Source: Rhodobacterales bacterium HKCCSP123
GTDB lineage: Bacteria > Pseudomonadota > Alphaproteobacteria > Rhodobacterales > Rhodobacteraceae
DNA length: 64,000 bases
Assembly (NCBI GenBank): GCA_015689745.1
Contig: WVSO01000012.1
Coordinates: forward strand, 1 to 64,000
Direction: 5' to 3'
The notes beneath the pieces are model-generated. The model saw nothing but the letters and a program-made list of their open reading frames with translations. It did no database searches and had not been told where the DNA came from. The position numbers and the translations under genes are program-made. Positions 1 through 64,000 of this stretch are shown piece after piece. Position 1 is the first letter of the stretch, and each line of letters starts with the position of its first letter.

Positions 1-714
1 GGCGAGCGGCAGCGGGTGGCCATCGGGCGCGCGCTGCTCTCGGGGCCGCGGATGCTGCTGCTCGACGAGCCGCTCGCGGCGCTCGACCCGGCGCGCAAGG
101 CCGAGATCCTGCCGTTTCTCGAACGGCTCCGAGACGCCGCGGGCCTGCCGATCCTCTATGTCTCGCACGCGATGGAAGAGGTCGCGCGGCTGGCTACCAC
201 GGTCGTGGCCCTCGACGCGGGCCGCGTCGTGGCGGAAGGCCCGGCGGCATCGGTCCTGTCGGACCCCGCCGCGGTCCCCGCGCTCGACCCCGGCACCGCG
301 GGCGCGGTGATCGAGGCGGTGGTCGAGGCGCAGGAGGCCGACGGGCTGACCCGCGTCGCGGCCGCGGGCGGCACGCTCTACCTGCCGCGGATCGCGGCCG
401 AGCCGGGCGCGCGCCTGCGCCTTCGGATCGAGGCGCAGGACGTGATGATCTCGCGCGCGCGGCCCGAGGGGCTGTCGGCGCTGAACCTTCTCGAGGCGCG
501 CATCCTGTCGATCCATCCCGGCCACGGCCCCGGCGCGCTGGTGCGGCTCGCGGCGGGCGAGGCTGTCATCCTGTCGCGGATCACGCAACGTTCGGTCAAG
601 GCGCTTGGGCTGGCCGAGGGGCAGAGCGTGCATGCCGTGATCAAGTCCCTGGCGATGGCGAGCGACAACGTGGGCACGGCGCGCGCCTTGTCCGGGGAGG
701 TCCGCGGCGGATGA
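1..714 (+). CDS. modC: Molybdate ABC transporter ATP-binding protein ModC (5' truncated by window)
   Basis: The ATPase subunit of the ModABC molybdate importer, acting at the cytoplasmic face of the inner membrane. The window opens inside the gene, at the ABC signature segment GERQRVAIGRAL. It is followed by Walker B (MLLLDEPL), the D-loop and an H-loop (YVSHAMEE). The last ~130 residues form the TOBE/Mop-like molybdate-sensing domain, with the ModC-typical SALNLLEARI stretch at the start of its second half. 237 residues are visible; the Walker A half lies upstream. The Mop-like tail separates it from generic sugar or sulfate ATPases, so the call is firm. modA and modB are expected just upstream of the window. 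Confidence 0.9.
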   Translation, partial: GERQRVAIGRALLSGPRMLLLDEPLAALDPARKAEILPFLERLRDAAGLPILYVSHAMEEVARLATTVVALDAGRVVAEGPAASVLSDPAAVPALDPGTAGAVIEAVVEAQEADGLTRVAAAGGTLYLPRIAAEPGARLRLRIEAQDVMISRARPEGLSALNLLEARILSIHPGHGPGALVRLAAGEAVILSRITQRSVKALGLAEGQSVHAVIKSLAMASDNVGTARALSGEVRGG

Positions 715-786
715 CGCGGTCAATCCGATGTGAAGCGGTGTCGCATCCTATTGGCGCGGGGCCCGCCCCGGCCTAATGTGCCCGGC

Positions 787-2772
787 ATGATCACAGAACT
801 CGGACATTTCGCCCTGATCCTCGCCTTCATGGTGGCGGTGTTTCAGATGATCGTGCCCCTTGTCGGCGCGCACCGCGGCAACCCCGCATGGATGGCCGTG
901 GCGGAGCCCGCCGCGACCACGCAATTCCTGCTGACGGCCTTCAGCTTCGCGGCGCTGACCCATGCGTTCGTCACCTCCGATTTCTCGCTGAACCTCGTCG
1001 TTGCGAATTCGCATACCGACAAGCCGCTCCTCTACAAGATCACGGGCGTCTGGGGGAACCACGAGGGGTCCCTGCTGCTCTGGGTGCTGATCCTGACGCT
1101 GTTCGGCGCCTGCGCGGCCTGGTTCGGGGGCAACCTGCCGCCCAGCCTCAGGGCCCGCGTTCTGGCGGTGCAGAGCTCGGTCGCCGCGGCCTTCTTCGCC
1201 TTCATCCTCTTCACCTCGAACCCATTCCTGCGGCTCGAGTTTCCGCCCTTCGACGGGCAGGACCTGAACCCGCTTCTGCAGGACCCCGGCTTGGCCTTCC
1301 ATCCGCCGTTCCTCTACCTCGGCTACGTCGGTCTTTCGATGGCCTTCTCCTTCGCGGTCGCCGCCCTGATCGAGGGGCGCGTCGATGCCGCCTGGGGCCG
1401 CTGGGTCAGGCCCTGGACTTTGGCGGCCTGGCTCTTCCTGACGGTGGGGATCGGCCTTGGGTCCTGGTGGGCCTATTACGAGCTGGGCTGGGGCGGCTTC
1501 TGGTTCTGGGACCCGGTCGAGAACGCGAGCTTCATGCCCTGGCTGATCGGGGCCGCGCTGCTGCATTCCGCGATCGTGGTGGAAAAGCGCGAGGCGATGA
1601 AAAGCTGGACGATCCTTCTGGCGATCCTCGCCTTCGGCTTCTCGCTGATCGGCACCTTCATCGTGCGCTCGGGCGTGCTGACGAGCGTGCACGCCTTCGC
1701 CAACGACCCCGAACGGGGGGTGTTCATCCTGATGATCCTCGGGTTCTTCATGGGGGGCGCGCTGCTTCTCTTCGCGCTGCGCGCGGGCGCGATGGAGGCA
1801 AAGGGCGTCTTCTCGACCGTCAGCCGCGAGAGCGGGCTGGTGGTGAACAACCTTCTTTTGGCGGTGTCGACCTTCGTGGTCTTCATCGGGACGATCTGGC
1901 CGCTCATCGCCGAGATGTTCTGGGGCCGCACCGTTTCGGTCGGGCCGCCCTTCTTCAACATGGCCTTCACCCCCTTCGTCTTCGCGCTCTCCGTGGCGCT
2001 GCCCATCGGCGCGATGCTGCCCTGGAAACGGGCGAAGATCGGGCGCGCGGTGCGCGCGCTGATCCCGGCGATGGTGCTGGCGCTGGCGCTGGGGCTTCTG
2101 GCCTGGGCGGTCTTCACCGGCCATTCGGCGCTGGCGCCGATCGGCGTGGGGCTGTCGGTCTGGCTGGTCGCGGGCGCGGTGACCGACCTGTGGTCGCGCA
2201 CCGGGCGCGGTGACATCGCGAGCCGCTTCGGGCGGCTCTGGCGTCTGCCGCGCGCCGACTGGGGCAAGACCGTCGCCCATGCGGGCGTCGGCATCACCAT
2301 GTTCGGCGTCGTGGCCCTGACCGGCTACCAGGTCGAGGATATCCGAGTGGCCCAAGAGGGGGATCCCTACCGCGTCGGCGCCTACGAGATCGAGCTTTTG
2401 TCGGTCGAGGAGAACGTGCAGGGGCCGAACTACATCTCGACCCTGGCCCATATCGCCGTGCGCGAGGCGGACGGGCGCGAGATCGCGCTTCTGCACCCGG
2501 AGCGGCGGATCTACCCGGTCGCGGGCATGCCCACGACCGAGGCCGGCATCGACAACGGCTTCACCCGCGATGTCTATGTCACGCTGGGTGACCCGCAGAC
2601 GGGTGGCGGCTGGGCCGTGCGGACCTGGATCAAGCCCTTCGCCAACTGGATCTGGGGCGGCACGATCATCATGGCGCTCGGCGGCCTGCTGAGCCTGAGC
2701 GACCGGCGCTACCGGTTCGCTGCCGGCGCGGCCAAGGCCCGGCCCGAGCCGCAGGGGGTACCGGCGGAATGA
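787..2772 (+). CDS. ccmF: Cytochrome c maturation protein CcmF (heme lyase subunit)
   Basis: Integral membrane subunit of the CcmFHI heme-ligation complex, which attaches heme to CXXCH motifs of apocytochromes c on the periplasmic side. The 661-residue protein has about 14 hydrophobic helices and the family-defining WWD segment, WGGFWFWDPVEN, near residues 235-246. Conserved His positions lie in flanking loops (for example in LAFHPPFLYLGY). The ATG at 787 is chosen because CcmF proteins begin with a hydrophobic helix directly after MITELGHFA; an upstream in-frame start would add a charged, Pro-rich stretch not seen in the family. It overlaps ccmH by an ATGA junction, so the two are translationally coupled. 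The cluster probably serves the c-type cytochromes, including the urate hydroxylase at 11.7 kb. Confidence 0.96.
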   Translation: MITELGHFALILAFMVAVFQMIVPLVGAHRGNPAWMAVAEPAATTQFLLTAFSFAALTHAFVTSDFSLNLVVANSHTDKPLLYKITGVWGNHEGSLLLWVLILTLFGACAAWFGGNLPPSLRARVLAVQSSVAAAFFAFILFTSNPFLRLEFPPFDGQDLNPLLQDPGLAFHPPFLYLGYVGLSMAFSFAVAALIEGRVDAAWGRWVRPWTLAAWLFLTVGIGLGSWWAYYELGWGGFWFWDPVENASFMPWLIGAALLHSAIVVEKREAMKSWTILLAILAFGFSLIGTFIVRSGVLTSVHAFANDPERGVFILMILGFFMGGALLLFALRAGAMEAKGVFSTVSRESGLVVNNLLLAVSTFVVFIGTIWPLIAEMFWGRTVSVGPPFFNMAFTPFVFALSVALPIGAMLPWKRAKIGRAVRALIPAMVLALALGLLAWAVFTGHSALAPIGVGLSVWLVAGAVTDLWSRTGRGDIASRFGRLWRLPRADWGKTVAHAGVGITMFGVVALTGYQVEDIRVAQEGDPYRVGAYEIELLSVEENVQGPNYISTLAHIAVREADGREIALLHPERRIYPVAGMPTTEAGIDNGFTRDVYVTLGDPQTGGGWAVRTWIKPFANWIWGGTIIMALGGLLSLSDRRYRFAAGAAKARPEPQGVPAE

Positions 2773-3287
2773 TGTGCCTCTCCGGTTGGCTGGCCCGGCT
2801 TTGGCACGGGCTGCGGGCTTTGCCGCGTGCGGTGCTGGCCGTCGTGCTGTTGCTCGGCGTGCTGGCGGCCGTCCCGGCCCATGCGGTGCAGCCCGACGAG
2901 GTGCTGGACGATCCCGTTCTCGAGGAGCGGGCGCGGGACATCTCGGCGGGGCTGCGCTGCGTCGTCTGCCGCAACGAGTCGATCGACGAATCGAACGCCA
3001 CGCTCGCGCGCGACCTGCGGCTGCTGGTGCGCGAGCGGCTGGTCGCGGGCGACAGCGATGCCGAGGTCGTGAGCTTCATCGTCGACCGCTATGGCGAATA
3101 CGTCCTTCTGCGCCCGACCATGTCCGGCTCCAACATCGCGCTCTGGCTGGCGCCCGCGCTGCTGCTGCTGGTGGGCGGCGGCCTTGCCGTCGTCTACATC
3201 CGCCGCCGCGCGGGCAGTCCGGCGCCCGCCGAGGCGGCGCTCAGCGCCGAGGAAGAGGCGCGGCTGAAGGATCTTCTGAAGGAGTGA
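2769..3287 (+). CDS. ccmH: Cytochrome c maturation protein CcmH (thiol oxidoreductase)
   Basis: Membrane-anchored periplasmic thioredoxin-like protein that keeps the apocytochrome c heme-binding cysteines reduced and works with CcmF. The 172-residue protein has an N-terminal signal/anchor (residues ~20-40), then the family motif LRCVVCRN with redox Cys64 and Cys67. A second membrane helix (about 122-142) is followed by a short acidic cytoplasmic tail. The usual motif is LRCxxCQN; here Gln is Arg. This is the short CcmH form without the TPR (CcmI) domain, so ccmI should be elsewhere. It starts within the ccmF stop (ATGA); two consecutive Met codons make the exact start ambiguous by one residue. 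Confidence 0.95.
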   Translation: MMCLSGWLARLWHGLRALPRAVLAVVLLLGVLAAVPAHAVQPDEVLDDPVLEERARDISAGLRCVVCRNESIDESNATLARDLRLLVRERLVAGDSDAEVVSFIVDRYGEYVLLRPTMSGSNIALWLAPALLLLVGGGLAVVYIRRRAGSPAPAEAALSAEEEARLKDLLKE

Positions 3288-3359
3288 CGCCGCGTTTCGG
3301 CTTTCCCGTCCCGAAGGCTTTGCCTAGTCTCCGCCGCGACAGGTGAGCGGAGGACGGCC

Positions 3360-4136
3360 ATGCACTACGAGACGATCACGCGCGAGGACCAGGACGGCAT
3401 GGCGGTGATCACGCTGCGCCGCGCGCAGGTGATGAACGCGCTCAACACCCAGATGCGGGCCGAGATCACCCATGCGGTCGAGGCGGCGGGCCGCGAGGCG
3501 CGGGTCGTCGTGCTGACGGGCGAGGGGCGGGCCTTCTGCTCGGGGCAGGACCTGGGAGACCGCGCCAATGCCGCGAACCTGAACCTCGAGCGGACGCTGC
3601 GCGACGAATACATCCCGATGCTGATGGCGATCGTCGAGTGCCCGGTGCCCGTCATCGCCGCGGTGAACGGCACGGCGGCGGGCGCGGGGGCGAACCTTGC
3701 GCTGGTCTGCGACATCACCATCGCCGCGGAAAGCGCGAGCTTCATCCAGGCCTTCAGCCGGATCGGGCTGATCCCGGACGCGGGCGGCACATGGGTGCTG
3801 CCGCGGACGGTGGGCTTGCAGAAGGCGATGGGGGCCGCGCTCTTCGCCGACAAGATCACCGCGCGGCAGGCGGCCGATTGGGGGATGATCTGGGAAGCGG
3901 TCGAGGATGAGGCGTTTGACGCGACATGGCGCGCGCGGGCGATGCATCTCGCCAGCGGGCCGACCGAGGCCTTCAAGCGGGTGAAACAGGCGATGCAGGC
4001 GAGCTTTGGCAACGGCCTCCCGGAGCAGTTGCTGCTGGAGGGGCAGTTGCAGGGGCAATGCGGCAAGACACGCGATTTCAAGGAGGGGGTCGTGGCCTTC
4101 CTCGAGAAGCGCAAGCCGGTGTTCGAGGGGCGGTAA
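3360..4136 (+). CDS. Enoyl-CoA hydratase/isomerase family protein, PaaG-like
   Basis: Crotonase-fold enzyme of 258 residues acting on CoA thioesters. The first oxyanion-hole segment is FCSGQDLGDR and the second is NGTAAGAGANLAL. The loop LIPDAGGTWVLPR carries the Asp used by PaaG-type isomerases in place of the hydratase Glu pair. The gapless similarity of these blocks to PaaG suggests 2-(1,2-epoxy-1,2-dihydrophenyl)acetyl-CoA isomerase, or a related beta-oxidation isomerase, in phenylacetate degradation. However, no other paa gene is in the window, so the substrate remains open. The start is supported by GGAGGA a few bases upstream of ATG. It is separated from ccmH by 72 bp and is probably its own transcription unit. 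Confidence 0.8.
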   Translation: MHYETITREDQDGMAVITLRRAQVMNALNTQMRAEITHAVEAAGREARVVVLTGEGRAFCSGQDLGDRANAANLNLERTLRDEYIPMLMAIVECPVPVIAAVNGTAAGAGANLALVCDITIAAESASFIQAFSRIGLIPDAGGTWVLPRTVGLQKAMGAALFADKITARQAADWGMIWEAVEDEAFDATWRARAMHLASGPTEAFKRVKQAMQASFGNGLPEQLLLEGQLQGQCGKTRDFKEGVVAFLEKRKPVFEGR

Positions 4137-4149
4137 GCGCTGCGAAAAA

Positions 4150-4186
4150 GGGGGGCTCTGCCCCCCTTCGACGGCCTGCGGCCGTC
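4150..4186. terminator. Tandem GC hairpins between convergent genes
   Basis: Two perfect hairpins follow the PaaG-like gene: GGGGGGC-TCT-GCCCCCC (4150-4166), preceded by an A-run that gives a U-tract on the minus strand, and GACGGCC-TGC-GGCCGTC (4170-4186). They lie between converging transcription units (3360+ and 4268-) and could act as a bidirectional terminator. They also form the 5' part of a composite dispersed element (see 4198). Confidence 0.6.
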
Positions 4187-4197
4187 TCTCCCCCCGG

Positions 4198-4218
4198 GAT
4201 ATTTGTGAAACGGAGAAG
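4198..4218 (+). repeat. Dispersed intergenic element, copy 1
   Basis: The sequence GATATTTGTGAAACGGAGAA (4198-4217, then G) is a diverged copy of an element whose other copies read CGTATTT-NNGGAAAG-R-TGAAGG at 25117 (+), 16753 (-) and 47056 (-). As at 16753, it is preceded by two GC hairpins and a C-rich CCCCCCGGG stretch, so the unit appears composite and oriented. Confidence 0.5.
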
Positions 4219-4267
4219 CAGGGGGCGCGTTAACCTTGATGAGAGGTGAACGCGCGCCTTGCCGTGG

Positions 4268-5626
4268 TTACCGTTCGGGGATCAACCCGCGGGGGCTGAA
4301 GCGCAGCACCAGCAGGAGGATCACCCCCATGGTGAAGAGCCGCATGTAGGCCGCGCTGTCGAGCAGGTGGTTCCTGAGCCAGGCGTCCTCGCTCATCCCC
4401 GCGGTGATGCCCTGCATCAGGAGCGTCCCAAGCGGTTCCACCTGGATCCAGAGCCACCAGATCAGGAAGCCGCCAAGCACCGCGCCCCAGTTGTTGCCCG
4501 AGCCGCCGACGATCACCATCACCCAGACGAGGAAGGTAAAGCGCAGCGGCTGGTAGGTGCCGGGCACCAGCTGGCTGTCGAGCGTGGTCATCATCGCGCC
4601 CGCCATGCCGACGATGGCCGAGCCGAGGATGAAGACCTGGAGGTGGCGCGCCTTGACGTCCTTGCCCATCGCCGAGGCCGAGACCTCGTTGTCGCGGATC
4701 GCGCGCATCATGCGGCCCCAGGGCGAGTTCCATGCCTTTTCGCTGAGCCAGATCAGGGTGAGCAGAACGACGACGAAGAGCGCGGCATAGCTGAGCTTGA
4801 CCGTGATCGAGGAGAAGGTGACCGGGTCCGCGCCGATGCGGTCTGCGAAGGCGAGGAAGCGCTCGTTGGCCTGCAGGTCGATCTCGTAGGGGACGGGACG
4901 CGGCAGGCCGGTCACGTTCTTCACGCCGCGCGCCAGCCAGTCCTCGTTCTTCAGGACGGCGATGATGATCTCGGAGATGCCGAGCGTTGCGATGGCGAGA
5001 TAGTCGGACCGCAGGCCGAGCGCGGTCTTGCCGATGATCCAGGCCGCGCCCGCGGCGAGCAGCCCGCCGACGGGCCAGGCCAGGATGATTGGAAGGCCGA
5101 GGCCGCCGAGATAGCCGGTGGTGGCGGGGTCGATCGCCTCGACCGCGGCGACGCCCGCGTCGAAAACCCGGCGGTAGAGGATGAAGCCTCCGACGAGGAT
5201 GACGAGCATCGCAAGGGTCCGCATCCGGCCCACGGGAAGGCGCATGTAGGCGAGGATGGCCGCCACGATGGTCGCCGCGCCCAGCACGAGGCCCAGCAGG
5301 ACACGAAGGCCGCCCGCGGCCCAGGCCTCGCCCACGGGGGGCATCGAGACCAGCACGGCGGCGAGACCGCCGAGCGCGACGAAGCCCATGATGCCGACGT
5401 TGAACAGGCCCGCGTAACCCCATTGCATGTTGACGCCGAGCGCCATGATCGCGCTGACGAGCCCCATGTTGAGGATGGTCAGGGTCGTGTTCCAGGACTG
5501 CATGAAGCCCGTGCCGATGAAGAGCAGCGCCACCAGCGCGAAGAGCAGCGCCGCGCGGCGGTCGAAGCTCTGGGCCGCGGGCAGGCCGGAGGTGGCGGGA
5601 CGGGTCTGGTCGGGTGCCGTGCTCAT
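4268..5626 (-). CDS. livM: Branched-chain amino acid ABC transporter permease LivM
   Basis: Second inner-membrane permease of the liv-type importer. The 452-residue protein is longer than E. coli LivM. The conserved cytoplasmic coupling segment GRMMRAIRDNEVSASAMGKDVK near residues 295-315 contacts the ATPases, and the TLGISEIIIAVLKN block is typical of the family. About ten membrane helices are visible. Its ATG overlaps the livH stop (ATGA). It is the last gene of the minus-strand operon livJ-G-F-x-y-H-M and ends facing the PaaG-like gene. Liv-type systems also carry urea, amides or aromatic acids, so the substrate cannot be fixed from the permease. Confidence 0.9.
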   Translation of the reverse strand: MSTAPDQTRPATSGLPAAQSFDRRAALLFALVALLFIGTGFMQSWNTTLTILNMGLVSAIMALGVNMQWGYAGLFNVGIMGFVALGGLAAVLVSMPPVGEAWAAGGLRVLLGLVLGAATIVAAILAYMRLPVGRMRTLAMLVILVGGFILYRRVFDAGVAAVEAIDPATTGYLGGLGLPIILAWPVGGLLAAGAAWIIGKTALGLRSDYLAIATLGISEIIIAVLKNEDWLARGVKNVTGLPRPVPYEIDLQANERFLAFADRIGADPVTFSSITVKLSYAALFVVVLLTLIWLSEKAWNSPWGRMMRAIRDNEVSASAMGKDVKARHLQVFILGSAIVGMAGAMMTTLDSQLVPGTYQPLRFTFLVWVMVIVGGSGNNWGAVLGGFLIWWLWIQVEPLGTLLMQGITAGMSEDAWLRNHLLDSAAYMRLFTMGVILLLVLRFSPRGLIPER

Positions 5627-6636
5627 ACCGATTTCCCCTTCATGATGCCGGTTGGCCGGAACAGCAGCACGATCAGCAGGATGCCGAAGCTGACCGCGAA
5701 CTTGTAGTCCGTCGACAGGAGTTGCAGGAGGCCCTCGGGCTCCCAGCCGCCGGGGGCGAGGTAGGTCACCACCTTTCGGAAGGCGTAGGTGACGCCGACC
5801 TCGGAGAAGGCGATGACGAAGCCGCCGAGGATCGCGCCCACGGGGTTGCCGAGGCCCCCGACGATGGCGGCGGCGAATATCGGCAGGAGGAGTTGGAAGT
5901 AGGTGAAGGGCTTGAAGCTCTTGTCCAGCCCGTAGAGGACACCCGCGGTGGTCGCCAGCGCCGCCACGATCAGCCAGGTGATCATCACCACCCGTTCGGG
6001 GTTGATACCCGAGAGCAGCGCGAGATCCTCGTTGTCGGAGAAGGCGCGCATCGACTTGCCGGTGCGGGTGCGGTTGAGGAACCAGAACAGCAGCACGACC
6101 GCGATCACCGCGACCGCGATGGTCAGGCCCTGGCTGGTGCGGAAGGCGAGCCCTTCCTCGAGGCCGGTCATCTCGCGGAAGGTGCGCGCCGAGATGATGA
6201 AGCGCTCGCCGTCTCCGAAGCGCTGGTCATCCACGCCGATGATGAAGCGCACGATGCCGTTCATGATGAACATCACGCCAAGGGACGCGATGACGTAGAT
6301 CACCGGCTTGGCCTTCTGGGTGCGGTAGAAGCGATAGACCGCGCGGTCGGTGCCGATCACCAGGAGGCCCGTCGCGGCGATGCCGACGGGCAGGGCGAGG
6401 AGCGCTGTGGGCAGGGGGCCGATACCGTCCATGCCCAGGGCCTGCAGGCCCCATGTGCAGAGGATCACGACCATCGTGCCGAAGGCCATGGTGTCGCCAT
6501 GGGCGAAGTTCGAGAAGCGCAGGATGCCGTAGATCAGCGTCACCCCGAGCGCGCCGAGCGCGAGCTGCGCGCCATAGGCTGTGGCGGGGATGATGACGAA
6601 GTTCAGGAGCGCGACGAACGCGTTGAGAAAGTCCAT
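5623..6636 (-). CDS. livH: Branched-chain amino acid ABC transporter permease LivH
   Basis: First permease subunit of the liv-type importer, 337 residues with eight or nine membrane helices. Family blocks include YGILRFSNFAHGDTMAFG near residues 35-52 and, near residues 180-205, MRAFSDNEDLALLSGINPERV, the ATPase-coupling loop. The start ATG sits directly beside the stop of the upstream small secreted gene (6637), with no spacer, so translation is probably coupled. It is slightly longer than E. coli LivH (308 residues) because of an extended third periplasmic loop around residues 130-160. Confidence 0.92.
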   Translation of the reverse strand: MDFLNAFVALLNFVIIPATAYGAQLALGALGVTLIYGILRFSNFAHGDTMAFGTMVVILCTWGLQALGMDGIGPLPTALLALPVGIAATGLLVIGTDRAVYRFYRTQKAKPVIYVIASLGVMFIMNGIVRFIIGVDDQRFGDGERFIISARTFREMTGLEEGLAFRTSQGLTIAVAVIAVVLLFWFLNRTRTGKSMRAFSDNEDLALLSGINPERVVMITWLIVAALATTAGVLYGLDKSFKPFTYFQLLLPIFAAAIVGGLGNPVGAILGGFVIAFSEVGVTYAFRKVVTYLAPGGWEPEGLLQLLSTDYKFAVSFGILLIVLLFRPTGIMKGKSV

Positions 6637-6999
6637 TCAGGTCATCTCCTCGCAGGTTCCGAAATAGGTGATGGCCGCGGCGGCACCGTCGAAGAGATGC
6701 ACTGTCAGGATCGCGGTGTGATCGCCCTCGATGGTCAGAAGCTCGGCAAGCCCGTCGCGACCGGCGCTGGCGTAGGTGGCGGGCAGGGCGCCCGTGCCGG
6801 TCAGCCGCGCGACCGGGCTGGCGCCGGTGACGGTCGACAGGAACAGATCGCCCGCGTGGTCGGCGGCGATCACCTGCACCTCGAGGGCGCTTCCCTCGCA
6901 GTCCCCGGCGGCAAGGCATTCGACCGTGAAGACGCAATCCCAGGGCTCGGCCGAGGCGGAGGCCGCGAGGCAGGCGAGAAGGGCGGCGGTGCGGATCAT
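6637..6999 (-). CDS. Small secreted Cys-patterned protein, paralogue B (unknown function)
   Basis: A 120-residue predicted periplasmic protein with a cleavable signal peptide (cut probably after ASASA at ~residue 18). No known family was recognised. Four cysteines sit at 22, 28, 34 and 116, i.e. C-x5-C-x5-C and a last Cys four residues from the end. The gene immediately upstream (6996-7412) has the same pattern with the same spacing, so the two are tandem paralogues. Start and stop overlap or abut its neighbours (ATGA at 6996-6999 and a direct junction with livH), placing it firmly in the liv operon. It may be an accessory periplasmic component of the transporter, but that is inference from position only. 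Confidence 0.7.
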   Translation of the reverse strand: MIRTAALLACLAASASAEPWDCVFTVECLAAGDCEGSALEVQVIAADHAGDLFLSTVTGASPVARLTGTGALPATYASAGRDGLAELLTIEGDHTAILTVHLFDGAAAAITYFGTCEEMT

Positions 7000-7412
7000 C
7001 CCGCGCCCTCGCAGCTGCCGTAGCCGGTGACGCCGCGGGGGCTGGCCTGCGGCTGGTGGCCCGAGACGGCGAGCGCGCCGCCCGCGGTCTCGACGCTCAG
7101 CACCTGGACCGACTGCGTCTCGGGGTTGATGTAGGCCAGGCTGATCAGGCGCGTCTCGGCCAGCGCGCCGTCGGGCGCGGGCAGGTCGGCGAGAAGCGTG
7201 TAATCCGAGGGCAGGCCGCTGTCGTCCCAGGTCACCTGCCAGCCCGCCGCGCTGCCGCGGATCGAGAGCGGCTGGTCCCAGTCGCGGCAGCCTCCCGCGT
7301 CGAGGCAGAGCGTGGTCAGCGTGCAGTCGAGCGCGACGGGCGCGCCCTCCTGCGCGAGGGCCGGGGCCGCGGCGAGCCAGGCAAGAAGGGGGAGGGCGGC
7401 GCGCATGCTCAT
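6996..7412 (-). CDS. Small secreted Cys-patterned protein, paralogue A (unknown function)
   Basis: A 138-residue predicted secreted protein with a clear signal peptide (cut after APALA at ~residue 20). Cysteines lie at 30, 36, 42 and 134, matching paralogue B exactly in spacing: C-x5-C-x5-C, and a Cys four residues before the end. Shared words include LDAGGC/LAAGDC and the YGSCEG/FGTCEE ends. The pattern suggests two disulfides stabilising a small beta-rich domain in the periplasm. The start overlaps the livF stop and its stop overlaps paralogue B (both ATGA), so it is expressed with the liv ATPases and permeases. The function is unknown. Confidence 0.7.
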   Translation of the reverse strand: MSMRAALPLLAWLAAAPALAQEGAPVALDCTLTTLCLDAGGCRDWDQPLSIRGSAAGWQVTWDDSGLPSDYTLLADLPAPDGALAETRLISLAYINPETQSVQVLSVETAGGALAVSGHQPQASPRGVTGYGSCEGAG

Positions 7413-8233
7413 CCCCCCAGGAAACTCCGCCGGACCTCGGGGTCTTCCAGCAGTTCCTTGCCCGTGCCGGTATGGGCGTTGCGCCCCTGCACGAGGACAT
7501 AGCCCTTGTCGGCGATCTCGAGCGCCTGGCGGGCGTTCTGCTCGACCATGAGGATCGGGATGCCGGTGCGGCTGACCTCGATGATCCGGTCGAACAGCTC
7601 GTCCATCACGATGGGCGAGACGCCGGCGGTGGGTTCGTCCAGCATCAGCACCTTGGGCTTCGTCATCAGCGCGCGGCCCACGGCGACCTGCTGGCGCTGG
7701 CCGCCGGACAACTCGCCCGCCGCCTGCCGGCGCTTGTCCTTGAGGATCGGGAACAGCTCGTAGACCTGCTCCATCGTCTCGCGGATGTCGTCGCGGCGGA
7801 TGAAGGCGCCCATCTCGAGGTTTTCCTCGACCGACATGGAGGCGAAGATGTTGTTGGTCTGCGGCACGAAGCCCATGCCCTTGGCCACCCGCGCCTGCGG
7901 GGTGAGGTCGGTGATGTCCTCACCGTCCAGCCGGACCGAGCCCTGGCGGACGTTCAGCATGCCGAAGACGGCCTTCATCGCGGTGGATTTGCCCGCGCCG
8001 TTGGGGCCCACGATCACGGCGATCTCGCCGGCATCCACCGCGATGGTGCAGTCATGCAGGATGTTGGGGCCGTTACCGTAGCCGCCCGTCATGGTGTCGC
8101 CGATGAGAAAGGCGCTCGCCGTCGACATCGCGTGGCCGGTCCCCGGCGAGGGCTGCATGTCGCCGCCCTCCCTCGGGTTGACGATCGAGAAGTCCATGTT
8201 GCCGCGGTCGTTCTGGTAGGGATTGTCGCTCAT
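7409..8233 (-). CDS. livF: Branched-chain amino acid ABC transporter ATP-binding protein LivF
   Basis: Cytoplasmic ATPase of the liv importer. The 274-residue protein has Walker A GPNGAGKST at ~76-84, a Q-loop (PQTNN), signature LSGGQRQQVAVGRAL, Walker B VLMLDEP and H-loop region VEQNARQAL, which is the LivF-typical sequence. The first ~40 residues (Asn/Gly/Pro-rich) exceed the usual ~235-residue LivF; an internal Met at ~36 would give a conventional length. The upstream start is kept because it overlaps the livG stop in an ATGA junction. It pairs with LivG as a heterodimer. Confidence 0.92.
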   Translation of the reverse strand: MSDNPYQNDRGNMDFSIVNPREGGDMQPSPGTGHAMSTASAFLIGDTMTGGYGNGPNILHDCTIAVDAGEIAVIVGPNGAGKSTAMKAVFGMLNVRQGSVRLDGEDITDLTPQARVAKGMGFVPQTNNIFASMSVEENLEMGAFIRRDDIRETMEQVYELFPILKDKRRQAAGELSGGQRQQVAVGRALMTKPKVLMLDEPTAGVSPIVMDELFDRIIEVSRTGIPILMVEQNARQALEIADKGYVLVQGRNAHTGTGKELLEDPEVRRSFLGG

Positions 8234-9024
8234 GCGCCGGCCCCCGCTTCAAGCTTGTCCTTGTTCTTGAGGCCGGTGCCCAGGTAGGCCTCGATCACGT
8301 GCTCGTTGGCCTTGATCTCGTCGATCGTGCCCTCGGCCAGCACCTTGCCCTCGGCCATCACGATGACCGGGTCGCAGAGGCGGGCGATGAAATCCATGTC
8401 GTGCTCGATCACGCAGAAGGTGTAGCCGCGTTCCTTGTTGAGGCGGATGATCGCGTCGCCGATGGTGTTGAGAAGCGTCCGGTTCACACCCGCGCCCACC
8501 TCGTCGAGGAAGACGATCTTGGCGTCGACCATCATGGTGCGGCCCAGCTCCAGCAGTTTTTTCTGACCGCCCGAGACCTGGCCCGCCGGATGGTCGGCCA
8601 GGTGTTCGATGGTCAGGAACTCGAGCACCTCGTCGGCCTTCGCCCTCAGCGCGCGCTCCTCGTCGGCAATGCGCTTGCGGCCGAACCAGGTGTTCCAGAG
8701 GGTCTCGCCCGACTGGTCCGCAGGGACCATCATCAGGTTCTCGCGGCAGGTCATCGAGTGAAACTCGTGCGCGATCTGGAAGGTCCGCAGCAGGCCCTTG
8801 CCGAAGAGGACATGCGGCGCAAGGCCGGTGATGTCCTCGCCATCCATCACGACCCGCCCCGAGGTCGGCGGCAGGACGCCCGCGATCACGTTGAAGAGCG
8901 TGGTCTTGCCCGCCCCGTTGGGACCGATCAGCGCGGTGATCGAGCCGGTCTCGATGGTCAGGCTCGCACCGTCCACGGCATGAAAGCCGCCGAAATGCTT
9001 GTGGAGGTCGTGGACGACGATCAT
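8230..9024 (-). CDS. livG: Branched-chain amino acid ABC transporter ATP-binding protein LivG
   Basis: Partner ATPase of LivF, 264 residues: Walker [13 protein letters not shown], signature [16 protein letters not shown], Walker [13 protein letters not shown] and H-loop VIEHDMDFI. The Walker B continuation EVGAGVN replaces the common EPAAGLN, keeping the catalytic Glu. The ATG at 9024 is preferred over a TTG at 9030 because a G-rich Shine-Dalgarno-like run lies 9-10 nt upstream of the ATG. It is separated from livJ by a hairpin that probably lowers expression of the ATPases and permeases relative to the binding protein. Confidence 0.92.
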
Positions 9025-9048
9025 CGGCAAAAATCCCCCTGAAACGAA

Positions 9049-9073
9049 GCAGCCCGGCGAATGACCGGGCTGC
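9049..9073 (-). terminator. Attenuating hairpin between livJ and livG
   Basis: Perfect 9-bp stem GCAGCCCGG / CCGGGCTGC with a 7-nt loop (9049-9057 / 9065-9073), followed on the minus strand by a short T-rich stretch (TTCGTTTC). Its position between a binding-protein gene and the remaining transporter genes fits a partial terminator that also protects the livJ mRNA 3' end. Confidence 0.65.
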
Positions 9074-9097
9074 CTGCGATGTTTGTTGGCCGAGATA

Positions 9098-10294
9098 TCA
9101 GCGGAAGTTCACGGTCTCGATCGCGCCATCGATGATCTCGATCTCGCGGTAGGCGCCCGCGCTCTCGCCGCCGCCGATCAGTTCGACGGCCGTCGCGCCG
9201 ACGTAGTCGATGTCGGTGCCCGCCGCGAGCAGCTCGAGCGCGCGGCCCAGCTCGCCCGGCAGGATCGGCTCGCCAGGAGCGTTTGCGACGTCCATGACAT
9301 GCGCGGCATACTCGCCCGGATCGGTCGAGCCTGCGGCCTGCATGGCCAGCATGATCAGCGCCGCGGCGTCATAGGCCTCGGCCGAGAAGGCGGAGGTGCC
9401 GTCGAAACCCGCGGCCTCGGCGAGACCGAAGTAGACGTCCACGCCCTCGCTGTCGGTGCCGGGGAACTGGCCGAACGAGCCGTTCAGGTCAGCACCGATC
9501 GCTTCCACGAGCGCGTCGCCGACCATGCCGTCGGGCAGCACGAAGGTGTCGAAGGCGCCGGTGTCAAGCGCGGCCTGGATGATGCCGCGGCCACCCTGGT
9601 CGAGGTAGCCCGCGACGACGAGGACGTCACCGCCGGCGGAGGCCAGCGCGCCGACCTCTGCCGAGTAGTCGGCGCGGCCGTCTTCATGCGCGGCGACCAG
9701 GGTCACCGTGCCGCCTGCGGCTTCGAAGGCGGCGGCGAAGCTGTCGGCAAGGCCCTGGCCGTAGTCGTTGTTGGTGTAGGTCACGGCGACGGTGTCATAG
9801 CCGCGGTCCATGATGATCTCGGTCATCACGACACCCTGGCGCGCGTCCGACGGCGCGGTGCGGAAGAACAGGCCGTTGTCTTCCAGCGTCGAGAGCGCCG
9901 GCGAGGTGGCCGAGGGCGAGATCATGACCATGCCGTTGGCGATCGCCACGTTGTTCAGGGCCGCGATGGTCGCACCCGAGCAGAGCGCGCCCACGATGCC
10001 GTCCACGTTGTCCGAGGTGATCAGGCGCTCGGCGACCGCGGTCGCGGCCGAGGCGTCGACGCAGGTCGAGTCGCCGCGGATCGGCGTCACGGACATGCCG
10101 CCCAGCAGGGCGCCGCTTTCCGTGACTTCGGCCATCGCGAGCTCCGCGCCGTCTGCCATGCCGACCGCCAGCGATTCCGCCGGGCCGGTGAAGCCGAGCA
10201 TGACGCCGAGCGTCACGCCGCCGCCGTGTGCATCGGCGAAGGCCGTGCCGGTCAGGGCCATGGTGGCGGCAGAGGCCATCAGGATTTTTTTCAT
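9098..10294 (-). CDS. livJ: Branched-chain amino acid type ABC transporter substrate-binding protein (LivJ/BraC family)
   Basis: Periplasmic binding protein of the liv operon, 398 residues, with a signal peptide of ~22 residues ending AFA-DA. The mature protein shows the type I periplasmic-binding fold with features of the Leu/Ile/Val family: a GFTGPAESLAVGM start of the ligand-binding lobe, GALCSGATIAALNNVAIANG, and SPSATSPALSTLEDNGLFFRTAPSD. It is strongly acidic, as is usual for marine Rhodobacteraceae exported proteins. The ATG at 10294 is chosen for the Lys-Lys signal-peptide start. It heads the operon and is followed by an attenuator hairpin. The family also binds amides, aromatic acids or urea, so the ligand is not certain. 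Confidence 0.88.
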   Translation of the reverse strand: MKKILMASAATMALTGTAFADAHGGGVTLGVMLGFTGPAESLAVGMADGAELAMAEVTESGALLGGMSVTPIRGDSTCVDASAATAVAERLITSDNVDGIVGALCSGATIAALNNVAIANGMVMISPSATSPALSTLEDNGLFFRTAPSDARQGVVMTEIIMDRGYDTVAVTYTNNDYGQGLADSFAAAFEAAGGTVTLVAAHEDGRADYSAEVGALASAGGDVLVVAGYLDQGGRGIIQAALDTGAFDTFVLPDGMVGDALVEAIGADLNGSFGQFPGTDSEGVDVYFGLAEAAGFDGTSAFSAEAYDAAALIMLAMQAAGSTDPGEYAAHVMDVANAPGEPILPGELGRALELLAAGTDIDYVGATAVELIGGGESAGAYREIEIIDGAIETVNFR

Positions 10295-10481
10295 GATTGT
10301 AACTCCCAAGTTGGACAGTTTCTGTCTTATGGGCGGGCAAGGTATCCGCAGGGTGAGGCGAAGGGAAGGGGTATCCGTCACGTGCGGGTGCAATGGACCG
10401 CAAGCCTGAAAACCTGCCCTGCGGACAGGACAACCGCCTTTCGGATCGCCTCTTTCGGTCGACCTTCCCGCTGACCTTACG

Positions 10482-11501
10482 TCAAGGGGCGGTCGTGCCG
10501 AACAGCCGCAGGCGCGACACGCCACCGTCCGGGAAGATGTTGAAACGCACATGGGTCACCGGGCCCAGGTCGATCAACTCGTCGCGGTAGCTGTGCTCGG
10601 CATCCGGCCCCAGTTTCTGCGGCGGCAGAAGCTCTTTCCAGAACATCGAGTCGGTGATGAGCGCGTCGGTCAGCCCGTCGCCGAACTTGCGCAGGTCCGC
10701 CGCCTGGATCGAGGCGGTGTCGGGATAGTTGCCCTTGAAATGCGCCGTGTCGATCAGGGCCTTCTCGATGGTGCCGCGCGCACCCAGCGCGATGATCATC
10801 CAGTCGTAGCCCGGCTCGCGGCGGCGCCGCGTTTCCCATCCGTCGCCCATGTTGAAGCCGCGGCCCGGTGCCAGCAGGCGCATGTAATCGCCGTAATGGG
10901 CATCCGAGAAGCCCAGGATCCGGCCCCCGTTCAGCGCGGCGGCCAGGTCGATCTCGCCCTTCGAATTCGCCTCGTCCAGTTCGGGAACGCCATAGGCCTT
11001 GAGCCGCGCGATCCCGCCGTCGGGGTAGATGTTGATCCGCAGATGCGTCCAGCTCTCGTAGCTGTCGCAGCCGAAATAGTGGTGCGACGAGGGGCCGAGC
11101 GCCTTGTGCGGCAGGATGGTGACCCAGCTCTGCTCTTCGGGGGGGAGGTCGCCGCTGTAGGTCGTCGCCTCGATCTTCACGGCCGGCGCGTAGTTTCCGG
11201 TGAAATGCGCGGTATCGACGTCGAAGCCGATGATCCGCCCCGCGCCCGCCAGCTTGATCACCGCCGCGTCATGCCCGCCGTCCCGGCGGCGCTGCGTCTC
11301 CCAGCCGTCCATCCACTTGCCGTGGTCGTCGAACTTGCCCTCGATGAAGACCGGGGGGCTGTCCTGCAGCATCCGGTCGAGCGGTGCGAAGAACTGGTTC
11401 GTCGCCCAGAGCGCCTTGGCGCCGAGGCCGGCGGAGGCGAGGTTGACACCCGTGCGCGCGAAAAGCGGGATGTCGGGGTTCAGGCTTTCGATGCTTGCCA
11501 T
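10482..11501 (-). CDS. alc: Allantoicase
   Basis: Hydrolyses allantoate to ureidoglycolate and urea in purine catabolism (cytoplasm). The 339-residue protein contains two tandem allantoicase repeats, seen as the duplicated words DGWETQRRR / DGWETRRRR, DTAHFTGNYAP / DTAHFKGNYPD and THLRINIYPDGGIARLKAYG / THVRFNIFPDGGVSRLRLFG. The ATG at 11501 begins the protein at MASIESLNP, leaving a 212-bp divergent promoter region shared with puuD. Divergence from a urate-oxidising enzyme confirms the pathway: urate to 5-hydroxyisourate to allantoin to allantoate. The intermediate enzymes (HIU hydrolase, OHCU decarboxylase, allantoinase) are not in the window. Confidence 0.95.
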   Translation of the reverse strand: MASIESLNPDIPLFARTGVNLASAGLGAKALWATNQFFAPLDRMLQDSPPVFIEGKFDDHGKWMDGWETQRRRDGGHDAAVIKLAGAGRIIGFDVDTAHFTGNYAPAVKIEATTYSGDLPPEEQSWVTILPHKALGPSSHHYFGCDSYESWTHLRINIYPDGGIARLKAYGVPELDEANSKGEIDLAAALNGGRILGFSDAHYGDYMRLLAPGRGFNMGDGWETRRRREPGYDWMIIALGARGTIEKALIDTAHFKGNYPDTASIQAADLRKFGDGLTDALITDSMFWKELLPPQKLGPDAEHSYRDELIDLGPVTHVRFNIFPDGGVSRLRLFGTTAP

Positions 11502-11713
11502 TCTCGGTGTCCGGTTGAGGCGAGGGCAGGGGGAAGCCGTCCGGTTCTCCGGAGGTGCCCGTGCCTTCGATTGCAGCAGATGCCCGACGAATACGCGGCT
11601 TTTGCGCCCAAGGGCAAGAGGCCCTGCCGCGGAGATCTTGCACCTGCCGGCGATTTCGTCGGATTGTCCGGGCACTGACCGGAAAACCGGCCGTCGTGGC
11701 GCGAGGGGCTGAC

Positions 11714-12940
11714 ATGGACGCAACCATTCTTCTGCACTGGGCGGAATTCGCCGTCCGCTGGTTGCATGTCATCACCGCGATCGCCTGGATCGGGTCGAGC
11801 TTCTACTTCATCGCGCTGGACCTGGGGCTGAACCGCAACATCCCCGGCCCCGCCGACGGCGAGGAATGGCAGGTCCATGGCGGCGGGTTCTACCACATCC
11901 AGAAGTACATGGTCGCGCCCGAGGCGATGCCCGAGCACCTGACCTGGTTCAAATGGGAAAGCTACGCGACATGGCTGTCGGGGGCCGCCCTTCTGATCCT
12001 GCTCTACTGGGTGGGGGCCGAGCTTTACCTGGTCGACTGGACCGTGATGGAACTGGCGCCCTGGCAGGCGATCGCGCTTTCGGCCCTGTCCCTGACGCTG
12101 GGGTGGGTGGCTTACGACATGCTGTGCAAGTCGAGGCTCGGGGACAATCCGACGCTTCTGATGCTGCTGCTCTTCGGCATCATCGTGGTGCTCGCCTGGG
12201 GTTACACGCAGGTCTTCTCGGGCCGCGCGGCGCTTCTGCACCTCGGCGCGCTGACGGCGACGATCATGACGGCGAATGTCGCCATGATCATCATTCCCAA
12301 CCAGAAGATCGTGGTGGCCGACCTCAAGGCGGGCCGCACGCCCGATCCGAAATACGGCAAGATCGCCAAGCTGCGCTCGACCCACAACAATTACCTGACG
12401 CTGCCGGTCATCTTCCTGATGCTGTCGAACCATTACCCGCTCGCCTTCGCGTCGGACTGGAACTGGCTGATCGCCTCGCTCGTCTTCCTGATGGGCGTGA
12501 CGATCCGGCATTTCTTCAACACGATGCATGCCCGGGGCGGCTACCGCTGGTGGACATGGGGCGCCACGGCCGTGATCTTCGCCGTGATCGTCTGGCTCTC
12601 CGTGCTGCCGCTGATGCGGGACGAGCCGATGGAAGAGGCGGCCCTGAGCCCGAGCCAGGAACGCTTCGCCGCGCACGCGCTCTTCCCCGAGGTCTCGGGG
12701 CTGGTCTACGCCAACTGCGCCTCCTGCCACGCCTCCGAGGTGTTCATGGCGGGGCTCGCCGCGGCCCCGAGGGGCGTGATGCTCGACACGGACGGGCAGA
12801 TCGCGATCCACGCGCGCCAGATCTACCTGCAGGCGGGCGTGACCCACGCGATGCCGCCCGGCAATTTCGCCTTTCTCACCGAGGAGGACCGCGCGCTGAT
12901 CCGCCGCTGGTACCGCGAGGTGACGGGCGGCGCACTCTGA
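11714..12940 (+). CDS. puuD: Membrane-bound urate hydroxylase PuuD with cytochrome c domain
   Basis: Oxidises urate to 5-hydroxyisourate and passes electrons to a c-type heme rather than to O2. The 408-residue protein has an N-terminal membrane domain of about eight helices (WLHVITAIAWIGSSFYFIALD start) and a C-terminal cytochrome c domain with the heme motif C335-A-S-C338-H339. A likely distal Met lies in HAMPPGN. Heme attachment would depend on the Ccm system, part of which is encoded at 0.8-3.3 kb. ATG at 11714 follows a GAGGGG run at typical distance. It is followed after 16 bp by an HpcH-type aldolase, probably in the same transcript. Confidence 0.94.
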   Translation: MDATILLHWAEFAVRWLHVITAIAWIGSSFYFIALDLGLNRNIPGPADGEEWQVHGGGFYHIQKYMVAPEAMPEHLTWFKWESYATWLSGAALLILLYWVGAELYLVDWTVMELAPWQAIALSALSLTLGWVAYDMLCKSRLGDNPTLLMLLLFGIIVVLAWGYTQVFSGRAALLHLGALTATIMTANVAMIIIPNQKIVVADLKAGRTPDPKYGKIAKLRSTHNNYLTLPVIFLMLSNHYPLAFASDWNWLIASLVFLMGVTIRHFFNTMHARGGYRWWTWGATAVIFAVIVWLSVLPLMRDEPMEEAALSPSQERFAAHALFPEVSGLVYANCASCHASEVFMAGLAAAPRGVMLDTDGQIAIHARQIYLQAGVTHAMPPGNFAFLTEEDRALIRRWYREVTGGAL

Positions 12941-12956
12941 CGAAAAGGGACAAGGA

Positions 12957-13718
12957 ATGCCTGCACCACGAAACGACTTCAAGGCGGCGCTCGCCGCGGG
13001 CGAGCTGCAGCGCGGGCTCTGGCTGGCGCTCGGCTCCGAGACGGTGACCGAGATCGCGGGCAATGCCGGGTTCGACTGGTGCCTCGTCGATGGCGAACAC
13101 GCGCCGTGGGAACCTGCGCTGATCCGGCGTCAGCTGATGGTGCTGGAAGGCACGGGCACGCCCTCGATCGTGCGCGTGCCGGTGAACGAGCCCTGGGTGC
13201 TGAAACAGGCGCTCGACATCGGCGCGCAATCGGTGATGGTCCCGATGGTGAACTCGGCCGAGGAGGCGCGCGCCGCCGTCGCGGCCTGCCGCTACCCGCC
13301 CGCCGGCATTCGCGGAAACGGCGGCTACACGATGCGCGCGAGCGGCTACGGCGCCATCCCCGATTATGCCGTCACCGCCAACGAGGAGATCTGCGTCATC
13401 GTCCAGGCCGAGAGCCGCGCCGCGGTCGAAGCCCTGCCGGAGATCGCCGCCGTCGACGGGGTCGACTGCGTCTTCTTCGGCCCCGCCGATCTCGCCGCCG
13501 ACATGGGCCACCGCGCCGACCCGATGAACACGGACGTCTGGGACGCGATCCGCCACGGCGCCGGCGTGATCCGCGCGGCGGGCAAGGCCGCGGGCCTGTT
13601 CGGGCCGCCCGCGCTCGAGGCCGAGATGATCGAGACGGGATTCACCATGCTGAGCGCGGGGTCGGATGCCGATCTCGTCAACGGCCTTCTGCGGCGGGTC
13701 GCCGGGGGCGCGGCGTGA
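12957..13718 (+). CDS. HpcH/HpaI aldolase (citrate-lyase beta-like) family protein
   Basis: Class II pyruvate-type aldolase of 253 residues, TIM-barrel. Family blocks are FDWCLVDGEHAPWE, GAQSVMVPMVNSAEEARAAVAACRYPP and VDCVFFGPADLAADMG. The last two supply the metal ligands (Glu and Asp) and the 2-keto acid pocket. Relatives cleave 4-hydroxy-2-oxoheptanedioate or 2-keto-3-deoxy sugars acids. The usual RGVRG word after YPP is IRGNGGYTMR here. Placement right behind puuD hints at a role around glyoxylate or another product of purine breakdown, but no family member is known to me for that step. Its stop overlaps the GTG start of the next gene. Confidence 0.8.
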   Translation: MPAPRNDFKAALAAGELQRGLWLALGSETVTEIAGNAGFDWCLVDGEHAPWEPALIRRQLMVLEGTGTPSIVRVPVNEPWVLKQALDIGAQSVMVPMVNSAEEARAAVAACRYPPAGIRGNGGYTMRASGYGAIPDYAVTANEEICVIVQAESRAAVEALPEIAAVDGVDCVFFGPADLAADMGHRADPMNTDVWDAIRHGAGVIRAAGKAAGLFGPPALEAEMIETGFTMLSAGSDADLVNGLLRRVAGGAA

Positions 13719-14764
13719 TCCGTCTGCGCCACGGCGACAGCGCGCTGTCGGTCGATCCCGGCCTCGGCAACCTGCCCGATTGGCAGGTGGGCGGACGCCG
13801 CCCCCTGCATTCCGCGCCCTGGCGCGAGGAGGTCGCGGTGCAGAGCGACCCGGACCTCCCCCTCGTCAACAAGCGCCTCGCCGGCGATTTCCTCTGCATG
13901 CCCTTCGGACAGGACGACGTGGCGGGCGGGCCGATTCACGGCCCCACGGCCAATGCGCCCTGGGAGGTGATCCGGCAGGACGTGGCCGAGGCGCATCTGC
14001 GCCTCTCCGTGCATGTGCGTGGCGCGACGGTCGACAAGCTGGTGCAGATCACGGGCCCGGTCCTCTACCAGACCCACCGGATCGTGGGGGGGGAGGGCGC
14101 GGTCACCTTCGCCCATCACCCGATGATCCGCATGGCCGAGGGCGGGCGCCTCTCCTACTCGCCCAAGCGCGCGGTGCTGACAGACCCCGTCCCGCAATAC
14201 GCGGGCCACACGCTCTGGGCGCTGAACCAGACCCGGCCCGTCGCGGGCAACGACCTGCGCCTTGATTGCGAGGACGGGACGGAGTGGGACCTGCACCACT
14301 ACCCCGCCGGTCACAGGGTCGAGGATTTCTGCATCCTGGTCGAGGGGCGCGGTGCGCGCATCGGCTGGACCGTGGCGATGCGCAACGCCGAGGATGACAT
14401 GCTGGTCGTCCTGAAGGACGCGAGGCTGATGCCCGTGACGATGCTCTGGGTCTCGAACGGCGGGCGCGATTTCTCCCCCTGGAACGGGCGGCATACCGGT
14501 GTGCTCGGCATCGAGGACGGCTGCGCCTGTGGCGCGGCGGGGCTGGCCGCCGCACTGGCCGACAACCGCCTGACGGCGATGGGGGTGCCGACGGTCATGC
14601 CGCTTGGCGGTGCGCGGACGATCCGGCACGCGATGGTCTCCCTTCCGCGCCCGCCGGGCTGGTCGGAGGTGGCCGAGGTGACGCTCGCCAGGGGGCGCAT
14701 GACCCTGACCGAGATCGGCGGCGGCCAGGTCTCGGTACCCTTCGACAGCGGTTTCTTCGGGTGA
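13715..14764 (+). CDS. Galactose-mutarotase-like protein of unknown function
   Basis: A 349-residue soluble protein without signal peptide or membrane segment. The pattern of short beta strands, the GPIHGPTANAPWE segment near residues 70-82, the HTLWALNQTRP block and the C-terminal LWVSNGGRDFSPWNGRH block are reminiscent of aldose 1-epimerase-like carbohydrate-binding proteins; this is a fold-level guess. The GTG at 13715 is chosen because it forms a GTGA overlap with the aldolase stop, giving an aldolase/epimerase-like pair that is translationally coupled. With the aldolase it may process a keto-acid or sugar-acid intermediate. Confidence 0.55.
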   Translation: MIRLRHGDSALSVDPGLGNLPDWQVGGRRPLHSAPWREEVAVQSDPDLPLVNKRLAGDFLCMPFGQDDVAGGPIHGPTANAPWEVIRQDVAEAHLRLSVHVRGATVDKLVQITGPVLYQTHRIVGGEGAVTFAHHPMIRMAEGGRLSYSPKRAVLTDPVPQYAGHTLWALNQTRPVAGNDLRLDCEDGTEWDLHHYPAGHRVEDFCILVEGRGARIGWTVAMRNAEDDMLVVLKDARLMPVTMLWVSNGGRDFSPWNGRHTGVLGIEDGCACGAAGLAAALADNRLTAMGVPTVMPLGGARTIRHAMVSLPRPPGWSEVAEVTLARGRMTLTEIGGGQVSVPFDSGFFG

Positions 14765-14768
14765 CCCG

Positions 14769-15215
14769 ATGATCCTCGTCGATGCCGATGCCTGCCCGGT
14801 GAAAGAGGAGATCTACACCGTCGCCTATCGCCACAAGCTGCCCGTGCGCCTCTTCGCGGCGAGTTACCTGCGCCACCCCGAACACCCGCTGATCTCCATG
14901 ACCATGGCCGGTGATGCCTTCGACGCCGCCGACGACCTGATCGCCGCGGCCGCCGCGCCCGGCACGCTGGTCATCACCGCCGACCTGCCGCTCGCCGACC
15001 GGGCGCTGAAGGCCGGGGCCGAGGTGCTGACGCACCGCGGCGAGGCGCTGACACCGGCCAACATCGGCGGCAAGCTCGCCACCCGCGACCTCATGGCCGA
15101 CCTGCGCGGCGGGCTCGAGGGGCAGGCCCTCGGCGGGCCGCGTCCCTTCTCGAAGGCCGACCGCAGCGCCTTCGCCCAGGCGCTCGAGCGCGCGGCACGG
15201 CGTCTCTCCCCTTGA
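14769..15215 (+). CDS. YaiI/YqxD family protein (DUF188)
   Basis: A 148-residue cytoplasmic protein of the UPF0178 family: start MILVDADACPVKEEI with the conserved Asp residues, ITADLPLADRALKAGAEVLTHRGEALT, and a C-terminal GGPRPFSKADRSAFAQALER that is near-invariant in the family. The Asp-rich N-terminus resembles PIN-like nuclease or hydrolase folds, but activity is not established. The length is normal. It begins 4 bp after the mutarotase-like gene and precedes der by 54 bp. Confidence 0.9.
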   Translation: MILVDADACPVKEEIYTVAYRHKLPVRLFAASYLRHPEHPLISMTMAGDAFDAADDLIAAAAAPGTLVITADLPLADRALKAGAEVLTHRGEALTPANIGGKLATRDLMADLRGGLEGQALGGPRPFSKADRSAFAQALERAARRLSP

Positions 15216-15269
15216 TGCGGGACCGCCCTTGGGATAGGTGCGGCGCCTTGGTATTCCCGGAATGACCCC

Positions 15270-16736
15270 ATGAGCTTCACCCTCGCCATCGTCGGCCGCC
15301 CCAATGTCGGCAAGTCCACGCTGTTCAACAGGCTGGTGGGCAAGCGCCTTGCCCTGGTCGATGACCAGCCCGGCGTCACCCGCGACCTGCGCGAGGGCGC
15401 GGCCCGCCTGGGCGACCTGCGCTTCACCGTGATCGACACGGCCGGGCTCGAGGATGCGACCGACGACAGCCTGCAGGGCCGCATGCGGCGCCTGACCGAG
15501 CGCGCGGTCGAGATGGCGGATGCAAGCCTTTTCCTGATCGACGCGCGGGCCGGGATCACGCCGAACGACGAGCTTTTCGCCGAGATCCTGCGCCGCTCGG
15601 GCCGGCCCGTCATCCTCGGCGTGAACAAGGCCGAGGGCCGCCAGGGCGAGGCCGGCGTGCTCGAGGCCTATGCGCTCGGGCTGGGTGAGCCCATCGCGCT
15701 CTCGGCCGAGCATGGCGAGGGGATGGGCGAGCTGGCCGTGGCGCTGACCCCGCTGGTCGAGGCCGCCGAAGAGGCCGTCGCCGTGGTTGAAGAGGCCGAA
15801 ACGGATGTCGATGTCGGGGAGGATGCCGAGGGTGAACTTCGCCCCATAACCCCCTCGCGTCCCTTGAAAATCGCCGTCGTCGGCCGGCCCAACGCGGGCA
15901 AGTCCACGCTGATCAACAAGATCCTCGGCGAGGATCGCCTGCTGACCGGCCCAGAGGCCGGGATCACCCGCGACAGCATCGCCGTGCCTGTGACCTGGGA
16001 CGGCACGCCCATGCGCATCTTCGACACGGCGGGGATGCGCAAGAAGGCCAAGGTGCAGGAAAAGCTGGAGAAATTGTCGGTCGCCGATGGCCTCCGTGCG
16101 GTGAAATTCGCCGAGGTCGTGGTGGTGCTGCTCGACGCCGCGATCCCCTTCGAGCAGCAGGACCTCCGCATCGCCGACCTGGCCGAGCGCGAGGGGCGCG
16201 CGGTGGTGGTTGCGGTCAACAAGTGGGACATCGAGGACAACAAGCAGGAGAAGCTGAAGGCGCTGAAACAGGCCTTCGACACGCTCCTGCCGCAGCTGCG
16301 CGGTGCGCCGCTGGTGACGGTCTCGGCCAAGACGGGCAAGGGGCTTGACCGGCTTCAGGCGGCGGTGATGAAGGCCTACGAGGTCTGGAACCGCCGCGTG
16401 ACCACGGCGCAGCTCAACCGCTGGCTTGCCGCGATGACCGAGGCGCATCCGCCGCCCGCCCCCTCGGGCCGGCGCATCCGGCTGCGCTACATGACCCAGG
16501 CCAAGACGCGGCCGCCGGGGTTCGTGGTGATGTGCAGCCATCCCGACAAGCTGCCCGACAGCTATTCGCGCTATCTTGTCAACGGGTTGCGCGATGACTT
16601 CGACATGCCGGGCACGCCGATCCGGCTCTGGATGCGCAGCCAGGCGGACCAGAACCCCTACAAGGATCGGAAGAAATCCATCCCCTCACGTCTCAGCAAA
16701 CACGTCCGCAGCGGGGCGACGAAAAAGAAGGGCTGA
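15270..16736 (+). CDS. der: Ribosome-assembly GTPase Der (EngA)
   Basis: Essential double GTPase required for 50S subunit maturation. The 488-residue protein has two G domains. G1 is GRPNVGKST at residues 9-17, with DTAG and NKAE; the second begins with GRPNAGKST near residue 204, with [10 protein letters not shown] and NKWD. The C-terminal KH-like domain ends in a basic tail. The ~25-residue acidic Val/Glu-rich linker between the G domains is typical of alphaproteobacterial Der. The ATG at 15270 starts [15 protein letters not shown] directly. It ends convergently with grxD across two strong hairpins. Confidence 0.97.
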
Positions 16737-16752
16737 ACCGCATCGGGTTCGC

Positions 16753-16774
16753 CCTTCATCTTTCCAGAAATACG
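16753..16774 (-). repeat. Dispersed intergenic element, copy 2
   Basis: On the minus strand this reads CGTATTTCTGGAAAGATGAA followed by GG, close to the copies at 25117 and 47056 and to the diverged one at 4198. The two GC hairpins at 16784-16828 lie on its 5' side in the same relative order as at 4150-4186. Confidence 0.55.
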
Positions 16775-16783
16775 CCGGGGAGC

Positions 16784-16828
16784 GCGAGGGGCGGAGCCCC
16801 TCGCACGGGTCGCCCGCGAAGCGGGCGA
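16784..16828. terminator. Two adjacent perfect GC hairpins between der and grxD
   Basis: GCGAGGGGC-GGA-GCCCCTCGC (16784-16804) and TCGCCCGC-GAA-GCGGGCGA (16810-16828). They sit between the convergent der and grxD stops and probably terminate or stabilise both messages. No long U-tract follows either one, so termination efficiency is uncertain. Confidence 0.55.
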
Positions 16829-16834
16829 AACCCC

Positions 16835-17194
16835 TCAGGAATTGGCTTCGCGGATCTTCTCAGCGGCGTCCTTGTCGAAGGAAACGCCCTTGGATTCAAA
16901 GAGTTGATCCAGCTCGCCCGAGAGCGTCATCTCGGTCACGATATCGCAACCGCCGATGAATTCGCCTTTCACGTAAAGCTGCGGGATGGTGGGCCAGTCG
17001 GAGTAGTCCTTGATGCCCTGCCGGATCTCGTCGTCGGCGAGAACGTTCACGTCGGCGAACTCCACGCCCATGTAGTTCAGCACCCCCGCCACGCGGCTGG
17101 AAAAGCCGCATTGCGGCATCATCTTGGTGCCCTTCATGAACAGGACGACGTCGTTCTCGGTGACGGTCTGCTTGATCGTATCTGCGGCGCTCAT
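16835..17194 (-). CDS. grxD: Monothiol glutaredoxin Grx4/GrxD
   Basis: Monothiol CGFS-type glutaredoxin that binds and transfers [2Fe-2S] clusters and partners with BolA in iron homeostasis. The 119-residue protein has the [10 protein letters not shown] motif with Cys29, the cis-Pro segment WPTIPQLYV, and the glutathione-binding [12 protein letters not shown] at 17194 follows GGAAAT and gives the family length. It lies 14 bp downstream of bolA, the expected partner, in a purL-bolA-grxD order that is characteristic of Rhodobacteraceae. Confidence 0.96.
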
Positions 17195-17208
17195 GGGGAA
17201 TTTCCCTT

Positions 17209-17445
17209 TCAATCCGGGGCTTTGGTGGTCAGGGCCAGCGCGTGCAGCTCGCCGTGCGAACCGTCCATCTTGCCCTTCAGCGCGGCATAGACCGCGCGTT
17301 GCTGTTGCACGCGGTTCTGGCCGCGGAAGCTTTCGTCGATGACCTGTGCCGCGAAGTGCTGGCCATCGTCGCCCTCGACCCTGACCTGGCCGTTGGGGAA
17401 GGCCTCTCGCAGCATGTCCTCGATCTCGCGGGCGGTGATGGGCAT
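17209..17445 (-). CDS. BolA family protein
   Basis: Small (78-residue) BolA/IbaG-type protein that forms an Fe-S-bridged heterodimer with CGFS glutaredoxins. It has the N-terminal helix [17 protein letters not shown], the [16 protein letters not shown] segment and [13 protein letters not shown], the conserved helix near the C-terminus. The pairing with grxD 14 bp downstream strongly supports an Fe-S or iron-sensing role. The short length and [11 protein letters not shown] loop place it nearer to the BolA2/IbaG type than to E. coli BolA (105 residues). Confidence 0.93.
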
Positions 17446-17524
17446 GTGAGTCCTCGACTGGTTTTGTCGGAAATGTAAGCCCCGTGGCGGGGCGGTGCAA
17501 GGCGGGGAAGGGGGGTGCACAGGG

Positions 17525-17556
17525 CGTACACACCCCGTACACACCGCGTGCATACG
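17525..17556. repeat. 11-bp-periodic repeat upstream of bolA
   Basis: CGTACACACC occurs at 17525 and 17536, and a degenerate third copy CGTGCATACG at 17547, an exact 11-bp period. It lies in the 117-bp gap between the purL stop and the bolA start, so it could be an operator on one helical face or a processing signal. Confidence 0.45.
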
Positions 17557-17562
17557 GGCCCG

Positions 17563-19722
17563 TCAGCCGAAATGCGTGGCGAAGGCCCCGCGCCAGAGGG
17601 CGGTCAGCTCGGCCATGGGCGCCTCGGACGACCCGAGGCGGAGCATCTCGCCGCCGACGCGGCCGATGGTGACGAGCGGAACACCGGCCTGGCCTGCCGC
17701 GACCATCAGCGCCTCGGCCTTGTCGAAGCTGGTGGAGATCAGGTAGCGGCCCTGGTCCTCGCCGAAGAGGGTGGCGGTGTCGGAGGAATCGACGCTCAGG
17801 CCCACGCCGCCCGCGACCGCCATCTCGAAGGCGGCGAGCGCAAGGCCCCCGTCCGAAAGGTCGGTGCAGGCGCCGATCCACTGGCGGTTGGCGCGGATGA
17901 ACTCGCCCGCGCGGCGCTCGGCCTGAAGGTCGACATGGGGCGCGTCGCCGTCCTCGCGGTTGAAGACCTCGTAGAGAAGCGCGGACTGGCCGAGGTGGCC
18001 GGTCGTCTCGCCCACGAGAAGCAGGACGTGACCGTCGCGGGTGGTGTCGCCGATCAGGTCGTCGAGACTGTCGAGCAGGCCCACGGCCCCGATGGTGGGG
18101 GTGGGCAGGATGCCCTGGCCGTCGGTCTCGTTGTAGAGCGAGACATTGCCCGAGACGATGGGCATGTCGAGCGCGGCGCAGGCTGCGCCGATGCCTTTGA
18201 TGGCGCCGACGAACTGGCCCATGATCTCGGGCTTCTCGGGGTTGCCGAAATTCAGGTTGTCGGTGGTCGCAAGCGGCCGCGCGCCGACGGCGCAGAGGTT
18301 GCGGAAGGCTTCGGCCACGGCCTGCTTGCCACCCTCGACCGGGTTCGCCTTGACGTAGCGCGGCGTCACGTCCGAGGTGAAGGCGAGTGCCTTGCCGGTG
18401 CCGTGCACCCGCACGACGCCCGCGCCGAGGCCGGGGGCGACGACCGTGTCGGCCATGACCATGTGGTCATATTGCTCGTAGACCCAGGCGCGGCTGCAGT
18501 AGTTGGGCGAGGAAATCAGGGCCTTCAGCGCATCGATCGGATCGACCTCCGGCACCGGGTCCATCGGGGCGGCGGGGGCTGTCTCGACCCAGGGGCGGTC
18601 GTATTCCGGCGCCTCCGAGGAAAGTTTCGAGAGCGGCAGGTCGGCCTTGGTCTCGTTGCCGTGGATGATGAGGAAACGGTCCTCGGGGATGGTTTCGCCG
18701 ACGATGGCGAAATCGAGGTCCCATTTCTCGAAGATGGCGCGGGCGACGTCCTCTTTCTCGGGGTTGAGGACCATGAGCATCCGCTCCTGGCTCTCGGAGA
18801 GCATCATCTCGTAGGCCGTCATCGCGTCCTCGCGCTGGGGGACGTGGTCGAGCGTCAGCTTGATGCCGAGCTTGCCCTTGTCACCCATCTCGACGGCAGA
18901 GCAGGTGAGGCCCGCAGCCCCCATGTCCTGAATGGAAATGACCGCGCCGGTCTGCATCAGCTCGAGGCAGGCCTCGAGGAGGCGCTTCTCGGTGAAGGGG
19001 TCGCCGACCTGGACGGTGGGGCGCTTTTCCTCGATCGTGTCGTCGAATTCCGCGCTGGCCATGGTCGCGCCGCCGACGCCGTCGCGGCCGGTCTTCGCGC
19101 CGAGATAGACCACGGGCATGCCGACGCCGGAGGCGGCGGAGTAGAAGATCTTGTCGGCGTCGGCCAGGCCCGCCGCGAAGGCGTTCACAAGGCAGTTGCC
19201 GTTGTAGGCGGCGTGAAAGCGGACCTCGCCGCCGATGGTGGGCACGCCGAAGCAATTGCCGTAGCCGCCGATCCCCTCGACGACGCCGTGGACGAGTTGC
19301 CGGGTTTTCGGGTGGTCCTTTTCACCGAAGCTGAGCGCGTTCATCGCCGCGATGGGGCGCGCGCCCATGGTGAAGACGTCGCGCAGGATGCCCCCGACGC
19401 CGGTCGCCGCCCCCTGGTAGGGCTCGATGTAGGAGGGGTGGTTGTGGCTTTCCATCTTGAAGACCACGGCCTGACCGTCGCCGATATCGACCACGCCCGC
19501 GTTCTCGCCGGGGCCGCAGATGACCTGCGGACCCGAGGTGGGCAGGGTGCGGAGCCATTTCTTCGAGGATTTGTAGGAACAATGTTCGTTCCACATGGCC
19601 GAGAAGATGCCAAGCTCGGTGAATGTCGGCTCGCGGCCGATGATCTCGCGGATGCGGTCGTATTCATCCGGCTTGAGCCCGTGGGCGGCAATCAGCTCGG
19701 GCGTGATGGCTGGCTCGGTCAT
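17563..19722 (-). CDS. purL: Phosphoribosylformylglycinamidine synthase subunit PurL
   Basis: ATP-dependent synthetase subunit converting FGAR to FGAM in purine biosynthesis, acting with PurQ and PurS. At 719 residues it is the small-type PurL. Catalytic and nucleotide-binding blocks are [25 protein letters not shown] (~residues 90-115), [26 protein letters not shown] and, in the C-terminal half, SGNVSLYNE and [16 protein letters not shown]. The start at 19722 matches the family N-terminus. It leads the purL-bolA-grxD group but with a 117-bp gap before bolA. Confidence 0.97.
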
Positions 19723-19782
19723 GGCATGTCCCCCGTTTGGCCCGCTCTTTACGGCAGGCGCGGCGCAGGGGGAAGGGGGGCG

Positions 19783-20280
19783 TCAGAGCGCGCGGCGAAA
19801 GGTCAGGGAGGTGGGGCCGTCATGGCCCGGATGCGTGGTGGCCGCTGTCTGGACGAACCCCATCGCGGCGAAGGCCGCGTGGTTCTCGAGCAGCTCCACG
19901 CGTGACTGCAGCTCGAGCACGGTCGCGCCGAGGGCGCGGGCGCGGGCTGCGGCGGCCTCGATCAGCGCGCGGGCGAGCCCCTGGCCGCGCTGCGGCGCAG
20001 CGACAGCGAGCTTGCCGATGTAGTAGGCATCGGGCGTGAGGGTGCCGAACAGGCATCCGACAGGCATGCCCGCGCGGCGGATGAGGAACAGGTCCTCTTC
20101 CGCCGCCTTGACCTTCAGAGCGTCGATGGTGAGCCGCGTCATCGAGGAGGGCGGGTCGATGCGCCCCTCCATATAGGCGAAACTCGTGGACAATAACGCG
20201 TGAAGCGCTTGGAAATCGCTGAAATCAGGGGGATTTGTTTCGACCTTGGAAACGATCATCACAAGACCTGTCGGCGTCAT
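19783..20280 (-). CDS. GNAT family N-acetyltransferase
   Basis: A 165-residue acetyl-CoA-dependent acyltransferase. The acetyl-CoA pyrophosphate loop is VAAPQRGQGLARALIEAA (motif A, residues ~95-112), preceded by the YIGKLAV strand and followed by GATVLELQSRVELLENHAAFAAMGF (motif B). The substrate is unknown. The ATG at 20280 lies immediately after the intrinsic terminator of the candidate sRNA, so the gene would need its own signals. An internal ATG at 20259, preceded by AGG at -9, is an equally plausible start (158 residues). Confidence 0.8.
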   Translation of the reverse strand: MTPTGLVMIVSKVETNPPDFSDFQALHALLSTSFAYMEGRIDPPSSMTRLTIDALKVKAAEEDLFLIRRAGMPVGCLFGTLTPDAYYIGKLAVAAPQRGQGLARALIEAAAARARALGATVLELQSRVELLENHAAFAAMGFVQTAATTHPGHDGPTSLTFRRAL

Positions 20281-20283
20281 CGC

Positions 20284-20311
20284 AAAAAAAAGGCCGAGAC
20301 GAATCTCGGCC
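20284..20311 (-). terminator. Intrinsic terminator of the candidate sRNA / LysR transcript
   Basis: Perfect 8-bp stem GGCCGAGA-TTCG-TCTCGGCC (UUCG tetraloop) followed by eight consecutive T on the minus strand. It is the strongest intrinsic terminator in this part of the window and lies 165 bp beyond the LysR stop, too far for a simple gene end. Confidence 0.85.
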
Positions 20312-20364
20312 GAAGTCCAACAGGGAGGTAATGGAACGGTAATCTCTCACCATGCGTTCCATTG
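20284..20364 (-). ncRNA. Candidate trans-acting small RNA (~80 nt)
   Basis: Reading the minus strand: a promoter-like TTGATC (20398-20393), a 17-nt spacer and TATTTC (20375-20370), predicting a start near 20364. A 9-bp hairpin follows at once, AATGGAACG / CGTTCCATT (20363-20355 / 20338-20330, 16-nt loop). Next is an unpaired ~18-nt segment containing ACCTCCCTG, and then a canonical intrinsic terminator, GGCCGAGA-TTCG-TCTCGGCC with eight T (20311-20284). There is no convincing ORF in the transcript. The C-rich single-stranded segment could pair with Shine-Dalgarno sequences, as in Hfq-dependent sRNAs. It lies between an LsrB/VtlR-like regulator and a GNAT gene, transcribed in their direction. 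Promoter, fold and terminator agree on one unit, but expression is inferred. Confidence 0.6.
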
Positions 20365-20475
20365 ATGCTGAAATAGGCAGCAGTTGCGACTCGATCAAGG
20401 CAAATGTCGCCGCGCCGCCGCAAAGCGGATATGCCTGTGGCGCATAGCACACAGGCAAGGCCGGGTCGGCTGCGA

Positions 20476-21390
20476 TCAGATGGAGGGGTCGGCTGCACTT
20501 TCCTTCTGCCTGCGACGGTAGGCGATCACCTCTTCGGCGACGAAATCCCGGAAGACCTCGACGCGCTTGGACTGGCGAAGCTCCTCGGGGTAGGCGAGGA
20601 AGACGGGCACCTCGGCGGATTGCGTCTCGGGCAGGACGCGGACGAGGTCGGGGAAATCCTGCGTCAGGTAATCGGGCAACACGCCGATGCCGAGATCGTG
20701 GATCACGGCCTGAAGCACGCCGAAATAGTTATTGACCGTCAGCGTCGACCCGATGTCGTAGCTCATCAGTTCGCGCACCAGGATCGCGCCTGCGCTGACC
20801 TGGGCAGAGCTGGCGTTCTGGCTGATGAGGCGGTGGTTCGACAGGTCGTCGAGCGTCTGCGGCTCGCCGTTCTCGGCCAGGTAGCGGGGTGAGGCGTAGA
20901 GGCGCATGTTGATCGTCATGAGGCGGCGGCGGATCAGGTCGGCCTGGCTCGGCTCCTTCATGCGGATGGCGACATCGGCCTCGCGCATGGGCAGGTCGAG
21001 CAGCCGCTCCTCCAGCATGAGATCGATCTTGAGGTCGGGGTACTTCTCGTAGAGCGCGGGCAGGCGCGGAGCAAGCCAGAGCGAACCGAAGCCGATGGTC
21101 GTGGTGACGCGCAGCTCGCCGAAGACCTCTTCCTCGCTGTCGCGGATGCGGGCGGCGGCGGCTTCCAGCCGCTTGGACATGTGGCGCGTGGCGTCGAAGA
21201 GCAACTCGCCCTGTTCGGTCAGGATCAGGCCGCGGGCGTGGCGGTGGAACAGCGTGGTGTTCAGCCCTTCCTCGAGCGCGCGAATCTGGCGGCTGACGGC
21301 GGATTGCGACAGGTGCAGCGTATCGCCAGCATGGGTCAGGCTCCCCGCGTCGGCGACCGCGTGAAAGATGCGCAGCTTGTCCCAATCCAT
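20476..21390 (-). CDS. LysR-type transcriptional regulator, LsrB/VtlR-like
   Basis: A 304-residue LysR regulator with an N-terminal winged HTH (MDWDKLRIFHAVADAGS, then LHLSQSAVSRQIRALEE) and a C-terminal periplasmic-binding-like effector domain (~90-295). From memory, the N-terminal 70 residues, including WDKLRIFHA, THAGD-LHLSQSA-SRQ and LFHRHARGLILTEQGELL, closely match LsrB of Sinorhizobium and VtlR of Brucella/Agrobacterium, regulators of redox and envelope functions and of AbcR small RNAs. The start at 21390 is preferred over ATG 21396 because AGGAG lies 7 nt upstream of it. It is divergent from the large oxidoreductase gene and is followed by a candidate sRNA. Confidence 0.85.
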   Translation of the reverse strand: MDWDKLRIFHAVADAGSLTHAGDTLHLSQSAVSRQIRALEEGLNTTLFHRHARGLILTEQGELLFDATRHMSKRLEAAAARIRDSEEEVFGELRVTTTIGFGSLWLAPRLPALYEKYPDLKIDLMLEERLLDLPMREADVAIRMKEPSQADLIRRRLMTINMRLYASPRYLAENGEPQTLDDLSNHRLISQNASSAQVSAGAILVRELMSYDIGSTLTVNNYFGVLQAVIHDLGIGVLPDYLTQDFPDLVRVLPETQSAEVPVFLAYPEELRQSKRVEVFRDFVAEEVIAYRRRQKESAADPSI

Positions 21391-21502
21391 GCTCATGCTC
21401 CTGGTTACAGCCGCATTTAGGCGCGGCCCAAAGCGCTTGCAAAGCCTTTTATCGCGGATTTCCGACCTTTTCGTCACCGCGGCGCGGGGATCTTCGTTTT
21501 GA

Positions 21503-21532
21503 TTGGACAGGTCAGCATGTGTGACCTATACT
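21503..21532 (+). promoter_or_regulatory. Predicted sigma70-type promoter of the indolepyruvate oxidoreductase gene
   Basis: TTGGAC (21503-21508), an 18-nt spacer and TATACT (21527-21532) lie 45 bp upstream of the ATG at 21577 in the divergent gap with the LysR gene. The LysR regulator could bind here, but no operator was resolved. Confidence 0.45.
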
Positions 21533-21576
21533 TCGTGGCAGCTACAACGACCACCGCTGTCACGGGAGGCTCTCGC

Positions 21577-24500
21577 ATGGGAGTGCAGCAGGTTTCGCTG
21601 GATGACCGCTTCGATCTTCGGAAATCCCCGGTTCTTCTGACCGGCACGCAGGCGCTGGTGCGGCTGATGCTGATGCAGAAGGCGCGTGACCGGGCCGCGG
21701 GTCTGAACACCGCCGGGCTGGTGACGGGCTATCGCGGCTCGCCGCTGGGGGCGGTCGACATGCAGATGGCGCGGGCGAAGACGCACCTCGAGGCGGCGGA
21801 TGTGCTGTTCCAGCCGGGGCTGAACGAGGATCTGGCGGCAACCGCGATCTGGGGCTCGCAACAGGCGGAATTGCGCGGCGAGGGCAAGTTCGACGGTGTC
21901 TTCGGCCTTTGGTACGGCAAGGGGCCCGGCGTGGACCGCTCGGGCGACGTGATGCGGCACGTAAACATGGCCGGCACCTCGCGGAACGGCGGCGTGCTGA
22001 TGGCGATGGGCGATGACCACACGGGCGAAAGCTCGACCGTCTGCCACCAGTCGGACTGGGCGCTGGTCGATGCGCACATGCCTGTCCTGAGCCCCGCGGG
22101 GGTGCAGGAAATCCTCGATTTCGGGCTTTACGGCTACGCGCTGAGCCGCTTCGCGGGCGTCTGGGTGGGCCTGAAGACGATGAAGGACACGGTGGAGGCG
22201 ACGGCGGTCGTCGATGGCCGCTTCGACCGGATGTCCTTCGTCGCGCCGGAGTTCGACATGCCGCCGGGTGGCCTCAACATCCGGCTGGGCGATCACTGGA
22301 TCGCGCAGGAAGAGCGGCTTCTGGAATACAAGCGATGGGCGGCCGAGGCGTTTTCCCATGCCAATGGCCTGGACCGGCGGATGCATGGCAAGCCGGGGGC
22401 GAAGATCGGTTTCGTGGCCGCCGGAAAGAACTGGCTCGACCTGCTTTCGGCGCTGGCGACCCTCGGCATCGACGAGGCCGAGGCCGAGCGGCTGGGGGTG
22501 ACGACCTACAAGGTGGGCCAGACATGGCCGCTCGACATGAAGGGGTTCCACGACTGGGCCGAGGGGCTGGAGCTGATCGTCGTGGTCGAGGAGAAGCGCA
22601 AGCTGATCGAGGTGCAGGTCAAGGAGGCGATCTTCGACGACCGCCGCGGGCGGCGCGTCTATGGCTATCGCAAGGGCGGATCGGGCGAAAAGCTCTTCCA
22701 GTCGCATTTCGCGCTGGACCCGGCGGATATCGCGAAGAAGCTCGGGCAGATCCTGATCGAGGAGGGGCGCGATACCGACCGTATCCGCGCCGGGATCGCG
22801 CGGGTGGACGAGGCCGCGCGGGCGGGCAATGCGCCCGACCTGGCCGTGCGCACGCCCTGGTTCTGCTCGGGCTGTCCGCACAACACCAGCACGAAGGTGC
22901 CCGAGGATGCGCGCGCAGGCGCCGGGATCGGCTGTCATTTCATGGCGAAATGGATGGACCGCAACACCGAGGCCTATACCCACATGGGCGGCGAGGGGGC
23001 GAACTGGATCGGGGAGGCGCCGTTTTCGACGCGGCCCCACGTGTTCCAGAACCTCGGCGAGGGGACCTATAACCACTCGGGGATTCTCGCCATTCGCGCC
23101 GCCTTGGCCGCGAAGACCAACATCACCTACAAGATCCTGTTCAACGATGCCGTCGCCATGACGGGCGGGCAGCACAACGAAGGCGACCTCGACCCGGCGC
23201 GGATCGCGCGGGAATTGCAGGCGATGGGGGTGCAGAACATCGCGCTGGTCCATGACCCCAAGGAAGAGATCGACTGGTCGGGCTTCCCCTCGGGGCTGGA
23301 AAAGCACCCGCGCGACGAGCTGATGGCGGTTCAGGAGAAGTTTCAGACGCTTCCGGGCGTTTCGGCGATCATCTACGTCCAGACCTGCGCCGCGGAAAAG
23401 CGACGCCGGCGCAAGCGCGGCAGTTTTCCGGACATCGACCGGCGCGTCTTCATCAACACCGACGTTTGCGAGGGCTGCGGCGATTGCGGGGTGCAATCCA
23501 ATTGCGTCTCCATCGTGCCGGTCGAGACGGAGCTGGGGCGCAAGCGGGCGATCGATCAATCGAGCTGCAACAAGGATTTCAGCTGTCTCAAGGGGTTCTG
23601 CCCCAGTTTCGTGACGCTGGAGGGCGCGAAGATCAGGAAACAGGCGACGGCGGAGGTGGACCTGTCGGGCCTGCCCGCGCCGGTTCTGCCCGCGATCGAG
23701 GGCACGCATAACGTGCTGGTCACCGGCGTGGGCGGCACGGGCGTGGTGACCATCGGCGCGGTGATGGCGCAGGCCGCCCAGATCGACGGCAAGGGTGTCG
23801 GCATGATCGAGATGGCGGGGCTGGCCCAGAAGGGCGGGGCGGTGTGGATTCACCTGCGGCTGGCCGAGCGGCCGGAAGATATCGCCGCGATCCGCGTGGG
23901 CCTGGGCGAGGCGCATGCAGTGATCGGGGGCGACCTTGTCGTGACGGGGGGCGCCAAGACGCTGGGCCTGATGCGGACGGGGCAGACCGGGGCGGCGGTG
24001 AATTCCCACGAGATCATCACCGGCGATTTCACCCGCGACACGGAATTCCGTATTCCGGGCAAGGACCTGGAGATCGTTCTCCAGGCGCGGTTGCAGGACC
24101 GGCTGGCGCTGTTCGATGCGACGAAGCTGAGCCGGGTTCTGTTGGGGGATTCGATCTTCTCGAACATGATGACCTTCGGCGCGGCCTGGCAGATGGGGCT
24201 GATCCCGCTCACGCATGAGGCGATTTCGCAGGCCATCGCGCTGAACGGTGCCGCGGTGGAGCGCAATGCGCAGGCCTTCAAGATGGGGCGTTGGGCGGTG
24301 GTGAACCCCGAGGCCGCCGCTCGGCTGCTCGAGGCGGAGGTCGTGCAGAAGCCGAAGTCGCTGGAGGAGAAGATCGCGTTCCGCGCGGCGCATCTGACGC
24401 GCTACCAGGGCGCGCGTCTGGCGCGTCGGTATCGGCGGATGGTCGACGGCGTGAGCGACGCGCGGCTGAAGGAGGCGGTGGCCAAGGGCTATCACAAGGT

Positions 24501-24984
24501 CCTCGCCTACAAGGACGAGTACGAGGTCGCGCGGCTGCATCTCGAGACGGAAGCGAAGGCGCGCGAGGAGTTCGAGGGGGAGTTCCGGATGACATACCAC
24601 CTCGCCCCGCCGCTTCTGCCGGGGCGGGACGCCGTCGGGCGGCCGCGGAAGCGGGCGTTCGGGGCCTGGATCGGGCGGCTTTACCCGGTGCTTGCGCGGC
24701 TGAAGGTGCTGCGGGGGACGCCGCTGGACGTGTTCGGCTACAGCGCCGAGCGGCGCATGGAGCGCGGGCTGGTCCGGCAATACGAGGCCGACATGGCCGA
24801 GTGGCTGCCGAAGGCGGGGTCGGTGGATGCGGACGCCCTGACAGCACTTGCGGAATTGCCCTTGTCCGTCCGTGGGTTCGGCCCGGTGAAGGAGGCGAAT
24901 GCCGCGAAGGCGGCGGCGCGGCGGGACGAGATCCTGACGCGGTTCAGGGCGGGGGATGGGCCGTTGGCGCGGGCGGCCGAGTAG
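21577..24984 (+). CDS. Indolepyruvate ferredoxin oxidoreductase, fused alpha/beta form
   Basis: An 1135-residue TPP- and Fe-S-dependent enzyme that oxidatively decarboxylates aryl- or branched-chain 2-oxo acids to acyl-CoA. The order is an N-terminal pyrimidine-binding domain (GLVTGYRGSPLGAVD), a TPP domain (TYNHSGILAIRAALAAKTNITYK with NDAVAMTGGQHNEG), and a ferredoxin-like Cys cluster (VCEGCGDCGVQSNC and SSCNKDFSCLKGFCPSF, ~residues 630-680). The IorB-type gamma domain starts GVGGTGVVTIGAVMAQAA, and an alpha-helical C-terminal region follows. Bacterial aerobes carry this fused version; it often serves Phe/Tyr/Trp catabolism. ATG 21577 is chosen for GGGAGG seven bases upstream. Confidence 0.92.
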   Translation: MGVQQVSLDDRFDLRKSPVLLTGTQALVRLMLMQKARDRAAGLNTAGLVTGYRGSPLGAVDMQMARAKTHLEAADVLFQPGLNEDLAATAIWGSQQAELRGEGKFDGVFGLWYGKGPGVDRSGDVMRHVNMAGTSRNGGVLMAMGDDHTGESSTVCHQSDWALVDAHMPVLSPAGVQEILDFGLYGYALSRFAGVWVGLKTMKDTVEATAVVDGRFDRMSFVAPEFDMPPGGLNIRLGDHWIAQEERLLEYKRWAAEAFSHANGLDRRMHGKPGAKIGFVAAGKNWLDLLSALATLGIDEAEAERLGVTTYKVGQTWPLDMKGFHDWAEGLELIVVVEEKRKLIEVQVKEAIFDDRRGRRVYGYRKGGSGEKLFQSHFALDPADIAKKLGQILIEEGRDTDRIRAGIARVDEAARAGNAPDLAVRTPWFCSGCPHNTSTKVPEDARAGAGIGCHFMAKWMDRNTEAYTHMGGEGANWIGEAPFSTRPHVFQNLGEGTYNHSGILAIRAALAAKTNITYKILFNDAVAMTGGQHNEGDLDPARIARELQAMGVQNIALVHDPKEEIDWSGFPSGLEKHPRDELMAVQEKFQTLPGVSAIIYVQTCAAEKRRRRKRGSFPDIDRRVFINTDVCEGCGDCGVQSNCVSIVPVETELGRKRAIDQSSCNKDFSCLKGFCPSFVTLEGAKIRKQATAEVDLSGLPAPVLPAIEGTHNVLVTGVGGTGVVTIGAVMAQAAQIDGKGVGMIEMAGLAQKGGAVWIHLRLAERPEDIAAIRVGLGEAHAVIGGDLVVTGGAKTLGLMRTGQTGAAVNSHEIITGDFTRDTEFRIPGKDLEIVLQARLQDRLALFDATKLSRVLLGDSIFSNMMTFGAAWQMGLIPLTHEAISQAIALNGAAVERNAQAFKMGRWAVVNPEAAARLLEAEVVQKPKSLEEKIAFRAAHLTRYQGARLARRYRRMVDGVSDARLKEAVAKGYHKVLAYKDEYEVARLHLETEAKAREEFEGEFRMTYHLAPPLLPGRDAVGRPRKRAFGAWIGRLYPVLARLKVLRGTPLDVFGYSAERRMERGLVRQYEADMAEWLPKAGSVDADALTALAELPLSVRGFGPVKEANAAKAAARRDEILTRFRAGDGPLARAAE

Positions 24985-25039
24985 GGATTGCGCCGCCTGC
25001 GGCGTCGGTTGTTTCGGGATTGCGCCGCCTTCGGCGTCG
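24984..25039 (+). repeat. Two 24-bp direct repeats with internal hairpins
   Basis: Copies at 24984-25007 and 25016-25039 differ at one position. Each holds a CGCCGCC-T-GCGGCG-type palindrome, so the RNA would form two consecutive hairpins right after the oxidoreductase stop. They may terminate transcription or stabilise the 3' end. They precede the dispersed element at 25117 as the hairpins do at 4150 and 16784. Confidence 0.5.
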
Positions 25040-25116
25040 CCGGGGGGCGCGCCGCTGGCGCGGCGCGGGGCTCCTGAGCAGCGGTGCGGTCCGGGGCGGG
25101 CGTGGCTCCGAAAGTG

Positions 25117-25138
25117 CGTATTTTTGGAAAGGTGAAGG
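25117..25138 (+). repeat. Dispersed intergenic element, copy 3
   Basis: CGTATTTTTGGAAAGGTGAA followed by GG. It is one of four related sequences in the window (4198, 16753, 25117, 47056), all intergenic and conserved well beyond chance for a GC-rich genome. Confidence 0.55.
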
Positions 25139-25154
25139 GAATGGCGCGGGTTCG

Positions 25155-25169
25155 TTAACCCGGTCTTAG
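25155..25169 (+). promoter_or_regulatory. CtrA-box-like site upstream of the lysis cassette
   Basis: TTAA-N7-TTAG (TTAACCCGGTCTTAG) matches the CtrA consensus TTAA-N7-TTAA at seven of eight defined positions. It is 54 bp upstream of the endolysin start. TTAA words are rare in this GC-rich DNA. CtrA controls gene-transfer-agent production and release in Rhodobacter capsulatus. Confidence 0.6.
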
Positions 25170-25222
25170 GGAGTCGCGGTCTAGGGTGCCCGTCATCGAA
25201 ACCGAGCATGGAGGGCGGGCCC

Positions 25223-25834
25223 ATGCTGTCGGTTCGTTCAATCGCGGAAGGCATCGTCGCGCGCGAGGGCGGCTATGTGAATGACCCCGACGACCCGGGC
25301 GGGGCGACGCACTTCGGCGTCACCATCCACACGATGCGGGCGCTGGGGCTGGACCTCGACGCGGACGGGGATGTCGATGTGCAGGATGTGCGGCGTCTGA
25401 CGCGGGAGCAGGCCGTCGATATCTTCGTCGAGCATTACTTTCATCGCCCCCGCATCGGGATGTTGCCCGAGGCGCTGCAGGCGAGCGTTTTCGACATGTA
25501 CGTGAACGCGGGGTCGAACGCGGTGCGGATCCTGCAGCGGCTGCTCAGGGACATGGGGCTCGATATCGCGGTCGATGGGGTGATCGGGCCGCAGACGGCG
25601 CGCGCGGCCCATGCGGCGGCGGCCGAGGCGCCGGACCATGTCGCGGATGCCTACGGGATCGCGCGGCGCAACTACTATTACGCGCTCGCCGACCGCCGCC
25701 CGGCGAGCCGGAAATACGCGCGTCGCAGGGACGGGGGCAAGGGCGGCTGGATCCTGCGGGCGGAGGCGTTCATCGCGCCGCGCTATCACCTGAGTGAGGC
25801 GGAGCATCGGGCGACGGTGGCGGCATGGGGGTGA
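25223..25834 (+). CDS. Holin-associated N-acetylmuramidase (GH108 family endolysin)
   Basis: A 203-residue peptidoglycan hydrolase. The catalytic region AREGGYVNDPDDPGGATHFGVT, with the likely acid Glu15, matches the GH108 lysozyme family (ZliS/COG3926). A peptidoglycan-binding-like segment with VDGVIGPQTARA lies in the C-terminal half. There is no signal peptide, so release across the membrane needs the adjacent holin. The start at 25223 is chosen for GGAGG eight bases upstream; an upstream in-frame ATG at 25208 lacks such a site. The endolysin/holin pair without other phage genes matches the lysis module that releases gene transfer agents in Rhodobacterales. Confidence 0.88.
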   Translation: MLSVRSIAEGIVAREGGYVNDPDDPGGATHFGVTIHTMRALGLDLDADGDVDVQDVRRLTREQAVDIFVEHYFHRPRIGMLPEALQASVFDMYVNAGSNAVRILQRLLRDMGLDIAVDGVIGPQTARAAHAAAAEAPDHVADAYGIARRNYYYALADRRPASRKYARRRDGGKGGWILRAEAFIAPRYHLSEAEHRATVAAWG

Positions 25835-26379
25835 TCGAGCGGGCGATCGGCCTGGGCCGCGCGGCCGAGGCCATCGGCGAGGCGGCCGAGGGGGTGTCGG
25901 AGGTCTTCGTGCCGAACGCGACGCGGGCGATGGAGCTTGACGCCGAGATCCACCGCGCGACGATGGAGACGGCGGCGGCCGAGTTCCAATATGCCAGCCC
26001 TGGCCGGTTCGACCGGGCGATCAACGCGCTGAACCGGCTGCCGCGGCCGATGCTGGCGCTCGGCACGCTGGGGCTGTTCGTCTTCGCGATGGTGGACCCG
26101 GTGGCCTTCTCGGCGCGGATGGTGGGGCTCGATGCCGTGCCCGAGCCGCTCTGGTGGCTCCTGGGGGCGATCGTCAGCTTCTATTTCGGCGCGCGGGAGC
26201 TGCATTACCTGCGCCTGCCGCAGCGCCGGGCGGTGCGTCGCGCGCCGTGGCGGCGGGGGGTGGAGCAGGCGCCGGCAGACGACCCGGTGGCCGGCAACCC
26301 GGCGCTGTCGGCCTGGCGGAACGAGGCGGCTCAGCCGCCCAGCAGGTCGGATCTCGAGGCCCCGCCGATGTCCCAGTAA
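25825..26379 (+). CDS. Holin family protein of the GTA-type lysis cassette
   Basis: A 184-residue membrane protein whose start overlaps the last 10 bases of the endolysin gene. Two clear hydrophobic segments occur (LALGTLGLFVFAMVDPVAF, ~residues 76-94, and WWLLGAIVSFYFGARELHYL, ~110-129), after an amphipathic N-terminus and before a basic C-terminal tail. This is the layout of the 3TM-type/HHH holin family found next to GH108 enzymes. Its role is to open the inner membrane for the endolysin. The 3' end overlaps the convergent M20 peptidase gene by 49 bp; the Pro/Ser-rich tail encoded there may be dispensable. Confidence 0.8.
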   Translation: MGVIERAIGLGRAAEAIGEAAEGVSEVFVPNATRAMELDAEIHRATMETAAAEFQYASPGRFDRAINALNRLPRPMLALGTLGLFVFAMVDPVAFSARMVGLDAVPEPLWWLLGAIVSFYFGARELHYLRLPQRRAVRRAPWRRGVEQAPADDPVAGNPALSAWRNEAAQPPSRSDLEAPPMSQ

Positions 26380-27734
26380 AGCCCCGCCATCAGCGCGGCC
26401 GCATCGGGGAACAGCGCGCGGGGCAGGTGTTCGTCGGGCGCGTGCTGCGAGCAGCCGGGGTAGGAATGGGGCACCCAGACGGTCGGAATGCCCAGGACCT
26501 CGGTGAAGATGTCGTTGGGGAGCGAGCCGCCGAGCGAGGGCAGGATCACCGGCATCTCGTCGCTGGTGCGGTCGAGCGAGGCCGCGGCGAATTGCGCGGC
26601 GGGATGGTCGACCGGTGTCGCCGAGGCGCGAAAGCGCGGGCCCTTCTCCTCGATCTCGATGTCGCCGTGGCCCTGCGCGTCGAGATGCGCGCGCAGCGCC
26701 GCGCCGAGGCTCTCCTCGTCGATGCCGGGGACGTAGCGCAATTGGACGACGGCCTCGGCCTCGTCGGGGATGGCGTTGACCGGGTGGGCGATGTCGCCCG
26801 CCGAGAAGGCAAGGATCTCGGCCGAGTTCCAGGCGTGGATGCGTTCGGCGGGCGTCAGCCCCTCGGCGCCCCAGTCGGCATCGACCTCGCCGCCCGCCGG
26901 CGTCAGGCCCGCGAGCGCCGCGCGCGAGGCGTCGGGCACGGCATCGGGCACCCAGCCCGCGACGCGGAGCGCGCCGCTTTGCGTCGTCATCGAGGCGATC
27001 GCATGGGCAAGCTCGAGCGCGGGGTTCTTCAGCGCGCCGCCGAAATTCCCGGAATGCCGCCCGCCCGTCCGGCGCTTCAGGCGCAGCCGGAAGGTCGCGC
27101 CGCCGCGTGCGCCGAGAAAGATCGTGGGCCGGTCGGCGGCCACGCGCGGGCCGTCCGAGGCGATCAGCAGGTCGGCGCCCATCCGTGCCTTCAGACGTTC
27201 GCAGACCTTGCGCAGGCCCGGCGACCCGATCTCCTCGCCCATCTCCACGAGGACATGGGCGTTGAACCCCAGCGATCCGCGCGCGGCGATCACCGACTGC
27301 ATGGCGGTCATGTTGACGAGCATCTGCCCCTTGTTGTCGGCGATCCCGCGCCCGTACCAGCGGCCTGTCGCGCTGTCCTCGGTCAGGGTCCAGGGGTCGC
27401 GCCCCTCGGCCCAGCGGCCCGCCATGCCCGGCACGGTGTCGCCATGGGCGTAGCCCAGCACGGTGGGCCGGTCGGCGCCCTCGATGCGCGAGGCCAGCAG
27501 GAAGGGGTGCCCGTCCGAGGTGAAGCCCTGCGTCTCGAAGCCCATCGCGCCGAAGCCCTGCGCGACATGGGAGAGATAGGCCTGAAGCGGGGCGTTGGGA
27601 TCGCTCGCATCGGTCTGGAAGGCGATGAGGTCGGCCATCGCCTCGCGGAAGGCGTCATCCTCGGCGATGGCGCGGGCGAGGCTGACGGCGGTGTCGCGGG
27701 GAGTGGCTGTGTCGAGCATCGGTTGCGCGCCCAT
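26331..27734 (-). CDS. M20 family metallopeptidase
   Basis: A 467-residue zinc-dependent exopeptidase or deacylase of the ArgE/DapE/CPG2 superfamily. Metal ligands are visible in order: His in LGYAHGDTVPGM, bridging Asp in RGIADNKGQM, Glu-Glu in VEMGEEIGS, Asp in LIASDGPRV and the C-terminal His in PHSYPGCSQHAPDEHL. The dimerisation domain lies between ~210 and 330. It is probably a cytoplasmic dipeptidase; the exact substrate is unknown. AGGA upstream supports ATG 27734; a second Met five codons in is possible. Its stop lies inside the 3' end of the holin gene. Confidence 0.88.
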   Translation of the reverse strand: MGAQPMLDTATPRDTAVSLARAIAEDDAFREAMADLIAFQTDASDPNAPLQAYLSHVAQGFGAMGFETQGFTSDGHPFLLASRIEGADRPTVLGYAHGDTVPGMAGRWAEGRDPWTLTEDSATGRWYGRGIADNKGQMLVNMTAMQSVIAARGSLGFNAHVLVEMGEEIGSPGLRKVCERLKARMGADLLIASDGPRVAADRPTIFLGARGGATFRLRLKRRTGGRHSGNFGGALKNPALELAHAIASMTTQSGALRVAGWVPDAVPDASRAALAGLTPAGGEVDADWGAEGLTPAERIHAWNSAEILAFSAGDIAHPVNAIPDEAEAVVQLRYVPGIDEESLGAALRAHLDAQGHGDIEIEEKGPRFRASATPVDHPAAQFAAASLDRTSDEMPVILPSLGGSLPNDIFTEVLGIPTVWVPHSYPGCSQHAPDEHLPRALFPDAAALMAGLYWDIGGASRSDLLGG

Positions 27735-27777
27735 GTGAATGATCCTGTCGCAAGTGTGTCAGGTCCGCGCCCGCCTC

Positions 27778-28134
27778 TCAAGCGGGGTCTGCGGTCGCTT
27801 CGGCCCAGGGCGGGGGCACCGGTATGCCCTTGACGCGGGCCTCTCCCAGTTCGTTGTCGAGGGTGACGGGATTGTCGAACAGGGTGAGCGTGGGGCGCAC
27901 GCCGAAGCGGCCCTCCATCCAGTCGGCCCAGCCGTCGTTGAACCAGGCCAGCGCGTTCTCGCGCGTGTCGAATTCGTAGATACCGCCGCCACCGGCCTCG
28001 GAATCCAGGTAGTACTTGCGGCGCAAGCCCCGGACCTGGTGAAAGATCCTGGTGCTTTCCAGCGATTGCGCGACGACCGTTTCAGGGTCGCGCCTGGGGC
28101 CGGGCAGGGGGATCTGGACGAGGGCGATGATCAT
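27778..28134 (-). CDS. YdhR-like small monooxygenase-fold protein
   Basis: A 118-residue dimeric alpha-beta-barrel (ferredoxin-like) protein resembling the YdhR group. Features are IALVQIPLPGPRRDPETV, then FHQVRGLRRKYYLDSEAGGGGIYEFDTRENALAWF, the strand-helix signature of the family. Such proteins are putative heme- or cofactor-free monooxygenases, function unproven. GGAGGA six bases upstream fixes the ATG. It lies 58 bp downstream of the AbrB-family gene on the same strand. Confidence 0.7.
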   Translation of the reverse strand: MIIALVQIPLPGPRRDPETVVAQSLESTRIFHQVRGLRRKYYLDSEAGGGGIYEFDTRENALAWFNDGWADWMEGRFGVRPTLTLFDNPVTLDNELGEARVKGIPVPPPWAEATADPA

Positions 28135-28192
28135 GGCGGTCCTCCGGTCTGTGGTCGGAGGGTAGGGCGGCGCGCGCGCCCCGCCAAGCGTC

Positions 28193-29257
28193 CTAGCCCG
28201 AACCGGGATCTTTCGGCCGACCCACGCCGAAAAGCCGGGCCGCGACCGGGGCCCCGGTGATGATCAGGAAGACGCGGGCGACGTGGTGGATGACGACATA
28301 GCCGAGGTCTGCGCCGACCACGATGGCGAGCACCGCCATCTCGGCCTGGCCCGCCGGCACGAAGGCGAGGAAGCCGTCCACGGGGGGCGCGAGGCCGAAG
28401 AGGATCACCGCCTCGGTGAAGAGCGCGGCGAGGGTTGCCACGATCACGACGAAGACGATGCCGGCCGCCACGTCGCGGCGGATCTCGGGCAGGGTGACGC
28501 CCGCGTAGCCCGCGCCCAGGCTGAGGCCGATGAAGAACTGCGCGGCGAGGATCGCCTCGGCGGGGGGGCGGAAATGGATGATGTCGGTGAGCGACAGGAT
28601 CACGGTCAGGATCATCGGCCCGAGGATCGGGGCGCCGAACATGCCGATGCGCTCGGCCCCTTTCCATCCGAGGATGGCGGCGGCGGCCATGATGGCCATT
28701 TCCCGCGGGGGCAGGGTGGCGGCGGGCGCACCGATCGGGTTGTCGAGGCCTGCGTCGAAGAGGTGGACCAGCAGGAAGGGCGTGATCATCACGATGATCA
28801 TGACGCGGGTCGCGTGGATCAGGGCCAGCGTGCGCGTGTTGCCGCCCGCCTCCTGCCCGAACAGGACCATGTCCTGAAGCCCGCCCGGCATGGCGGCGTA
28901 CCAGGCGGTGACCGGGTCGAAGCCGTAGACGCGGCGGAAGAAGGGCACGCCGATCGCGGCGATGGTCACGACATAGAGCGGCACCAGCGCGAGCGAGGCC
29001 GCCATCTGCGGCATCCGCGCGACCAGGTCGGGGGTGATCGAGGCGCCGATGGCGACGCCGAGGATCGTGCGCATCAGCTTGCCGAAGCTCCCTGCGTCCT
29101 TGACCGGCGCGCCTGCAAGCGCGGCGATCAGGATCGCGGTCAGCGGACCGAGCAGGAAGGGCAGGGGCAGGTCCATCGCCCAGAACGCCGCGGTGCCGAG
29201 CAGGCCCGTGGCGATGGTCATGGCGCGCTTGGCGAGAAGGCCCCGGGCCGGTGTCAT
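28193..29257 (-). CDS. AbrB family membrane protein (COG3180, putative transporter/regulator)
   Basis: A 354-residue polytopic protein with the internal duplication typical of the AbrB (AidB regulator / so-called ammonia monooxygenase) family. The repeated blocks are PLPFLLGPLTAILIAALAG and MFGAPILGPMILTVILSL near the start of each half, and two YAAMPGGLQDMVLF / LAFVPAGQAEMAVLA segments near the end. About ten helices are seen. Despite the AbrB name it has no DNA-binding domain. Members often sit beside tripartite tricarboxylate transporter genes, as here. It starts 13 bp after the SDR stop, so the two are one operon. Confidence 0.87.
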   Translation of the reverse strand: MTPARGLLAKRAMTIATGLLGTAAFWAMDLPLPFLLGPLTAILIAALAGAPVKDAGSFGKLMRTILGVAIGASITPDLVARMPQMAASLALVPLYVVTIAAIGVPFFRRVYGFDPVTAWYAAMPGGLQDMVLFGQEAGGNTRTLALIHATRVMIIVMITPFLLVHLFDAGLDNPIGAPAATLPPREMAIMAAAAILGWKGAERIGMFGAPILGPMILTVILSLTDIIHFRPPAEAILAAQFFIGLSLGAGYAGVTLPEIRRDVAAGIVFVVIVATLAALFTEAVILFGLAPPVDGFLAFVPAGQAEMAVLAIVVGADLGYVVIHHVARVFLIITGAPVAARLFGVGRPKDPGSG

Positions 29258-29270
29258 GGTCGCCCGTGCC

Positions 29271-30011
29271 TCAGGTCGCCTCGCCGCCGTTGACGGCGAT
29301 CATCTGGCCGGTGACGAAGCGCGCCTCGGGCGAGGCGAGGAAGCCCGCGACGGCGGCGATGTCATCGGGCTGGCCCATGAAACCCGCGGGGATCGAGGCC
29401 GTGCGCTTCGGGTCGTCCGCCGTCGCGGTTTCCTTGCGGATCTGGCCTGGCGAAATCACGTTGGCGGTGATGCCATGGGGCGCGAACTCGGTCGAGAGCG
29501 CCTTGGTCAGCCCCCAGACGCCATGCTTCGCCGCCGAGATCGGCGCGCCCTCGTAATAGCCCTTGATCGCCTTCATCCCCGCGAAGTTGATGATCCGGCC
29601 CCATTTCCGCTCGACCATGTCCGGCAGGAAGGCGCGGGCGGTGCGGAAGGCCCCCGTCAGCGCTATGTCGACGACGCCGTCCCAGTCCGCGTCGGTCATC
29701 TCGAGGAAGGGCTTGTGGGGGCGGCGGGCGGCGTTGTTGACGAGGATGTCGACCGCGCCGAAGCGGCCGCGGGCATCCTCGGCCATGCGGGCCACGTCTT
29801 CGGCAAGGCCCACGTTGCCCATGGCGACGAGGGCCTGCCCGCCCGCGGCGTTAATGCGGGCGGCGGTTTCCTCGCAGGCGGCGGCATCGGATGAGCCGTT
29901 CACCACGACATTGCACCCCAACTGCGCGAGCCGCACGGCGATGGCGCGGCCGATGTTCTGGCCCGAGCCCGTCACGAGGGCCGTCTTGCCGGTCAAAGGT
30001 CTGTCGGTCAT
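29271..30011 (-). CDS. SDR family protein with substituted catalytic Ser and Tyr
   Basis: A 246-residue short-chain dehydrogenase/reductase fold: glycine-rich TGSGQNIGRAIA (residues ~14-25), the NNAA motif at ~92-95, and ISPGQI after the active site. By gapless comparison with FabG-type enzymes, the catalytic Ser is Gly145 (in INFAGMK) and the catalytic Tyr is Ile158 (in PISAAKHG); only Lys162 of the triad remains. Tyr152-Tyr153 lie nearby but out of register. It may be catalytically altered, a dehydratase-like enzyme, or regulatory. GGGGAG upstream supports ATG 30011. It is divergent from a GntR gene across a shared operator. Confidence 0.8.
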   Translation of the reverse strand: MTDRPLTGKTALVTGSGQNIGRAIAVRLAQLGCNVVVNGSSDAAACEETAARINAAGGQALVAMGNVGLAEDVARMAEDARGRFGAVDILVNNAARRPHKPFLEMTDADWDGVVDIALTGAFRTARAFLPDMVERKWGRIINFAGMKAIKGYYEGAPISAAKHGVWGLTKALSTEFAPHGITANVISPGQIRKETATADDPKRTASIPAGFMGQPDDIAAVAGFLASPEARFVTGQMIAVNGGEAT

Positions 30012-30152
30012 GGCGTGAGGCTCCCCCGGTATGTCAATTCGATCAGTGTCTTGGGCCGTCGGTCTGCAGTCCCTCGCACCGTGCCGGCGCGCCCGCGACC
30101 TCCCGTCCGCATCGAAAGCGGTACTCCTGTCGGGAGCGTCATTCAACAGAAT

Positions 30153-30164
30153 ATTGTTGACAAT
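30153..30164. promoter_or_regulatory. GntR operator ATTGTTGACAAT in the SDR/gntR divergent gap
   Basis: A perfect ATTGT-TG-ACAAT inverted repeat, 30 bp upstream of the GntR start. It contains TTGTTGACAA, which recurs at 38955-38964 in front of the second GntR gene, and resembles the TTGT-N2-ACAA operator type known for MatR-like regulators. It overlaps a perfect -35 hexamer TTGACA (30157-30162), so binding would repress gntR. Confidence 0.6.
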
Positions 30165-30193
30165 CTACAATCGCTAGGCAGAGAAATGGCGCC

Positions 30194-30868
30194 ATGGAGA
30201 TGCGTCAGGACATCCGGGATTCCCTTGCACGGCGGCGTCAGCGTCCGCTGGTGCTCGAGGTCCGCGACGAGCTGGAGCGGATGATCCTGCATGGCGAGAT
30301 TCCCGGTGGCGAGCGCCTGAACGAGGCGATGCTGGCCGAACAGCTTGGCGTCAGTCGCGGCCCCGTGCGCGAGGCCGCGCGCTCGCTCGAGCGCGAGGGG
30401 CTGGTCAGGACGGTGGCCAATGACGGTGTCTACGTGCGCAGCCTGTCGGTCGAGGAAGTGCTGGAGCTCTACGACCTGCGCGCGATGATCGCGGGCTATC
30501 TCTGCGGTCGGGTCGCGACACGCGCGGATGCCGGTATCGCCTGCGAACTGGCCGGCTGCGTCGCGCAGATGGACAGCGCCATCGCCGACGGGGACGAGCC
30601 GCGGTACTTCGAACTGAACCTCGCCTTTCACGACCGGATCGCCGAGGCGGCCGGGGCGGAGCGGGCGCGCACGCTCTACGTGGCGCTCGGCAAGGAGGTA
30701 CGGCTGATGCGGCGCCGGGTGCTGAGCGGCAAGGCCTCGCTGAGGCAGTCGAACGCGGAACATGGCGACATCGCCGAGGCCATTGCCGCCGGGGATGCGT
30801 CCCGCGCGCGGGCGCTCGGTGCGGCGCATCACGAGAACGCAAAGGAACGATTGCTGGAGACGCTCTGA
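30194..30868 (+). CDS. GntR family regulator, FCD (FadR-like) subfamily
   Basis: A 224-residue repressor with an N-terminal winged helix (EVRDELERMILHGEIPGGERLNE, then LGVSRGPVREAARSLEREGLV) and a C-terminal all-helical FCD domain. Metal-binding His/Asp candidates lie in LNLAFHDRIAEAAG and in SNAEHGDIAEA. It probably senses a carboxylate imported by the TTT system encoded directly downstream. An inverted repeat 30 bp upstream suggests autoregulation and control of the divergent SDR/AbrB operon. It is paralogous to the GntR at 38993. Confidence 0.92.
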   Translation: MEMRQDIRDSLARRRQRPLVLEVRDELERMILHGEIPGGERLNEAMLAEQLGVSRGPVREAARSLEREGLVRTVANDGVYVRSLSVEEVLELYDLRAMIAGYLCGRVATRADAGIACELAGCVAQMDSAIADGDEPRYFELNLAFHDRIAEAAGAERARTLYVALGKEVRLMRRRVLSGKASLRQSNAEHGDIAEAIAAGDASRARALGAAHHENAKERLLETL

Positions 30869-30967
30869 CCGAGATGGGAGCGACGGGCGCGCTCCGGCAA
30901 GTCGTGTGGCTCATGCCCGATGGAGGGGGCAGGCCGCGGACCACGAAACCGAACCAGGGAGGACAAC

Positions 30968-31960
30968 ATGACGGAACTTCAGGACAACTGGGCCAGCCGG
31001 CTGCGCGCCGGGGCCATCGGGGTCGCTGTCGCGGCACCGCTCGCGCTGGGTGGGGCGGCCTTCGCCCAGAGCTACCCGAGCGCGGACGAGACGCTCGACT
31101 GGACCATCGCTTTCGGTCCGGGTGGCGGCAATGACATCATGGCGCGCACCATCATCGACATTCTCGACACCTATGACCTGTATCCCGGCGACATCGCGGC
31201 CGAGAACCGCGCCGGTGGCTCGGGCGCCGTGGGCTGGGGGTATCTCTTCGCGCAGGCAGGCTCGGGCTATGGCATCTCGACCACCTCGGGCAGCTTCGTC
31301 ACCACGCCGCTGCAGGCCGACACGCCCTGGCAGCCCGCCGACTTCACGCCGGTGGCCCTGCTGGCGACCGACGACCTCGTGCTGGTTGTGAACGGCTCGT
31401 CCGACATCCAGGACATCGGCCAGTTCATCGAGTACGCGCAGTCGAACCCGGTCACCATCGCGGGCACGGGCACCGTGAACGTGGACTTCATCGTTCCGAC
31501 GCTCTTCGCGCAGGCGGCCGGCTTCGAGTTCGAGTATGTCTCGTTCAACTCGATGGCCGACCAGACCACCGCGCTTCTGTCCGACTCGGTCGACGCGATG
31601 GTCGGCAACCCCGGCGAGATCCTGGGCCTGATCGACAGCGGCGACCTGCGTCCGCTGGTCTACTCGGGCGCCTCGACACCGGCGGCGCTGGGTGACGTGC
31701 CGACCATGGGTGACGTGGGCTATGACATCGGCGTGTCGATGCCGCGCGGCCTGATCCTGGCGCCCGACGCACCCGCCGAGGCGCAGGAATGGTGGATCGC
31801 CACCATGCAACAGGTCGTCCAGACGCCGGAATGGGCCGAGTACATCAGCTCGAACACCCTGACGCCGACGGTTCTCTACGGGGAGGAGTTCCGCACCTTC
31901 CTGACCAACACGCAGAACGGCTTTGCCGAGGTTCTGCGCTCTGTCGGCGCAATCGACTGA
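30968..31960 (+). CDS. tctC: Tripartite tricarboxylate transporter substrate-binding protein (TctC/Bug family)
   Basis: Periplasmic solute receptor of a TTT system, 330 residues. The long Arg-containing n-region and signal peptide end at AAFAQ (~residue 34). Mature Bug-fold markers are FGPGGGNDIMARTIIDIL and AENRAGGSGAVGW, the loops that coordinate the carboxylate through water. The ligand is probably a di- or tricarboxylate. GGGAGG five bases upstream supports ATG 30968. It begins 99 bp behind gntR and precedes tctB after a strong hairpin, which explains how receptor can exceed permease. Confidence 0.9.
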   Translation: MTELQDNWASRLRAGAIGVAVAAPLALGGAAFAQSYPSADETLDWTIAFGPGGGNDIMARTIIDILDTYDLYPGDIAAENRAGGSGAVGWGYLFAQAGSGYGISTTSGSFVTTPLQADTPWQPADFTPVALLATDDLVLVVNGSSDIQDIGQFIEYAQSNPVTIAGTGTVNVDFIVPTLFAQAAGFEFEYVSFNSMADQTTALLSDSVDAMVGNPGEILGLIDSGDLRPLVYSGASTPAALGDVPTMGDVGYDIGVSMPRGLILAPDAPAEAQEWWIATMQQVVQTPEWAEYISSNTLTPTVLYGEEFRTFLTNTQNGFAEVLRSVGAID

Positions 31961-31978
31961 ACTCACGGAGCCTGACAG

Positions 31979-32008
31979 GGAGATGGGCGTGCCTTTGCGC
32001 CCATCTCC
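31979..32008 (+). terminator. Strong hairpin (attenuator) between tctC and tctB
   Basis: Perfect 11-bp stem GGAGATGGGCG / CGCCCATCTCC with an 8-nt loop (31979-31989 / 31998-32008). No U-tract follows, so partial termination or mRNA 3'-end protection of the binding-protein message is more likely than full termination. Confidence 0.6.
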
Positions 32009-32041
32009 GGGTTTGCAGGGCTGAGGGGGCCCGAGATCGCC

Positions 32042-32518
32042 ATGCGCATCGCGTTTCTGGTCGCCGTTCTGGGCGGCGCAGTCTTCTACAGTTACATCGC
32101 CTTCATCGACCTGAACTTCCTGACGCGCACCGGGCGCCTCGGCCCCGGCTTCTTTCCCCGCTTCATCGGGGTCGGGATGGCGCTGATGACGGTCTGGGCG
32201 ATCCTCGACGCGCTCGGGGACCGGCGCAGGGTGGCCGCAGGCGGACCCGAGGGCGACAATGACGCGCCGGCGGGCACCTGGAGCGACGCCGTCCTGCTGA
32301 TCGCGCTGGCGCTCGGCTACGCGGTTCTGTTGCGGCTCTTCGGCGGCTTCGTGGCGACGCTGGTCTACCTGGTGGTCACGCTGAGCCTTCTGAACCCCGG
32401 CAGGCATGTGCAGAACGCCCTGGTCGCGGTGCTGCTGCCGGTGGGTGTCTACATCCTCTTCGACCGCATCCTGAACGCGAACATGCCGCCAGCGCTGTTC
32501 GACATACTGCCGTTCTGA
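32042..32518 (+). CDS. tctB: Tripartite tricarboxylate transporter small membrane subunit TctB
   Basis: Poorly conserved small permease subunit, 158 residues with four hydrophobic helices (residues ~4-24, 35-57, 80-115 as two closely spaced helices, and 125-145) and the typical TRTGRLGPGFFPRFIGVGMAL segment after helix one. It works with TctA in the inner membrane. The position between the Bug receptor and TctA is diagnostic. Start ATG 32042 immediately opens the first helix. Confidence 0.88.
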   Translation: MRIAFLVAVLGGAVFYSYIAFIDLNFLTRTGRLGPGFFPRFIGVGMALMTVWAILDALGDRRRVAAGGPEGDNDAPAGTWSDAVLLIALALGYAVLLRLFGGFVATLVYLVVTLSLLNPGRHVQNALVAVLLPVGVYILFDRILNANMPPALFDILPF

Positions 32519-32542
32519 CATTTTCCCGCAAGGACACGCCGG

Positions 32543-34066
32543 ATGGACATCTTCTCGGATCTCGTGATGGGCCTGTCGATCGCGATCACGCCGATCAACA
32601 TGCTTTACCTGCTGATCGGCGCCCTGGTCGGCATGATCGTCGGGGTGATCCCCGGCTTCGGGCCCTCGGCGGGCCTGGCCATCCTGTTGCCGGTGACCTT
32701 CGGGATGGACCCGATCGGGGCCATCATGATGCTCGCCGCGATCTACTACGGGGCGATGTACGGCGGCACGATCACGTCGATCCTGCTTAACACGCCCGGC
32801 GAAAGCGCCACGGTCGCCAGCACCTTCGACGGCTTCCCGCTGGCCAAGAAGGGGCGCGCGGGGCCTGCGCTGGTGATGCAGGCCGTCGCCTCCTTCGTGG
32901 GGGGCACGGTGGGCGTGATCCTGATCACGATCCTTGCGCCGCTCTTTTCGCAGGTCAGCCGCAGCTTCGGGCCGCCGGAATACTTCCTTCTGGCCATGAT
33001 GGGGATGCTGACGCTGATCGTGATGATCGGCACGAACTGGAAGCTCGGCATCATCTCGGCGCTGATCGGCTTCGCGCTGGGGACGGTGGGCGTCGACCTC
33101 GAGACGGGGCAGGGGCGCTACACCTTCGGCTCGGCGGAGCTGATCGGGGGGATCTACTTCATCCCCATCGCGATCGGACTCTTCGGCCTGGGGGAGCTGT
33201 TTTATGCCTTCTATTCGGGCCTTCACAAGACCGGCACCGGCGGCATCATCCAGTATGACAAGGAAAGCCGGTTCTGGCCCACGGCGCAGGATTACATCTC
33301 GACCCGCTGGACCATGGCGCGGCATTCGGTGCTGGGCTTCGTCGTCGGCGTGATCCCCGGCGCAGGCGCGACCATCGCCTCGCTCATGGCCTATTCCACG
33401 GAACGCTCGCTGTCGAAGCACCCCGAACGCTTCGGGCAGGGCGAGATGGCGGGACTGGTCGCGCCCGAGACGGCGAACAACGCGGCCTCCTCGGGCGCGA
33501 TGATCCCGCTTCTGACGCTGGGCATTCCCGGCTCGGCCTCGACCGCGGTGCTGCTGGCGGCCTTCCTGCTGTGGGGCCTGCGGCCCGGGCCGCTCTTCAT
33601 GGAGCAGAACCCGGAACTGGCCTGGGGGCTCATCGCCTCGATGTATCTCGGCAACATGGCGCTTCTGGCGATCTCGATCTTCGCGATCCCGCTCTTCGTG
33701 CAGATGATCAAGGTGCCCTACCGCATCCTCGGGCCGGCCGTCGTGGTGATCTGCACGCTCGGCACCTTCAGCGTGCACGCGAGCTTCATCGAGACCTACC
33801 TGATGTTCGCGGCGGGCATCGTCGGCTTCTTCATGCGGCTCTACGGCTTCTCGCCCGCCGCGCTGGTGCTGGCGCTGGTGCTGGGGCCGCTCGCCGAGGA
33901 GGCGCTGCGCCAGACGCTGACGATCTCGCGCGGGTCCTTCGGGATCTTCCTCGACCGGCCCGCCTCGCTCTGGATCATCGGGGTGACGATCGTTCTGGTG
34001 CTGATCCTGCCCCTGATGGGGCGGATCGGCGGGTCGGCCGGCAAGGCGGAAAAGGCGGGGGGATAG
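32543..34066 (+). CDS. tctA: Tripartite tricarboxylate transporter large permease TctA
   Basis: Main permease of the TTT system, 507 residues and about 12 helices. The two conserved TctA signatures are present: GVIPGFGPSAGLAILLPVTFG (residues ~36-56) and, in the second half, GVIPGAGATIASLMAYSTERSLSK, plus GIPGSASTAVLLAAFLLWGLRPGP. The substrate is an unidentified carboxylate. It is followed after 4 bp by an Ldh-type dehydrogenase, so uptake and first oxidation are probably coupled. Confidence 0.95.
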   Translation: MDIFSDLVMGLSIAITPINMLYLLIGALVGMIVGVIPGFGPSAGLAILLPVTFGMDPIGAIMMLAAIYYGAMYGGTITSILLNTPGESATVASTFDGFPLAKKGRAGPALVMQAVASFVGGTVGVILITILAPLFSQVSRSFGPPEYFLLAMMGMLTLIVMIGTNWKLGIISALIGFALGTVGVDLETGQGRYTFGSAELIGGIYFIPIAIGLFGLGELFYAFYSGLHKTGTGGIIQYDKESRFWPTAQDYISTRWTMARHSVLGFVVGVIPGAGATIASLMAYSTERSLSKHPERFGQGEMAGLVAPETANNAASSGAMIPLLTLGIPGSASTAVLLAAFLLWGLRPGPLFMEQNPELAWGLIASMYLGNMALLAISIFAIPLFVQMIKVPYRILGPAVVVICTLGTFSVHASFIETYLMFAAGIVGFFMRLYGFSPAALVLALVLGPLAEEALRQTLTISRGSFGIFLDRPASLWIIGVTIVLVLILPLMGRIGGSAGKAEKAGG

Positions 34067-34070
34067 GCCT

Positions 34071-35090
34071 TTGCCCGCCTTGACCGAAGCCGAGGCGCGG
34101 GCGCTTGCCGCCCGCGCCTTCCGTCGTGCGGGGGTGGCCGAGGATATGGCCGAGGCCGCGGCGCTTCACCTGACGCTTGCCGAGATGATGGGGATTTCCA
34201 CGCATGGCCTGTCCCGCGTGGCCCCGATCCTCGAGCGGATCGCGGCGGGCGGCATCGACGCGGGCGCGCGGCCCGAGGTGAGCGCGCCTGCACCCGCGTT
34301 GCGGATGGTGGATGCGCGGGACGCGCTGGGGCCCGCGGTGGCGCAGATGGCGCTGGCTGAGGGAATGGCGGCGGCGAAGGTCGCGGGGATGGCCGGCGTC
34401 TTCGTGCGGCGCGCGACGCACCTGGGGGCGCTTGCGCCCTGCCTGTTCGTCGCGGCGGAGGCGGGCTTCGCCTGCCTCGCCACGTCGAACAGCGCGCCGA
34501 TGTTGGCCCCGCCCGGCGGGCGCGCGGCGCGCGTGGGCAATGCGCCGACCGGCATCGGCCTGCCGCATGTCGATGGGCGTCACGCGATGCTCGACATGGC
34601 GCTGTCGGTCGCGGCGCGCTCCAAGGTCCGCAAGGCCGCGCAGGAGGGCAGGGCGATCCCGCCCGACTGGGCGACGGATGCCGAGGGGCGGCCGACGACG
34701 GATGCACAGGCGGCGATGGCAGGGCTGATGCAGGCGATCGGCGGGGCCAAGGGCGCGTCGCTGGCCGTGATGCTCGACCTGCTGGCGGCGGGGCTTGCGG
34801 GGGCGGCGATCCTGTCGGATGTGCCGGACACGCACAAACACGCGGGCGCGCGGCCCGATCTTGGGCAGATGTTCCTTTTGATCGACGTGGGCCAGCTGGG
34901 CGGGCTGGCGGCGCTGACCGAGCGGATCGACCGGGCGGCGGCGATCCTGGGCGAGACACCTGCGGTTGGTGACGGCCCCGCGCCGCGGCTGCCCGGTGAC
35001 CGCGCGATAAAGGCGCTGCACAAGGCAAGGGCCGAGGGCATGACACTCCCCCCGGCCCTCGTGGATGCGTTGAGAGAGGCGGCGGGTTAG
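34071..35090 (+). CDS. Ldh family NAD(P)-dependent oxidoreductase (malate/L-lactate/ureidoglycolate dehydrogenase type)
   Basis: A 339-residue Ldh2/YlbC-type dehydrogenase, unrelated to Rossmann LDH. Features are MMGISTHGLSRV (catalytic-region His, ~residues 37-48) and THLGALAPC, in place of the usual NHFG. The cofactor loop reads SNSAPMLAPPGGRAARVGNAP and the C-terminal helix carries HKHAGARPDLGQMFLLID. It oxidises a 2-hydroxycarboxylate to the 2-oxo acid. The TTG at 34071, four bases after tctA, is the only start giving the family N-terminus. Its TAG stop overlaps the stop of the convergent transaminase (TTAG, 35087-35090). Confidence 0.85.
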   Translation: MPALTEAEARALAARAFRRAGVAEDMAEAAALHLTLAEMMGISTHGLSRVAPILERIAAGGIDAGARPEVSAPAPALRMVDARDALGPAVAQMALAEGMAAAKVAGMAGVFVRRATHLGALAPCLFVAAEAGFACLATSNSAPMLAPPGGRAARVGNAPTGIGLPHVDGRHAMLDMALSVAARSKVRKAAQEGRAIPPDWATDAEGRPTTDAQAAMAGLMQAIGGAKGASLAVMLDLLAAGLAGAAILSDVPDTHKHAGARPDLGQMFLLIDVGQLGGLAALTERIDRAAAILGETPAVGDGPAPRLPGDRAIKALHKARAEGMTLPPALVDALREAAG

Positions 35091-36352
35091 GCGGCCTCCA
35101 CCCCTTCGGCGATCTCGCGGATGGCCTGCAGGAACTGCGCGACCTCGGCTTCGGTGTTGTAATGGCACATCGAGACCCGGATCGCGGCGTCCATGCCGAG
35201 CGGTGTCAGGATGTTGCCCGAGTAATGGTCGGCCTTGCGCGTATGGGTGCGGATGCCACGCTCGCGCAGCTTCGTCACCACGTCGGGCGCGTCCATGCCG
35301 GCGACCGTGATCGAGACCAGCCCCTCGCGGCGCGGGTTGTCGACGCCGCCGATGATGGTGATGCCCTCGATCTCGGCCAGACCTTTCAGGTTGCCGGTGC
35401 CGTGGATCATGGCCTCCGTCAGGCGTGCCTCGTGGGCGTGGATCGCCTCGCCCGCGGCCACGATGCGCGCGCGGCGGTCGGTTTCGTCCGAGACCTGCCC
35501 GCCCAGCCAGTCGAAGTAATCGACCACGTCGGAGAAGGTGACATAGGCCCCAGTGTCGCGGGTGCCGAATTCCCAGGGGTTGCCGGGGGCGTCGATCAGG
35601 TGCTCGTGCTTGATCGCGTGCAGCCGGTCCGAGACCCAGGCCACGCCGTAGCCGTGCCGCGAGAAGACCTTGTAGGGCGAGACGACATAGCCGTCGATGT
35701 CGTAGCTCTCGATGTCGAGCCGCCCGTGGGCCGCATGCTGGATGCCGTCGACGATGATGATGCAGTCAGGGGACACGCGCCGGATCGCGGCGGCGACGGC
35801 GGCCACGTCCACGCCCATGCCGGTGACGGGCGAGGTGTGCAGGATCGTGGCGACGCGCGTGTCGGGCGTGATCTCGGGGATGTAGTGCTCGGGGCCGACG
35901 CAGCCGATGGCGTCGTCATGGGCGACGAGCACATGGGGCTTGCCCGTCACCTCGGCCCAGTGCTTCGCGGCGCTGCGGGTGGCGGGGTGCTCCAGGGTCG
36001 AGCCGAGGACGCGGCCCGGTTCGGTGCCGACGATGGCGGTTCGGATCAGCCGGAACAGGAGCTCCGTCCCGCTTTCGCCGACGAAGAACCGGCCATGGGG
36101 GGCGTTGAAGAAGACGGCCATGTCTTCCTTGGCCTTGTCGATCAGGGCGACAAGGGCGTGGGCGGCGGCGTTGTCGCGTCCCTGGTTGTCGGGGATCGCG
36201 GCGAATTTCGCGGAGGTTTCGACCACGGAATTCAGCGTCAGCGCGCCGCCCGCGTTCTCGAAGAAGATGCGCGGCCCCTCGAAGGGGCAGGTGTCGACAT
36301 GGGCGAAACGGCCGCGGACGGCCTCCATCAGACCGGGTTTCTCGGTGAGCAT
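35087..36352 (-). CDS. Class V aminotransferase / cysteine desulfurase-like PLP enzyme
   Basis: A 421-residue fold-type I PLP enzyme related to SufS/CsdA-like proteins. The substrate loop is FFENAGGALTLNSV, phosphate-binding is VGESGTELLFRLI, the Asp pairing with the pyridine N is in IIIVDGIQHAAHG, and the Schiff-base Lys is in VVSPYKVFSRHGYG. The extended Cys-loop of true desulfurases is not evident, so a transaminase or lyase acting on an amino acid or amine linked to the CoA pathway is more likely. It is the last gene of the caiB-ech-thioesterase-aminotransferase operon. Confidence 0.8.
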   Translation of the reverse strand: MLTEKPGLMEAVRGRFAHVDTCPFEGPRIFFENAGGALTLNSVVETSAKFAAIPDNQGRDNAAAHALVALIDKAKEDMAVFFNAPHGRFFVGESGTELLFRLIRTAIVGTEPGRVLGSTLEHPATRSAAKHWAEVTGKPHVLVAHDDAIGCVGPEHYIPEITPDTRVATILHTSPVTGMGVDVAAVAAAIRRVSPDCIIIVDGIQHAAHGRLDIESYDIDGYVVSPYKVFSRHGYGVAWVSDRLHAIKHEHLIDAPGNPWEFGTRDTGAYVTFSDVVDYFDWLGGQVSDETDRRARIVAAGEAIHAHEARLTEAMIHGTGNLKGLAEIEGITIIGGVDNPRREGLVSITVAGMDAPDVVTKLRERGIRTHTRKADHYSGNILTPLGMDAAIRVSMCHYNTEAEVAQFLQAIREIAEGVEAA

Positions 36353-36370
36353 CGGGGTCTCCGTCAGGGC

Positions 36371-36838
36371 TCAGGGGGTGGGCATTTTCCAGGTGGCCGT
36401 CGCATGGGCGGCCAGCTTTCCATCGCTCGAATACAGCTTGCTTTCCATGAAGGACAAGGACCGGCCGCGGCGGGTGAAGCTGCCCTCGACGGTCACGGTG
36501 CCCTCCATCACGGGGCGGATGAACTGGACCTTCATCTCGATCGTGGCGCCGGGGCCCGCGACCTTGGCGACGAGATGGCCCATCGAGATATCCATCACGC
36601 TGCACATGACGCCGCCGTGGAGGCTCCCTTGCGGGTTGCGGACCATGTCGGTTACCGGAAAACTGACGCGGCAGGTGGTCTTCTCGGCGTCCGGCGCGCC
36701 CTCGGGCAGGTAGGCGAAGCCGAGGTCGAGGAAGCGCGCGAGAAAGAACCGCTCGAAGGCCTGTTCGTGATCGTCGAGCGCCTTTTCGAGACGCGCGCGG
36801 GCGTCTTCGGTGTCGATCCGTCCGGGGGCGTCGGGCAT
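36371..36838 (-). CDS. PaaI family hotdog-fold thioesterase
   Basis: A 155-residue acyl-CoA thioesterase. The hotdog signature HGGVMCSVMDISMGHLVAKVAGPGATIEMKVQF (~residues 75-107) includes Asn-Pro-Gln-Gly-Ser-Leu-His-Gly-Gly at its start, the PaaI active-site loop. The N-terminal ~35 residues form an added helix. The ATG overlaps the stop of the upstream enoyl-CoA hydratase gene (ATGA at 36838). It may release a CoA product or rescue CoA from dead-end esters of this pathway. Confidence 0.88.
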   Translation of the reverse strand: MPDAPGRIDTEDARARLEKALDDHEQAFERFFLARFLDLGFAYLPEGAPDAEKTTCRVSFPVTDMVRNPQGSLHGGVMCSVMDISMGHLVAKVAGPGATIEMKVQFIRPVMEGTVTVEGSFTRRGRSLSFMESKLYSSDGKLAAHATATWKMPTP

Positions 36839-37623
36839 CACGCGCCCACGAAGTTCGGTTTGCGTTTCTCGAGAAAGGCCCGGCGGCCCTCGATGTAGTC
36901 GGCGCTGTCGAAGCAGGCCTTCACGCGGGCGGCGCATTCCTCGAGGTCGCGCTTGGATTCGTCCGTCACCGTCTGGCCGACGATGTATTTCACCGAGGCC
37001 ACCGTCATCGGCGCATTGGCCGCGATCATCTCGGCGGTCTCCTGTGCCGTGCGAGCCACATCCTCGGCGGGCACGAAGCGGTTCACGAGGCCCATCATCC
37101 GCGCCTCTTCGGCGTCGAAGCGGCGGGCGGTGAAGAAGATTTCCTTGGCGAAGGAGGGGCCGACGACATTGACCAGCCGGTTGATCCCCTCGAACCCGTA
37201 GCCGAGGCCGAGCTTCGCCGCCGGAATGGCGAATTGCGAATTCTCGCCGCAGATGCGCAGGTCGCAGCTGAGCGCCAGCGCCACGCCACCGCCGACGCAG
37301 AAGCCGTCGATCTGGGCGATGGTGGGTTTCGGGAAGGCCTCGATCAGGTCGTAGACGCGTTTCGTCGTGGCGTTGTAATGCGCGACGGCCTCGGCGCTGG
37401 CGCGCTCGCTTTCGAATTTCGACACGTCCGCGCCCGAGACGAAGGCCTTGCCGCCCGCACCCGACAGGATGAGGATGCGCACGCTGTCGTCAGCCGCGAA
37501 GCGGGTCGCGGCGGCCTCGACCGCCTCCCACATCTCGAGCGAGACGGCGTTGCGCTTTTCCGGCTGGTTGAAGATGATGCGGGCGATCTCGCCCGACTGC
37601 TCGGTGAGGATCTTGTCGGTCAT
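36838..37623 (-). CDS. Enoyl-CoA hydratase/isomerase family protein
   Basis: A 261-residue crotonase. Oxyanion-hole loops are KAFVSGADVSKFESE and IDGFCVGGGVALALSCDLRI. In the second active-site helix, AAKLGLGYGFEGINRLV lacks the canonical hydratase Glu pair, so it may be a decarboxylase or isomerase variant rather than a hydratase. It is coupled to the thioesterase downstream by ATGA and begins 17 bp after the CaiB-type gene. Sequence divergence from the PaaG-like copy at 3360 is high. Confidence 0.88.
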   Translation of the reverse strand: MTDKILTEQSGEIARIIFNQPEKRNAVSLEMWEAVEAAATRFAADDSVRILILSGAGGKAFVSGADVSKFESERASAEAVAHYNATTKRVYDLIEAFPKPTIAQIDGFCVGGGVALALSCDLRICGENSQFAIPAAKLGLGYGFEGINRLVNVVGPSFAKEIFFTARRFDAEEARMMGLVNRFVPAEDVARTAQETAEMIAANAPMTVASVKYIVGQTVTDESKRDLEECAARVKACFDSADYIEGRRAFLEKRKPNFVGA

Positions 37624-37640
37624 GGTGCTGTCCCTGTTCG

Positions 37641-38882
37641 TCAGATGGCGCCGGAGGCTTTCATCGCGGCGATCTCGTCGTCGGAATAGCCGATCTCGGT
37701 CAGGATATCGGCGGTGTGCTGGCCCGCCGTGGGGGGCGGGGCGGCGATCCGGCTGGGCGTGCGGCTCATGATGATGGGCTGGCCGACCAGTTCGGTCTCG
37801 CCCCGCTCCTGGCTGGTGACGGGCTGCGCAAGGCCCAGGTGGCGCACCTGCGGGGTGGCGAAGACCTGGGAGATGTCGTTAATCTCGCCCGCGGGCACGC
37901 CCGCCTCGATCAGCGTCTCGATCCAGTGGGCGGTCGGCTTCAGCGCGATGATATCGGCGATCTCGCCGTTCAGCGCGTCACGGTTCTTCGATCGGTCGGG
38001 GGCGGTCTTGTAGCGCACGTCCTCGATCCAGTCGGCGCGGTCGAGCGCCTTGGCGAAGCGTTGCCAGATGACTTCTCCGGCGACCGCGATGTTCATGAAG
38101 CCGTCTTCGGTGGCGAATACGCCGGTGGGGATGGTGGTGGGGTGGTTGTTGCCCGCCTGTCCCGCGACCTCGCCATTCATCAGCCAGCGCGCGGCCTGGA
38201 AATCGAGCATGAAGACCTGCGCTTGCAGGAGCGAGGTCTGCACCCATTGGCCACGGCCCGAGCTTTGCCGCTCGAACAGCGCGATCAGGATGCCCTGGGC
38301 GGCGAACAGCCCCGCACACAGGTCGGCGATGGGGATGCCCACGCGCATCGGGCCGCGGCCCGGTTCGCCCGTGATTGACATGAGGCCACCCATGCCCTGC
38401 GCGATCTGGTCGAAGCCGGGGCGGTCGGCGAGCGGGCCGTCCTGCCCGAAGCCCGAGATGGAGGCGTAGATCAGGCCGGGGTTCGTCTGGCTGAGCGTGT
38501 CGTAATCGATGCCGAGGCGTTTCTTCACGCCGGGGCGGAAGTTTTCGACGATGATGTCGGCGGTGTCGGCGAGGCGACGGAAGGCCGCGATCCCCGCCTC
38601 GGATTTCAGGTCGAGGGTCAGGCTGCGCTTGTTGCGGTGCAGGTTCTGGAAATCCGGGCCGGACCGCGGGCCGCCGAACTGGGCGGCATCGACCGGCGCC
38701 TCGATCTTGATGACGTCCGCGCCCCAATCGGCCAGTTGCCGCACGCAGGTCGGCCCCGAGCGCACCCGCGTCAGGTCGAGCACGCGCAGTCCGTTCAGGG
38801 CGGTGCTGGCGGCGGGCAGGGCGCCCCCCTGCGCCCGGGCGTCGGTGGCGTGTTCGACTGGCTGCTGAGCAGGCGAAGACAT
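37641..38882 (-). CDS. CaiB/BaiF (class III) CoA transferase
   Basis: A 413-residue family III CoA transferase that activates a carboxylate by moving CoA from a donor acyl-CoA. Diagnostic blocks are LDLTRVRSGPTCVRQLADWGADVIKIE (~35-61) and the catalytic Asp158 in ADRPGFDQIAQGMGGLMS, followed by SLLQAQVFML. The first 25 Gln/Ala-rich residues are probably disordered. GGGGAGAG upstream fixes ATG 38882. It is first gene of the minus-strand operon and divergent from a GntR gene. Confidence 0.92.
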   Translation of the reverse strand: MSSPAQQPVEHATDARAQGGALPAASTALNGLRVLDLTRVRSGPTCVRQLADWGADVIKIEAPVDAAQFGGPRSGPDFQNLHRNKRSLTLDLKSEAGIAAFRRLADTADIIVENFRPGVKKRLGIDYDTLSQTNPGLIYASISGFGQDGPLADRPGFDQIAQGMGGLMSITGEPGRGPMRVGIPIADLCAGLFAAQGILIALFERQSSGRGQWVQTSLLQAQVFMLDFQAARWLMNGEVAGQAGNNHPTTIPTGVFATEDGFMNIAVAGEVIWQRFAKALDRADWIEDVRYKTAPDRSKNRDALNGEIADIIALKPTAHWIETLIEAGVPAGEINDISQVFATPQVRHLGLAQPVTSQERGETELVGQPIIMSRTPSRIAAPPPTAGQHTADILTEIGYSDDEIAAMKASGAI

Positions 38883-38923
38883 GGTCTCTCCCCGTGGTAC
38901 ACAAGCTGAAACCGATGTATGAC

Positions 38924-38965
38924 ATTGTCCGACACATGACAATCAAAATGTTGATTGTTGACAAA
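38924..38965. promoter_or_regulatory. Operator cluster between caiB-type gene and second gntR
   Basis: Three inverted half-site pairs: ATTGTC (38924) with GACAAT (38938), spacing 8; ACAATCA (38939) with TGATTGT (38952), spacing 6; and TTGT-TG-ACAA (38955-38964), identical in 10 bases to the site at 30154. A TTGACA hexamer overlaps the last. The cluster is positioned to control both divergent operons. Confidence 0.6.
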
Positions 38966-38992
38966 ATACGAGGTTGGAGGTCAGGTGCGGCC

Positions 38993-39688
38993 ATGACGAC
39001 AGGGGCAAGATCCATAGGGCGGCGCGCGACGCTGGCGGTCGAGGTTCGGGGCGAGATCGAACGGATGATCGTCGACGGAGAGCTTGCGGCGGGCGAGAAG
39101 CTGAACGAGTTGACGCTGTCCTCGGCGATGGGGGTCAGCCGCGGCACCGTGCGCGAGGCGATCCGGTCGCTCGCCGACAGCGGGCTGATCGACCTGATCG
39201 CGAACCGGGGCGCTTTCGTGCACGAGACGACGCTGGCCGAGATCCGGAACCTTTACGATCTGCGCGGGTCGATCTTCGCCATGGCCTGCGCTGCCGCCGC
39301 GCGGCGCGTGGGCGAGGGGGCCGAGGCGAAGCTGGTCGCGCGGCTCGAGAAGAACCTCGAGCAGATGCGCGAGACCCATGCCAAGGGCGACACCGCGCGC
39401 TACTACGCGCTCAACATCGAGTTCCATGACCTGCTGCTGCAGGCCGCGTCCAACCCCAAGGCCAAGACGATCTACGACAACCTCGTCAAGGAAATGCACC
39501 TGTTCCGGCGCAAGGGCCTGTCGGTGGCGACGAACATCGCCCGGTCCATCGACGAGCATGCCGCGATCACCCGCGCCGTGGCCGCCGCCGACCCCGAGGG
39601 GGCGCGCGTGGCGGCGCTGGCGCATATCACCGGCGGGCTCGCCCGCTACATGACCATGGCCGAGGCCGCCAGCCCCATGGCGGGTTGA
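38993..39688 (+). CDS. GntR family regulator, FCD subfamily (MatR-like)
   Basis: A 231-residue repressor: winged helix VRGEIERMIVDGELAAGEKLNELTLSSAMGVSRGTVREAIRSL and an FCD effector domain with LNIEFHDLLLQAASN and DEHAAITRA, which carry the metal-binding His residues. It lies 34 bp upstream of malonyl-CoA synthase in the same direction, the arrangement of MatR in malonate metabolism. The start at 38993 is favoured by the preceding GGAGG/AGG run and by the DNA-binding domain beginning ~15 residues in. The upstream operator cluster suggests autoregulation. Confidence 0.9.
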   Translation: MTTGARSIGRRATLAVEVRGEIERMIVDGELAAGEKLNELTLSSAMGVSRGTVREAIRSLADSGLIDLIANRGAFVHETTLAEIRNLYDLRGSIFAMACAAAARRVGEGAEAKLVARLEKNLEQMRETHAKGDTARYYALNIEFHDLLLQAASNPKAKTIYDNLVKEMHLFRRKGLSVATNIARSIDEHAAITRAVAAADPEGARVAALAHITGGLARYMTMAEAASPMAG

Positions 39689-39722
39689 GCGGCCCCATCC
39701 GACGACAAGGCAGGACGAGACG

Positions 39723-41246
39723 ATGACCAACCCGCTCTACGACGCGCTTTTCGCCCCGCACGAGGGGCAGGACACGGTGTTCCTGCACCTGCCCGACGGC
39801 AGCACGGTGACCCATGCGGGCTTCCTGTTGAAGGCGCGGCAGACGGCGAACGCGCTGACCGCCTTTGGCGTGGCCCCCGGCGACCGCGTCGCCGTCCATG
39901 TCGAGAAGTCGCCCGAGGCGCTGGCGCTTTACGCGGCCTGCATCATGTCCGGCGTCGTCTTCCTGCCGCTCAACACGGCCTATACGGCGAAGGAGCTTGA
40001 CTATTTCGTCGGCGACAGCGGGGCGGCCCTCTTCGTCTGCGACCCGGCCGAGGCCGAGGCGATGGCGCCCATCGCCGGGGCGGCGGGGGCGAGGTTGCTG
40101 ACGCTGGGCGGTGACGGGTCGGGGTCCTTGACGGATGCCGTTGCGGGGCAGGGGGACGATTTCGCCCCCGTCGCGCGGGGCGAGGATGATCTTGCGGCGC
40201 TGCTTTACACCTCGGGCACGACCGGGCGTTCCAAGGGCGCGATGCTGACGCAGCGGAACCTGTTGTCGAACGCCCGCGCGCTGGTCGAGTGCTGGCGCTT
40301 CACGGAGCGTGACGTGCTGCTGCACGCGCTGCCGATCTTCCACAGCCACGGGCTTTTCGTGGCCACGAACGTGATGCTGCTGGCGGGCGGCGCGATGATC
40401 TTCCTGCCGAAATTCGACCTGGAGACGGTGCTGGCCAAACTGCCGATGGCCACGACCATGATGGGGGTTCCGACCTTCTACACGCGGCTTCTGGACGATC
40501 CGCGCTTCGACCGCGACCTGACGGCGCATATGCGGCTCTTCATCTCGGGCTCGGCCCCGCTTCTGGCGGAAACCCACCGCCAGTTCGAGGCGCGCACCGG
40601 CCACCGCATCCTCGAGCGTTACGGGATGACGGAAACCTCGATGAACACCTCGAACCCCTATGACGGCGACAGGCGCGCAGGCACGGTGGGCTTCCCCCTG
40701 CCGGGCGTCGAGGTGCGGGTCTGCGACCCCGAGACCCGGGCCGAGCTGCCCGTGGGCGAGACGGGGATGCTGCATGTGCGGGGGCCGAACGTGTTCAAGG
40801 GCTACTGGCAGATGCCGGAAAAGACGCGCGAGGAGCTGCAGGAGGACGGCTGGTTCCTGACGGGTGATCTCGCCAAGATCGACGGCGACGGCTACGTCAC
40901 CATCGTCGGGCGCGGCAAGGACCTGATCATCTCGGGCGGCTACAACATCTATCCCAAGGAGATCGAGCTGTTCCTCGACGCGCAGCCGGGCGTGAAGGAA
41001 AGCGCCGTCATCGGCGCGCCGCATCCCGATTTCGGGGAAAGCGTGGTCGCCGTGCTGGTGCCCGAGGCGGGGACCGAGATCGACCTTGCCGCGATCGAGG
41101 CGGCGGCACGCGCCGATCTTGCCGGGTTCAAGCGCCCGCGCCACGTGGCCGTCGTGGATGCGTTGCCCCGCAACACGATGGGCAAGGTGCAGAAGGCCGA
41201 GCTGCGCAAGACCTACGAGGGGGTTTTCCGGCAGAAGGCGGGCTGA
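39723..41246 (+). CDS. matB: Malonyl-CoA synthase (malonate-CoA ligase)
   Basis: A 507-residue adenylate-forming enzyme, malonate + ATP + CoA to malonyl-CoA. The P-loop is LLYTSGTTGRSKGAMLT (~residues 160-176), the A5 region is ERYGMTETSMNTSNPYDG, and the A8 hinge is GRGKDLIISGGYNIYPKE. The catalytic A10 Lys is in PRNTMGKVQK. The LPIFHSHGLFVATNV and FISGSAPLL blocks are those of MatB/ACSF3 enzymes. No malonyl-CoA decarboxylase gene is nearby, so malonyl-CoA may feed fatty-acid synthesis or serve as CoA donor for the neighbouring CoA transferase. It is last in the gntR-matB unit, ending 16 bp before the tRNA on the opposite strand. Confidence 0.9.
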   Translation: MTNPLYDALFAPHEGQDTVFLHLPDGSTVTHAGFLLKARQTANALTAFGVAPGDRVAVHVEKSPEALALYAACIMSGVVFLPLNTAYTAKELDYFVGDSGAALFVCDPAEAEAMAPIAGAAGARLLTLGGDGSGSLTDAVAGQGDDFAPVARGEDDLAALLYTSGTTGRSKGAMLTQRNLLSNARALVECWRFTERDVLLHALPIFHSHGLFVATNVMLLAGGAMIFLPKFDLETVLAKLPMATTMMGVPTFYTRLLDDPRFDRDLTAHMRLFISGSAPLLAETHRQFEARTGHRILERYGMTETSMNTSNPYDGDRRAGTVGFPLPGVEVRVCDPETRAELPVGETGMLHVRGPNVFKGYWQMPEKTREELQEDGWFLTGDLAKIDGDGYVTIVGRGKDLIISGGYNIYPKEIELFLDAQPGVKESAVIGAPHPDFGESVVAVLVPEAGTEIDLAAIEAAARADLAGFKRPRHVAVVDALPRNTMGKVQKAELRKTYEGVFRQKAG

Positions 41247-41262
41247 GGGCGTCGGGGGGAAG

Positions 41263-41352
41263 TGGCGGAGAGACAGGGATTCGAACCCTGGGTGGACTTG
41301 CGCCCACAACGGTTTTCGAGACCGCCCCGTTCGACCACTCCGGCACCTCTCC
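41263..41352 (-). tRNA. tRNA-Ser(CGA)
   Basis: Read on the minus strand: acceptor GGAGAGG pairing with the 3' end CTCTCC-G-CCA (CCA encoded), a D-arm with GTGGTCGAA, an anticodon stem-loop GCGGT-CTCGAAA-ACCGT with anticodon CGA, a long class II variable arm (about 18 nt), and a T-arm CAGGG-TTCGAAT-CCCTG. The long variable arm confirms tRNA-Ser. It decodes UCG. Confidence 0.96.
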
Positions 41353-41381
41353 GCGCTTCGGGTCAGGGTCAGTAGGGCGGG

Positions 41382-41410
41382 CATTTAGCGGCCATGACCG
41401 GGGGGCGCAA
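41382..41410 (-). promoter_or_regulatory. Possible promoter of tRNA-Ser
   Basis: On the minus strand TTGCGC (41410-41405), a 17-nt spacer and TAAATG (41387-41382) lie about 30 bp upstream of the mature tRNA 5' end. The hexamers match consensus only partly. Confidence 0.35.
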
Positions 41411-41528
41411 GGGGGGTTCTGAGCCACGCACGCCGGATCACGAATTTGACAGGGTGGGACAAGGGCGGTGGAAATCGGCGCGCGCCCGCGCCATCTAGGA
41501 GGCCAACCGCGCCAAGACCGGAGTGACC

Positions 41529-42419
41529 ATGCCGTCCCGTTCGATCCTCGCCCTTCCGTTCCTCCTGGCCCCGCTGGCCGTCCTGCCCCTGGCAGCTCCC
41601 GCGCAGACGAACGCCGAGGCGCAGCTCGTGCTGCCCGAGACGCGGCTGTCCGAGGAGGCGCCCGAGGTCCGCGCCGTCTTCGAGGCGATGGGGCTTTACG
41701 ACATCCTGTCCGTCATGTCGGTCGAGGGGCTGGAAGGCGCGCCCGACATCGAGGCCGACATGTTCCCCGGCCAGGGCGGCAGCGCCTGGCCGGCCGTGGT
41801 CGCGGGCATCTACGCCACTGACCGCATGATCGCGCAGTTCGAGGCCGCCATTCCGCTGGAGCGGATGACACCCGAGATCGTCGCCGAGTTGCAGGCCTTC
41901 TACGACAGCGACCTCGGGCAGCGGGTGGCCGCGGGCGAGGTGGCGGGGCGCCAGGCGCTGCTCGAACCCGGCGTCGAGGAGGCCGCGCGCGAGCTGGCCC
42001 GGCAGCAGGCCGCCGAGGGCACCGAGCGGATCGCCCTTCTGACCGAGTTCTCCGCGGTGAACGACTTCGTCGAGCGCAACGTGACGGGGGCGCTCAACTC
42101 GAACTTCGCCTTCTACCGTGGCCTCGGCGACGGCGGCGCCTTCGAGACCGAGATCCCCGAGGAGCTGATGCTGGCCGAGGTCTGGGGCCAGGAGGCCGAG
42201 ATCCGCACCGAGACGACCGAGTGGCTGTTCGGCTACCAGATCCTCGCCTACGAGGACCTCACGGACGCCGAGATGGCGCGCTACATCGAGATGTCGGAAA
42301 GCGAGGCGGGGCAGGTGCTGAACGCGGTTCTGTTCCAGGCCTTCGACGTGCTCTTCGAAGAGGTGAGCTATGACCTCGGCAAGGCGGCGGCGAGCTTCAT
42401 CGCGGGCGAGGAAACCTGA
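41529..42419 (+). CDS. DUF2059-type secreted protein
   Basis: A 296-residue protein with an N-terminal signal peptide (cut after APAQ, ~residue 27), predicted periplasmic. The C-terminal third (residues ~85-140 and 240-296) shows DUF2059-like helices such as FYDSDLGQRVAAGEVAGRQ and ARYIEMSESEAGQVLNAVLFQAFDVLF. The whole chain is alpha-helical and strongly acidic. The function is unknown. GGAG five bases upstream supports ATG 41529 over GTG 41523. A TTGACA (41446-41451) lies upstream with a poor -10. It stands between the tRNA and the rplU promoter and is probably monocistronic. Confidence 0.75.
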   Translation: MPSRSILALPFLLAPLAVLPLAAPAQTNAEAQLVLPETRLSEEAPEVRAVFEAMGLYDILSVMSVEGLEGAPDIEADMFPGQGGSAWPAVVAGIYATDRMIAQFEAAIPLERMTPEIVAELQAFYDSDLGQRVAAGEVAGRQALLEPGVEEAARELARQQAAEGTERIALLTEFSAVNDFVERNVTGALNSNFAFYRGLGDGGAFETEIPEELMLAEVWGQEAEIRTETTEWLFGYQILAYEDLTDAEMARYIEMSESEAGQVLNAVLFQAFDVLFEEVSYDLGKAAASFIAGEET

Positions 42420-42431
42420 GCGCAGGAGCGC

Positions 42432-42460
42432 TTGACAGGACAGGGCCGACACGTCATATG
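42432..42460 (+). promoter_or_regulatory. Predicted promoter of rplU-rpmA
   Basis: TTGACA (42432-42437), a 17-nt spacer and CATATG (42455-42460). It sits ~150 bp upstream of the L21 ATG and immediately after the DUF2059 stop, giving a long untranslated leader. Confidence 0.6.
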
Positions 42461-42473
42461 CAGGCCTCCATCG

Positions 42474-42574
42474 CCGCCCATGCCGGGCGGTCTTTGGTTT
42501 TCTGGAACGAACGCCCCTGACGGGGCGCGCAGCTCGAAGGCGGGGAGCACCCCCGAAACGCCTGCACATGCAGG
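42474..42574 (+). promoter_or_regulatory. Structured 5' leader of the rplU-rpmA mRNA
   Basis: Three successive perfect hairpins occur: CCGCCC-ATGCC-GGGCGG (42474-42490) followed by a T-rich TCTTTGGTTTTCT run, CGCCCC-TGAC-GGGGCG (42512-42527), and CCTGC-ACAT-GCAGG (42562-42573 core within 42561-42574). The first, with its U-tract, looks like an attenuator. Together they may mediate autoregulation by a ribosomal protein, which is common for ribosomal-protein mRNAs but unproven here. Confidence 0.5.
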
Positions 42575-42608
42575 GGCCGCAGGGCGCGGGATACGAAGGA
42601 AAGACGCG

Positions 42609-43262
42609 ATGTTCGCAGTCCTGAAGACGGGCGGCAAGCAGTACAAGGTGCAGTCGGGTGACGTTCTGCGCGTTGAGAAGCTGGCCGCCGAGGCGGGTGA
42701 GACCGTCCAGTTCAACGAGATCCTGATGCTCGGCGGGGACAACCCCAGCGTGGGCAGCCCGATGATCACCGGCGCGGCGGTTCAGGCCACCGTGATCGAC
42801 CAGATCAAGGGCGAGAAGCTGATCCATTACGTCAAGCGCCGCCGCAAGCACTCGTCGCAGCGCAAGAAGGGCCATCGCCAGCAGCTGACCCTGGTGCGCA
42901 TCACCGACATCCTGCCCTCGGGCGGCGAGGCGTCGGGCGTGAAGGCCGCCGTGGGCGCCGGTTCGGTCGCCACGACCGCCGCAGCCGCCGCACCGGCCCC
43001 GAAGAAGGCCGCCGCGAAACCCAAGGCCGAGCCGAAGGCGGAAGCCCCCGTGGCCGCCGCTGGCGCCGATGACCTCAAGCAGCTGTCGGGCGTCGGCCCG
43101 GCCCTGGAGAAGAAGCTTCTCGCCGCCGGCGTGACGAGCTTCGCCCAGATCGCCGCATGGGGTGACGCAGAGATCGCCGAGTTCGACGAGAAGCTGTCCT
43201 TCAAGGGCCGCATCGAGCGCGAAGGCTGGGTCGAACAGGCCAAGAAGCTGGCCCAAGGCTAA
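42609..43262 (+). CDS. rplU: 50S ribosomal protein L21 with helix-hairpin-helix C-terminal extension
   Basis: Residues 1-103 are a standard L21 ([18 protein letters not shown] start; [22 protein letters not shown], the rRNA-binding loop). A further ~114 residues follow: an Ala/Lys/Pro linker (~108-153) and a compact domain [24 protein letters not shown] with one helix-hairpin-helix ([10 protein letters not shown]) ending [11 protein letters not shown]. coli L21 has 103 residues, so the protein is about twice normal length. Such tails are seen in Rhodobacterales L21 and in other proteins of these bacteria; their role is unknown. It is cotranscribed with rpmA. Confidence 0.95.
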
Positions 43263-43274
43263 GGAGACAGACAC

Positions 43275-43544
43275 ATGGCACACAAAAAAGCAGGTGGTAG
43301 CTCCCGCAACGGTCGCGACAGCGCGGGCCGGAGGCTCGGCATCAAGAAGTTCGGCGGCCAGGAAGTCATCCCGGGCAACATCATCGCACGCCAGCGTGGC
43401 ACCAAGTGGCACCCCGGTGCCGGTGTCGGCATGGGCAAGGATCACACGATCTTCGCCGTCGTCGAAGGCCGCGTGAGCTTTGCCAAGGGCTTCAAGGGCC
43501 GCACCTTCATCTCGGTGCTCCCGGAGGCCGAGGCCGCGGAATAA
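43275..43544 (+). CDS. rpmA: 50S ribosomal protein L27
   Basis: Large-subunit protein near the peptidyl transferase centre, 89 residues. The N-terminus [20 protein letters not shown] reaches the P-site t[32 protein letters not shown] is the family core. It has no cleaved N-terminal extension as in Firmicutes. It starts 12 bp after rplU with GGAGA upstream and is followed by a strong terminator. Confidence 0.98.
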
Positions 43545-43571
43545 CGCCGTTCCCACACGGGTTTTGAAGGG

Positions 43572-43604
43572 GGGCCGGCGGATCAGCCGGCCCTTTCGCT
43601 TTTT
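43572..43604 (+). terminator. Intrinsic terminator after rpmA
   Basis: Stem GGGCCGGC-GGATCA-GCCGGCCC (43572-43579 / 43586-43593) followed by TTTCGCTTTTT. This is a good rho-independent terminator, 27 bp after the L27 stop. Confidence 0.88.
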
Positions 43605-43656
43605 CGTCATCCTCTTGTGTCAGGGACCCGGACGCCCCACGTCGGGTTGAGGCGAG

Positions 43657-43680
43657 AGAGCAGTAGAGCAGTAGAGCAGT
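43657..43680 (+). repeat. Three perfect tandem copies of AGAGCAGT
   Basis: An 8-bp unit repeated three times without mismatch, ending 23 bp before the GNAT start codon and just upstream of its GGAGGAGG ribosome-binding site. It could expand or contract by slipped-strand mispairing and alter spacing in the 5' UTR or promoter. Confidence 0.75.
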
Positions 43681-43703
43681 ACGGTTCGGAGGAGGACCGG
43701 AAC

Positions 43704-46508
<2,805 letters not shown>

Positions 46509-46512
46509 CGCG

Positions 46513-47046
46513 ATGCACGGGCTGTTCTTCGAGGTCCGGCCGAAGCCGGGCCACATGGCGCATTACTTCGAGCACGTCGACCGGCTGAAGCCGGTGCTGG
46601 CGCGGCACCGGGGGCTTGTCTTCCTCGACCGCTACCGCCCGCTGGATGACGAGGGCGCGCTCCTCTCTCACCAGCTGTGGGAGGACGAGGCCGCCATCGC
46701 CGCCTGGCGCGCCGATGCGACCCACAGGAAGAGCCAGTCCGCCGGGCGGACCCTGCATTTCGAAAGCTACCGCATCCGCGTCGGCGCCGAGTTGCCCGGG
46801 CCCGAGGGCCCCGCGCGCTACCTGCTTGCCGCCTACGGGCCCGCCGCGATCGACCTGCCGGAGGGCCGCGCGCATGAAAGCGTGAATCAGGCGGGCCGGT
46901 TCCTCACGCTTGCGGCAGCAGGGGATGCCGACACCGCCCGCGACATGACCGCGACGGCCCGCGCGCAGGGCGCCGGGACCATCCGCCTGTTCCGCGTGGA
47001 CCGCGACTACACGCTGACCGACCGGGCCGAGGCGCCACCACGGTAG
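46513..47046 (+). CDS. Antibiotic biosynthesis monooxygenase (ABM) fold protein between proB and proA
   Basis: A 177-residue protein. The N-terminal ~100 residues are ABM-like ([39 protein letters not shown], then [25 protein letters not shown]). The C-terminal ~75 residues form a second domain resembling a degenerate repeat of the same strand-helix pattern. The catalytic activity is unknown; many ABM proteins degrade heme or act as cofactor-free monooxygenases. It begins 4 bp after proB, and its location between proB and proA is conserved in related bacteria as far as I recall. Confidence 0.75.
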
Positions 47047-47055
47047 GACGTGCCC

Positions 47056-47077
47056 CCTTCATCTTTCCCCAAATACG
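47056..47077 (-). repeat. Dispersed intergenic element, copy 4
   Basis: The minus strand reads CGTATTTGGGGAAAGATGAA followed by GG. It is located in the 67-bp gap between the ABM gene and proA, thus inside an operon. This copy lacks flanking GC hairpins. Confidence 0.5.
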
Positions 47078-47113
47078 CCTATCCTGCCCGCGACAGGAGC
47101 CCCGGAGGCCGCC

Positions 47114-48382
47114 ATGAACGAGATGACCCAAGACATTCCCGCCCTGATGGAGGCGATCGGCCGCCGTGCGAAGGACGCCGCCGCCGAGCTTGCCTTCGCC
47201 CCCCCGGACGCCAAGCGCAGGGCACTTGAGGCGGCGGCCGGCTCCGTCGAGGCGCGGCGCGACGAGATCCTGGCAGCCAATGAAAAGGACATGGAGTTCG
47301 GCCGCGACAAGGGTCTGTCTCCGGCCATGCTCGACCGGCTCAAGCTGGATGCCGACCGCATCGCGGGGATCACGGCGGGGCTTCGCGCGGTGGCCGCGCA
47401 GGAGGACCCGGTGGGTGCCGTCATGGCCGAATGGGACCGGCCCAACGGGCTGCACATCCAGCGCGTGCGCACGCCGCTCGGCGTGGTGGGCGTGATCTAC
47501 GAGAGCCGGCCCAACGTGACGGCGGATGCCGGCGCGCTCTGCCTGAAATCCGGCAACGCGGTGATCCTGCGCGGCGGGTCGGAAAGCTTCCATTCCTCGG
47601 GTCTTCTGGTCGCCTGCCTGCGCGAGGGGCTGGCCGAGGCCGGTCTTCCGCAAGACGCGGTGCAACTGGTGCCCACGCGCGACCGCGCGGCGGTCAAGGC
47701 GCTTCTGGGCATGACCGAGTATGTCGACGTGATCGTGCCGCGCGGCGGCAAGGGGCTTGTCGGCCTCGTGCAGGCCGAGGCGCGGGTGCCGGTCTTCGCC
47801 CATCTCGAGGGCATCTGCCATGTCTACATCGACGCCGCCGCCGACCCCGAGAAGGCGCTGAAGGTCGTGCTGAACGCCAAGACGCGGCGCACCGGCATCT
47901 GCGGCGCGGCCGAGTGCCTGCTGATCCACCGCGACGTGGCCGACACGATCGGGCAGGGCGTGGTGCGCGCGCTGCTCGACGCGGGCGTCGAGGTGCGGGG
48001 CGATGCCACGCTCCAGCGCATCGAGGGGGTCGTGCCCGCCACGGAAGACGACTGGGGCCGAGAGTTCCTCGACATGATCATCGCCGCCCGCGTCGTCGAG
48101 GACATCGACGCGGCCATCGCCCATATCCGCCGGTATGGCTCGAGCCACACCGAAAGCATCCTCACAGAGGATGACGCCGCCGCCGACCGATTCTTCCAGC
48201 GGCTTGATTCAGCCATCCTGATGCGCAACGCCTCGACCCAGTTCGCCGATGGGGGCGAGTTCGGGATGGGGGCCGAGATCGGCATCGCCACGGGCAAGAT
48301 GCACGCGCGCGGGCCGGTCGGAGCGGAGCAGCTGACCTCGTTCAAATACCTCGTGACGGGCGACGGGACGACCCGACCGTGA
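47114..48382 (+). CDS. proA: Gamma-glutamyl phosphate reductase ProA
   Basis: Second enzyme of proline synthesis, reducing gamma-glutamyl phosphate to the semialdehyde with NADPH; 422 residues. Characteristic blocks are [29 protein letters not shown] (~120-150), [20 protein letters not shown] and the catalytic Cys region [17 protein letters not shown]. The C-terminal signature [14 protein letters not shown] and [30 protein letters not shown] are near-invariant. It lies downstream of proB/ABM and ends at a palindromic 3' region. Confidence 0.97.
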
Positions 48383-48394
48383 CGTCACGCGCCC

Positions 48395-48414
48395 AAGGGC
48401 CTTGCAAGGCCCTT
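48395..48414. repeat. 20-bp perfect palindrome after proA
   Basis: AAGGGCCTTGCAAGGCCCTT is a perfect 20-bp palindrome, 12 bp past the proA stop. As RNA it folds into an 8-bp hairpin; as DNA it could be a dimeric protein site. Confidence 0.7.
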
Positions 48415-48416
48415 GC

Positions 48417-48438
48417 AAATCCCTTTCAAGGGATTTTC
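48417..48438 (+). terminator. Terminator hairpin after proA
   Basis: AAATCCCTT-TC-AAGGGATTT (48417-48436) followed by TC. The 3' arm ends in T residues so it can act as an intrinsic terminator on either strand. It ends 55 bp before the next gene. Confidence 0.65.
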
Positions 48439-48492
48439 GTGGCGACGCCAACCATTTGCGCCGCCCTCCCCGTCAATCAGAAAGGCTGACCG

Positions 48493-49683
48493 ATGACCGA
48501 CCGTCGCAACGACCCGCGCCCCGAAACCCTGGTGCGCCGCATGCCGCTCCGCGAGGGGGTGAGCCGTCCGGTTGTCACGCCGATCCAGCCCTCCGTCGTC
48601 TATGCCTCTCCCGACATCGACACGCTCCACGCCCAGTACGAGGGCCGCGCGCAGGGCTACACCTATGCGCGAGAGGGGCATCCGAACGCCACGCTGCTGG
48701 CGGCGAAGATCGACCTGCTCGAGGGCGCCACGGGCGGCGTGGTCACCGGGTCGGGCATGTCGGCGGTCACCGCCGCGATCATGGGGCTGATGGGGGCGGG
48801 TGACCACATCATCGGGGCCGACCAGCTTTACGGACGCTCGCTGCGCCTGATGCACCAGGACCTGTCGCGCTTCGGCATCGCCACGACGGTGGTCGATCCG
48901 ACGGACCCCGCGGCGCTCAGGGCCGCGATCCGCCCCGAGACGAAGATGATCCTTGTCGAGGTCGTCTCGAACCCGACGCTGCGCGTGGCCGACATGGAGG
49001 GCATCGCCGCCGTGGCGCGCGAGGCGGGCGTGCGGCTGGCCGTCGACAACACCTTCACCACGCCGATCGGATACCGGCCCTTCGATCACGGGGCGGATAT
49101 CGTCATCCATTCGGTGACCAAGCTGCTGGCGGGCCATTCCGACGTGACGCTTGGCTATGTCGTGGCGAAGGACCCCGCCGACACCAGGGCGATCTACGAT
49201 TTCGCCGTGACCACGGGCCTTACGCCAAGCCCCTATGAATGCTGGCTTGCGGAGCGCGGACTGATGACCTTTCCGCTGCGCTTCGACAGGGCCGAGGCGA
49301 ATGCCCGCGTGCTCGCGGACTGGCTGTCGACCCAGCCCAAGGTGGCGCGCGTTCTGTACCCCGGCCGCGCCGATCACCCCGACCACGCCCGCGCGCAGGC
49401 GCTTCTGGGCGGGCGCGACGGCAACATGCTGAGCTTCGCGATCGACGGCGACGAGGCCGCGGCCAACCGCATGGTGCAGGCGATGCCCCAGATGGCATTC
49501 GCCCCCACGCTGGGCGACGTGGGCACCACGCTGAGCCACCCCGCCTCGTCCTCGCACCGCGGGCTGACACCCGAGGGGCGGGCCGCGCTGGGGATCAGCG
49601 ACGGGTTCTTCCGCGTCTCGGTCGGGATCGAGGACGTGGCGATCCTGATGGCCGATTTCGAGGCGGGGCTGGCCGCGGTCTGA
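48493..49683 (+). CDS. Cys/Met metabolism PLP-dependent enzyme (trans-sulfuration family)
   Basis: A 396-residue fold-type I enzyme related to cystathionine gamma-synthase/beta-lyase and methionine gamma-lyase. Features are PSVVYASPDIDTLHAQYEGRAQGYTYAREGHPN, GVVTGSGMSAVTAAIMGLMGAGDHII, VDNTFTTP and the Schiff-base Lys in HSVTKLLAGHSDVTLGYVV. The C-terminal LSHPASSSHRGLTPEGRAALGI confirms the family. GYTYAREGHPN supports a lyase-type active site, but the exact reaction cannot be assigned. It has its own unit; the next gene is convergent. Confidence 0.9.
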   Translation: MTDRRNDPRPETLVRRMPLREGVSRPVVTPIQPSVVYASPDIDTLHAQYEGRAQGYTYAREGHPNATLLAAKIDLLEGATGGVVTGSGMSAVTAAIMGLMGAGDHIIGADQLYGRSLRLMHQDLSRFGIATTVVDPTDPAALRAAIRPETKMILVEVVSNPTLRVADMEGIAAVAREAGVRLAVDNTFTTPIGYRPFDHGADIVIHSVTKLLAGHSDVTLGYVVAKDPADTRAIYDFAVTTGLTPSPYECWLAERGLMTFPLRFDRAEANARVLADWLSTQPKVARVLYPGRADHPDHARAQALLGGRDGNMLSFAIDGDEAAANRMVQAMPQMAFAPTLGDVGTTLSHPASSSHRGLTPEGRAALGISDGFFRVSVGIEDVAILMADFEAGLAAV

Positions 49684-49687
49684 ACGG

Positions 49688-50104
49688 TCAGAGCGAGTGC
49701 AGCGGCGTCGTGCCGTCCAGCACGATCACGTCGAAGTTCAGGTTGGGCGACTGCGCCTCGACCTCGCGCCGGATGAGGTTCGCGCTCGGCAGCCGGTCCA
49801 CCAGCGCGAGGTAGCGCCCGCGGTAACCGCACTGCGACAGGAGCCGCGCGAGGTCGAGCGCGTCGAAGGCAGGGGTCAGCAGGGGCGAAAGCACGAGCGC
49901 GGGCGCCTCGGCACCGGTCAGCGTCTCTTCCGGCAGTTGCTCCGGCGAGATGCTGCGGATGTCGGACCCCGGCGAGACGACGTGGCGCGGCAGGGAGCGG
50001 ACACCCTCCACCGCCAGCGCGACCGCAAGAACGCGCTGCGCGGAAGAGTCGATCTGGCTGGCCCCGTCACGTGTCGCTAGACGGCGCCGGTCTCTTCCGT
50101 CCAT
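49688..50104 (-). CDS. Hypothetical protein, possibly degenerate receiver-like, next to phoR
   Basis: A 138-residue cytoplasmic protein. The central and C-terminal part (LVLSPLLTPAFDALDLARLLSQCGYRGRYLALVDRLPSANLIRREVEAQSP, ending FDVIVLDG) has the alternating strand-helix layout of a CheY-like fold, but a phosphoacceptor Asp in the usual place is not apparent. Start ATG 50104 is chosen over GTG 50116, although neither has a good ribosome-binding site. It is transcribed divergently from phoR across 247 bp. The function is unknown. Confidence 0.6.
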   Translation of the reverse strand: MDGRDRRRLATRDGASQIDSSAQRVLAVALAVEGVRSLPRHVVSPGSDIRSISPEQLPEETLTGAEAPALVLSPLLTPAFDALDLARLLSQCGYRGRYLALVDRLPSANLIRREVEAQSPNLNFDVIVLDGTTPLHSL

Positions 50105-50226
50105 GCTCGGCACCACGTTCGGGCAACGTGTTGAAATTGCGACAGAGTATGGCGTCTAACGCACTCCGGGCCGACGTGCTGCCCAACCGCCGTCCGGTTG
50201 TGATGCTACATGGGTTTCCCACCCGT

Positions 50227-50245
50227 TGCAAAGGCAACCTTTGCA
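50227..50245 (+). other. Perfect hairpin in the phoR upstream region
   Basis: TGCAAAGG-CAA-CCTTTGCA: an 8-bp inverted repeat with a 3-bp centre, about 110 bp upstream of the phoR GTG, surrounded by further TTGCC/CCATGG words. It could be an operator or an RNA hairpin in the leader. Confidence 0.45.
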
Positions 50246-50351
50246 TTGCCATGGAAATGGCCGTGGTTGCCATGTGGCTCGAATTGCGGCAATGGCAAGC
50301 GCGGGCCCGGCCGGGATGCGCGGGTCCGACCTCAGGCGGAGGGCCGCAAGG

Positions 50352-51434
50352 GTGAGTGATACGCAGCTTGTCGAGTTCATGACGGCCGTTCCCGAGCCGA
50401 TGCTGCACCTGTCCTCCGCGGGCCAGGTCGCGGTCGCCAACCCGGCGGCGCGGGCGCTTTTCGGCGACTGGATCGAGGGGCGCAGCTGCGCCACGGTCCT
50501 GCGTCAGCCGGGTCTTCTCGGCCGGATCGAGGCGGTCCAGGCGGGCGGCCCTGCGGGCGAGGCGCGGATGCAGGTGACCGACCAGACCGGCGAAACGCAG
50601 TTCCGGGTCCTGATCACGCCGATCGGCACGCCGGGGCCGCGCGGGCAGCGGGCGCTTCTGCTGCATTTCACGGATATCACCCACCTGCGCGAGGCCGAGG
50701 AGATGCGGCGCGACTTCGTCGCCAATGTCAGCCACGAGTTGCGGACGCCCCTGACGGCGGTCCTGGGGTTCATCGAGACACTGCGCGGCCCGGCGCGCGA
50801 GGACACCGCCGCCCGCGACCGCTTCCTCGGCATCATGGAGGCCGAGGCCCGGCGGATGAACCGGCTGGTCTCGGACCTCCTGTCCCTCAGCCGGGTGGAG
50901 TCGCAGGAGCGGCAGAGGCCCTCGGCCGACGTCGATCTCCGCGCGGTGCTCGACGGGGTCATCGCCGCGCTGAAACCCGTCGCCGAGGAGCAGGACAGCG
51001 CCCTCACGCTCGAGGCCCGGGCGGCCGATCCCGCGCTGCTGCTGGGCGAGGCGGGGCAGGGGTTCCGCGTGAAGGGCGACCGCGACCAGCTGATGCAGGT
51101 GTTCCTGAACCTGACGGAGAACGCGCTGAAATACGGCGGGGCGGGGCGGCCCGTCACGCTGCGCCTGGGCTGGCAGGAAGGCACCGGCAGCCTCAAGGGG
51201 CCGGTGCTGCGCGTGGAGGTCATCGACCGTGGCGATGGAATCGATCCGTTGCATATCCCGCGCCTGACCGAGCGATTCTACCGCGTCGACACCCATCGCA
51301 GCCGGGCGATGGGGGGGACGGGGCTGGGGCTGGCCATCGTGAAGCATATCGTGAACCGCCACCGCGGGCGGCTGAGGATCGACTCGCAGCCGGGCCAAGG
51401 GTCTGTTTTCTCGGTGCTTCTTCCGCGGGAGTGA
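50352..51434 (+). CDS. phoR: Phosphate regulon sensor histidine kinase PhoR (soluble form)
   Basis: Sensor kinase for PhoB, 360 residues. A PAS domain (~10-110: EPMLHLSSAGQVAVANPAARALF) is followed by the HisKA H-box RRDFVANVSHELRTPLTAVLGF and the HATPase boxes: N-box NLTENALKYGG, G1 IDRGDGID, and G2 GGTGLGLAIVKHI. No transmembrane helix is present, so it is cytoplasmic and must sense phosphate through contact with PhoU/PstB, unlike membrane-anchored E. coli PhoR. The GTG at 50352 is chosen for GGAGG nine bases upstream. It precedes the PHO-box-controlled pst operon by 166 bp. Confidence 0.92.
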   Translation: MSDTQLVEFMTAVPEPMLHLSSAGQVAVANPAARALFGDWIEGRSCATVLRQPGLLGRIEAVQAGGPAGEARMQVTDQTGETQFRVLITPIGTPGPRGQRALLLHFTDITHLREAEEMRRDFVANVSHELRTPLTAVLGFIETLRGPAREDTAARDRFLGIMEAEARRMNRLVSDLLSLSRVESQERQRPSADVDLRAVLDGVIAALKPVAEEQDSALTLEARAADPALLLGEAGQGFRVKGDRDQLMQVFLNLTENALKYGGAGRPVTLRLGWQEGTGSLKGPVLRVEVIDRGDGIDPLHIPRLTERFYRVDTHRSRAMGGTGLGLAIVKHIVNRHRGRLRIDSQPGQGSVFSVLLPRE

Positions 51435-51480
51435 TCGGTCCGGCGTCTTGAGCGGGCGGTCTGCGCCGTCCCGCGGCCGG

Positions 51481-51513
51481 TTGTCATCAAAGCGTTACAA
51501 ACCTGTCACAAAA
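51481..51513 (+). promoter_or_regulatory. Triple PHO box upstream of pstS
   Basis: Three contiguous 11-bp PhoB repeats: TTGTCATCAAA, GCGTTACAAAC and CTGTCACAAAA. The first and third match the CTGTCAT-N4 consensus well, the middle less so. They occupy the position of the -35 region of pstS, 88 bp upstream of the ATG. Confidence 0.88.
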
Positions 51514-51600
51514 GCTTGGCCGAGGCGCTTTAGGCGGCATCCCGAGGGCGCGCCGTGCGGCGTGTCCGGGATGTCTGAACACACACCAGGAGAGCCATTC

Positions 51601-52641
51601 ATGTCGCTCGCAAAACTTTCCGTCTCCGTGCTGGCCGTCGCCGCCGTCTCTGCCACGGCTGCCGTCGCGCAGAGCCGTGACAACGTGCAGGTCGCGGGGT
51701 CCTCGACCGTTCTGCCCTATGCCTCGATCGTCGCCGAGGCCTTCGGCGAGAACTTCGACTTCCCGACCCCCGTCGTCGAATCGGGCGGGTCCTCGACCGG
51801 TCTGCGCCGCTTCTGCGAAGGCGTCGGCGAGAACACCATCGACATCGCCAACTCCTCGCGCTCGATCCGCGAGAGCGAGATCGCGACCTGTGCCGAGAAC
51901 GGCGTGACCGACATCATCGAAGTGCGCTTCGGCTATGACGGCATCGTCTTCGCCTCGGACATCAACGGCCCGTCCTTCGCGTTCACCCAGTCCGACTGGT
52001 ACCTCGCGCTGGCCGCGAACCTGCCCGTCGATGGCGCAATGGTTCCGAACCCGAACACCAGCTGGGACCAGGTCCGCGCCGACCTGCCCGCGCAGGACAT
52101 CGCCGCCTACATCCCCGGCACCCGCCACGGCACGCGCGAAGTGTTCGACGAGAACGTGATCCTGCAGGGCTGCGAAGACTCGGGCGCCATGGCCGCCATG
52201 ATGGAAATGGGCATGGATGAAGATGCAGCCGAAGAGGCCTGCATGGAACTCCGCGCCGACGGTGTGTCGACCGACATCGACGGCGACTACACCGAGACGC
52301 TGGCGCGCATCACCGCCAACCCCGAGGGCATCGGCGTCTTCGGCCTGGCGTTCTACGAGAACAACACCGACCGTCTGCAGGTCGCCACGATGGCCGGCGT
52401 CGAGCCGACCGTCGCCAACATCGCCTCGGGCACCTACCCGGTGTCGCGTCCGCTGTTCTTCTACATCAAGGCAGCCCACATCGGCGTCATCCCCGGCCTG
52501 AAGGAATACGCGTCCTTCTTCGTCTCCGACGACATCGCAGGCCCCTTCGGCCCGCTGGCGGCCTATGGCCTCGTCGCTGACCCGGAGCTGGCCGAGGTTC
52601 AGGCCACCGTGGCGAACGAAGTGACCATGGGCGGCATGTGA
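51601..52641 (+). CDS. pstS: Phosphate ABC transporter substrate-binding protein PstS
   Basis: Periplasmic high-affinity phosphate receptor, 346 residues, signal peptide of ~23 residues (cut after AVA-Q). Phosphate-binding loops are VAGSSTVLPY (~31-40), ESGGSSTGLRRFCEGVGENTIDIANSSRSI (~61-90) and GTRHGTREVF (~176-185). An acidic loop with two Cys residues (~190-220) is inserted compared with E. coli PstS, as in many marine homologues. ATG 51601 follows AGGAGA at the right distance. Expression should be PhoB-activated through the triple PHO box. Confidence 0.95.
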   Translation: MSLAKLSVSVLAVAAVSATAAVAQSRDNVQVAGSSTVLPYASIVAEAFGENFDFPTPVVESGGSSTGLRRFCEGVGENTIDIANSSRSIRESEIATCAENGVTDIIEVRFGYDGIVFASDINGPSFAFTQSDWYLALAANLPVDGAMVPNPNTSWDQVRADLPAQDIAAYIPGTRHGTREVFDENVILQGCEDSGAMAAMMEMGMDEDAAEEACMELRADGVSTDIDGDYTETLARITANPEGIGVFGLAFYENNTDRLQVATMAGVEPTVANIASGTYPVSRPLFFYIKAAHIGVIPGLKEYASFFVSDDIAGPFGPLAAYGLVADPELAEVQATVANEVTMGGM

Positions 52642-52657
52642 TCGCCTGACGGACAAG

Positions 52658-52686
52658 GCGGGGGGCGCGGGTTCTGCGCCCCCCGC
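52658..52686 (+). terminator. Strong hairpin between pstS and pstC
   Basis: Perfect 11-bp GC stem GCGGGGGGCGC / GCGCCCCCCGC with a 7-nt loop, no U-tract. As with the binding-protein/permease junctions of the liv and tct operons in this window, it probably reduces downstream expression or protects pstS mRNA. Confidence 0.65.
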
Positions 52687-52733
52687 ATCCTTATCCCCGG
52701 GACCCCCCGGGCCGAGTTTCACGGGACCCTTCC

Positions 52734-54194
52734 ATGCCGCTTCTCTGGATCATCGTGATCGTCGTCTTGCTGGGTGCGGGGGGCTTCGTCCTTGGCCGCC
52801 AGCGTGCCATTGCGAGCGCCGGGGGGGATGCCCGCATCCTGCATTCGCTGCCGAACTACTACGGCACCAACGTGATGATCCTGGCCATCGTGCCTGCGCT
52901 GATGGTCATGGCGGTCTGGATGGTGATCCAGCCGTTGATGATCGAGACGCGCGTCACCGGCATGATCCCGGAGGCCGCCATCGAGGCGGCGGGCAACCGC
53001 GGCCTTGTGATGTCCGACGTGCGCAGGGTGGCCGACGGGCTCGACACCGCGATCGCGGCGGGCGCGCTGACGGCCGACGAGGTGCGCGACCTGAGCACCG
53101 CCGACACCGATGTGCGCGCGCGGCTGGGGGAGGTGGGCGTCGCGCTCGGCAGCGAGGTCTCGGCCGAGGTCCTGGCTGCCGCCCAGAGCTACCGCGCGCT
53201 GAAGCGCACGGGCGGCCTGCTGATGACCGGGGTCGTGCTGGTGCTTGCGGTGCTCGGCCTTGCCTATGGCTCGATCCGCACCAACCGCGAGTTCCGCGCC
53301 CGCAACGCGGTCGAGGCGTCGATCCTCGCCATCCTGATGCTGGCCTCGACCATCGCGATCCTGACGACGGTCGGCATCGTCTTGTCGATGCTGTTCGAGA
53401 CCTTCAACTTCTTCGAGCTCTACCCCTGGCGCGAATTCTTCTTCGGCCTCGAGTGGCGGCCCAGCTTCGAAGGCGGCTCGGACCTGGGCCTGATCCCGCT
53501 TCTCTGGGGTACGCTTTACGTGTCCTTCATCGCGCTGCTGGTCTCGGTGCCCATCGGGCTTTTCGCGGCGATCTACATGGCGGAATACGCCGGAAAGCGC
53601 ATGCGCGCCGTCGCCAAGCCCCTGATCGAGATCCTCGCGGGCATCCCCACCATCGTCTATGGCCTTTTCGCGCTGATCACGGTCGGCCCGCTCCTGCGCG
53701 ACTATTTCGCGGAGCCCCTCGGCCTCGGGTCGTCGTCGTCGTCGGTCATGACGGCCGGGGTGGTCATGGGCATCATGCTGATCCCCTTCGTCTCGTCGCT
53801 CAGCGATGACATCATCAACGCCGTGCCGCAGAGCTTGCGCGACGGATCGTATGGCCTTGGCGCCACCCAGTCCGAGACCGTGCGGCAGGTGATCCTGCCG
53901 GCGGCCCTGCCGGGCATCGTGGGGGCGATCCTGCTGGCGGCAAGCCGCGCCATCGGCGAGACGATGATCGTGGTGCTCGGGGCAGGGGCGGCGGCCGCGC
54001 TGTCGCTCAACCCCTTCGAGGCGATGACGACCGTCACCGTCAAGATCGTGGGCCAGCTGACCGGCGACACCGATTTCTCGAGCCCCGAGGCGCTGGTCGC
54101 TTTCGCCCTCGGCCTGACGCTCTTCGTCATCACGCTGGGGCTGAACGTTCTCGCCCTCTACATCGTGCGCAAGTACCGGGAGCAGTACGAATGA
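52734..54194 (+). CDS. pstC: Phosphate ABC transporter permease PstC
   Basis: Inner-membrane phosphate permease, 486 residues, much longer than E. coli PstC (319) because of a ~170-residue N-terminal part with two extra hydrophobic segments and a helical periplasmic loop. The permease core has FAAIYMAEYAGKRMRAVAKPLIEILAGIPTIVYG, LRDGSYGLGATQSETVRQVILPAALPGIVGAILLAASRAIGETM (EAA-type coupling loop). Such long versions are usual in alphaproteobacteria. Its TGA overlaps the pstA start (ATGA). Confidence 0.94.
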   Translation: MPLLWIIVIVVLLGAGGFVLGRQRAIASAGGDARILHSLPNYYGTNVMILAIVPALMVMAVWMVIQPLMIETRVTGMIPEAAIEAAGNRGLVMSDVRRVADGLDTAIAAGALTADEVRDLSTADTDVRARLGEVGVALGSEVSAEVLAAAQSYRALKRTGGLLMTGVVLVLAVLGLAYGSIRTNREFRARNAVEASILAILMLASTIAILTTVGIVLSMLFETFNFFELYPWREFFFGLEWRPSFEGGSDLGLIPLLWGTLYVSFIALLVSVPIGLFAAIYMAEYAGKRMRAVAKPLIEILAGIPTIVYGLFALITVGPLLRDYFAEPLGLGSSSSSVMTAGVVMGIMLIPFVSSLSDDIINAVPQSLRDGSYGLGATQSETVRQVILPAALPGIVGAILLAASRAIGETMIVVLGAGAAAALSLNPFEAMTTVTVKIVGQLTGDTDFSSPEALVAFALGLTLFVITLGLNVLALYIVRKYREQYE

Positions 54195-55528
54195 CCGACG
54201 CGACCGCATCCCAGCCGCCCGTGCGTTCCCTTTTCGCCGAGGACGCCCGCACCAGGCGCCGCAACCGCGCCGAGGCGCGCTTCCGCGCCTATGGCTTTGC
54301 CGCCGTGGTGATCGGCATCCTCGCGCTGATCATGCTGCTGATCTCGATCCTGTCGAATGGATTGTCCTCCTTCCGGCAGACCTACGTGACCTTCCCGGTA
54401 GACCTGGCCGAGGCGCGGCTGGACCCGCAGGGCAACCGCAACCCCGAGGAAATGGCCGCGGTCACCACCTTCGGCTACCTGCCGGTGATGGCGATGGCCT
54501 TCATCGAGCATGTCGAGGCATTGGGCATCGAGCATGACCTGAGCCCGCAGGAGATGGCCGCGATGATCTCGGGCGAGGCGCCCGCGCAGCTGCGCGCGAT
54601 GGTGCTGGAGAACCCGTCGCTGGTGGGCCAGACCGTCACGCTGGAGATGCTGGTGAACGGGCGGATCGACGGCTACTTCAAGGGCCGCGTCACGATGGCA
54701 AGCGCCGAGCGCGACAACAACGTGACGCCGGGCCAGCTGGTGCTGGCGCAGGCGCTGGCGGATGCGGGCGCGATGGAAACGCGGTTCAACTGGAGCTTCG
54801 TCACCGCGCCCGACGCCTCGGGCCAGCGCCCCGAAGCGGCCGGCCTCGGCGTGGCCATCATCGGGTCGTTCTACATGATGCTCGTGGTGCTGGCGCTGGC
54901 GCTGCCCATCGGGGTCGCCGCCTCGATCTACCTCGAGGAATTCGCGCCGAAGAACCGGCTGACGGACATCATCGAGGTGAACATCTCGAACCTTGCCGCC
55001 GTGCCCTCGATCGTCTTCGGCATCCTCGGCCTTGCGATCTTCATCAATTTCGCGGGCCTGCCGCAATCGGCGCCCATCGTGGGCGGCCTCGTCCTGACGC
55101 TGATGACGCTGCCCACGATCATCATCGCCACGCGGGCATCCTTGCGCGCCGTGCCGCCCTCGATCCGCGAAGCGGCCCTTGGCGTCGGCGCATCGAAGAT
55201 GCAATCGGTCTTCCACCATGTCCTGCCGCTGGCCGCCCCCGGCATCCTGACCGGTACGATCATCGGCCTGGCGCAGGCGCTGGGTGAAACCGCGCCGCTT
55301 CTGCTGATCGGGATGGTCGCCTTTGTCCGCGAATATCCCGCGGCCCCGCTGGACGGCTTGTTCGACCCGGCCTCGGCCCTGCCGGTGCAGGTCTACAACT
55401 GGACACAGCGCTCGGACCCTGCCTTTGTGGAACGCGCCTCGGGGGCGATCATCGTCCTGCTCGTGTTCCTGGTGTTCATGAACGCGCTGGCGATCCTGCT
55501 GCGTCGGCGCTTCGAGCGTCGCTGGTAG
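54191..55528 (+). CDS. pstA: Phosphate ABC transporter permease PstA
   Basis: Second permease subunit, 445 residues against 296 in E. coli. The extra length is an N-terminal cytoplasmic Arg-rich stretch plus a large periplasmic domain (~60-205) after the first helix. The core begins at FYMMLVVLALALPIGVAASIYLEEFAPKN, with NLAAVPSIVFGILGLAIF and the coupling loop SIREAALGVGASKMQSVFHHVLPLAAPGILTGTIIGLAQALGETAPLL. It pairs with PstC. Confidence 0.94.
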   Translation: MTDATASQPPVRSLFAEDARTRRRNRAEARFRAYGFAAVVIGILALIMLLISILSNGLSSFRQTYVTFPVDLAEARLDPQGNRNPEEMAAVTTFGYLPVMAMAFIEHVEALGIEHDLSPQEMAAMISGEAPAQLRAMVLENPSLVGQTVTLEMLVNGRIDGYFKGRVTMASAERDNNVTPGQLVLAQALADAGAMETRFNWSFVTAPDASGQRPEAAGLGVAIIGSFYMMLVVLALALPIGVAASIYLEEFAPKNRLTDIIEVNISNLAAVPSIVFGILGLAIFINFAGLPQSAPIVGGLVLTLMTLPTIIIATRASLRAVPPSIREAALGVGASKMQSVFHHVLPLAAPGILTGTIIGLAQALGETAPLLLIGMVAFVREYPAAPLDGLFDPASALPVQVYNWTQRSDPAFVERASGAIIVLLVFLVFMNALAILLRRRFERRW

Positions 55529-55549
55529 GCCGTCATGGAGGACATCAAC

Positions 55550-56347
55550 ATGAACGATATGCGCGTAACGGAGCGGACCGTGACCGACAAAGAGATCAAG
55601 ATGAAGGCCCGCAAGGTTCAGGTCTTCTACGGCGACAACCACGCGATCAAGGACGTGGACGTCGACATCGAGGACAAGACCGTCACGGCTTTCATCGGCC
55701 CCTCGGGCTGCGGCAAGTCCACCTTCCTGCGCTGCCTGAACCGGATGAACGACACCATCGACATCTGCCGCGTCGAGGGCGACATCCAGCTTGACGGCGA
55801 GGATATCTACGACCCCAAGGTCGACCCGGTGCAGCTGCGCGCCAAGGTCGGCATGGTGTTCCAGAAGCCGAACCCGTTCCCCAAGTCGATCTACGACAAC
55901 GTGGCCTATGGCCCCCGCATTCACGGGCTTGCGCGCAGCAAGTCCGAGCTTGACGAGATCGTCGAGAAATCCCTGCGCCGCGCCGCGATCTGGGACGAGG
56001 TCAAGGACCGGCTCGACGCGCCGGGCACCGGCCTTTCGGGCGGGCAGCAGCAGCGGCTCTGCATCGCGCGGGCCGTGGCGACGAGCCCCGAGGTTCTGCT
56101 GATGGACGAGCCCTGTTCGGCGCTCGATCCCATCGCGACGGCCCAGGTCGAGGAGCTGATCGACGAGCTGCGCGAGCGATTCTCGGTCGTGATCGTGACC
56201 CACTCGATGCAGCAGGCCGCCCGCGTCAGCCAGAAGACGGCCTTCTTTCACCTCGGGAACCTCGTCGAGTTCGGCGAGACCTCGAAGATCTTCACCAATC
56301 CCGACGATCCCCGCACCGAAAGCTACATCACGGGCCGGATCGGTTGA
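55550..56347 (+). CDS. pstB: Phosphate ABC transporter ATP-binding protein PstB
   Basis: ATPase of the Pst importer, 265 residues: Walker [20 protein letters not shown] (typical of PstB), Q-loop [23 protein letters not shown], signature [14 protein letters not shown], Walker [18 protein letters not shown]-loop [12 protein letters not shown]. The start at 55550 is selected because GGAGG lies eight bases upstream; an in-frame ATG at 55535 would lie over that site. It also transmits phosphate status to PhoR through PhoU. Confidence 0.96.
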
Positions 56348-56376
56348 GGCTAGAGAGCAGGGCAGGGGAGTAGACC

Positions 56377-57093
56377 ATGCCGCATTCGGAACATATCGTC
56401 TCGGGCTTCGACCGTGACCTCGAGGGCATCCAGGCGCAGATCATGCGCATGGGCGGCCTTGTCGAGGAAGCGATCGCCAAGGCCACCGAGGCGCTCGAGA
56501 CCCGCGACCTCGAACTTGCGCGCGCGGTGCGCGCCGGCGACAAGGCCATCGACGCGCTGGATGAACAGGTCAACGACGAGGCGGCCCGCGTGATCGCGCA
56601 GCGCCAGCCCATCGCCAGCGACCTGCGCACGGTGCTGACCGTCTTCCGCATCTCGACCAACCTCGAGCGGATCGGCGATTACGCCAAGAACATCGCCAAG
56701 CGCACCGAGACGATCATCGACCAGCCCCCCGTGAACGGCACCGGCGCCTCGCTCCGGCGCATGGCGCGGCAGGTGGAGCTGATGCTCAAGGACGCGCTCG
56801 ACGCCTATATCCAGCGCAACGCCGACCTCGCGGCGGATGTGCGCGCGCGCGACCGTGACGTGGACCAGATGTATTCGGCGCTGTTCCGCGAATACCTGAC
56901 CTTCATGCTGGAAGACCCGCGCAACATCACCACCTGCATGCACCTGCATTTCATGGCGAAGAACATCGAGCGGATGGGCGACCACGTGACATCGATCGCC
57001 GAGCAGGTGATCTACCTCGTGACCGGCGACATGCCGGACGACGATCGCCCCAAGGAAGATTCCACCCCGCATGACGCGGGCCTGAAGGGGTAG
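56377..57093 (+). CDS. phoU: Phosphate signalling protein PhoU
   Basis: Negative regulator linking Pst transport activity to PhoR, 238 residues. Two three-helix PhoU repeats carry the metal-binding motifs RISTNLERIGDYAKNIAKRT (~89-108) and, in the second repeat, HLHFMAKNIERMGDHVTSIAEQ (~190-211), both with the E-R-x-G-D core. With a membrane-less PhoR, PhoU is the likely physical bridge. It begins 29 bp after pstB. Confidence 0.96.
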   Translation: MPHSEHIVSGFDRDLEGIQAQIMRMGGLVEEAIAKATEALETRDLELARAVRAGDKAIDALDEQVNDEAARVIAQRQPIASDLRTVLTVFRISTNLERIGDYAKNIAKRTETIIDQPPVNGTGASLRRMARQVELMLKDALDAYIQRNADLAADVRARDRDVDQMYSALFREYLTFMLEDPRNITTCMHLHFMAKNIERMGDHVTSIAEQVIYLVTGDMPDDDRPKEDSTPHDAGLKG

Positions 57094-57102
57094 GGCGGGG
57101 CA

Positions 57103-57789
57103 ATGGCGGGCGAACCCACGGTTCTGGTCGTCGAGGATGAGCCGGCGCAGCGCGAGGTGCTGGCCTACAACATCCAGGCCGAGGGTTACCTCGTGATGAC
57201 GGCCGAAGCCGGCGACGAGGCGCTCGACATCGTGCGCGAGACGCCGCCCGACGTGATCGTGCTGGACTGGATGCTGCCGCATGTCTCGGGGATCGAGGTG
57301 TGCCGCCAGCTCAAGATGGGCGGTGAAACCGCCCGCATCCCGATCATCATGCTCTCGGCCCGGTCCGAGGAGGTGGACAAGATCCGGGGGCTGGAAACCG
57401 GCGCCGACGATTACGTGACCAAGCCCTATTCCGTGGCCGAGTTGCTGGCGCGTCTGCGCACCCAGCTGCGCCGCGTGCGGCCCGCCACGGTGGGCGAGCG
57501 ACTGGACTACCAGGACATCGTCGTGGATCTCGCCGAGCACCGCGTCTACCGCTCGGGCGAGGAACTGCGCCTCGGGCCGACCGAGTTCCGCCTGCTGACC
57601 GCCTTCATGGAACGCCCCGGCCGCGTCTGGAGCCGCGAGCAGTTGCTCGACCGCGTCTGGGGGCGCGACATCTACGTCGACAGCCGCACGGTCGACGTGC
57701 ATGTCGGCCGGTTGCGCAAGGCGCTGAAAGCGGGCGACCACGGCGACCCGATCCGCACGGTGCGCGGCGCGGGTTACGCGCTGGGATGA
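57103..57789 (+). CDS. phoB: Phosphate regulon response regulator PhoB
   Basis: OmpR-type activator, 228 residues. The receiver domain has acidic residues in VVEDEPAQ, phosphoacceptor Asp55 in VIVLDWMLP and Lys in YVTKPYS. The C-terminal winged helix (~130-228) has LGPTEFRLLTAFMERPGRVWSREQLLDRVWG and DVHVGRLRKAL, the DNA-contacting part. It closes the phoR-pst-phoU-phoB cluster, 9 bp after phoU. The last 16 bp overlap the convergent amidohydrolase gene. Confidence 0.95.
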   Translation: MAGEPTVLVVEDEPAQREVLAYNIQAEGYLVMTAEAGDEALDIVRETPPDVIVLDWMLPHVSGIEVCRQLKMGGETARIPIIMLSARSEEVDKIRGLETGADDYVTKPYSVAELLARLRTQLRRVRPATVGERLDYQDIVVDLAEHRVYRSGEELRLGPTEFRLLTAFMERPGRVWSREQLLDRVWGRDIYVDSRTVDVHVGRLRKALKAGDHGDPIRTVRGAGYALG

Positions 57790-58706
57790 TCCAGCCGGTA
57801 GACCCGCGCGGCGGTGTCTCGGAAGACCTGGGGCAGGGCGGTGCCGGCACCTGAGAGGGCCAGCGCGCGCGCCGTCTCGCGCAGGACCGAGTCATAGGGT
57901 TTTGCAAGTTTTTCGACAGGATAGTTCGATCCGAACATGACCCGTTCCGGGCCGAAGACCCCCAGCAGGTGATCGACCATCGGTGCGATCGTCCCGGCTG
58001 ACCAGTCGGCGTCGAACATGCCCCAACCGCTCAGCTTGACCGAAACCTGCCGAAGCTTGGCCAATTCCGCCACGCCCGCACGCCATGTGTCATCCGCACC
58101 GTTCCGCGGGCTGCCCGCGTGGTCGAGGATCACCGGCATCTGCGGATGAGCCGAGATGACCTCGGCGGCCTCGTGCATCTGTTCGGGATAGCATTGCAGG
58201 TCGAAGGTCAACCCGGCTTCGGCCACCCGGGCAAGGCCCGCGCGCCAGGTCGCATCCGACAGCAGCGGACGGGGCGCGAAGCTGAGGCCGGGCGCTTCCG
58301 GCAGGTGGCTGACGATCTGGCGCAGGCCCACGAGCCCGGGCGTCTCGGCATGGCGCGCGAGCGTGGTGGCGAGATCGGGGGCACACAGATCCGCAAGACC
58401 CACGATGGCGACGCGATGGGAACCGGCGGTTTCGGCGACGAAGCGGGTCTCCGCCACGGGATCGGGCAGGGCACCGTCGGTCTGCACATGGACCGAGGCC
58501 AGCGGTCGAACCGGCGTTTCGGAGAGGAACTCGTCCCACAGGTAGTCACGCTGGATCGGCGTGGGATCTCCAAAGGGTTTCGGCGCACCGATGTCGCGCA
58601 ACCAGCCATAGCCGATCTCGTCACCGCGGCTGTCCGGCGCCCAGACGTGGTGATGCGCGTCGATGAAGCCGAAGGGCAGACCGTCCTCGAAGTCGCTGGC
58701 CGACAT
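57774..58706 (-). CDS. Amidohydrolase family protein (COG3618, TIM-barrel metal-dependent)
   Basis: A 310-residue amidohydrolase_2-type enzyme. Metal-binding HxH is in GFIDAHHHVW (residues 14-23), the conserved His/Asp of later strands in VILDHAGSPR, and the last Asp region in VMFGSNYPVEKL (Asn replaces the more common Asp-Phe-Pro). Relatives include lactonases (fucono- or rhamnono-lactonase) and 2-pyrone-4,6-dicarboxylate hydrolase, so a lactone is a plausible substrate. It is monocistronic, preceded by a 16-bp perfect palindrome, and overlaps the 3' end of phoB. Confidence 0.83.
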   Translation of the reverse strand: MSASDFEDGLPFGFIDAHHHVWAPDSRGDEIGYGWLRDIGAPKPFGDPTPIQRDYLWDEFLSETPVRPLASVHVQTDGALPDPVAETRFVAETAGSHRVAIVGLADLCAPDLATTLARHAETPGLVGLRQIVSHLPEAPGLSFAPRPLLSDATWRAGLARVAEAGLTFDLQCYPEQMHEAAEVISAHPQMPVILDHAGSPRNGADDTWRAGVAELAKLRQVSVKLSGWGMFDADWSAGTIAPMVDHLLGVFGPERVMFGSNYPVEKLAKPYDSVLRETARALALSGAGTALPQVFRDTAARVYRLDHPSA

Positions 58707-58716
58707 GCATTACTCC

Positions 58717-58732
58717 CATAATCATGATTATG
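58717..58732. promoter_or_regulatory. 16-bp perfect palindrome upstream of the amidohydrolase
   Basis: CATAATCATGATTATG, centred 18 bp upstream of the amidohydrolase start in the only AT-rich patch of this region. It has the form of an operator for a dimeric repressor (e.g. GntR/MarR/AraC class); no regulator gene is adjacent. Confidence 0.6.
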
Positions 58733-58832
58733 TTAAATTAAGGTGCGCTTGGGCGGCGGCACTGGCCTGTTTGGTGCCCTTGAACGGCCCCTTGCGCAAG
58801 CCGAAGCGCGCGGACATGCGGATGTTTTGCAT
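58728..58832 (-). CDS. Possible 34-residue basic small ORF or gene remnant
   Basis: An ATG at 58832 opens 34 codons (MQNIRMSARFGLRKGPFKGT, then a short Ala/Gln-rich tail), ending at TAA 58728-58730 inside the palindrome. There is no good ribosome-binding site and a stop lies four codons upstream. The basic Gly/Lys-rich sequence looks protein-like but could be the remnant of a lost gene. I do not recognise it. Confidence 0.2.
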   Translation of the reverse strand: MQNIRMSARFGLRKGPFKGTKQASAAAQAHLNLT

Positions 58833-58987
58833 GAAGTTCGCACGCTAACATCCTGAAATCACGCCACCGACGCCGCCAGCAGCGTGGCTTGGCCTGTGCT
58901 TGTCCTGCTAGTGCGCTGAAATCATGGCGCATTCCCCCTTCCGCAGCCCCGGCGAACGCGCCATAGTTGGCGCAGAGGGATAAAAGC

Positions 58988-59431
58988 ATGAACATTCTGG
59001 TCTTGAACGGGCCCAACCTGAACCTGCTCGGAACACGCGAGCCGGAGGTCTACGGCCATCACACGCTCGCAGATATCGAGGCGGCCTGCATCGCGCATGG
59101 CAAGACGCTCGGCGTCACGGTGAGCTGTGCGCAATCAAACGTCGAAGGCGTGCTGGTCGATCACCTGCACGCGGCGCGCGGCAGCATGGACGGCGTGGTG
59201 CTGAACGCCGGCGCCTACACACACACGTCGATCGCGCTTCGGGACGCGATCTCGGCGACCCGGCTGCCGGTCGTCGAACTGCACCTGTCGAACACCCATG
59301 CGCGCGAGGAGTTCCGCCATGTCTCGATGATCGCGCCCGTCTGTGTCGGCGTGATCCTGGGCTTCGGCGCCGCGGGCTACCAATTGGCGCTGACGGCGCT
59401 TCACTGGCATCTCTACGGGTCGCGGTCATGA
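58988..59431 (+). CDS. aroQ: Type II 3-dehydroquinate dehydratase
   Basis: Shikimate pathway enzyme, 147 residues, dodecameric flavodoxin-like type II DHQase. The family start NILVLNGPNLNLLGTREPEVYG gives catalytic Arg17 and Tyr22 on the lid loop; NPGA-equivalent NAGAYTHTSIALRDA and the substrate-binding ELHLSNTHAREEFRHVS follow. Ends at GFGAAGYQLAL. Start ATG 58988 follows AGAGGGA. Its TGA overlaps the start of a LuxR regulator (ATGA), an unusual coupling. Confidence 0.96.
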   Translation: MNILVLNGPNLNLLGTREPEVYGHHTLADIEAACIAHGKTLGVTVSCAQSNVEGVLVDHLHAARGSMDGVVLNAGAYTHTSIALRDAISATRLPVVELHLSNTHAREEFRHVSMIAPVCVGVILGFGAAGYQLALTALHWHLYGSRS

Positions 59432-60234
59432 AGGTTCTCGAGCCGTACCTGAAGATGTCGACCGTGGAGGAGTTGTGGGCGCATCATACCTGCGTGATGG
59501 CGGACTACGGGTTCGACCGGCTGTTCTACGCCTTCAACGCCTTTCGCGGCGCCGGGCTCTATGACAACCCGGAGGATGCGCTTCTGCTGACGAACATGCC
59601 CACGGATTACGTGGATGCCTATGTCAACGGAGGCATGTTCCGCGACGGTGTCATGATGCGGTGGGCCGTGCAGAACACCGGCTTCGCATCTTGGGCGCGT
59701 GTTTATGCCGAGATGCAGGAGCAGCCGCTCACGGAAGGCGAAAAGGCGATGCGGGCGTTGAATGAACGTCACGCCATAACCGCCGGATATACAATCAGTT
59801 TTCCAATGGCGATCAAGAACGCCAACGCCGGGATCGGCATGGCTGTCGAAAAGGGCCGCACGCAGGAGGATGCCGACGCCATCTGGGCCGAGCATGGGCG
59901 GGACATCGAGATCATCAACCATGTCGCGCATCTGTGCATCCTGCAGCTTCCCGCCACGGGGCAGCGCACCCTCCTCACCCCGCGCCAGGCAGAGGTCCTG
60001 GAGCTGGTCGCCGACGGCAAGACGATGCAGGACATCGCGCTGATCCTCGACCGCAACGTGGCGACGGTGGAGAAGCACCTGCGCGGCGCGCGGGATGCGC
60101 TCGGCGTCGAGACGACGGCGCAGGCCGTGCGCAAGGCCTCGATCCTGAACCAGATTTTCCGGATCGAGGAGCATGGCCGCAATGCCGCCGGTGAGCCTCC
60201 GCTCATGGCCGGAACGGTCGCCCGACGCGGCTGA
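59428..60234 (+). CDS. LuxR family transcriptional regulator (autoinducer-binding type, solo)
   Basis: A 268-residue quorum-sensing-type regulator. An N-terminal autoinducer-binding-like domain (~15-170) includes FDRLFYAFNAFRG and GMFRDGVMMRWAVQNTGFASWARV. A C-terminal GerE HTH (~188-245) begins LTPRQAEVLELVADGKTMQDIALILDRNVATVEKHLRGARDALGV. No luxI homologue is in the window, so it is a LuxR solo here and may sense an acyl-homoserine lactone made elsewhere, another ligand, or none. It is translationally coupled to aroQ. Confidence 0.88.
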   Translation: MKVLEPYLKMSTVEELWAHHTCVMADYGFDRLFYAFNAFRGAGLYDNPEDALLLTNMPTDYVDAYVNGGMFRDGVMMRWAVQNTGFASWARVYAEMQEQPLTEGEKAMRALNERHAITAGYTISFPMAIKNANAGIGMAVEKGRTQEDADAIWAEHGRDIEIINHVAHLCILQLPATGQRTLLTPRQAEVLELVADGKTMQDIALILDRNVATVEKHLRGARDALGVETTAQAVRKASILNQIFRIEEHGRNAAGEPPLMAGTVARRG

Positions 60235-60547
60235 GCGCGCCACCCTCCTCCCGGGGTAAGGATTCCCTCCGTTTCGGTTTCCGTGCCGTCACGTCAATCT
60301 GACCCTGTTCCGTGAGTGATGGCAATTCTGCCAGGAACAGGGGAATGACGCGTATTGGCGCTGCAAGCATTCCTCAAGGCCGGGAAACCGGGCCCGATGC
60401 GTGTCGTGGCGTGATTTCGTCCCGGCGCGCGTCGAGGTTTGGGCGGGCGCACCTATCCCCATGTCCCTCGCGCCATGCCCCGAGTCGCGGCGCCACCGGC
60501 CTGTCCGGCGGCGCCGCGACCATGCCTGCCCCGAGGCCGGCCCCCGT
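60235..60547. other. 313-bp intergenic region with nested inverted repeat
   Basis: It lies between the 3' ends of the LuxR gene (+) and the SGNH-like gene (-), so neither needs a promoter here. It holds CCCTGTTCC (60303-60311) paired with GGAACAGGG (60334-60342), enclosing TGGCA-ATTC-TGCCA (60320-60333). The outer repeat could be a bulged terminator-like hairpin; the inner 14-mer is lux-box-like. No credible ORF or RNA gene was recognised; the rest appears featureless GC-rich DNA. Confidence 0.45.
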
Positions 60548-61282
60548 TCAGCCGCCCGCGTCGAGCTGCGCTGCAAGCGCGATGAGCGCGGCCATCACGA
60601 GGCGTCCGTAGTCCGCGTTGGCGTGATGGGTGTCCTTGGGGTTCTCGTGGCGAAAGGCCTCGTCGGTCAGACCGTCGGGCGTGATCGTCCTCTCCGGCTG
60701 GCGCAGCACGGGGATGCCGGACAGCTCCAGCGCCTCCCCCACGTGGGCGCGGTAGCGCCTGTCGATCTCCCTGCACACCTCTCGCCGCAGGCGTCCGACA
60801 TAGGTCGCATGGGCAAAGAAGCGCGGTCCTTCCACGACGATCACGTCAAGACCCAGGGACGCGACGGCGCGCGCGAAGGCGACGGACGGGCCACAGTCCT
60901 GTTCGATGATCCGCAGGACCGCCTGATCGGACAGCGGGATTTCATCCCCCTCGCCCCGAAGGGCCCAGGGCACGTGTCGGTCCCAGCCGAAGCCCCGCAG
61001 CACGCGGGAGGTGTTCATCGGAAGCGAAAGGGCGATGATCGCCCCCTGCCCCGTCGGCCCGGCGAAACTGTCGCGATCGAGGGTCAGGTTGCGCCAGCGC
61101 GCGGCCCGCGTGGTGACGGAGGTGCCCTCGTCGGACAGGGCGAAGAACGCTGTGGCGGCCTCTCCGCCAGGGCCGAAAGGGTGGAAGTGGACCTTCCGCC
61201 GCCCGGCCATCCCGGGTGTCCCGTCGAACGCACGCTTCATCGCGCCGATGTGGCTGTCGCCGATCAGGGCGAGCGGCCTCAT
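60548..61282 (-). CDS. SGNH-like hypothetical protein
   Basis: A 244-residue protein beginning LALIGDSHIGAMKRAF, which resembles the GDS(x) nucleophile block of SGNH hydrolases (Ser in GDSH, residue ~10). The end has NPKDTHHANADYGRLV, resembling the D-x-x-H catalytic block (Asp and His near residues 218-221). The middle is poorly conserved. No signal peptide. It is coupled by ATGA to the GSCFA gene upstream (61279-61282). It is possibly an acyl-esterase or acetyltransferase-like enzyme for a surface glycan; substrate unknown. Confidence 0.65.
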   Translation of the reverse strand: MRPLALIGDSHIGAMKRAFDGTPGMAGRRKVHFHPFGPGGEAATAFFALSDEGTSVTTRAARWRNLTLDRDSFAGPTGQGAIIALSLPMNTSRVLRGFGWDRHVPWALRGEGDEIPLSDQAVLRIIEQDCGPSVAFARAVASLGLDVIVVEGPRFFAHATYVGRLRREVCREIDRRYRAHVGEALELSGIPVLRQPERTITPDGLTDEAFRHENPKDTHHANADYGRLVMAALIALAAQLDAGG

Positions 61283-62349
61283 GGGCGGGGTCCGAAACTG
61301 CCCAGGATTTCTTCCTCGCAGGCCAGCGCCTCGGCCTCCATCGGGGCGCGGCCCGGCCCGCTGTCGGCGGCGGTATCGGTCTTTCCCGATACCTCGGGCA
61401 GGCCGGCGAAGAATTGCGTCATGACATGGTCGATCCCGGACCGGTTCACGCCGCGCAGGTCAGGCTCGAAGAAGTTCGCGCGGTAGGGCGGTGCCGAGAT
61501 GATCTCGTAGGACGGGAAATAGGCGACATGCTTGAGGTCGCGCGCCACCTGGCCCGCGACGGCGCGCAGGATCGCCTTTGAGCCGCTGCTGGCCACCAGC
61601 ACGTGCTCACCCGACGCCGTCGCGGCGAGCGGGACCGGCGAGACGGTCAGGATGACCCTCGGGCCACGGCCGTTGCGGGCGGCGCGGATCTTCTCGATCG
61701 CCTGCGCCAGATCGCGATGCACCGAAGGATAGTCCCCGTTCCGGAAGACATGCCGGTCGGGGTCGAAGCGGCCTGCAAGGGTGCCGGGACAGACGGGAAA
61801 TTCCACGCCGAGCCCCGTGTCGTGCCAGCTTTCCGTCAGGCCAAGGGTGAAGACGAGCACGTTGCAGGCGAGGATCGAGCGCCGGAAGGCCTCGAGCGTG
61901 CCCCGGCGCGAGGCCAGCATCTCCTGCGGAGAGGCGAAGCCGCCGGGTTCCACGGCGGGGCGGAACGGATCGTGCACGCGCCCGTCCTGCTCCCAGGACA
62001 GATCGGGGGGCGTCCGTTCCGCGGTTGCCCAGTCGACCCACTGGTGCAGGAGCGACGCGGTGTAGATGTTGCCGGTCCGGGCCGAGAAGACACCGAAGTT
62101 GAGAAGCCGCGCCGTCTCGGGGGCGAGGCCCTCGGGCGCCGGCTCCTCGTCATGCCAGCAATAGCCCCGTGCCGTCAGGGCCCGGCTGAAATGCTGGGCG
62201 AAACAGGAACCGTAGGTGACGATCCGGTCGCGCGGCGTGATCTGGAAGGGCGACCCCCATAGCCCGGAGATGTCCAGCATGTGCGGCGCGGCGACCGCCG
62301 GCGACCAGAATGCCCGCTTCGGAAGGTGGGTATAGGGGTGATCCGCCAT
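61279..62349 (-). CDS. GSCFA domain-containing protein
   Basis: A 356-residue protein of the GSCFA family: the namesake ITPRDRIVTYGSCFAQHFSRAL lies at ~45-66, followed by NFGVFSARTGNIYTASLLHQWVDW and VFTLGLTESWHD (~170-181). VILTVSPVPLAATASGEHV and AYFPSYEIISA near the end carry the likely catalytic residues. GSCFA proteins are SGNH-like putative hydrolases associated with polysaccharide synthesis in several phyla. GGAGGG six bases upstream fixes the ATG at 62349. First gene of a two-gene operon with the SGNH-like protein. Confidence 0.85.
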   Translation of the reverse strand: MADHPYTHLPKRAFWSPAVAAPHMLDISGLWGSPFQITPRDRIVTYGSCFAQHFSRALTARGYCWHDEEPAPEGLAPETARLLNFGVFSARTGNIYTASLLHQWVDWATAERTPPDLSWEQDGRVHDPFRPAVEPGGFASPQEMLASRRGTLEAFRRSILACNVLVFTLGLTESWHDTGLGVEFPVCPGTLAGRFDPDRHVFRNGDYPSVHRDLAQAIEKIRAARNGRGPRVILTVSPVPLAATASGEHVLVASSGSKAILRAVAGQVARDLKHVAYFPSYEIISAPPYRANFFEPDLRGVNRSGIDHVMTQFFAGLPEVSGKTDTAADSGPGRAPMEAEALACEEEILGSFGPRP

Positions 62350-62445
62350 GATTCCCTCCGCCCTCTGCGTCACGCTGGATACGCGCGTGGTGTCACTGAA
62401 CCGAACTCTCCTGTCCCCCTTCTAACCGCTATGGGCGTTGGTCTT

Positions 62446-62460
62446 CCAGATGCGATCTGG
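62446..62460. other. Inverted repeat upstream of the GSCFA gene
   Basis: CCAGAT-GCG-ATCTGG, a 6-bp inverted repeat about 97 bp upstream of the GSCFA start, in the gap between tsf terminator and GSCFA. Possible operator; no clear promoter hexamers were found. Confidence 0.3.
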
Positions 62461-62484
62461 ACCCGGCGGTCGGCCGCCCCCGGA

Positions 62485-62517
62485 AACGAAAAGGGGCAGA
62501 GGGTGACCCCCTGCCCC
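62485..62517 (-). terminator. Intrinsic terminator after tsf
   Basis: On the minus strand the hairpin GGGGCAG / CTGCCCC (outer stem, 62517-62511 / 62499-62493), with an inner GGGGTCACCC-type extension, is followed by TTTTCGTTT. It lies 26 bp beyond the tsf stop. Confidence 0.85.
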
Positions 62518-62542
62518 GGTTTCCTGCCGATGTCGGAGGGTC

Positions 62543-63418
62543 TCAGCCCTGGGCGGCCTTGGCCACTTCCTCGGCGAAGTTCTCTTCCTTCTTCTCGATG
62601 CCCTCGCCGACCTCGAGCCGGACGAAGCCGGTGATCTCGGCGCCCGCTTCCTTGGCGGCGGCACCGACGGTCAGGTCGGGGTTGATGACGAAGGCCTGGT
62701 TCACGAGGGTGATCTCGGAGAGGAACTTCTTCATCCGGCCATCGATCATCTTCTCGATGACGGCCTCGGGCTTGCCGCTTTCGCGGGCGATGTCGATCTG
62801 GACCTGGCGCTCCTTCTCGACCAGCTCGGGATCGACGGCGGCCTCGTCCAGCGCGGCGGGGTTCACGGCGGCGACATGCATCGCGACCTGCTTGGCGAAG
62901 GCCTCGTCGCCGCCCTTCAGCGCGACCAGCACGCCGATCTTGCCCATGCCGTCGGCAGCCGAGTTGTGGATGTAGGCGGCAACGGTGTCGCCCTCGATCG
63001 TGGCCATGCGGCGCACGCCCATGTTCTCGCCGATGGTGGCGATCTTGTCGGTCAGCGTGTCGGCGACGGTCTTTCCGCCGAGGTCGGCCGCGAGCAGCGC
63101 CTCGAGGTCACCCGCGCCGAGCGCGGCTTTCGCGATCCCGGCGACCATGCCCTGGAACTCGGCGTTCTTCGCGACGAAGTCGGTTTCCGAGTTCACCTCG
63201 ACGGCCACGCCCTTGCCGCCCGAAACGGCGACGGCGACGAGGCCCTCGGCGGCGGTGCGGCCCGATTTCTTGGCGGCCTTGGCCAGGCCCTTGGTGCGCA
63301 GCCAGTCGACGGCGGCTTCGAAATCGCCGTCGGTCTCGGTCAGCGCCTTCTTGGCGTCCATCATGCCTGCGCCGGTCGCGTCGCGCAGTTCCTTCACCTG
63401 TGCAGCGGTGATTGCCAT
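62543..63418 (-). CDS. tsf: Translation elongation factor Ts
   Basis: Guanine-nucleotide exchange factor for EF-Tu, 291 residues. The N-terminal UBA-like module is [39 protein letters not shown]; the core binding motif is [13 protein letters not shown] (~75-88, the TDFV motif contacting EF-Tu). The C-terminal module includes [12 protein letters not shown]-like text ([15 protein letters not shown]). Start ATG 63418. It is downstream of rpsB in the conserved rpsB-tsf order with a 75-bp gap and ends at a strong terminator. Confidence 0.97.
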
Positions 63419-63493
63419 GTGCGTCTCTCCTGAATCATCGGATTGGCGCGCGGGTGATGCCCCGCGCGCATGTCATTTGCGTGACGACGGGCC

Positions 63494-64000
63494 TCAGCCC
63501 TCGGCGCCTTCCTCGGCGGGGGCATCGGCCTCGGCGGCGAGCGCCTCTTCCAGGTTGCCCTCTTCCAGCGCGCCCAGGTCGACGCCGGCGGTCTCGAGCT
63601 GCGCGCTCATGCCGTCGAGCGCGGCGCGGCTGACGAGATCGCAGTAGAGCGCGATGGCGCGGGCCGCGTCGTCATTGCCGGGGATGATGTAATCCACACC
63701 CTCGGGCGAGCAGTTGGTGTCGACCACGGCCACGACCGGGATGCCCAGCTTCTTGGCTTCCAGGATGGCGAGGTCTTCCTTGTTCACGTCGATCACGAAG
63801 ATCAGGTCGGGAAGGCCGCCCATCTCGCGGATGCCGCCCAGCGAGGCCTGCAGCTTCGCCTGGTCACGCTCCATCCCGAGGCGTTCCTTCTTGGTCAGCC
63901 CCTCGAGGCCCTGGGCGAACTGCTCGTCGATCTGCTTGAGGCGGCTGATCGAGTTCGACACGGTCTTCCAGTTGGTGAGCGTGCCGCCCAGCCAGCGGTG
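63494..64000 (-). CDS. rpsB: 30S ribosomal protein S2 (5' part outside window)
   Basis: The C-terminal 168 residues of S2 are visible; the gene runs off the right edge. Recognisable blocks are [21 protein letters not shown] at the visible start, [75 protein letters not shown]. The acidic Ala/Glu-rich tail (~35 residues) is typical of alphaproteobacterial S2. It is followed by tsf on the same strand. Confidence 0.97.

Follow-up and report, generated by a model that had tools for sequence, protein, structure and literature searches.

The window, a stretch of 64,000 nucleotides (contig WVSO01000012.1 of Rhodobacterales bacterium HKCCSP123), carries on its minus strand genes for a LysR-type regulator, a small RNA (sRNA), a GNAT acetyltransferase and PurL, and the coordinates given below for parts of the locus refer to this strand. 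The regulator (20476-21390, Pfam HTH_1 and LysR_substrate) consists of 304 amino acid residues and contains no cysteine. The sRNA gene of about 80 nt spans positions 20284-20364, and its terminator begins 165 bp beyond the LysR stop at 20476. The GNAT gene (19783-20280, with the start codon uncertain between 20280 and 20259) separates the sRNA from purL (17563-19722, NCBIfam PurL), which is the syntenic downstream gene. The GNAT gene is found in the genus loci L001-L012, with no match at E<=1e-8 in L018-L047. The comparison within the family covers 42 loci: 12 from the genus, identified by DNA match and counting the window itself, plus the 30 with the highest scores to the SorY model RF02651. 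Alignment A1 comprises 34 of these 42 loci; L022, L025, L026, L029, L034, L036, L037 and L042 were omitted as unlinked, short or divergent.

The 5' hairpin of the sRNA (20330-20363) has the arms AATGGAACG (20363-20355) and CGTTCCATT (20338-20330), and the gene ends in an intrinsic terminator (20284-20311), GGCCGAGA-TTCG-TCTCGGCC-T8, with an 8-bp stem and a TTCG loop. These arms, the terminator, the eight T and the 165-bp distance had been described in a first-pass annotation of this DNA and are all exact on the sequence, as is the segment ACCTCCCTG at 20329-20321. The start, then put at ~20364, agrees with the position 20363-20366 obtained by homology to the published start of R. sphaeroides SorY. 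The conserved, anti-Shine-Dalgarno-like stretch ACCTCCCTGTTGGACTT is located at 20313-20329. All 34 aligned SorY-type family members have the same letters at its first 16 positions, which read ACCTCCCTGTTGGACT.

The 81-nt sRNA has a predicted fold energy of -29.5 kcal/mol (z -3.61), and 1 of 200 shuffles folds as well. The hairpin had been described as perfect over 9 bp. This is correct for the complementarity of the arms, but the minimum-energy fold forms only eight of the nine base pairs, together with an inner 5-bp helix. Similarly, the CCTCCC segment, described as unpaired, is open in the centroid fold, while in the minimum-energy fold two of its C are weakly paired; exactly four of its six positions are predicted to be open in 30 of 34 relatives. 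In the homologous intergenic regions the core occurs in all 34 aligned members, and predicted folds give the terminator stem in 34 of 34 and a closed hairpin at the 5' end, 6 bp or longer, in 30 of 34. It is important to note that a single terminator is at chance level (the scan gave 2 in 5 kb against 2.5 expected). Judged by comparison with these relatives, the minus-strand sRNA gene at about 20364-20284 is real and conserved.

The promoter, CTTGAT-N16-CCTATTT (20371-20399, with its parts at 20399-20394 and 20377-20371), is of the RpoH type. It had previously been read as TTGATC-17-TATTTC. These letters (20398-20393 and 20375-20370) and the 17-nt spacer are present, but the sigma-70 scan made no promoter call there, and the sigma-70 reading was dropped in favor of the RpoH type. 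The pattern CTTG-N17-19-C(C/A/T)TA is found in 35 of the 42 family loci. We take RpoH to be the sigma factor of SorY, to which the promoter sequence points likewise, and we infer the same for the strain of the window. The consensus of RpoH1 from S. meliloti is CTTGAA-N16-CCTATAT (PMC8844928).

Comparison with the Rfam families, which the first-pass annotation had proposed as a check, gave SorY (RF02651) as the best match of the sRNA, with 57.2 bits and E 6.3e-11 over the full length of the model (positions 1-83 of 83). At relaxed thresholds the runners-up are SorX (RF02784, 42.0 bits against a gathering score of 46.6) and mmgR/suhB (RF00519, 30.7 bits against 41). At gathering scores no family is called at the place of the sRNA. 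The sole gathering-level Rfam match of the window is a tRNA at 41266-41352 on the minus strand. A DNA match to the sRNA is present in 13 of 13 genus genomes, the window's own included, in G009 only through a likely SorX-type copy. RF02651 matches 138 of 149 family genomes at E<=0.001, which is not a count of SorY alone because the model also matches SorX-type copies. The sRNA is named here a counterpart of SorY and not a formal member, since its score misses the SorY gathering score of 111 bits, which only one of the 149 family genomes (G063) passes.

The match in G063 (1632645-1632727) adjoins the published SorY start of R. sphaeroides 2.4.1 at 1,632,642 (PMC6238624), and G063 was therefore taken as this strain. 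Its locus (L048) has a LysR gene upstream of the sRNA, the product of which is 76% identical to the window LysR, and purL downstream. The gene order LysR, sRNA, purL, bolA, grx4 is common to G063 and the window, and in both a POR/DUF6537 gene is divergent from LysR. The sRNA of R. sphaeroides has its own promoter and takP as a target (PMC6238624); according to PMC8307010 it is one of the sRNAs under RpoE, RpoHI and RpoHII, shows interaction with Hfq and acts on the mRNA of a malate transporter. By sequence and genomic position, the sRNA of the window is a counterpart of SorY. The candidate RNA of the first-pass annotation is a conserved sRNA gene, and one of a known kind.

The window genome contains a second copy of the SorX type at C116:7391-7465 (G000; L014, L065). 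Its neighbours, xthA-like and ribA-like frames recognized by eye, resemble the SorX site of R. sphaeroides. A search of 12 genomes with RF00519 gave no match over the cut-off. Weak mmgR matches were not used alone because this model matches 8 of 14 control genomes too, one of them over the cut-off. The RFM SmelC671 of S. meliloti has CUCCCUGU as a single strand (PMC3927594). SisA of Caulobacter, an RNA related to SorY, represses through the motif UUUCCUCCCU (PMC12559287). By analogy, SisA-like repression through the core motif would be the likeliest mode of action of the window sRNA.

The regulator had been annotated as LsrB/VtlR-like, and three comparisons agree with this. Its best PDB match is 9hh1 with 256 bits (next 111), which is the LsrB structure of A. 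tumefaciens (PMC11975290). When LsrB was used as the query in reverse, the top match was the window LysR in its own genome (256 bits, runner-up 119) and the SorY-linked LysR in G063 (250 bits, runner-up 126); the test thus covers the PDB in the forward direction and these two genomes in reverse. In a tree of 126 rows, a quick version with several long outgroup branches, LsrB is located in one clade with the class-wide homologues, the window LysR among them, and eight further LysR proteins fall outside it (outgroup branch support 91). On these comparisons, the window LysR is an LsrB/VtlR orthologue.

The four columns that hold cysteine in the LsrB fragment are occupied by V, V, V and A in the window LysR. 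A thiol mechanism like that of LsrB therefore cannot apply unchanged, and, given the absent cysteines, the signal of the window regulator may differ from that of redox-sensing LsrB. A section heading in PMC11975290 reads 'LsrB is a LTTR unique to Rhizobiales'. The presence of an LsrB homologue at E<=1e-40 in 120 of 192 class genomes argues, together with the tree, against this heading.

In all of the 42 family loci but two, the unlinked L022 and L036, the sRNA is preceded by the regulator gene in the same orientation (40 of 42), so the physical linkage noted earlier for the window is conserved. A putative LsrB-type operator is found at 20422-20446. It includes the inverted repeat TATGC-N7-GCATA (20446-20430), the right arm of which starts GCATATCCGCTTT (20434-20422, about -71 to -59). 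The upstream pattern shared by the family loci is AGCTATGC-N7-GCATAGCGGC..ATGC. The repeat ATGC-N7-GCAT is exact in 30 of the 42 loci and has one mismatch in 10, against 0.1 and 1.25 in mononucleotide shuffles. A readable promoter is present in 39 loci, and in 38 of these 36 or 37 nt lie between GCAT and the -35 element, against 26 in the remaining one; the other three loci had no readable promoter. By comparison, the spacing between LysR stop and repeat varies from 1 to 170. In six of seven SorX-type stretches, or five of six sites, since L014 and L065 are the same one, there are two or more mismatches to the repeat, and in L016 there is one; for the C116 copy, the 300 nt upstream are free of operator-like repeats (3 mismatches). 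The occurrence of the repeat at a fixed spacing from SorY-type promoters, and near chance at SorX-type copies, is a new observation.

The published VtlR/LsrB box is GCAT-N3-TG-N3-T (PMC7486931). In the promoter of AbcR1 it occupies -61 to -49 (PMC8844928), and NfeR1 has its LsrB site between -72 and -57 (PMC10746234). The window site GCATATCCGCTTT agrees with this box at six of its seven defined positions and does not contain it in full. Every one of the 40 family repeats has the G and the final T of the box, 3 have its first T, and 2 contain it whole. The repeat ATGC-N7-GCAT is likely to be a control site resembling the LsrB operator. The operator-like pattern has nine matches in the window genome and none in the reversed control. 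One operator-like palindrome ATGC-N7-GCAT, at G000:C108:12086-12110 (L346/L347), lies upstream of an NMT1_3-family solute-binding protein, which we read as TRAP-type. It can be set beside SorY, the published target of which is also a transporter, and could be either a direct target of the regulator or a chance match. Another operator-like site, ATGCAGTTTCTGCATAGCGG at G000:C105:37914-37933 (L345), lies upstream of an ORF including RuvA.

The same arrangement is found outside the family. LsrB homologues at E<=1e-40 occur in 117 genomes there, of which the best 107 were used and the 10 weaker left out. A covariance model built from the 34 SorY sequences gave 56 matches at E<=1 in 52 of these 107 loci (43 at E<=0.1 and 29 at E<=0.01), all downstream of the LsrB homologue and on its strand. 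The core CCTCCCTG is found up to 800 bp downstream in 62 of the 107 loci, and in none of the 107 antisense or in the 800 bp upstream. It was not found downstream in the other 45, and 10 of the 107 loci have less than 800 bp of downstream sequence. The repeat was scored in the 62 loci with the core and in 44 of the 45 without it. Between the stop and the core it is exact in 41 of the 62 loci and has one mismatch in 17 (58 of 62). Dinucleotide shuffles gave 0.35 exact and 9.05 one-mismatch cases (9.4), and the upstream region 1 and 9. The full published box is present at the right arm in 13 of the 58 class repeats, against 2 of 54 in the control, for which the left arm was read in reverse; over the whole stretches it occurs downstream in 26 of the 107 loci, upstream in 8 and antisense in 7. 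The loose box GCAT-N4-G-N3-T does not discriminate and was given no weight, being present in the upstream stretches (up to 800 bp, L114-L220) of 82 of the 107 loci and in the downstream stretches of 49.

The common core of the class RNAs is ACGTCTCCCAGACGTGAAGCCTCCCTGTT, followed by ACTTG and the terminator. Predicted folds of the 62 loci show a hairpin just 5' of the core in 59 and a terminator stem in 47, by our own criterion. Both partners differ in five pairs of the class hairpin, where shuffles give 2.7 and 10 of 500 reach this count. However, 220 of 500 shuffles attain the covariation score of the hairpin, and RNAalifold returned no structure for the class alignment. The SorY-type alignment has one terminator pair with both sides changed. 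Covariation adds little, and for this reason sequence conservation, position and strand were relied on.

A reverse test started from the RNA pattern GACGTNAAGCCTCCCTGTT and gave at least 118 loci, in a sample that is not random and includes many MAGs; 80 loci were used in two comparisons and all 118 in the counts of linkage and repeat. Among the matches listed, 94 have at least 1200 bp of upstream sequence, and an LsrB homologue is located there on the same strand in 77 of them and not in 17. A repeat with at most one mismatch is found in 71 of 81 linked intervals among the matches listed. In Pelagibius the gene is 2029 bp away. All 15 hand-picked named genomes are linked, among them Azospirillum brasilense, Thalassospira australica, Magnetovibrio blakemorei and Reyranella soli, and 14 of them have the exact repeat, with Neoroseomonas terrae as the exception. 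An Rfam scan of 18 of 27 class loci gave SorX, SorY or mmgR matches downstream in 12, none over the cut-off. Eight miRNA-like Rfam rows in L127 were all below the cut-off and were taken for chance matches, and an apparent exact repeat in L167 was an artefact of an empty stretch. The class-wide cassette of LsrB homologue, repeat and sRNA is a new observation.

Some variants of the arrangement were also seen. In the tree group around LsrB (branch support 90, not strong), the CCTCCCTG core is absent in 15 of 16 loci besides LsrB; in some members of the group the repeat is kept, and C-rich stretches and terminator-like hairpins, recognized by eye, come after it. Nine loci (L151, L154, L169, L174, L178, L187, L192, L205 and L208) have an exact downstream ATGC-N7-GCAT without the CCTCCCTG core, and several of them contain other C-rich stretches and terminator-like hairpins; these loci possibly hold AbcR-like or diverged sRNAs. 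At L121:2580-3190 (G300) three tandem CCTCCCTG sRNA copies lie downstream of one LsrB homologue, and L118, of the same family, likewise has three model matches.

The first-pass annotation had proposed an AbcR counterpart linked to its regulator. In A. tumefaciens, abcR1 and abcR2 occupy the place downstream of the LsrB/VtlR gene (PMC7486931), and the corresponding placement is found in 40 of the 42 family loci. The position, the type of operator and the kind of seed thus speak for a counterpart, but membership in the AbcR family (RF02345, ar15/AbcR) does not follow. RF02345 has no match at E<=1 in the window genome and is absent from the region matches at E<=10, where a weaker match of the same clan could be hidden beside suhB. 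Its sole match in the same search, a weak one of 20.3 bits, is in G063, and 8 of 14 control genomes match as weakly; over sets of 60 and 385 genomes it has no match anywhere, controls included, so that this result carries no information. The AbcR family is described as having partial homology to SuhB RF00519 (PMC7143759), a model that also weakly matches SorY, and a common descent of AbcR and SorY is plausible.

These comparisons allow us to propose, with good confidence, that the locus encodes a SorY-type trans-acting sRNA, in which an RpoH-type promoter and an LsrB-type activator would drive an anti-Shine-Dalgarno RNA. Transcription from the promoter would give an RNA of about 80 nt ending at the TTCG terminator. 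The LsrB/VtlR orthologue encoded upstream, we infer, would bind the ATGC-N7-GCAT repeat at about -83 to -59 and activate or tune the sRNA promoter, in the way that rhizobial LsrB acts on AbcR1 and NfeR1. The sRNA, probably together with Hfq, would present ACCUCCCUG to Shine-Dalgarno regions and lower the translation or stability of its presumed targets in the window strain, metabolite-transporter mRNAs, under stress (takP in the case of R. sphaeroides SorY).

It is important to compare this proposal with other explanations. The passages on SorY in PMC8307010 and PMC6238624 name sigma factors and not a LysR regulator, which counts against an input from the regulator. An alternative sigma factor could act alone on a SorY-type sRNA, with LysR controlling the divergent POR/DUF6537 gene, its neighbour within 1.5-kb flanks in 31 of the 42 loci, and with the repeat serving something else. 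The RpoH-type reading of the promoter and the place of SorY among the sRNAs under RpoE, RpoHI and RpoHII (PMC8307010) are consistent with this. However, the spacing of the repeat is fixed to the sRNA promoter and not to the LysR gene, and the repeat recurs with the sRNA in other families while remaining at chance level at SorX-type copies, so that control by a sigma factor alone is unlikely.

Membership of the sRNA in the AbcR (ar15) family proper could be suggested by its anti-Shine-Dalgarno motif, the similar operator and a place relative to the LsrB/VtlR gene like that of abcR1 in A. tumefaciens (PMC7486931). It is very improbable in view of the missing RF02345 match (genome at E<=1; region at E<=10, where clan overlap could hide one), and the SorY, SorX and mmgR models match instead. 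The element might also be nothing but the LysR transcript's 3' end, or a SorX-like RNA derived from a 3'UTR without its own promoter, since it lies on the same strand 165 bp past the LysR stop and the related SorX is 3'UTR-derived (PMC6238624). However, SorY in R. sphaeroides has its own promoter and start (PMC6238624), and the CTTG..TA promoter is conserved with the repeat at a fixed distance, which makes this explanation the least credible of all. The SorY-type sRNA with joint control by an RpoH-type promoter and the LsrB-type regulator is therefore preferred.

The recurring order of regulator, site and RNA suggests that the SorY and AbcR circuits share one old design. We lean, somewhat beyond an even chance, to the broader proposal of an ancestral alphaproteobacterial cassette consisting of LsrB/VtlR, an ATGC-N7-GCAT operator and a CUCCC anti-Shine-Dalgarno sRNA. 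Its present forms would be SorY in Rhodobacteraceae, an unnamed ACGUCUCCCAGACGUGAAGCCUCCCUGUU-core RNA, seen in Azospirillum, Thalassospira, Roseomonas relatives, Reyranella and others, and AbcR1 in Rhizobiales. SorY would then be an sRNA of the LsrB regulon, and LsrB would not be an invention of the Rhizobiales, which speaks against the printed heading in PMC11975290. The proposal would join the singlet-oxygen sRNA SorY of phototrophs with the LsrB/VtlR-AbcR circuit of plant symbionts and pathogens, and it predicts an LsrB-type regulator as a second input to SorY. It also points to a widespread sRNA that is uncalled by Rfam cut-offs in the 18 class loci scanned. In the open-access papers searched, SorY and LsrB occur together only in an unrelated Salmonella study, though the original SorY and SorX papers may remark on the LysR neighbour. 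No text was found there with SorY and either AbcR or VtlR as whole words, a query for which 'AbcR1' as a word is out of scope. The string CCUCCCUG together with sRNA gave only work on human cells, and a broader query gave none.

The window sRNA and SorY of R. sphaeroides (RF02651) have in common the architecture, the stretch ACCTCCCTGTTGGACTT and the LysR and purL neighbours, and SorY has a promoter of its own. The window sRNA differs from SorY in the sequence of the 5' hairpin, in its score (57 bits against a cut-off of 111) and in the GNAT gene before purL. SorX (RF02784) and MmgR/SisA-D (alpha-r8, RF00519) resemble it in the CCTCCCT core followed by GACTT and the terminator. However, SorX is derived from a 3'UTR (PMC6238624), unlike the SorY-type gene, and the alpha-r8 genes mostly adjoin an FGase gene (PMC12559287), unlike the window sRNA. 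The LsrB/VtlR-AbcR1 module of Agrobacterium, Sinorhizobium and Brucella has, like the window, an LsrB-type regulator, a downstream anti-Shine-Dalgarno sRNA gene and a GCAT-type site upstream of the promoter, but its sRNA belongs to a different family by Rfam. The window regulator differs from rhizobial LsrB in lacking the redox cysteines, and its neighbours are the sRNA and the POR/DUF6537 gene, not trxB. In S. meliloti, AbcR1 needs LsrB and AbcR2 needs RpoH1 (PMC8844928), so that the two inputs are split over two sRNAs, whereas the SorY-type promoter seems to join both.
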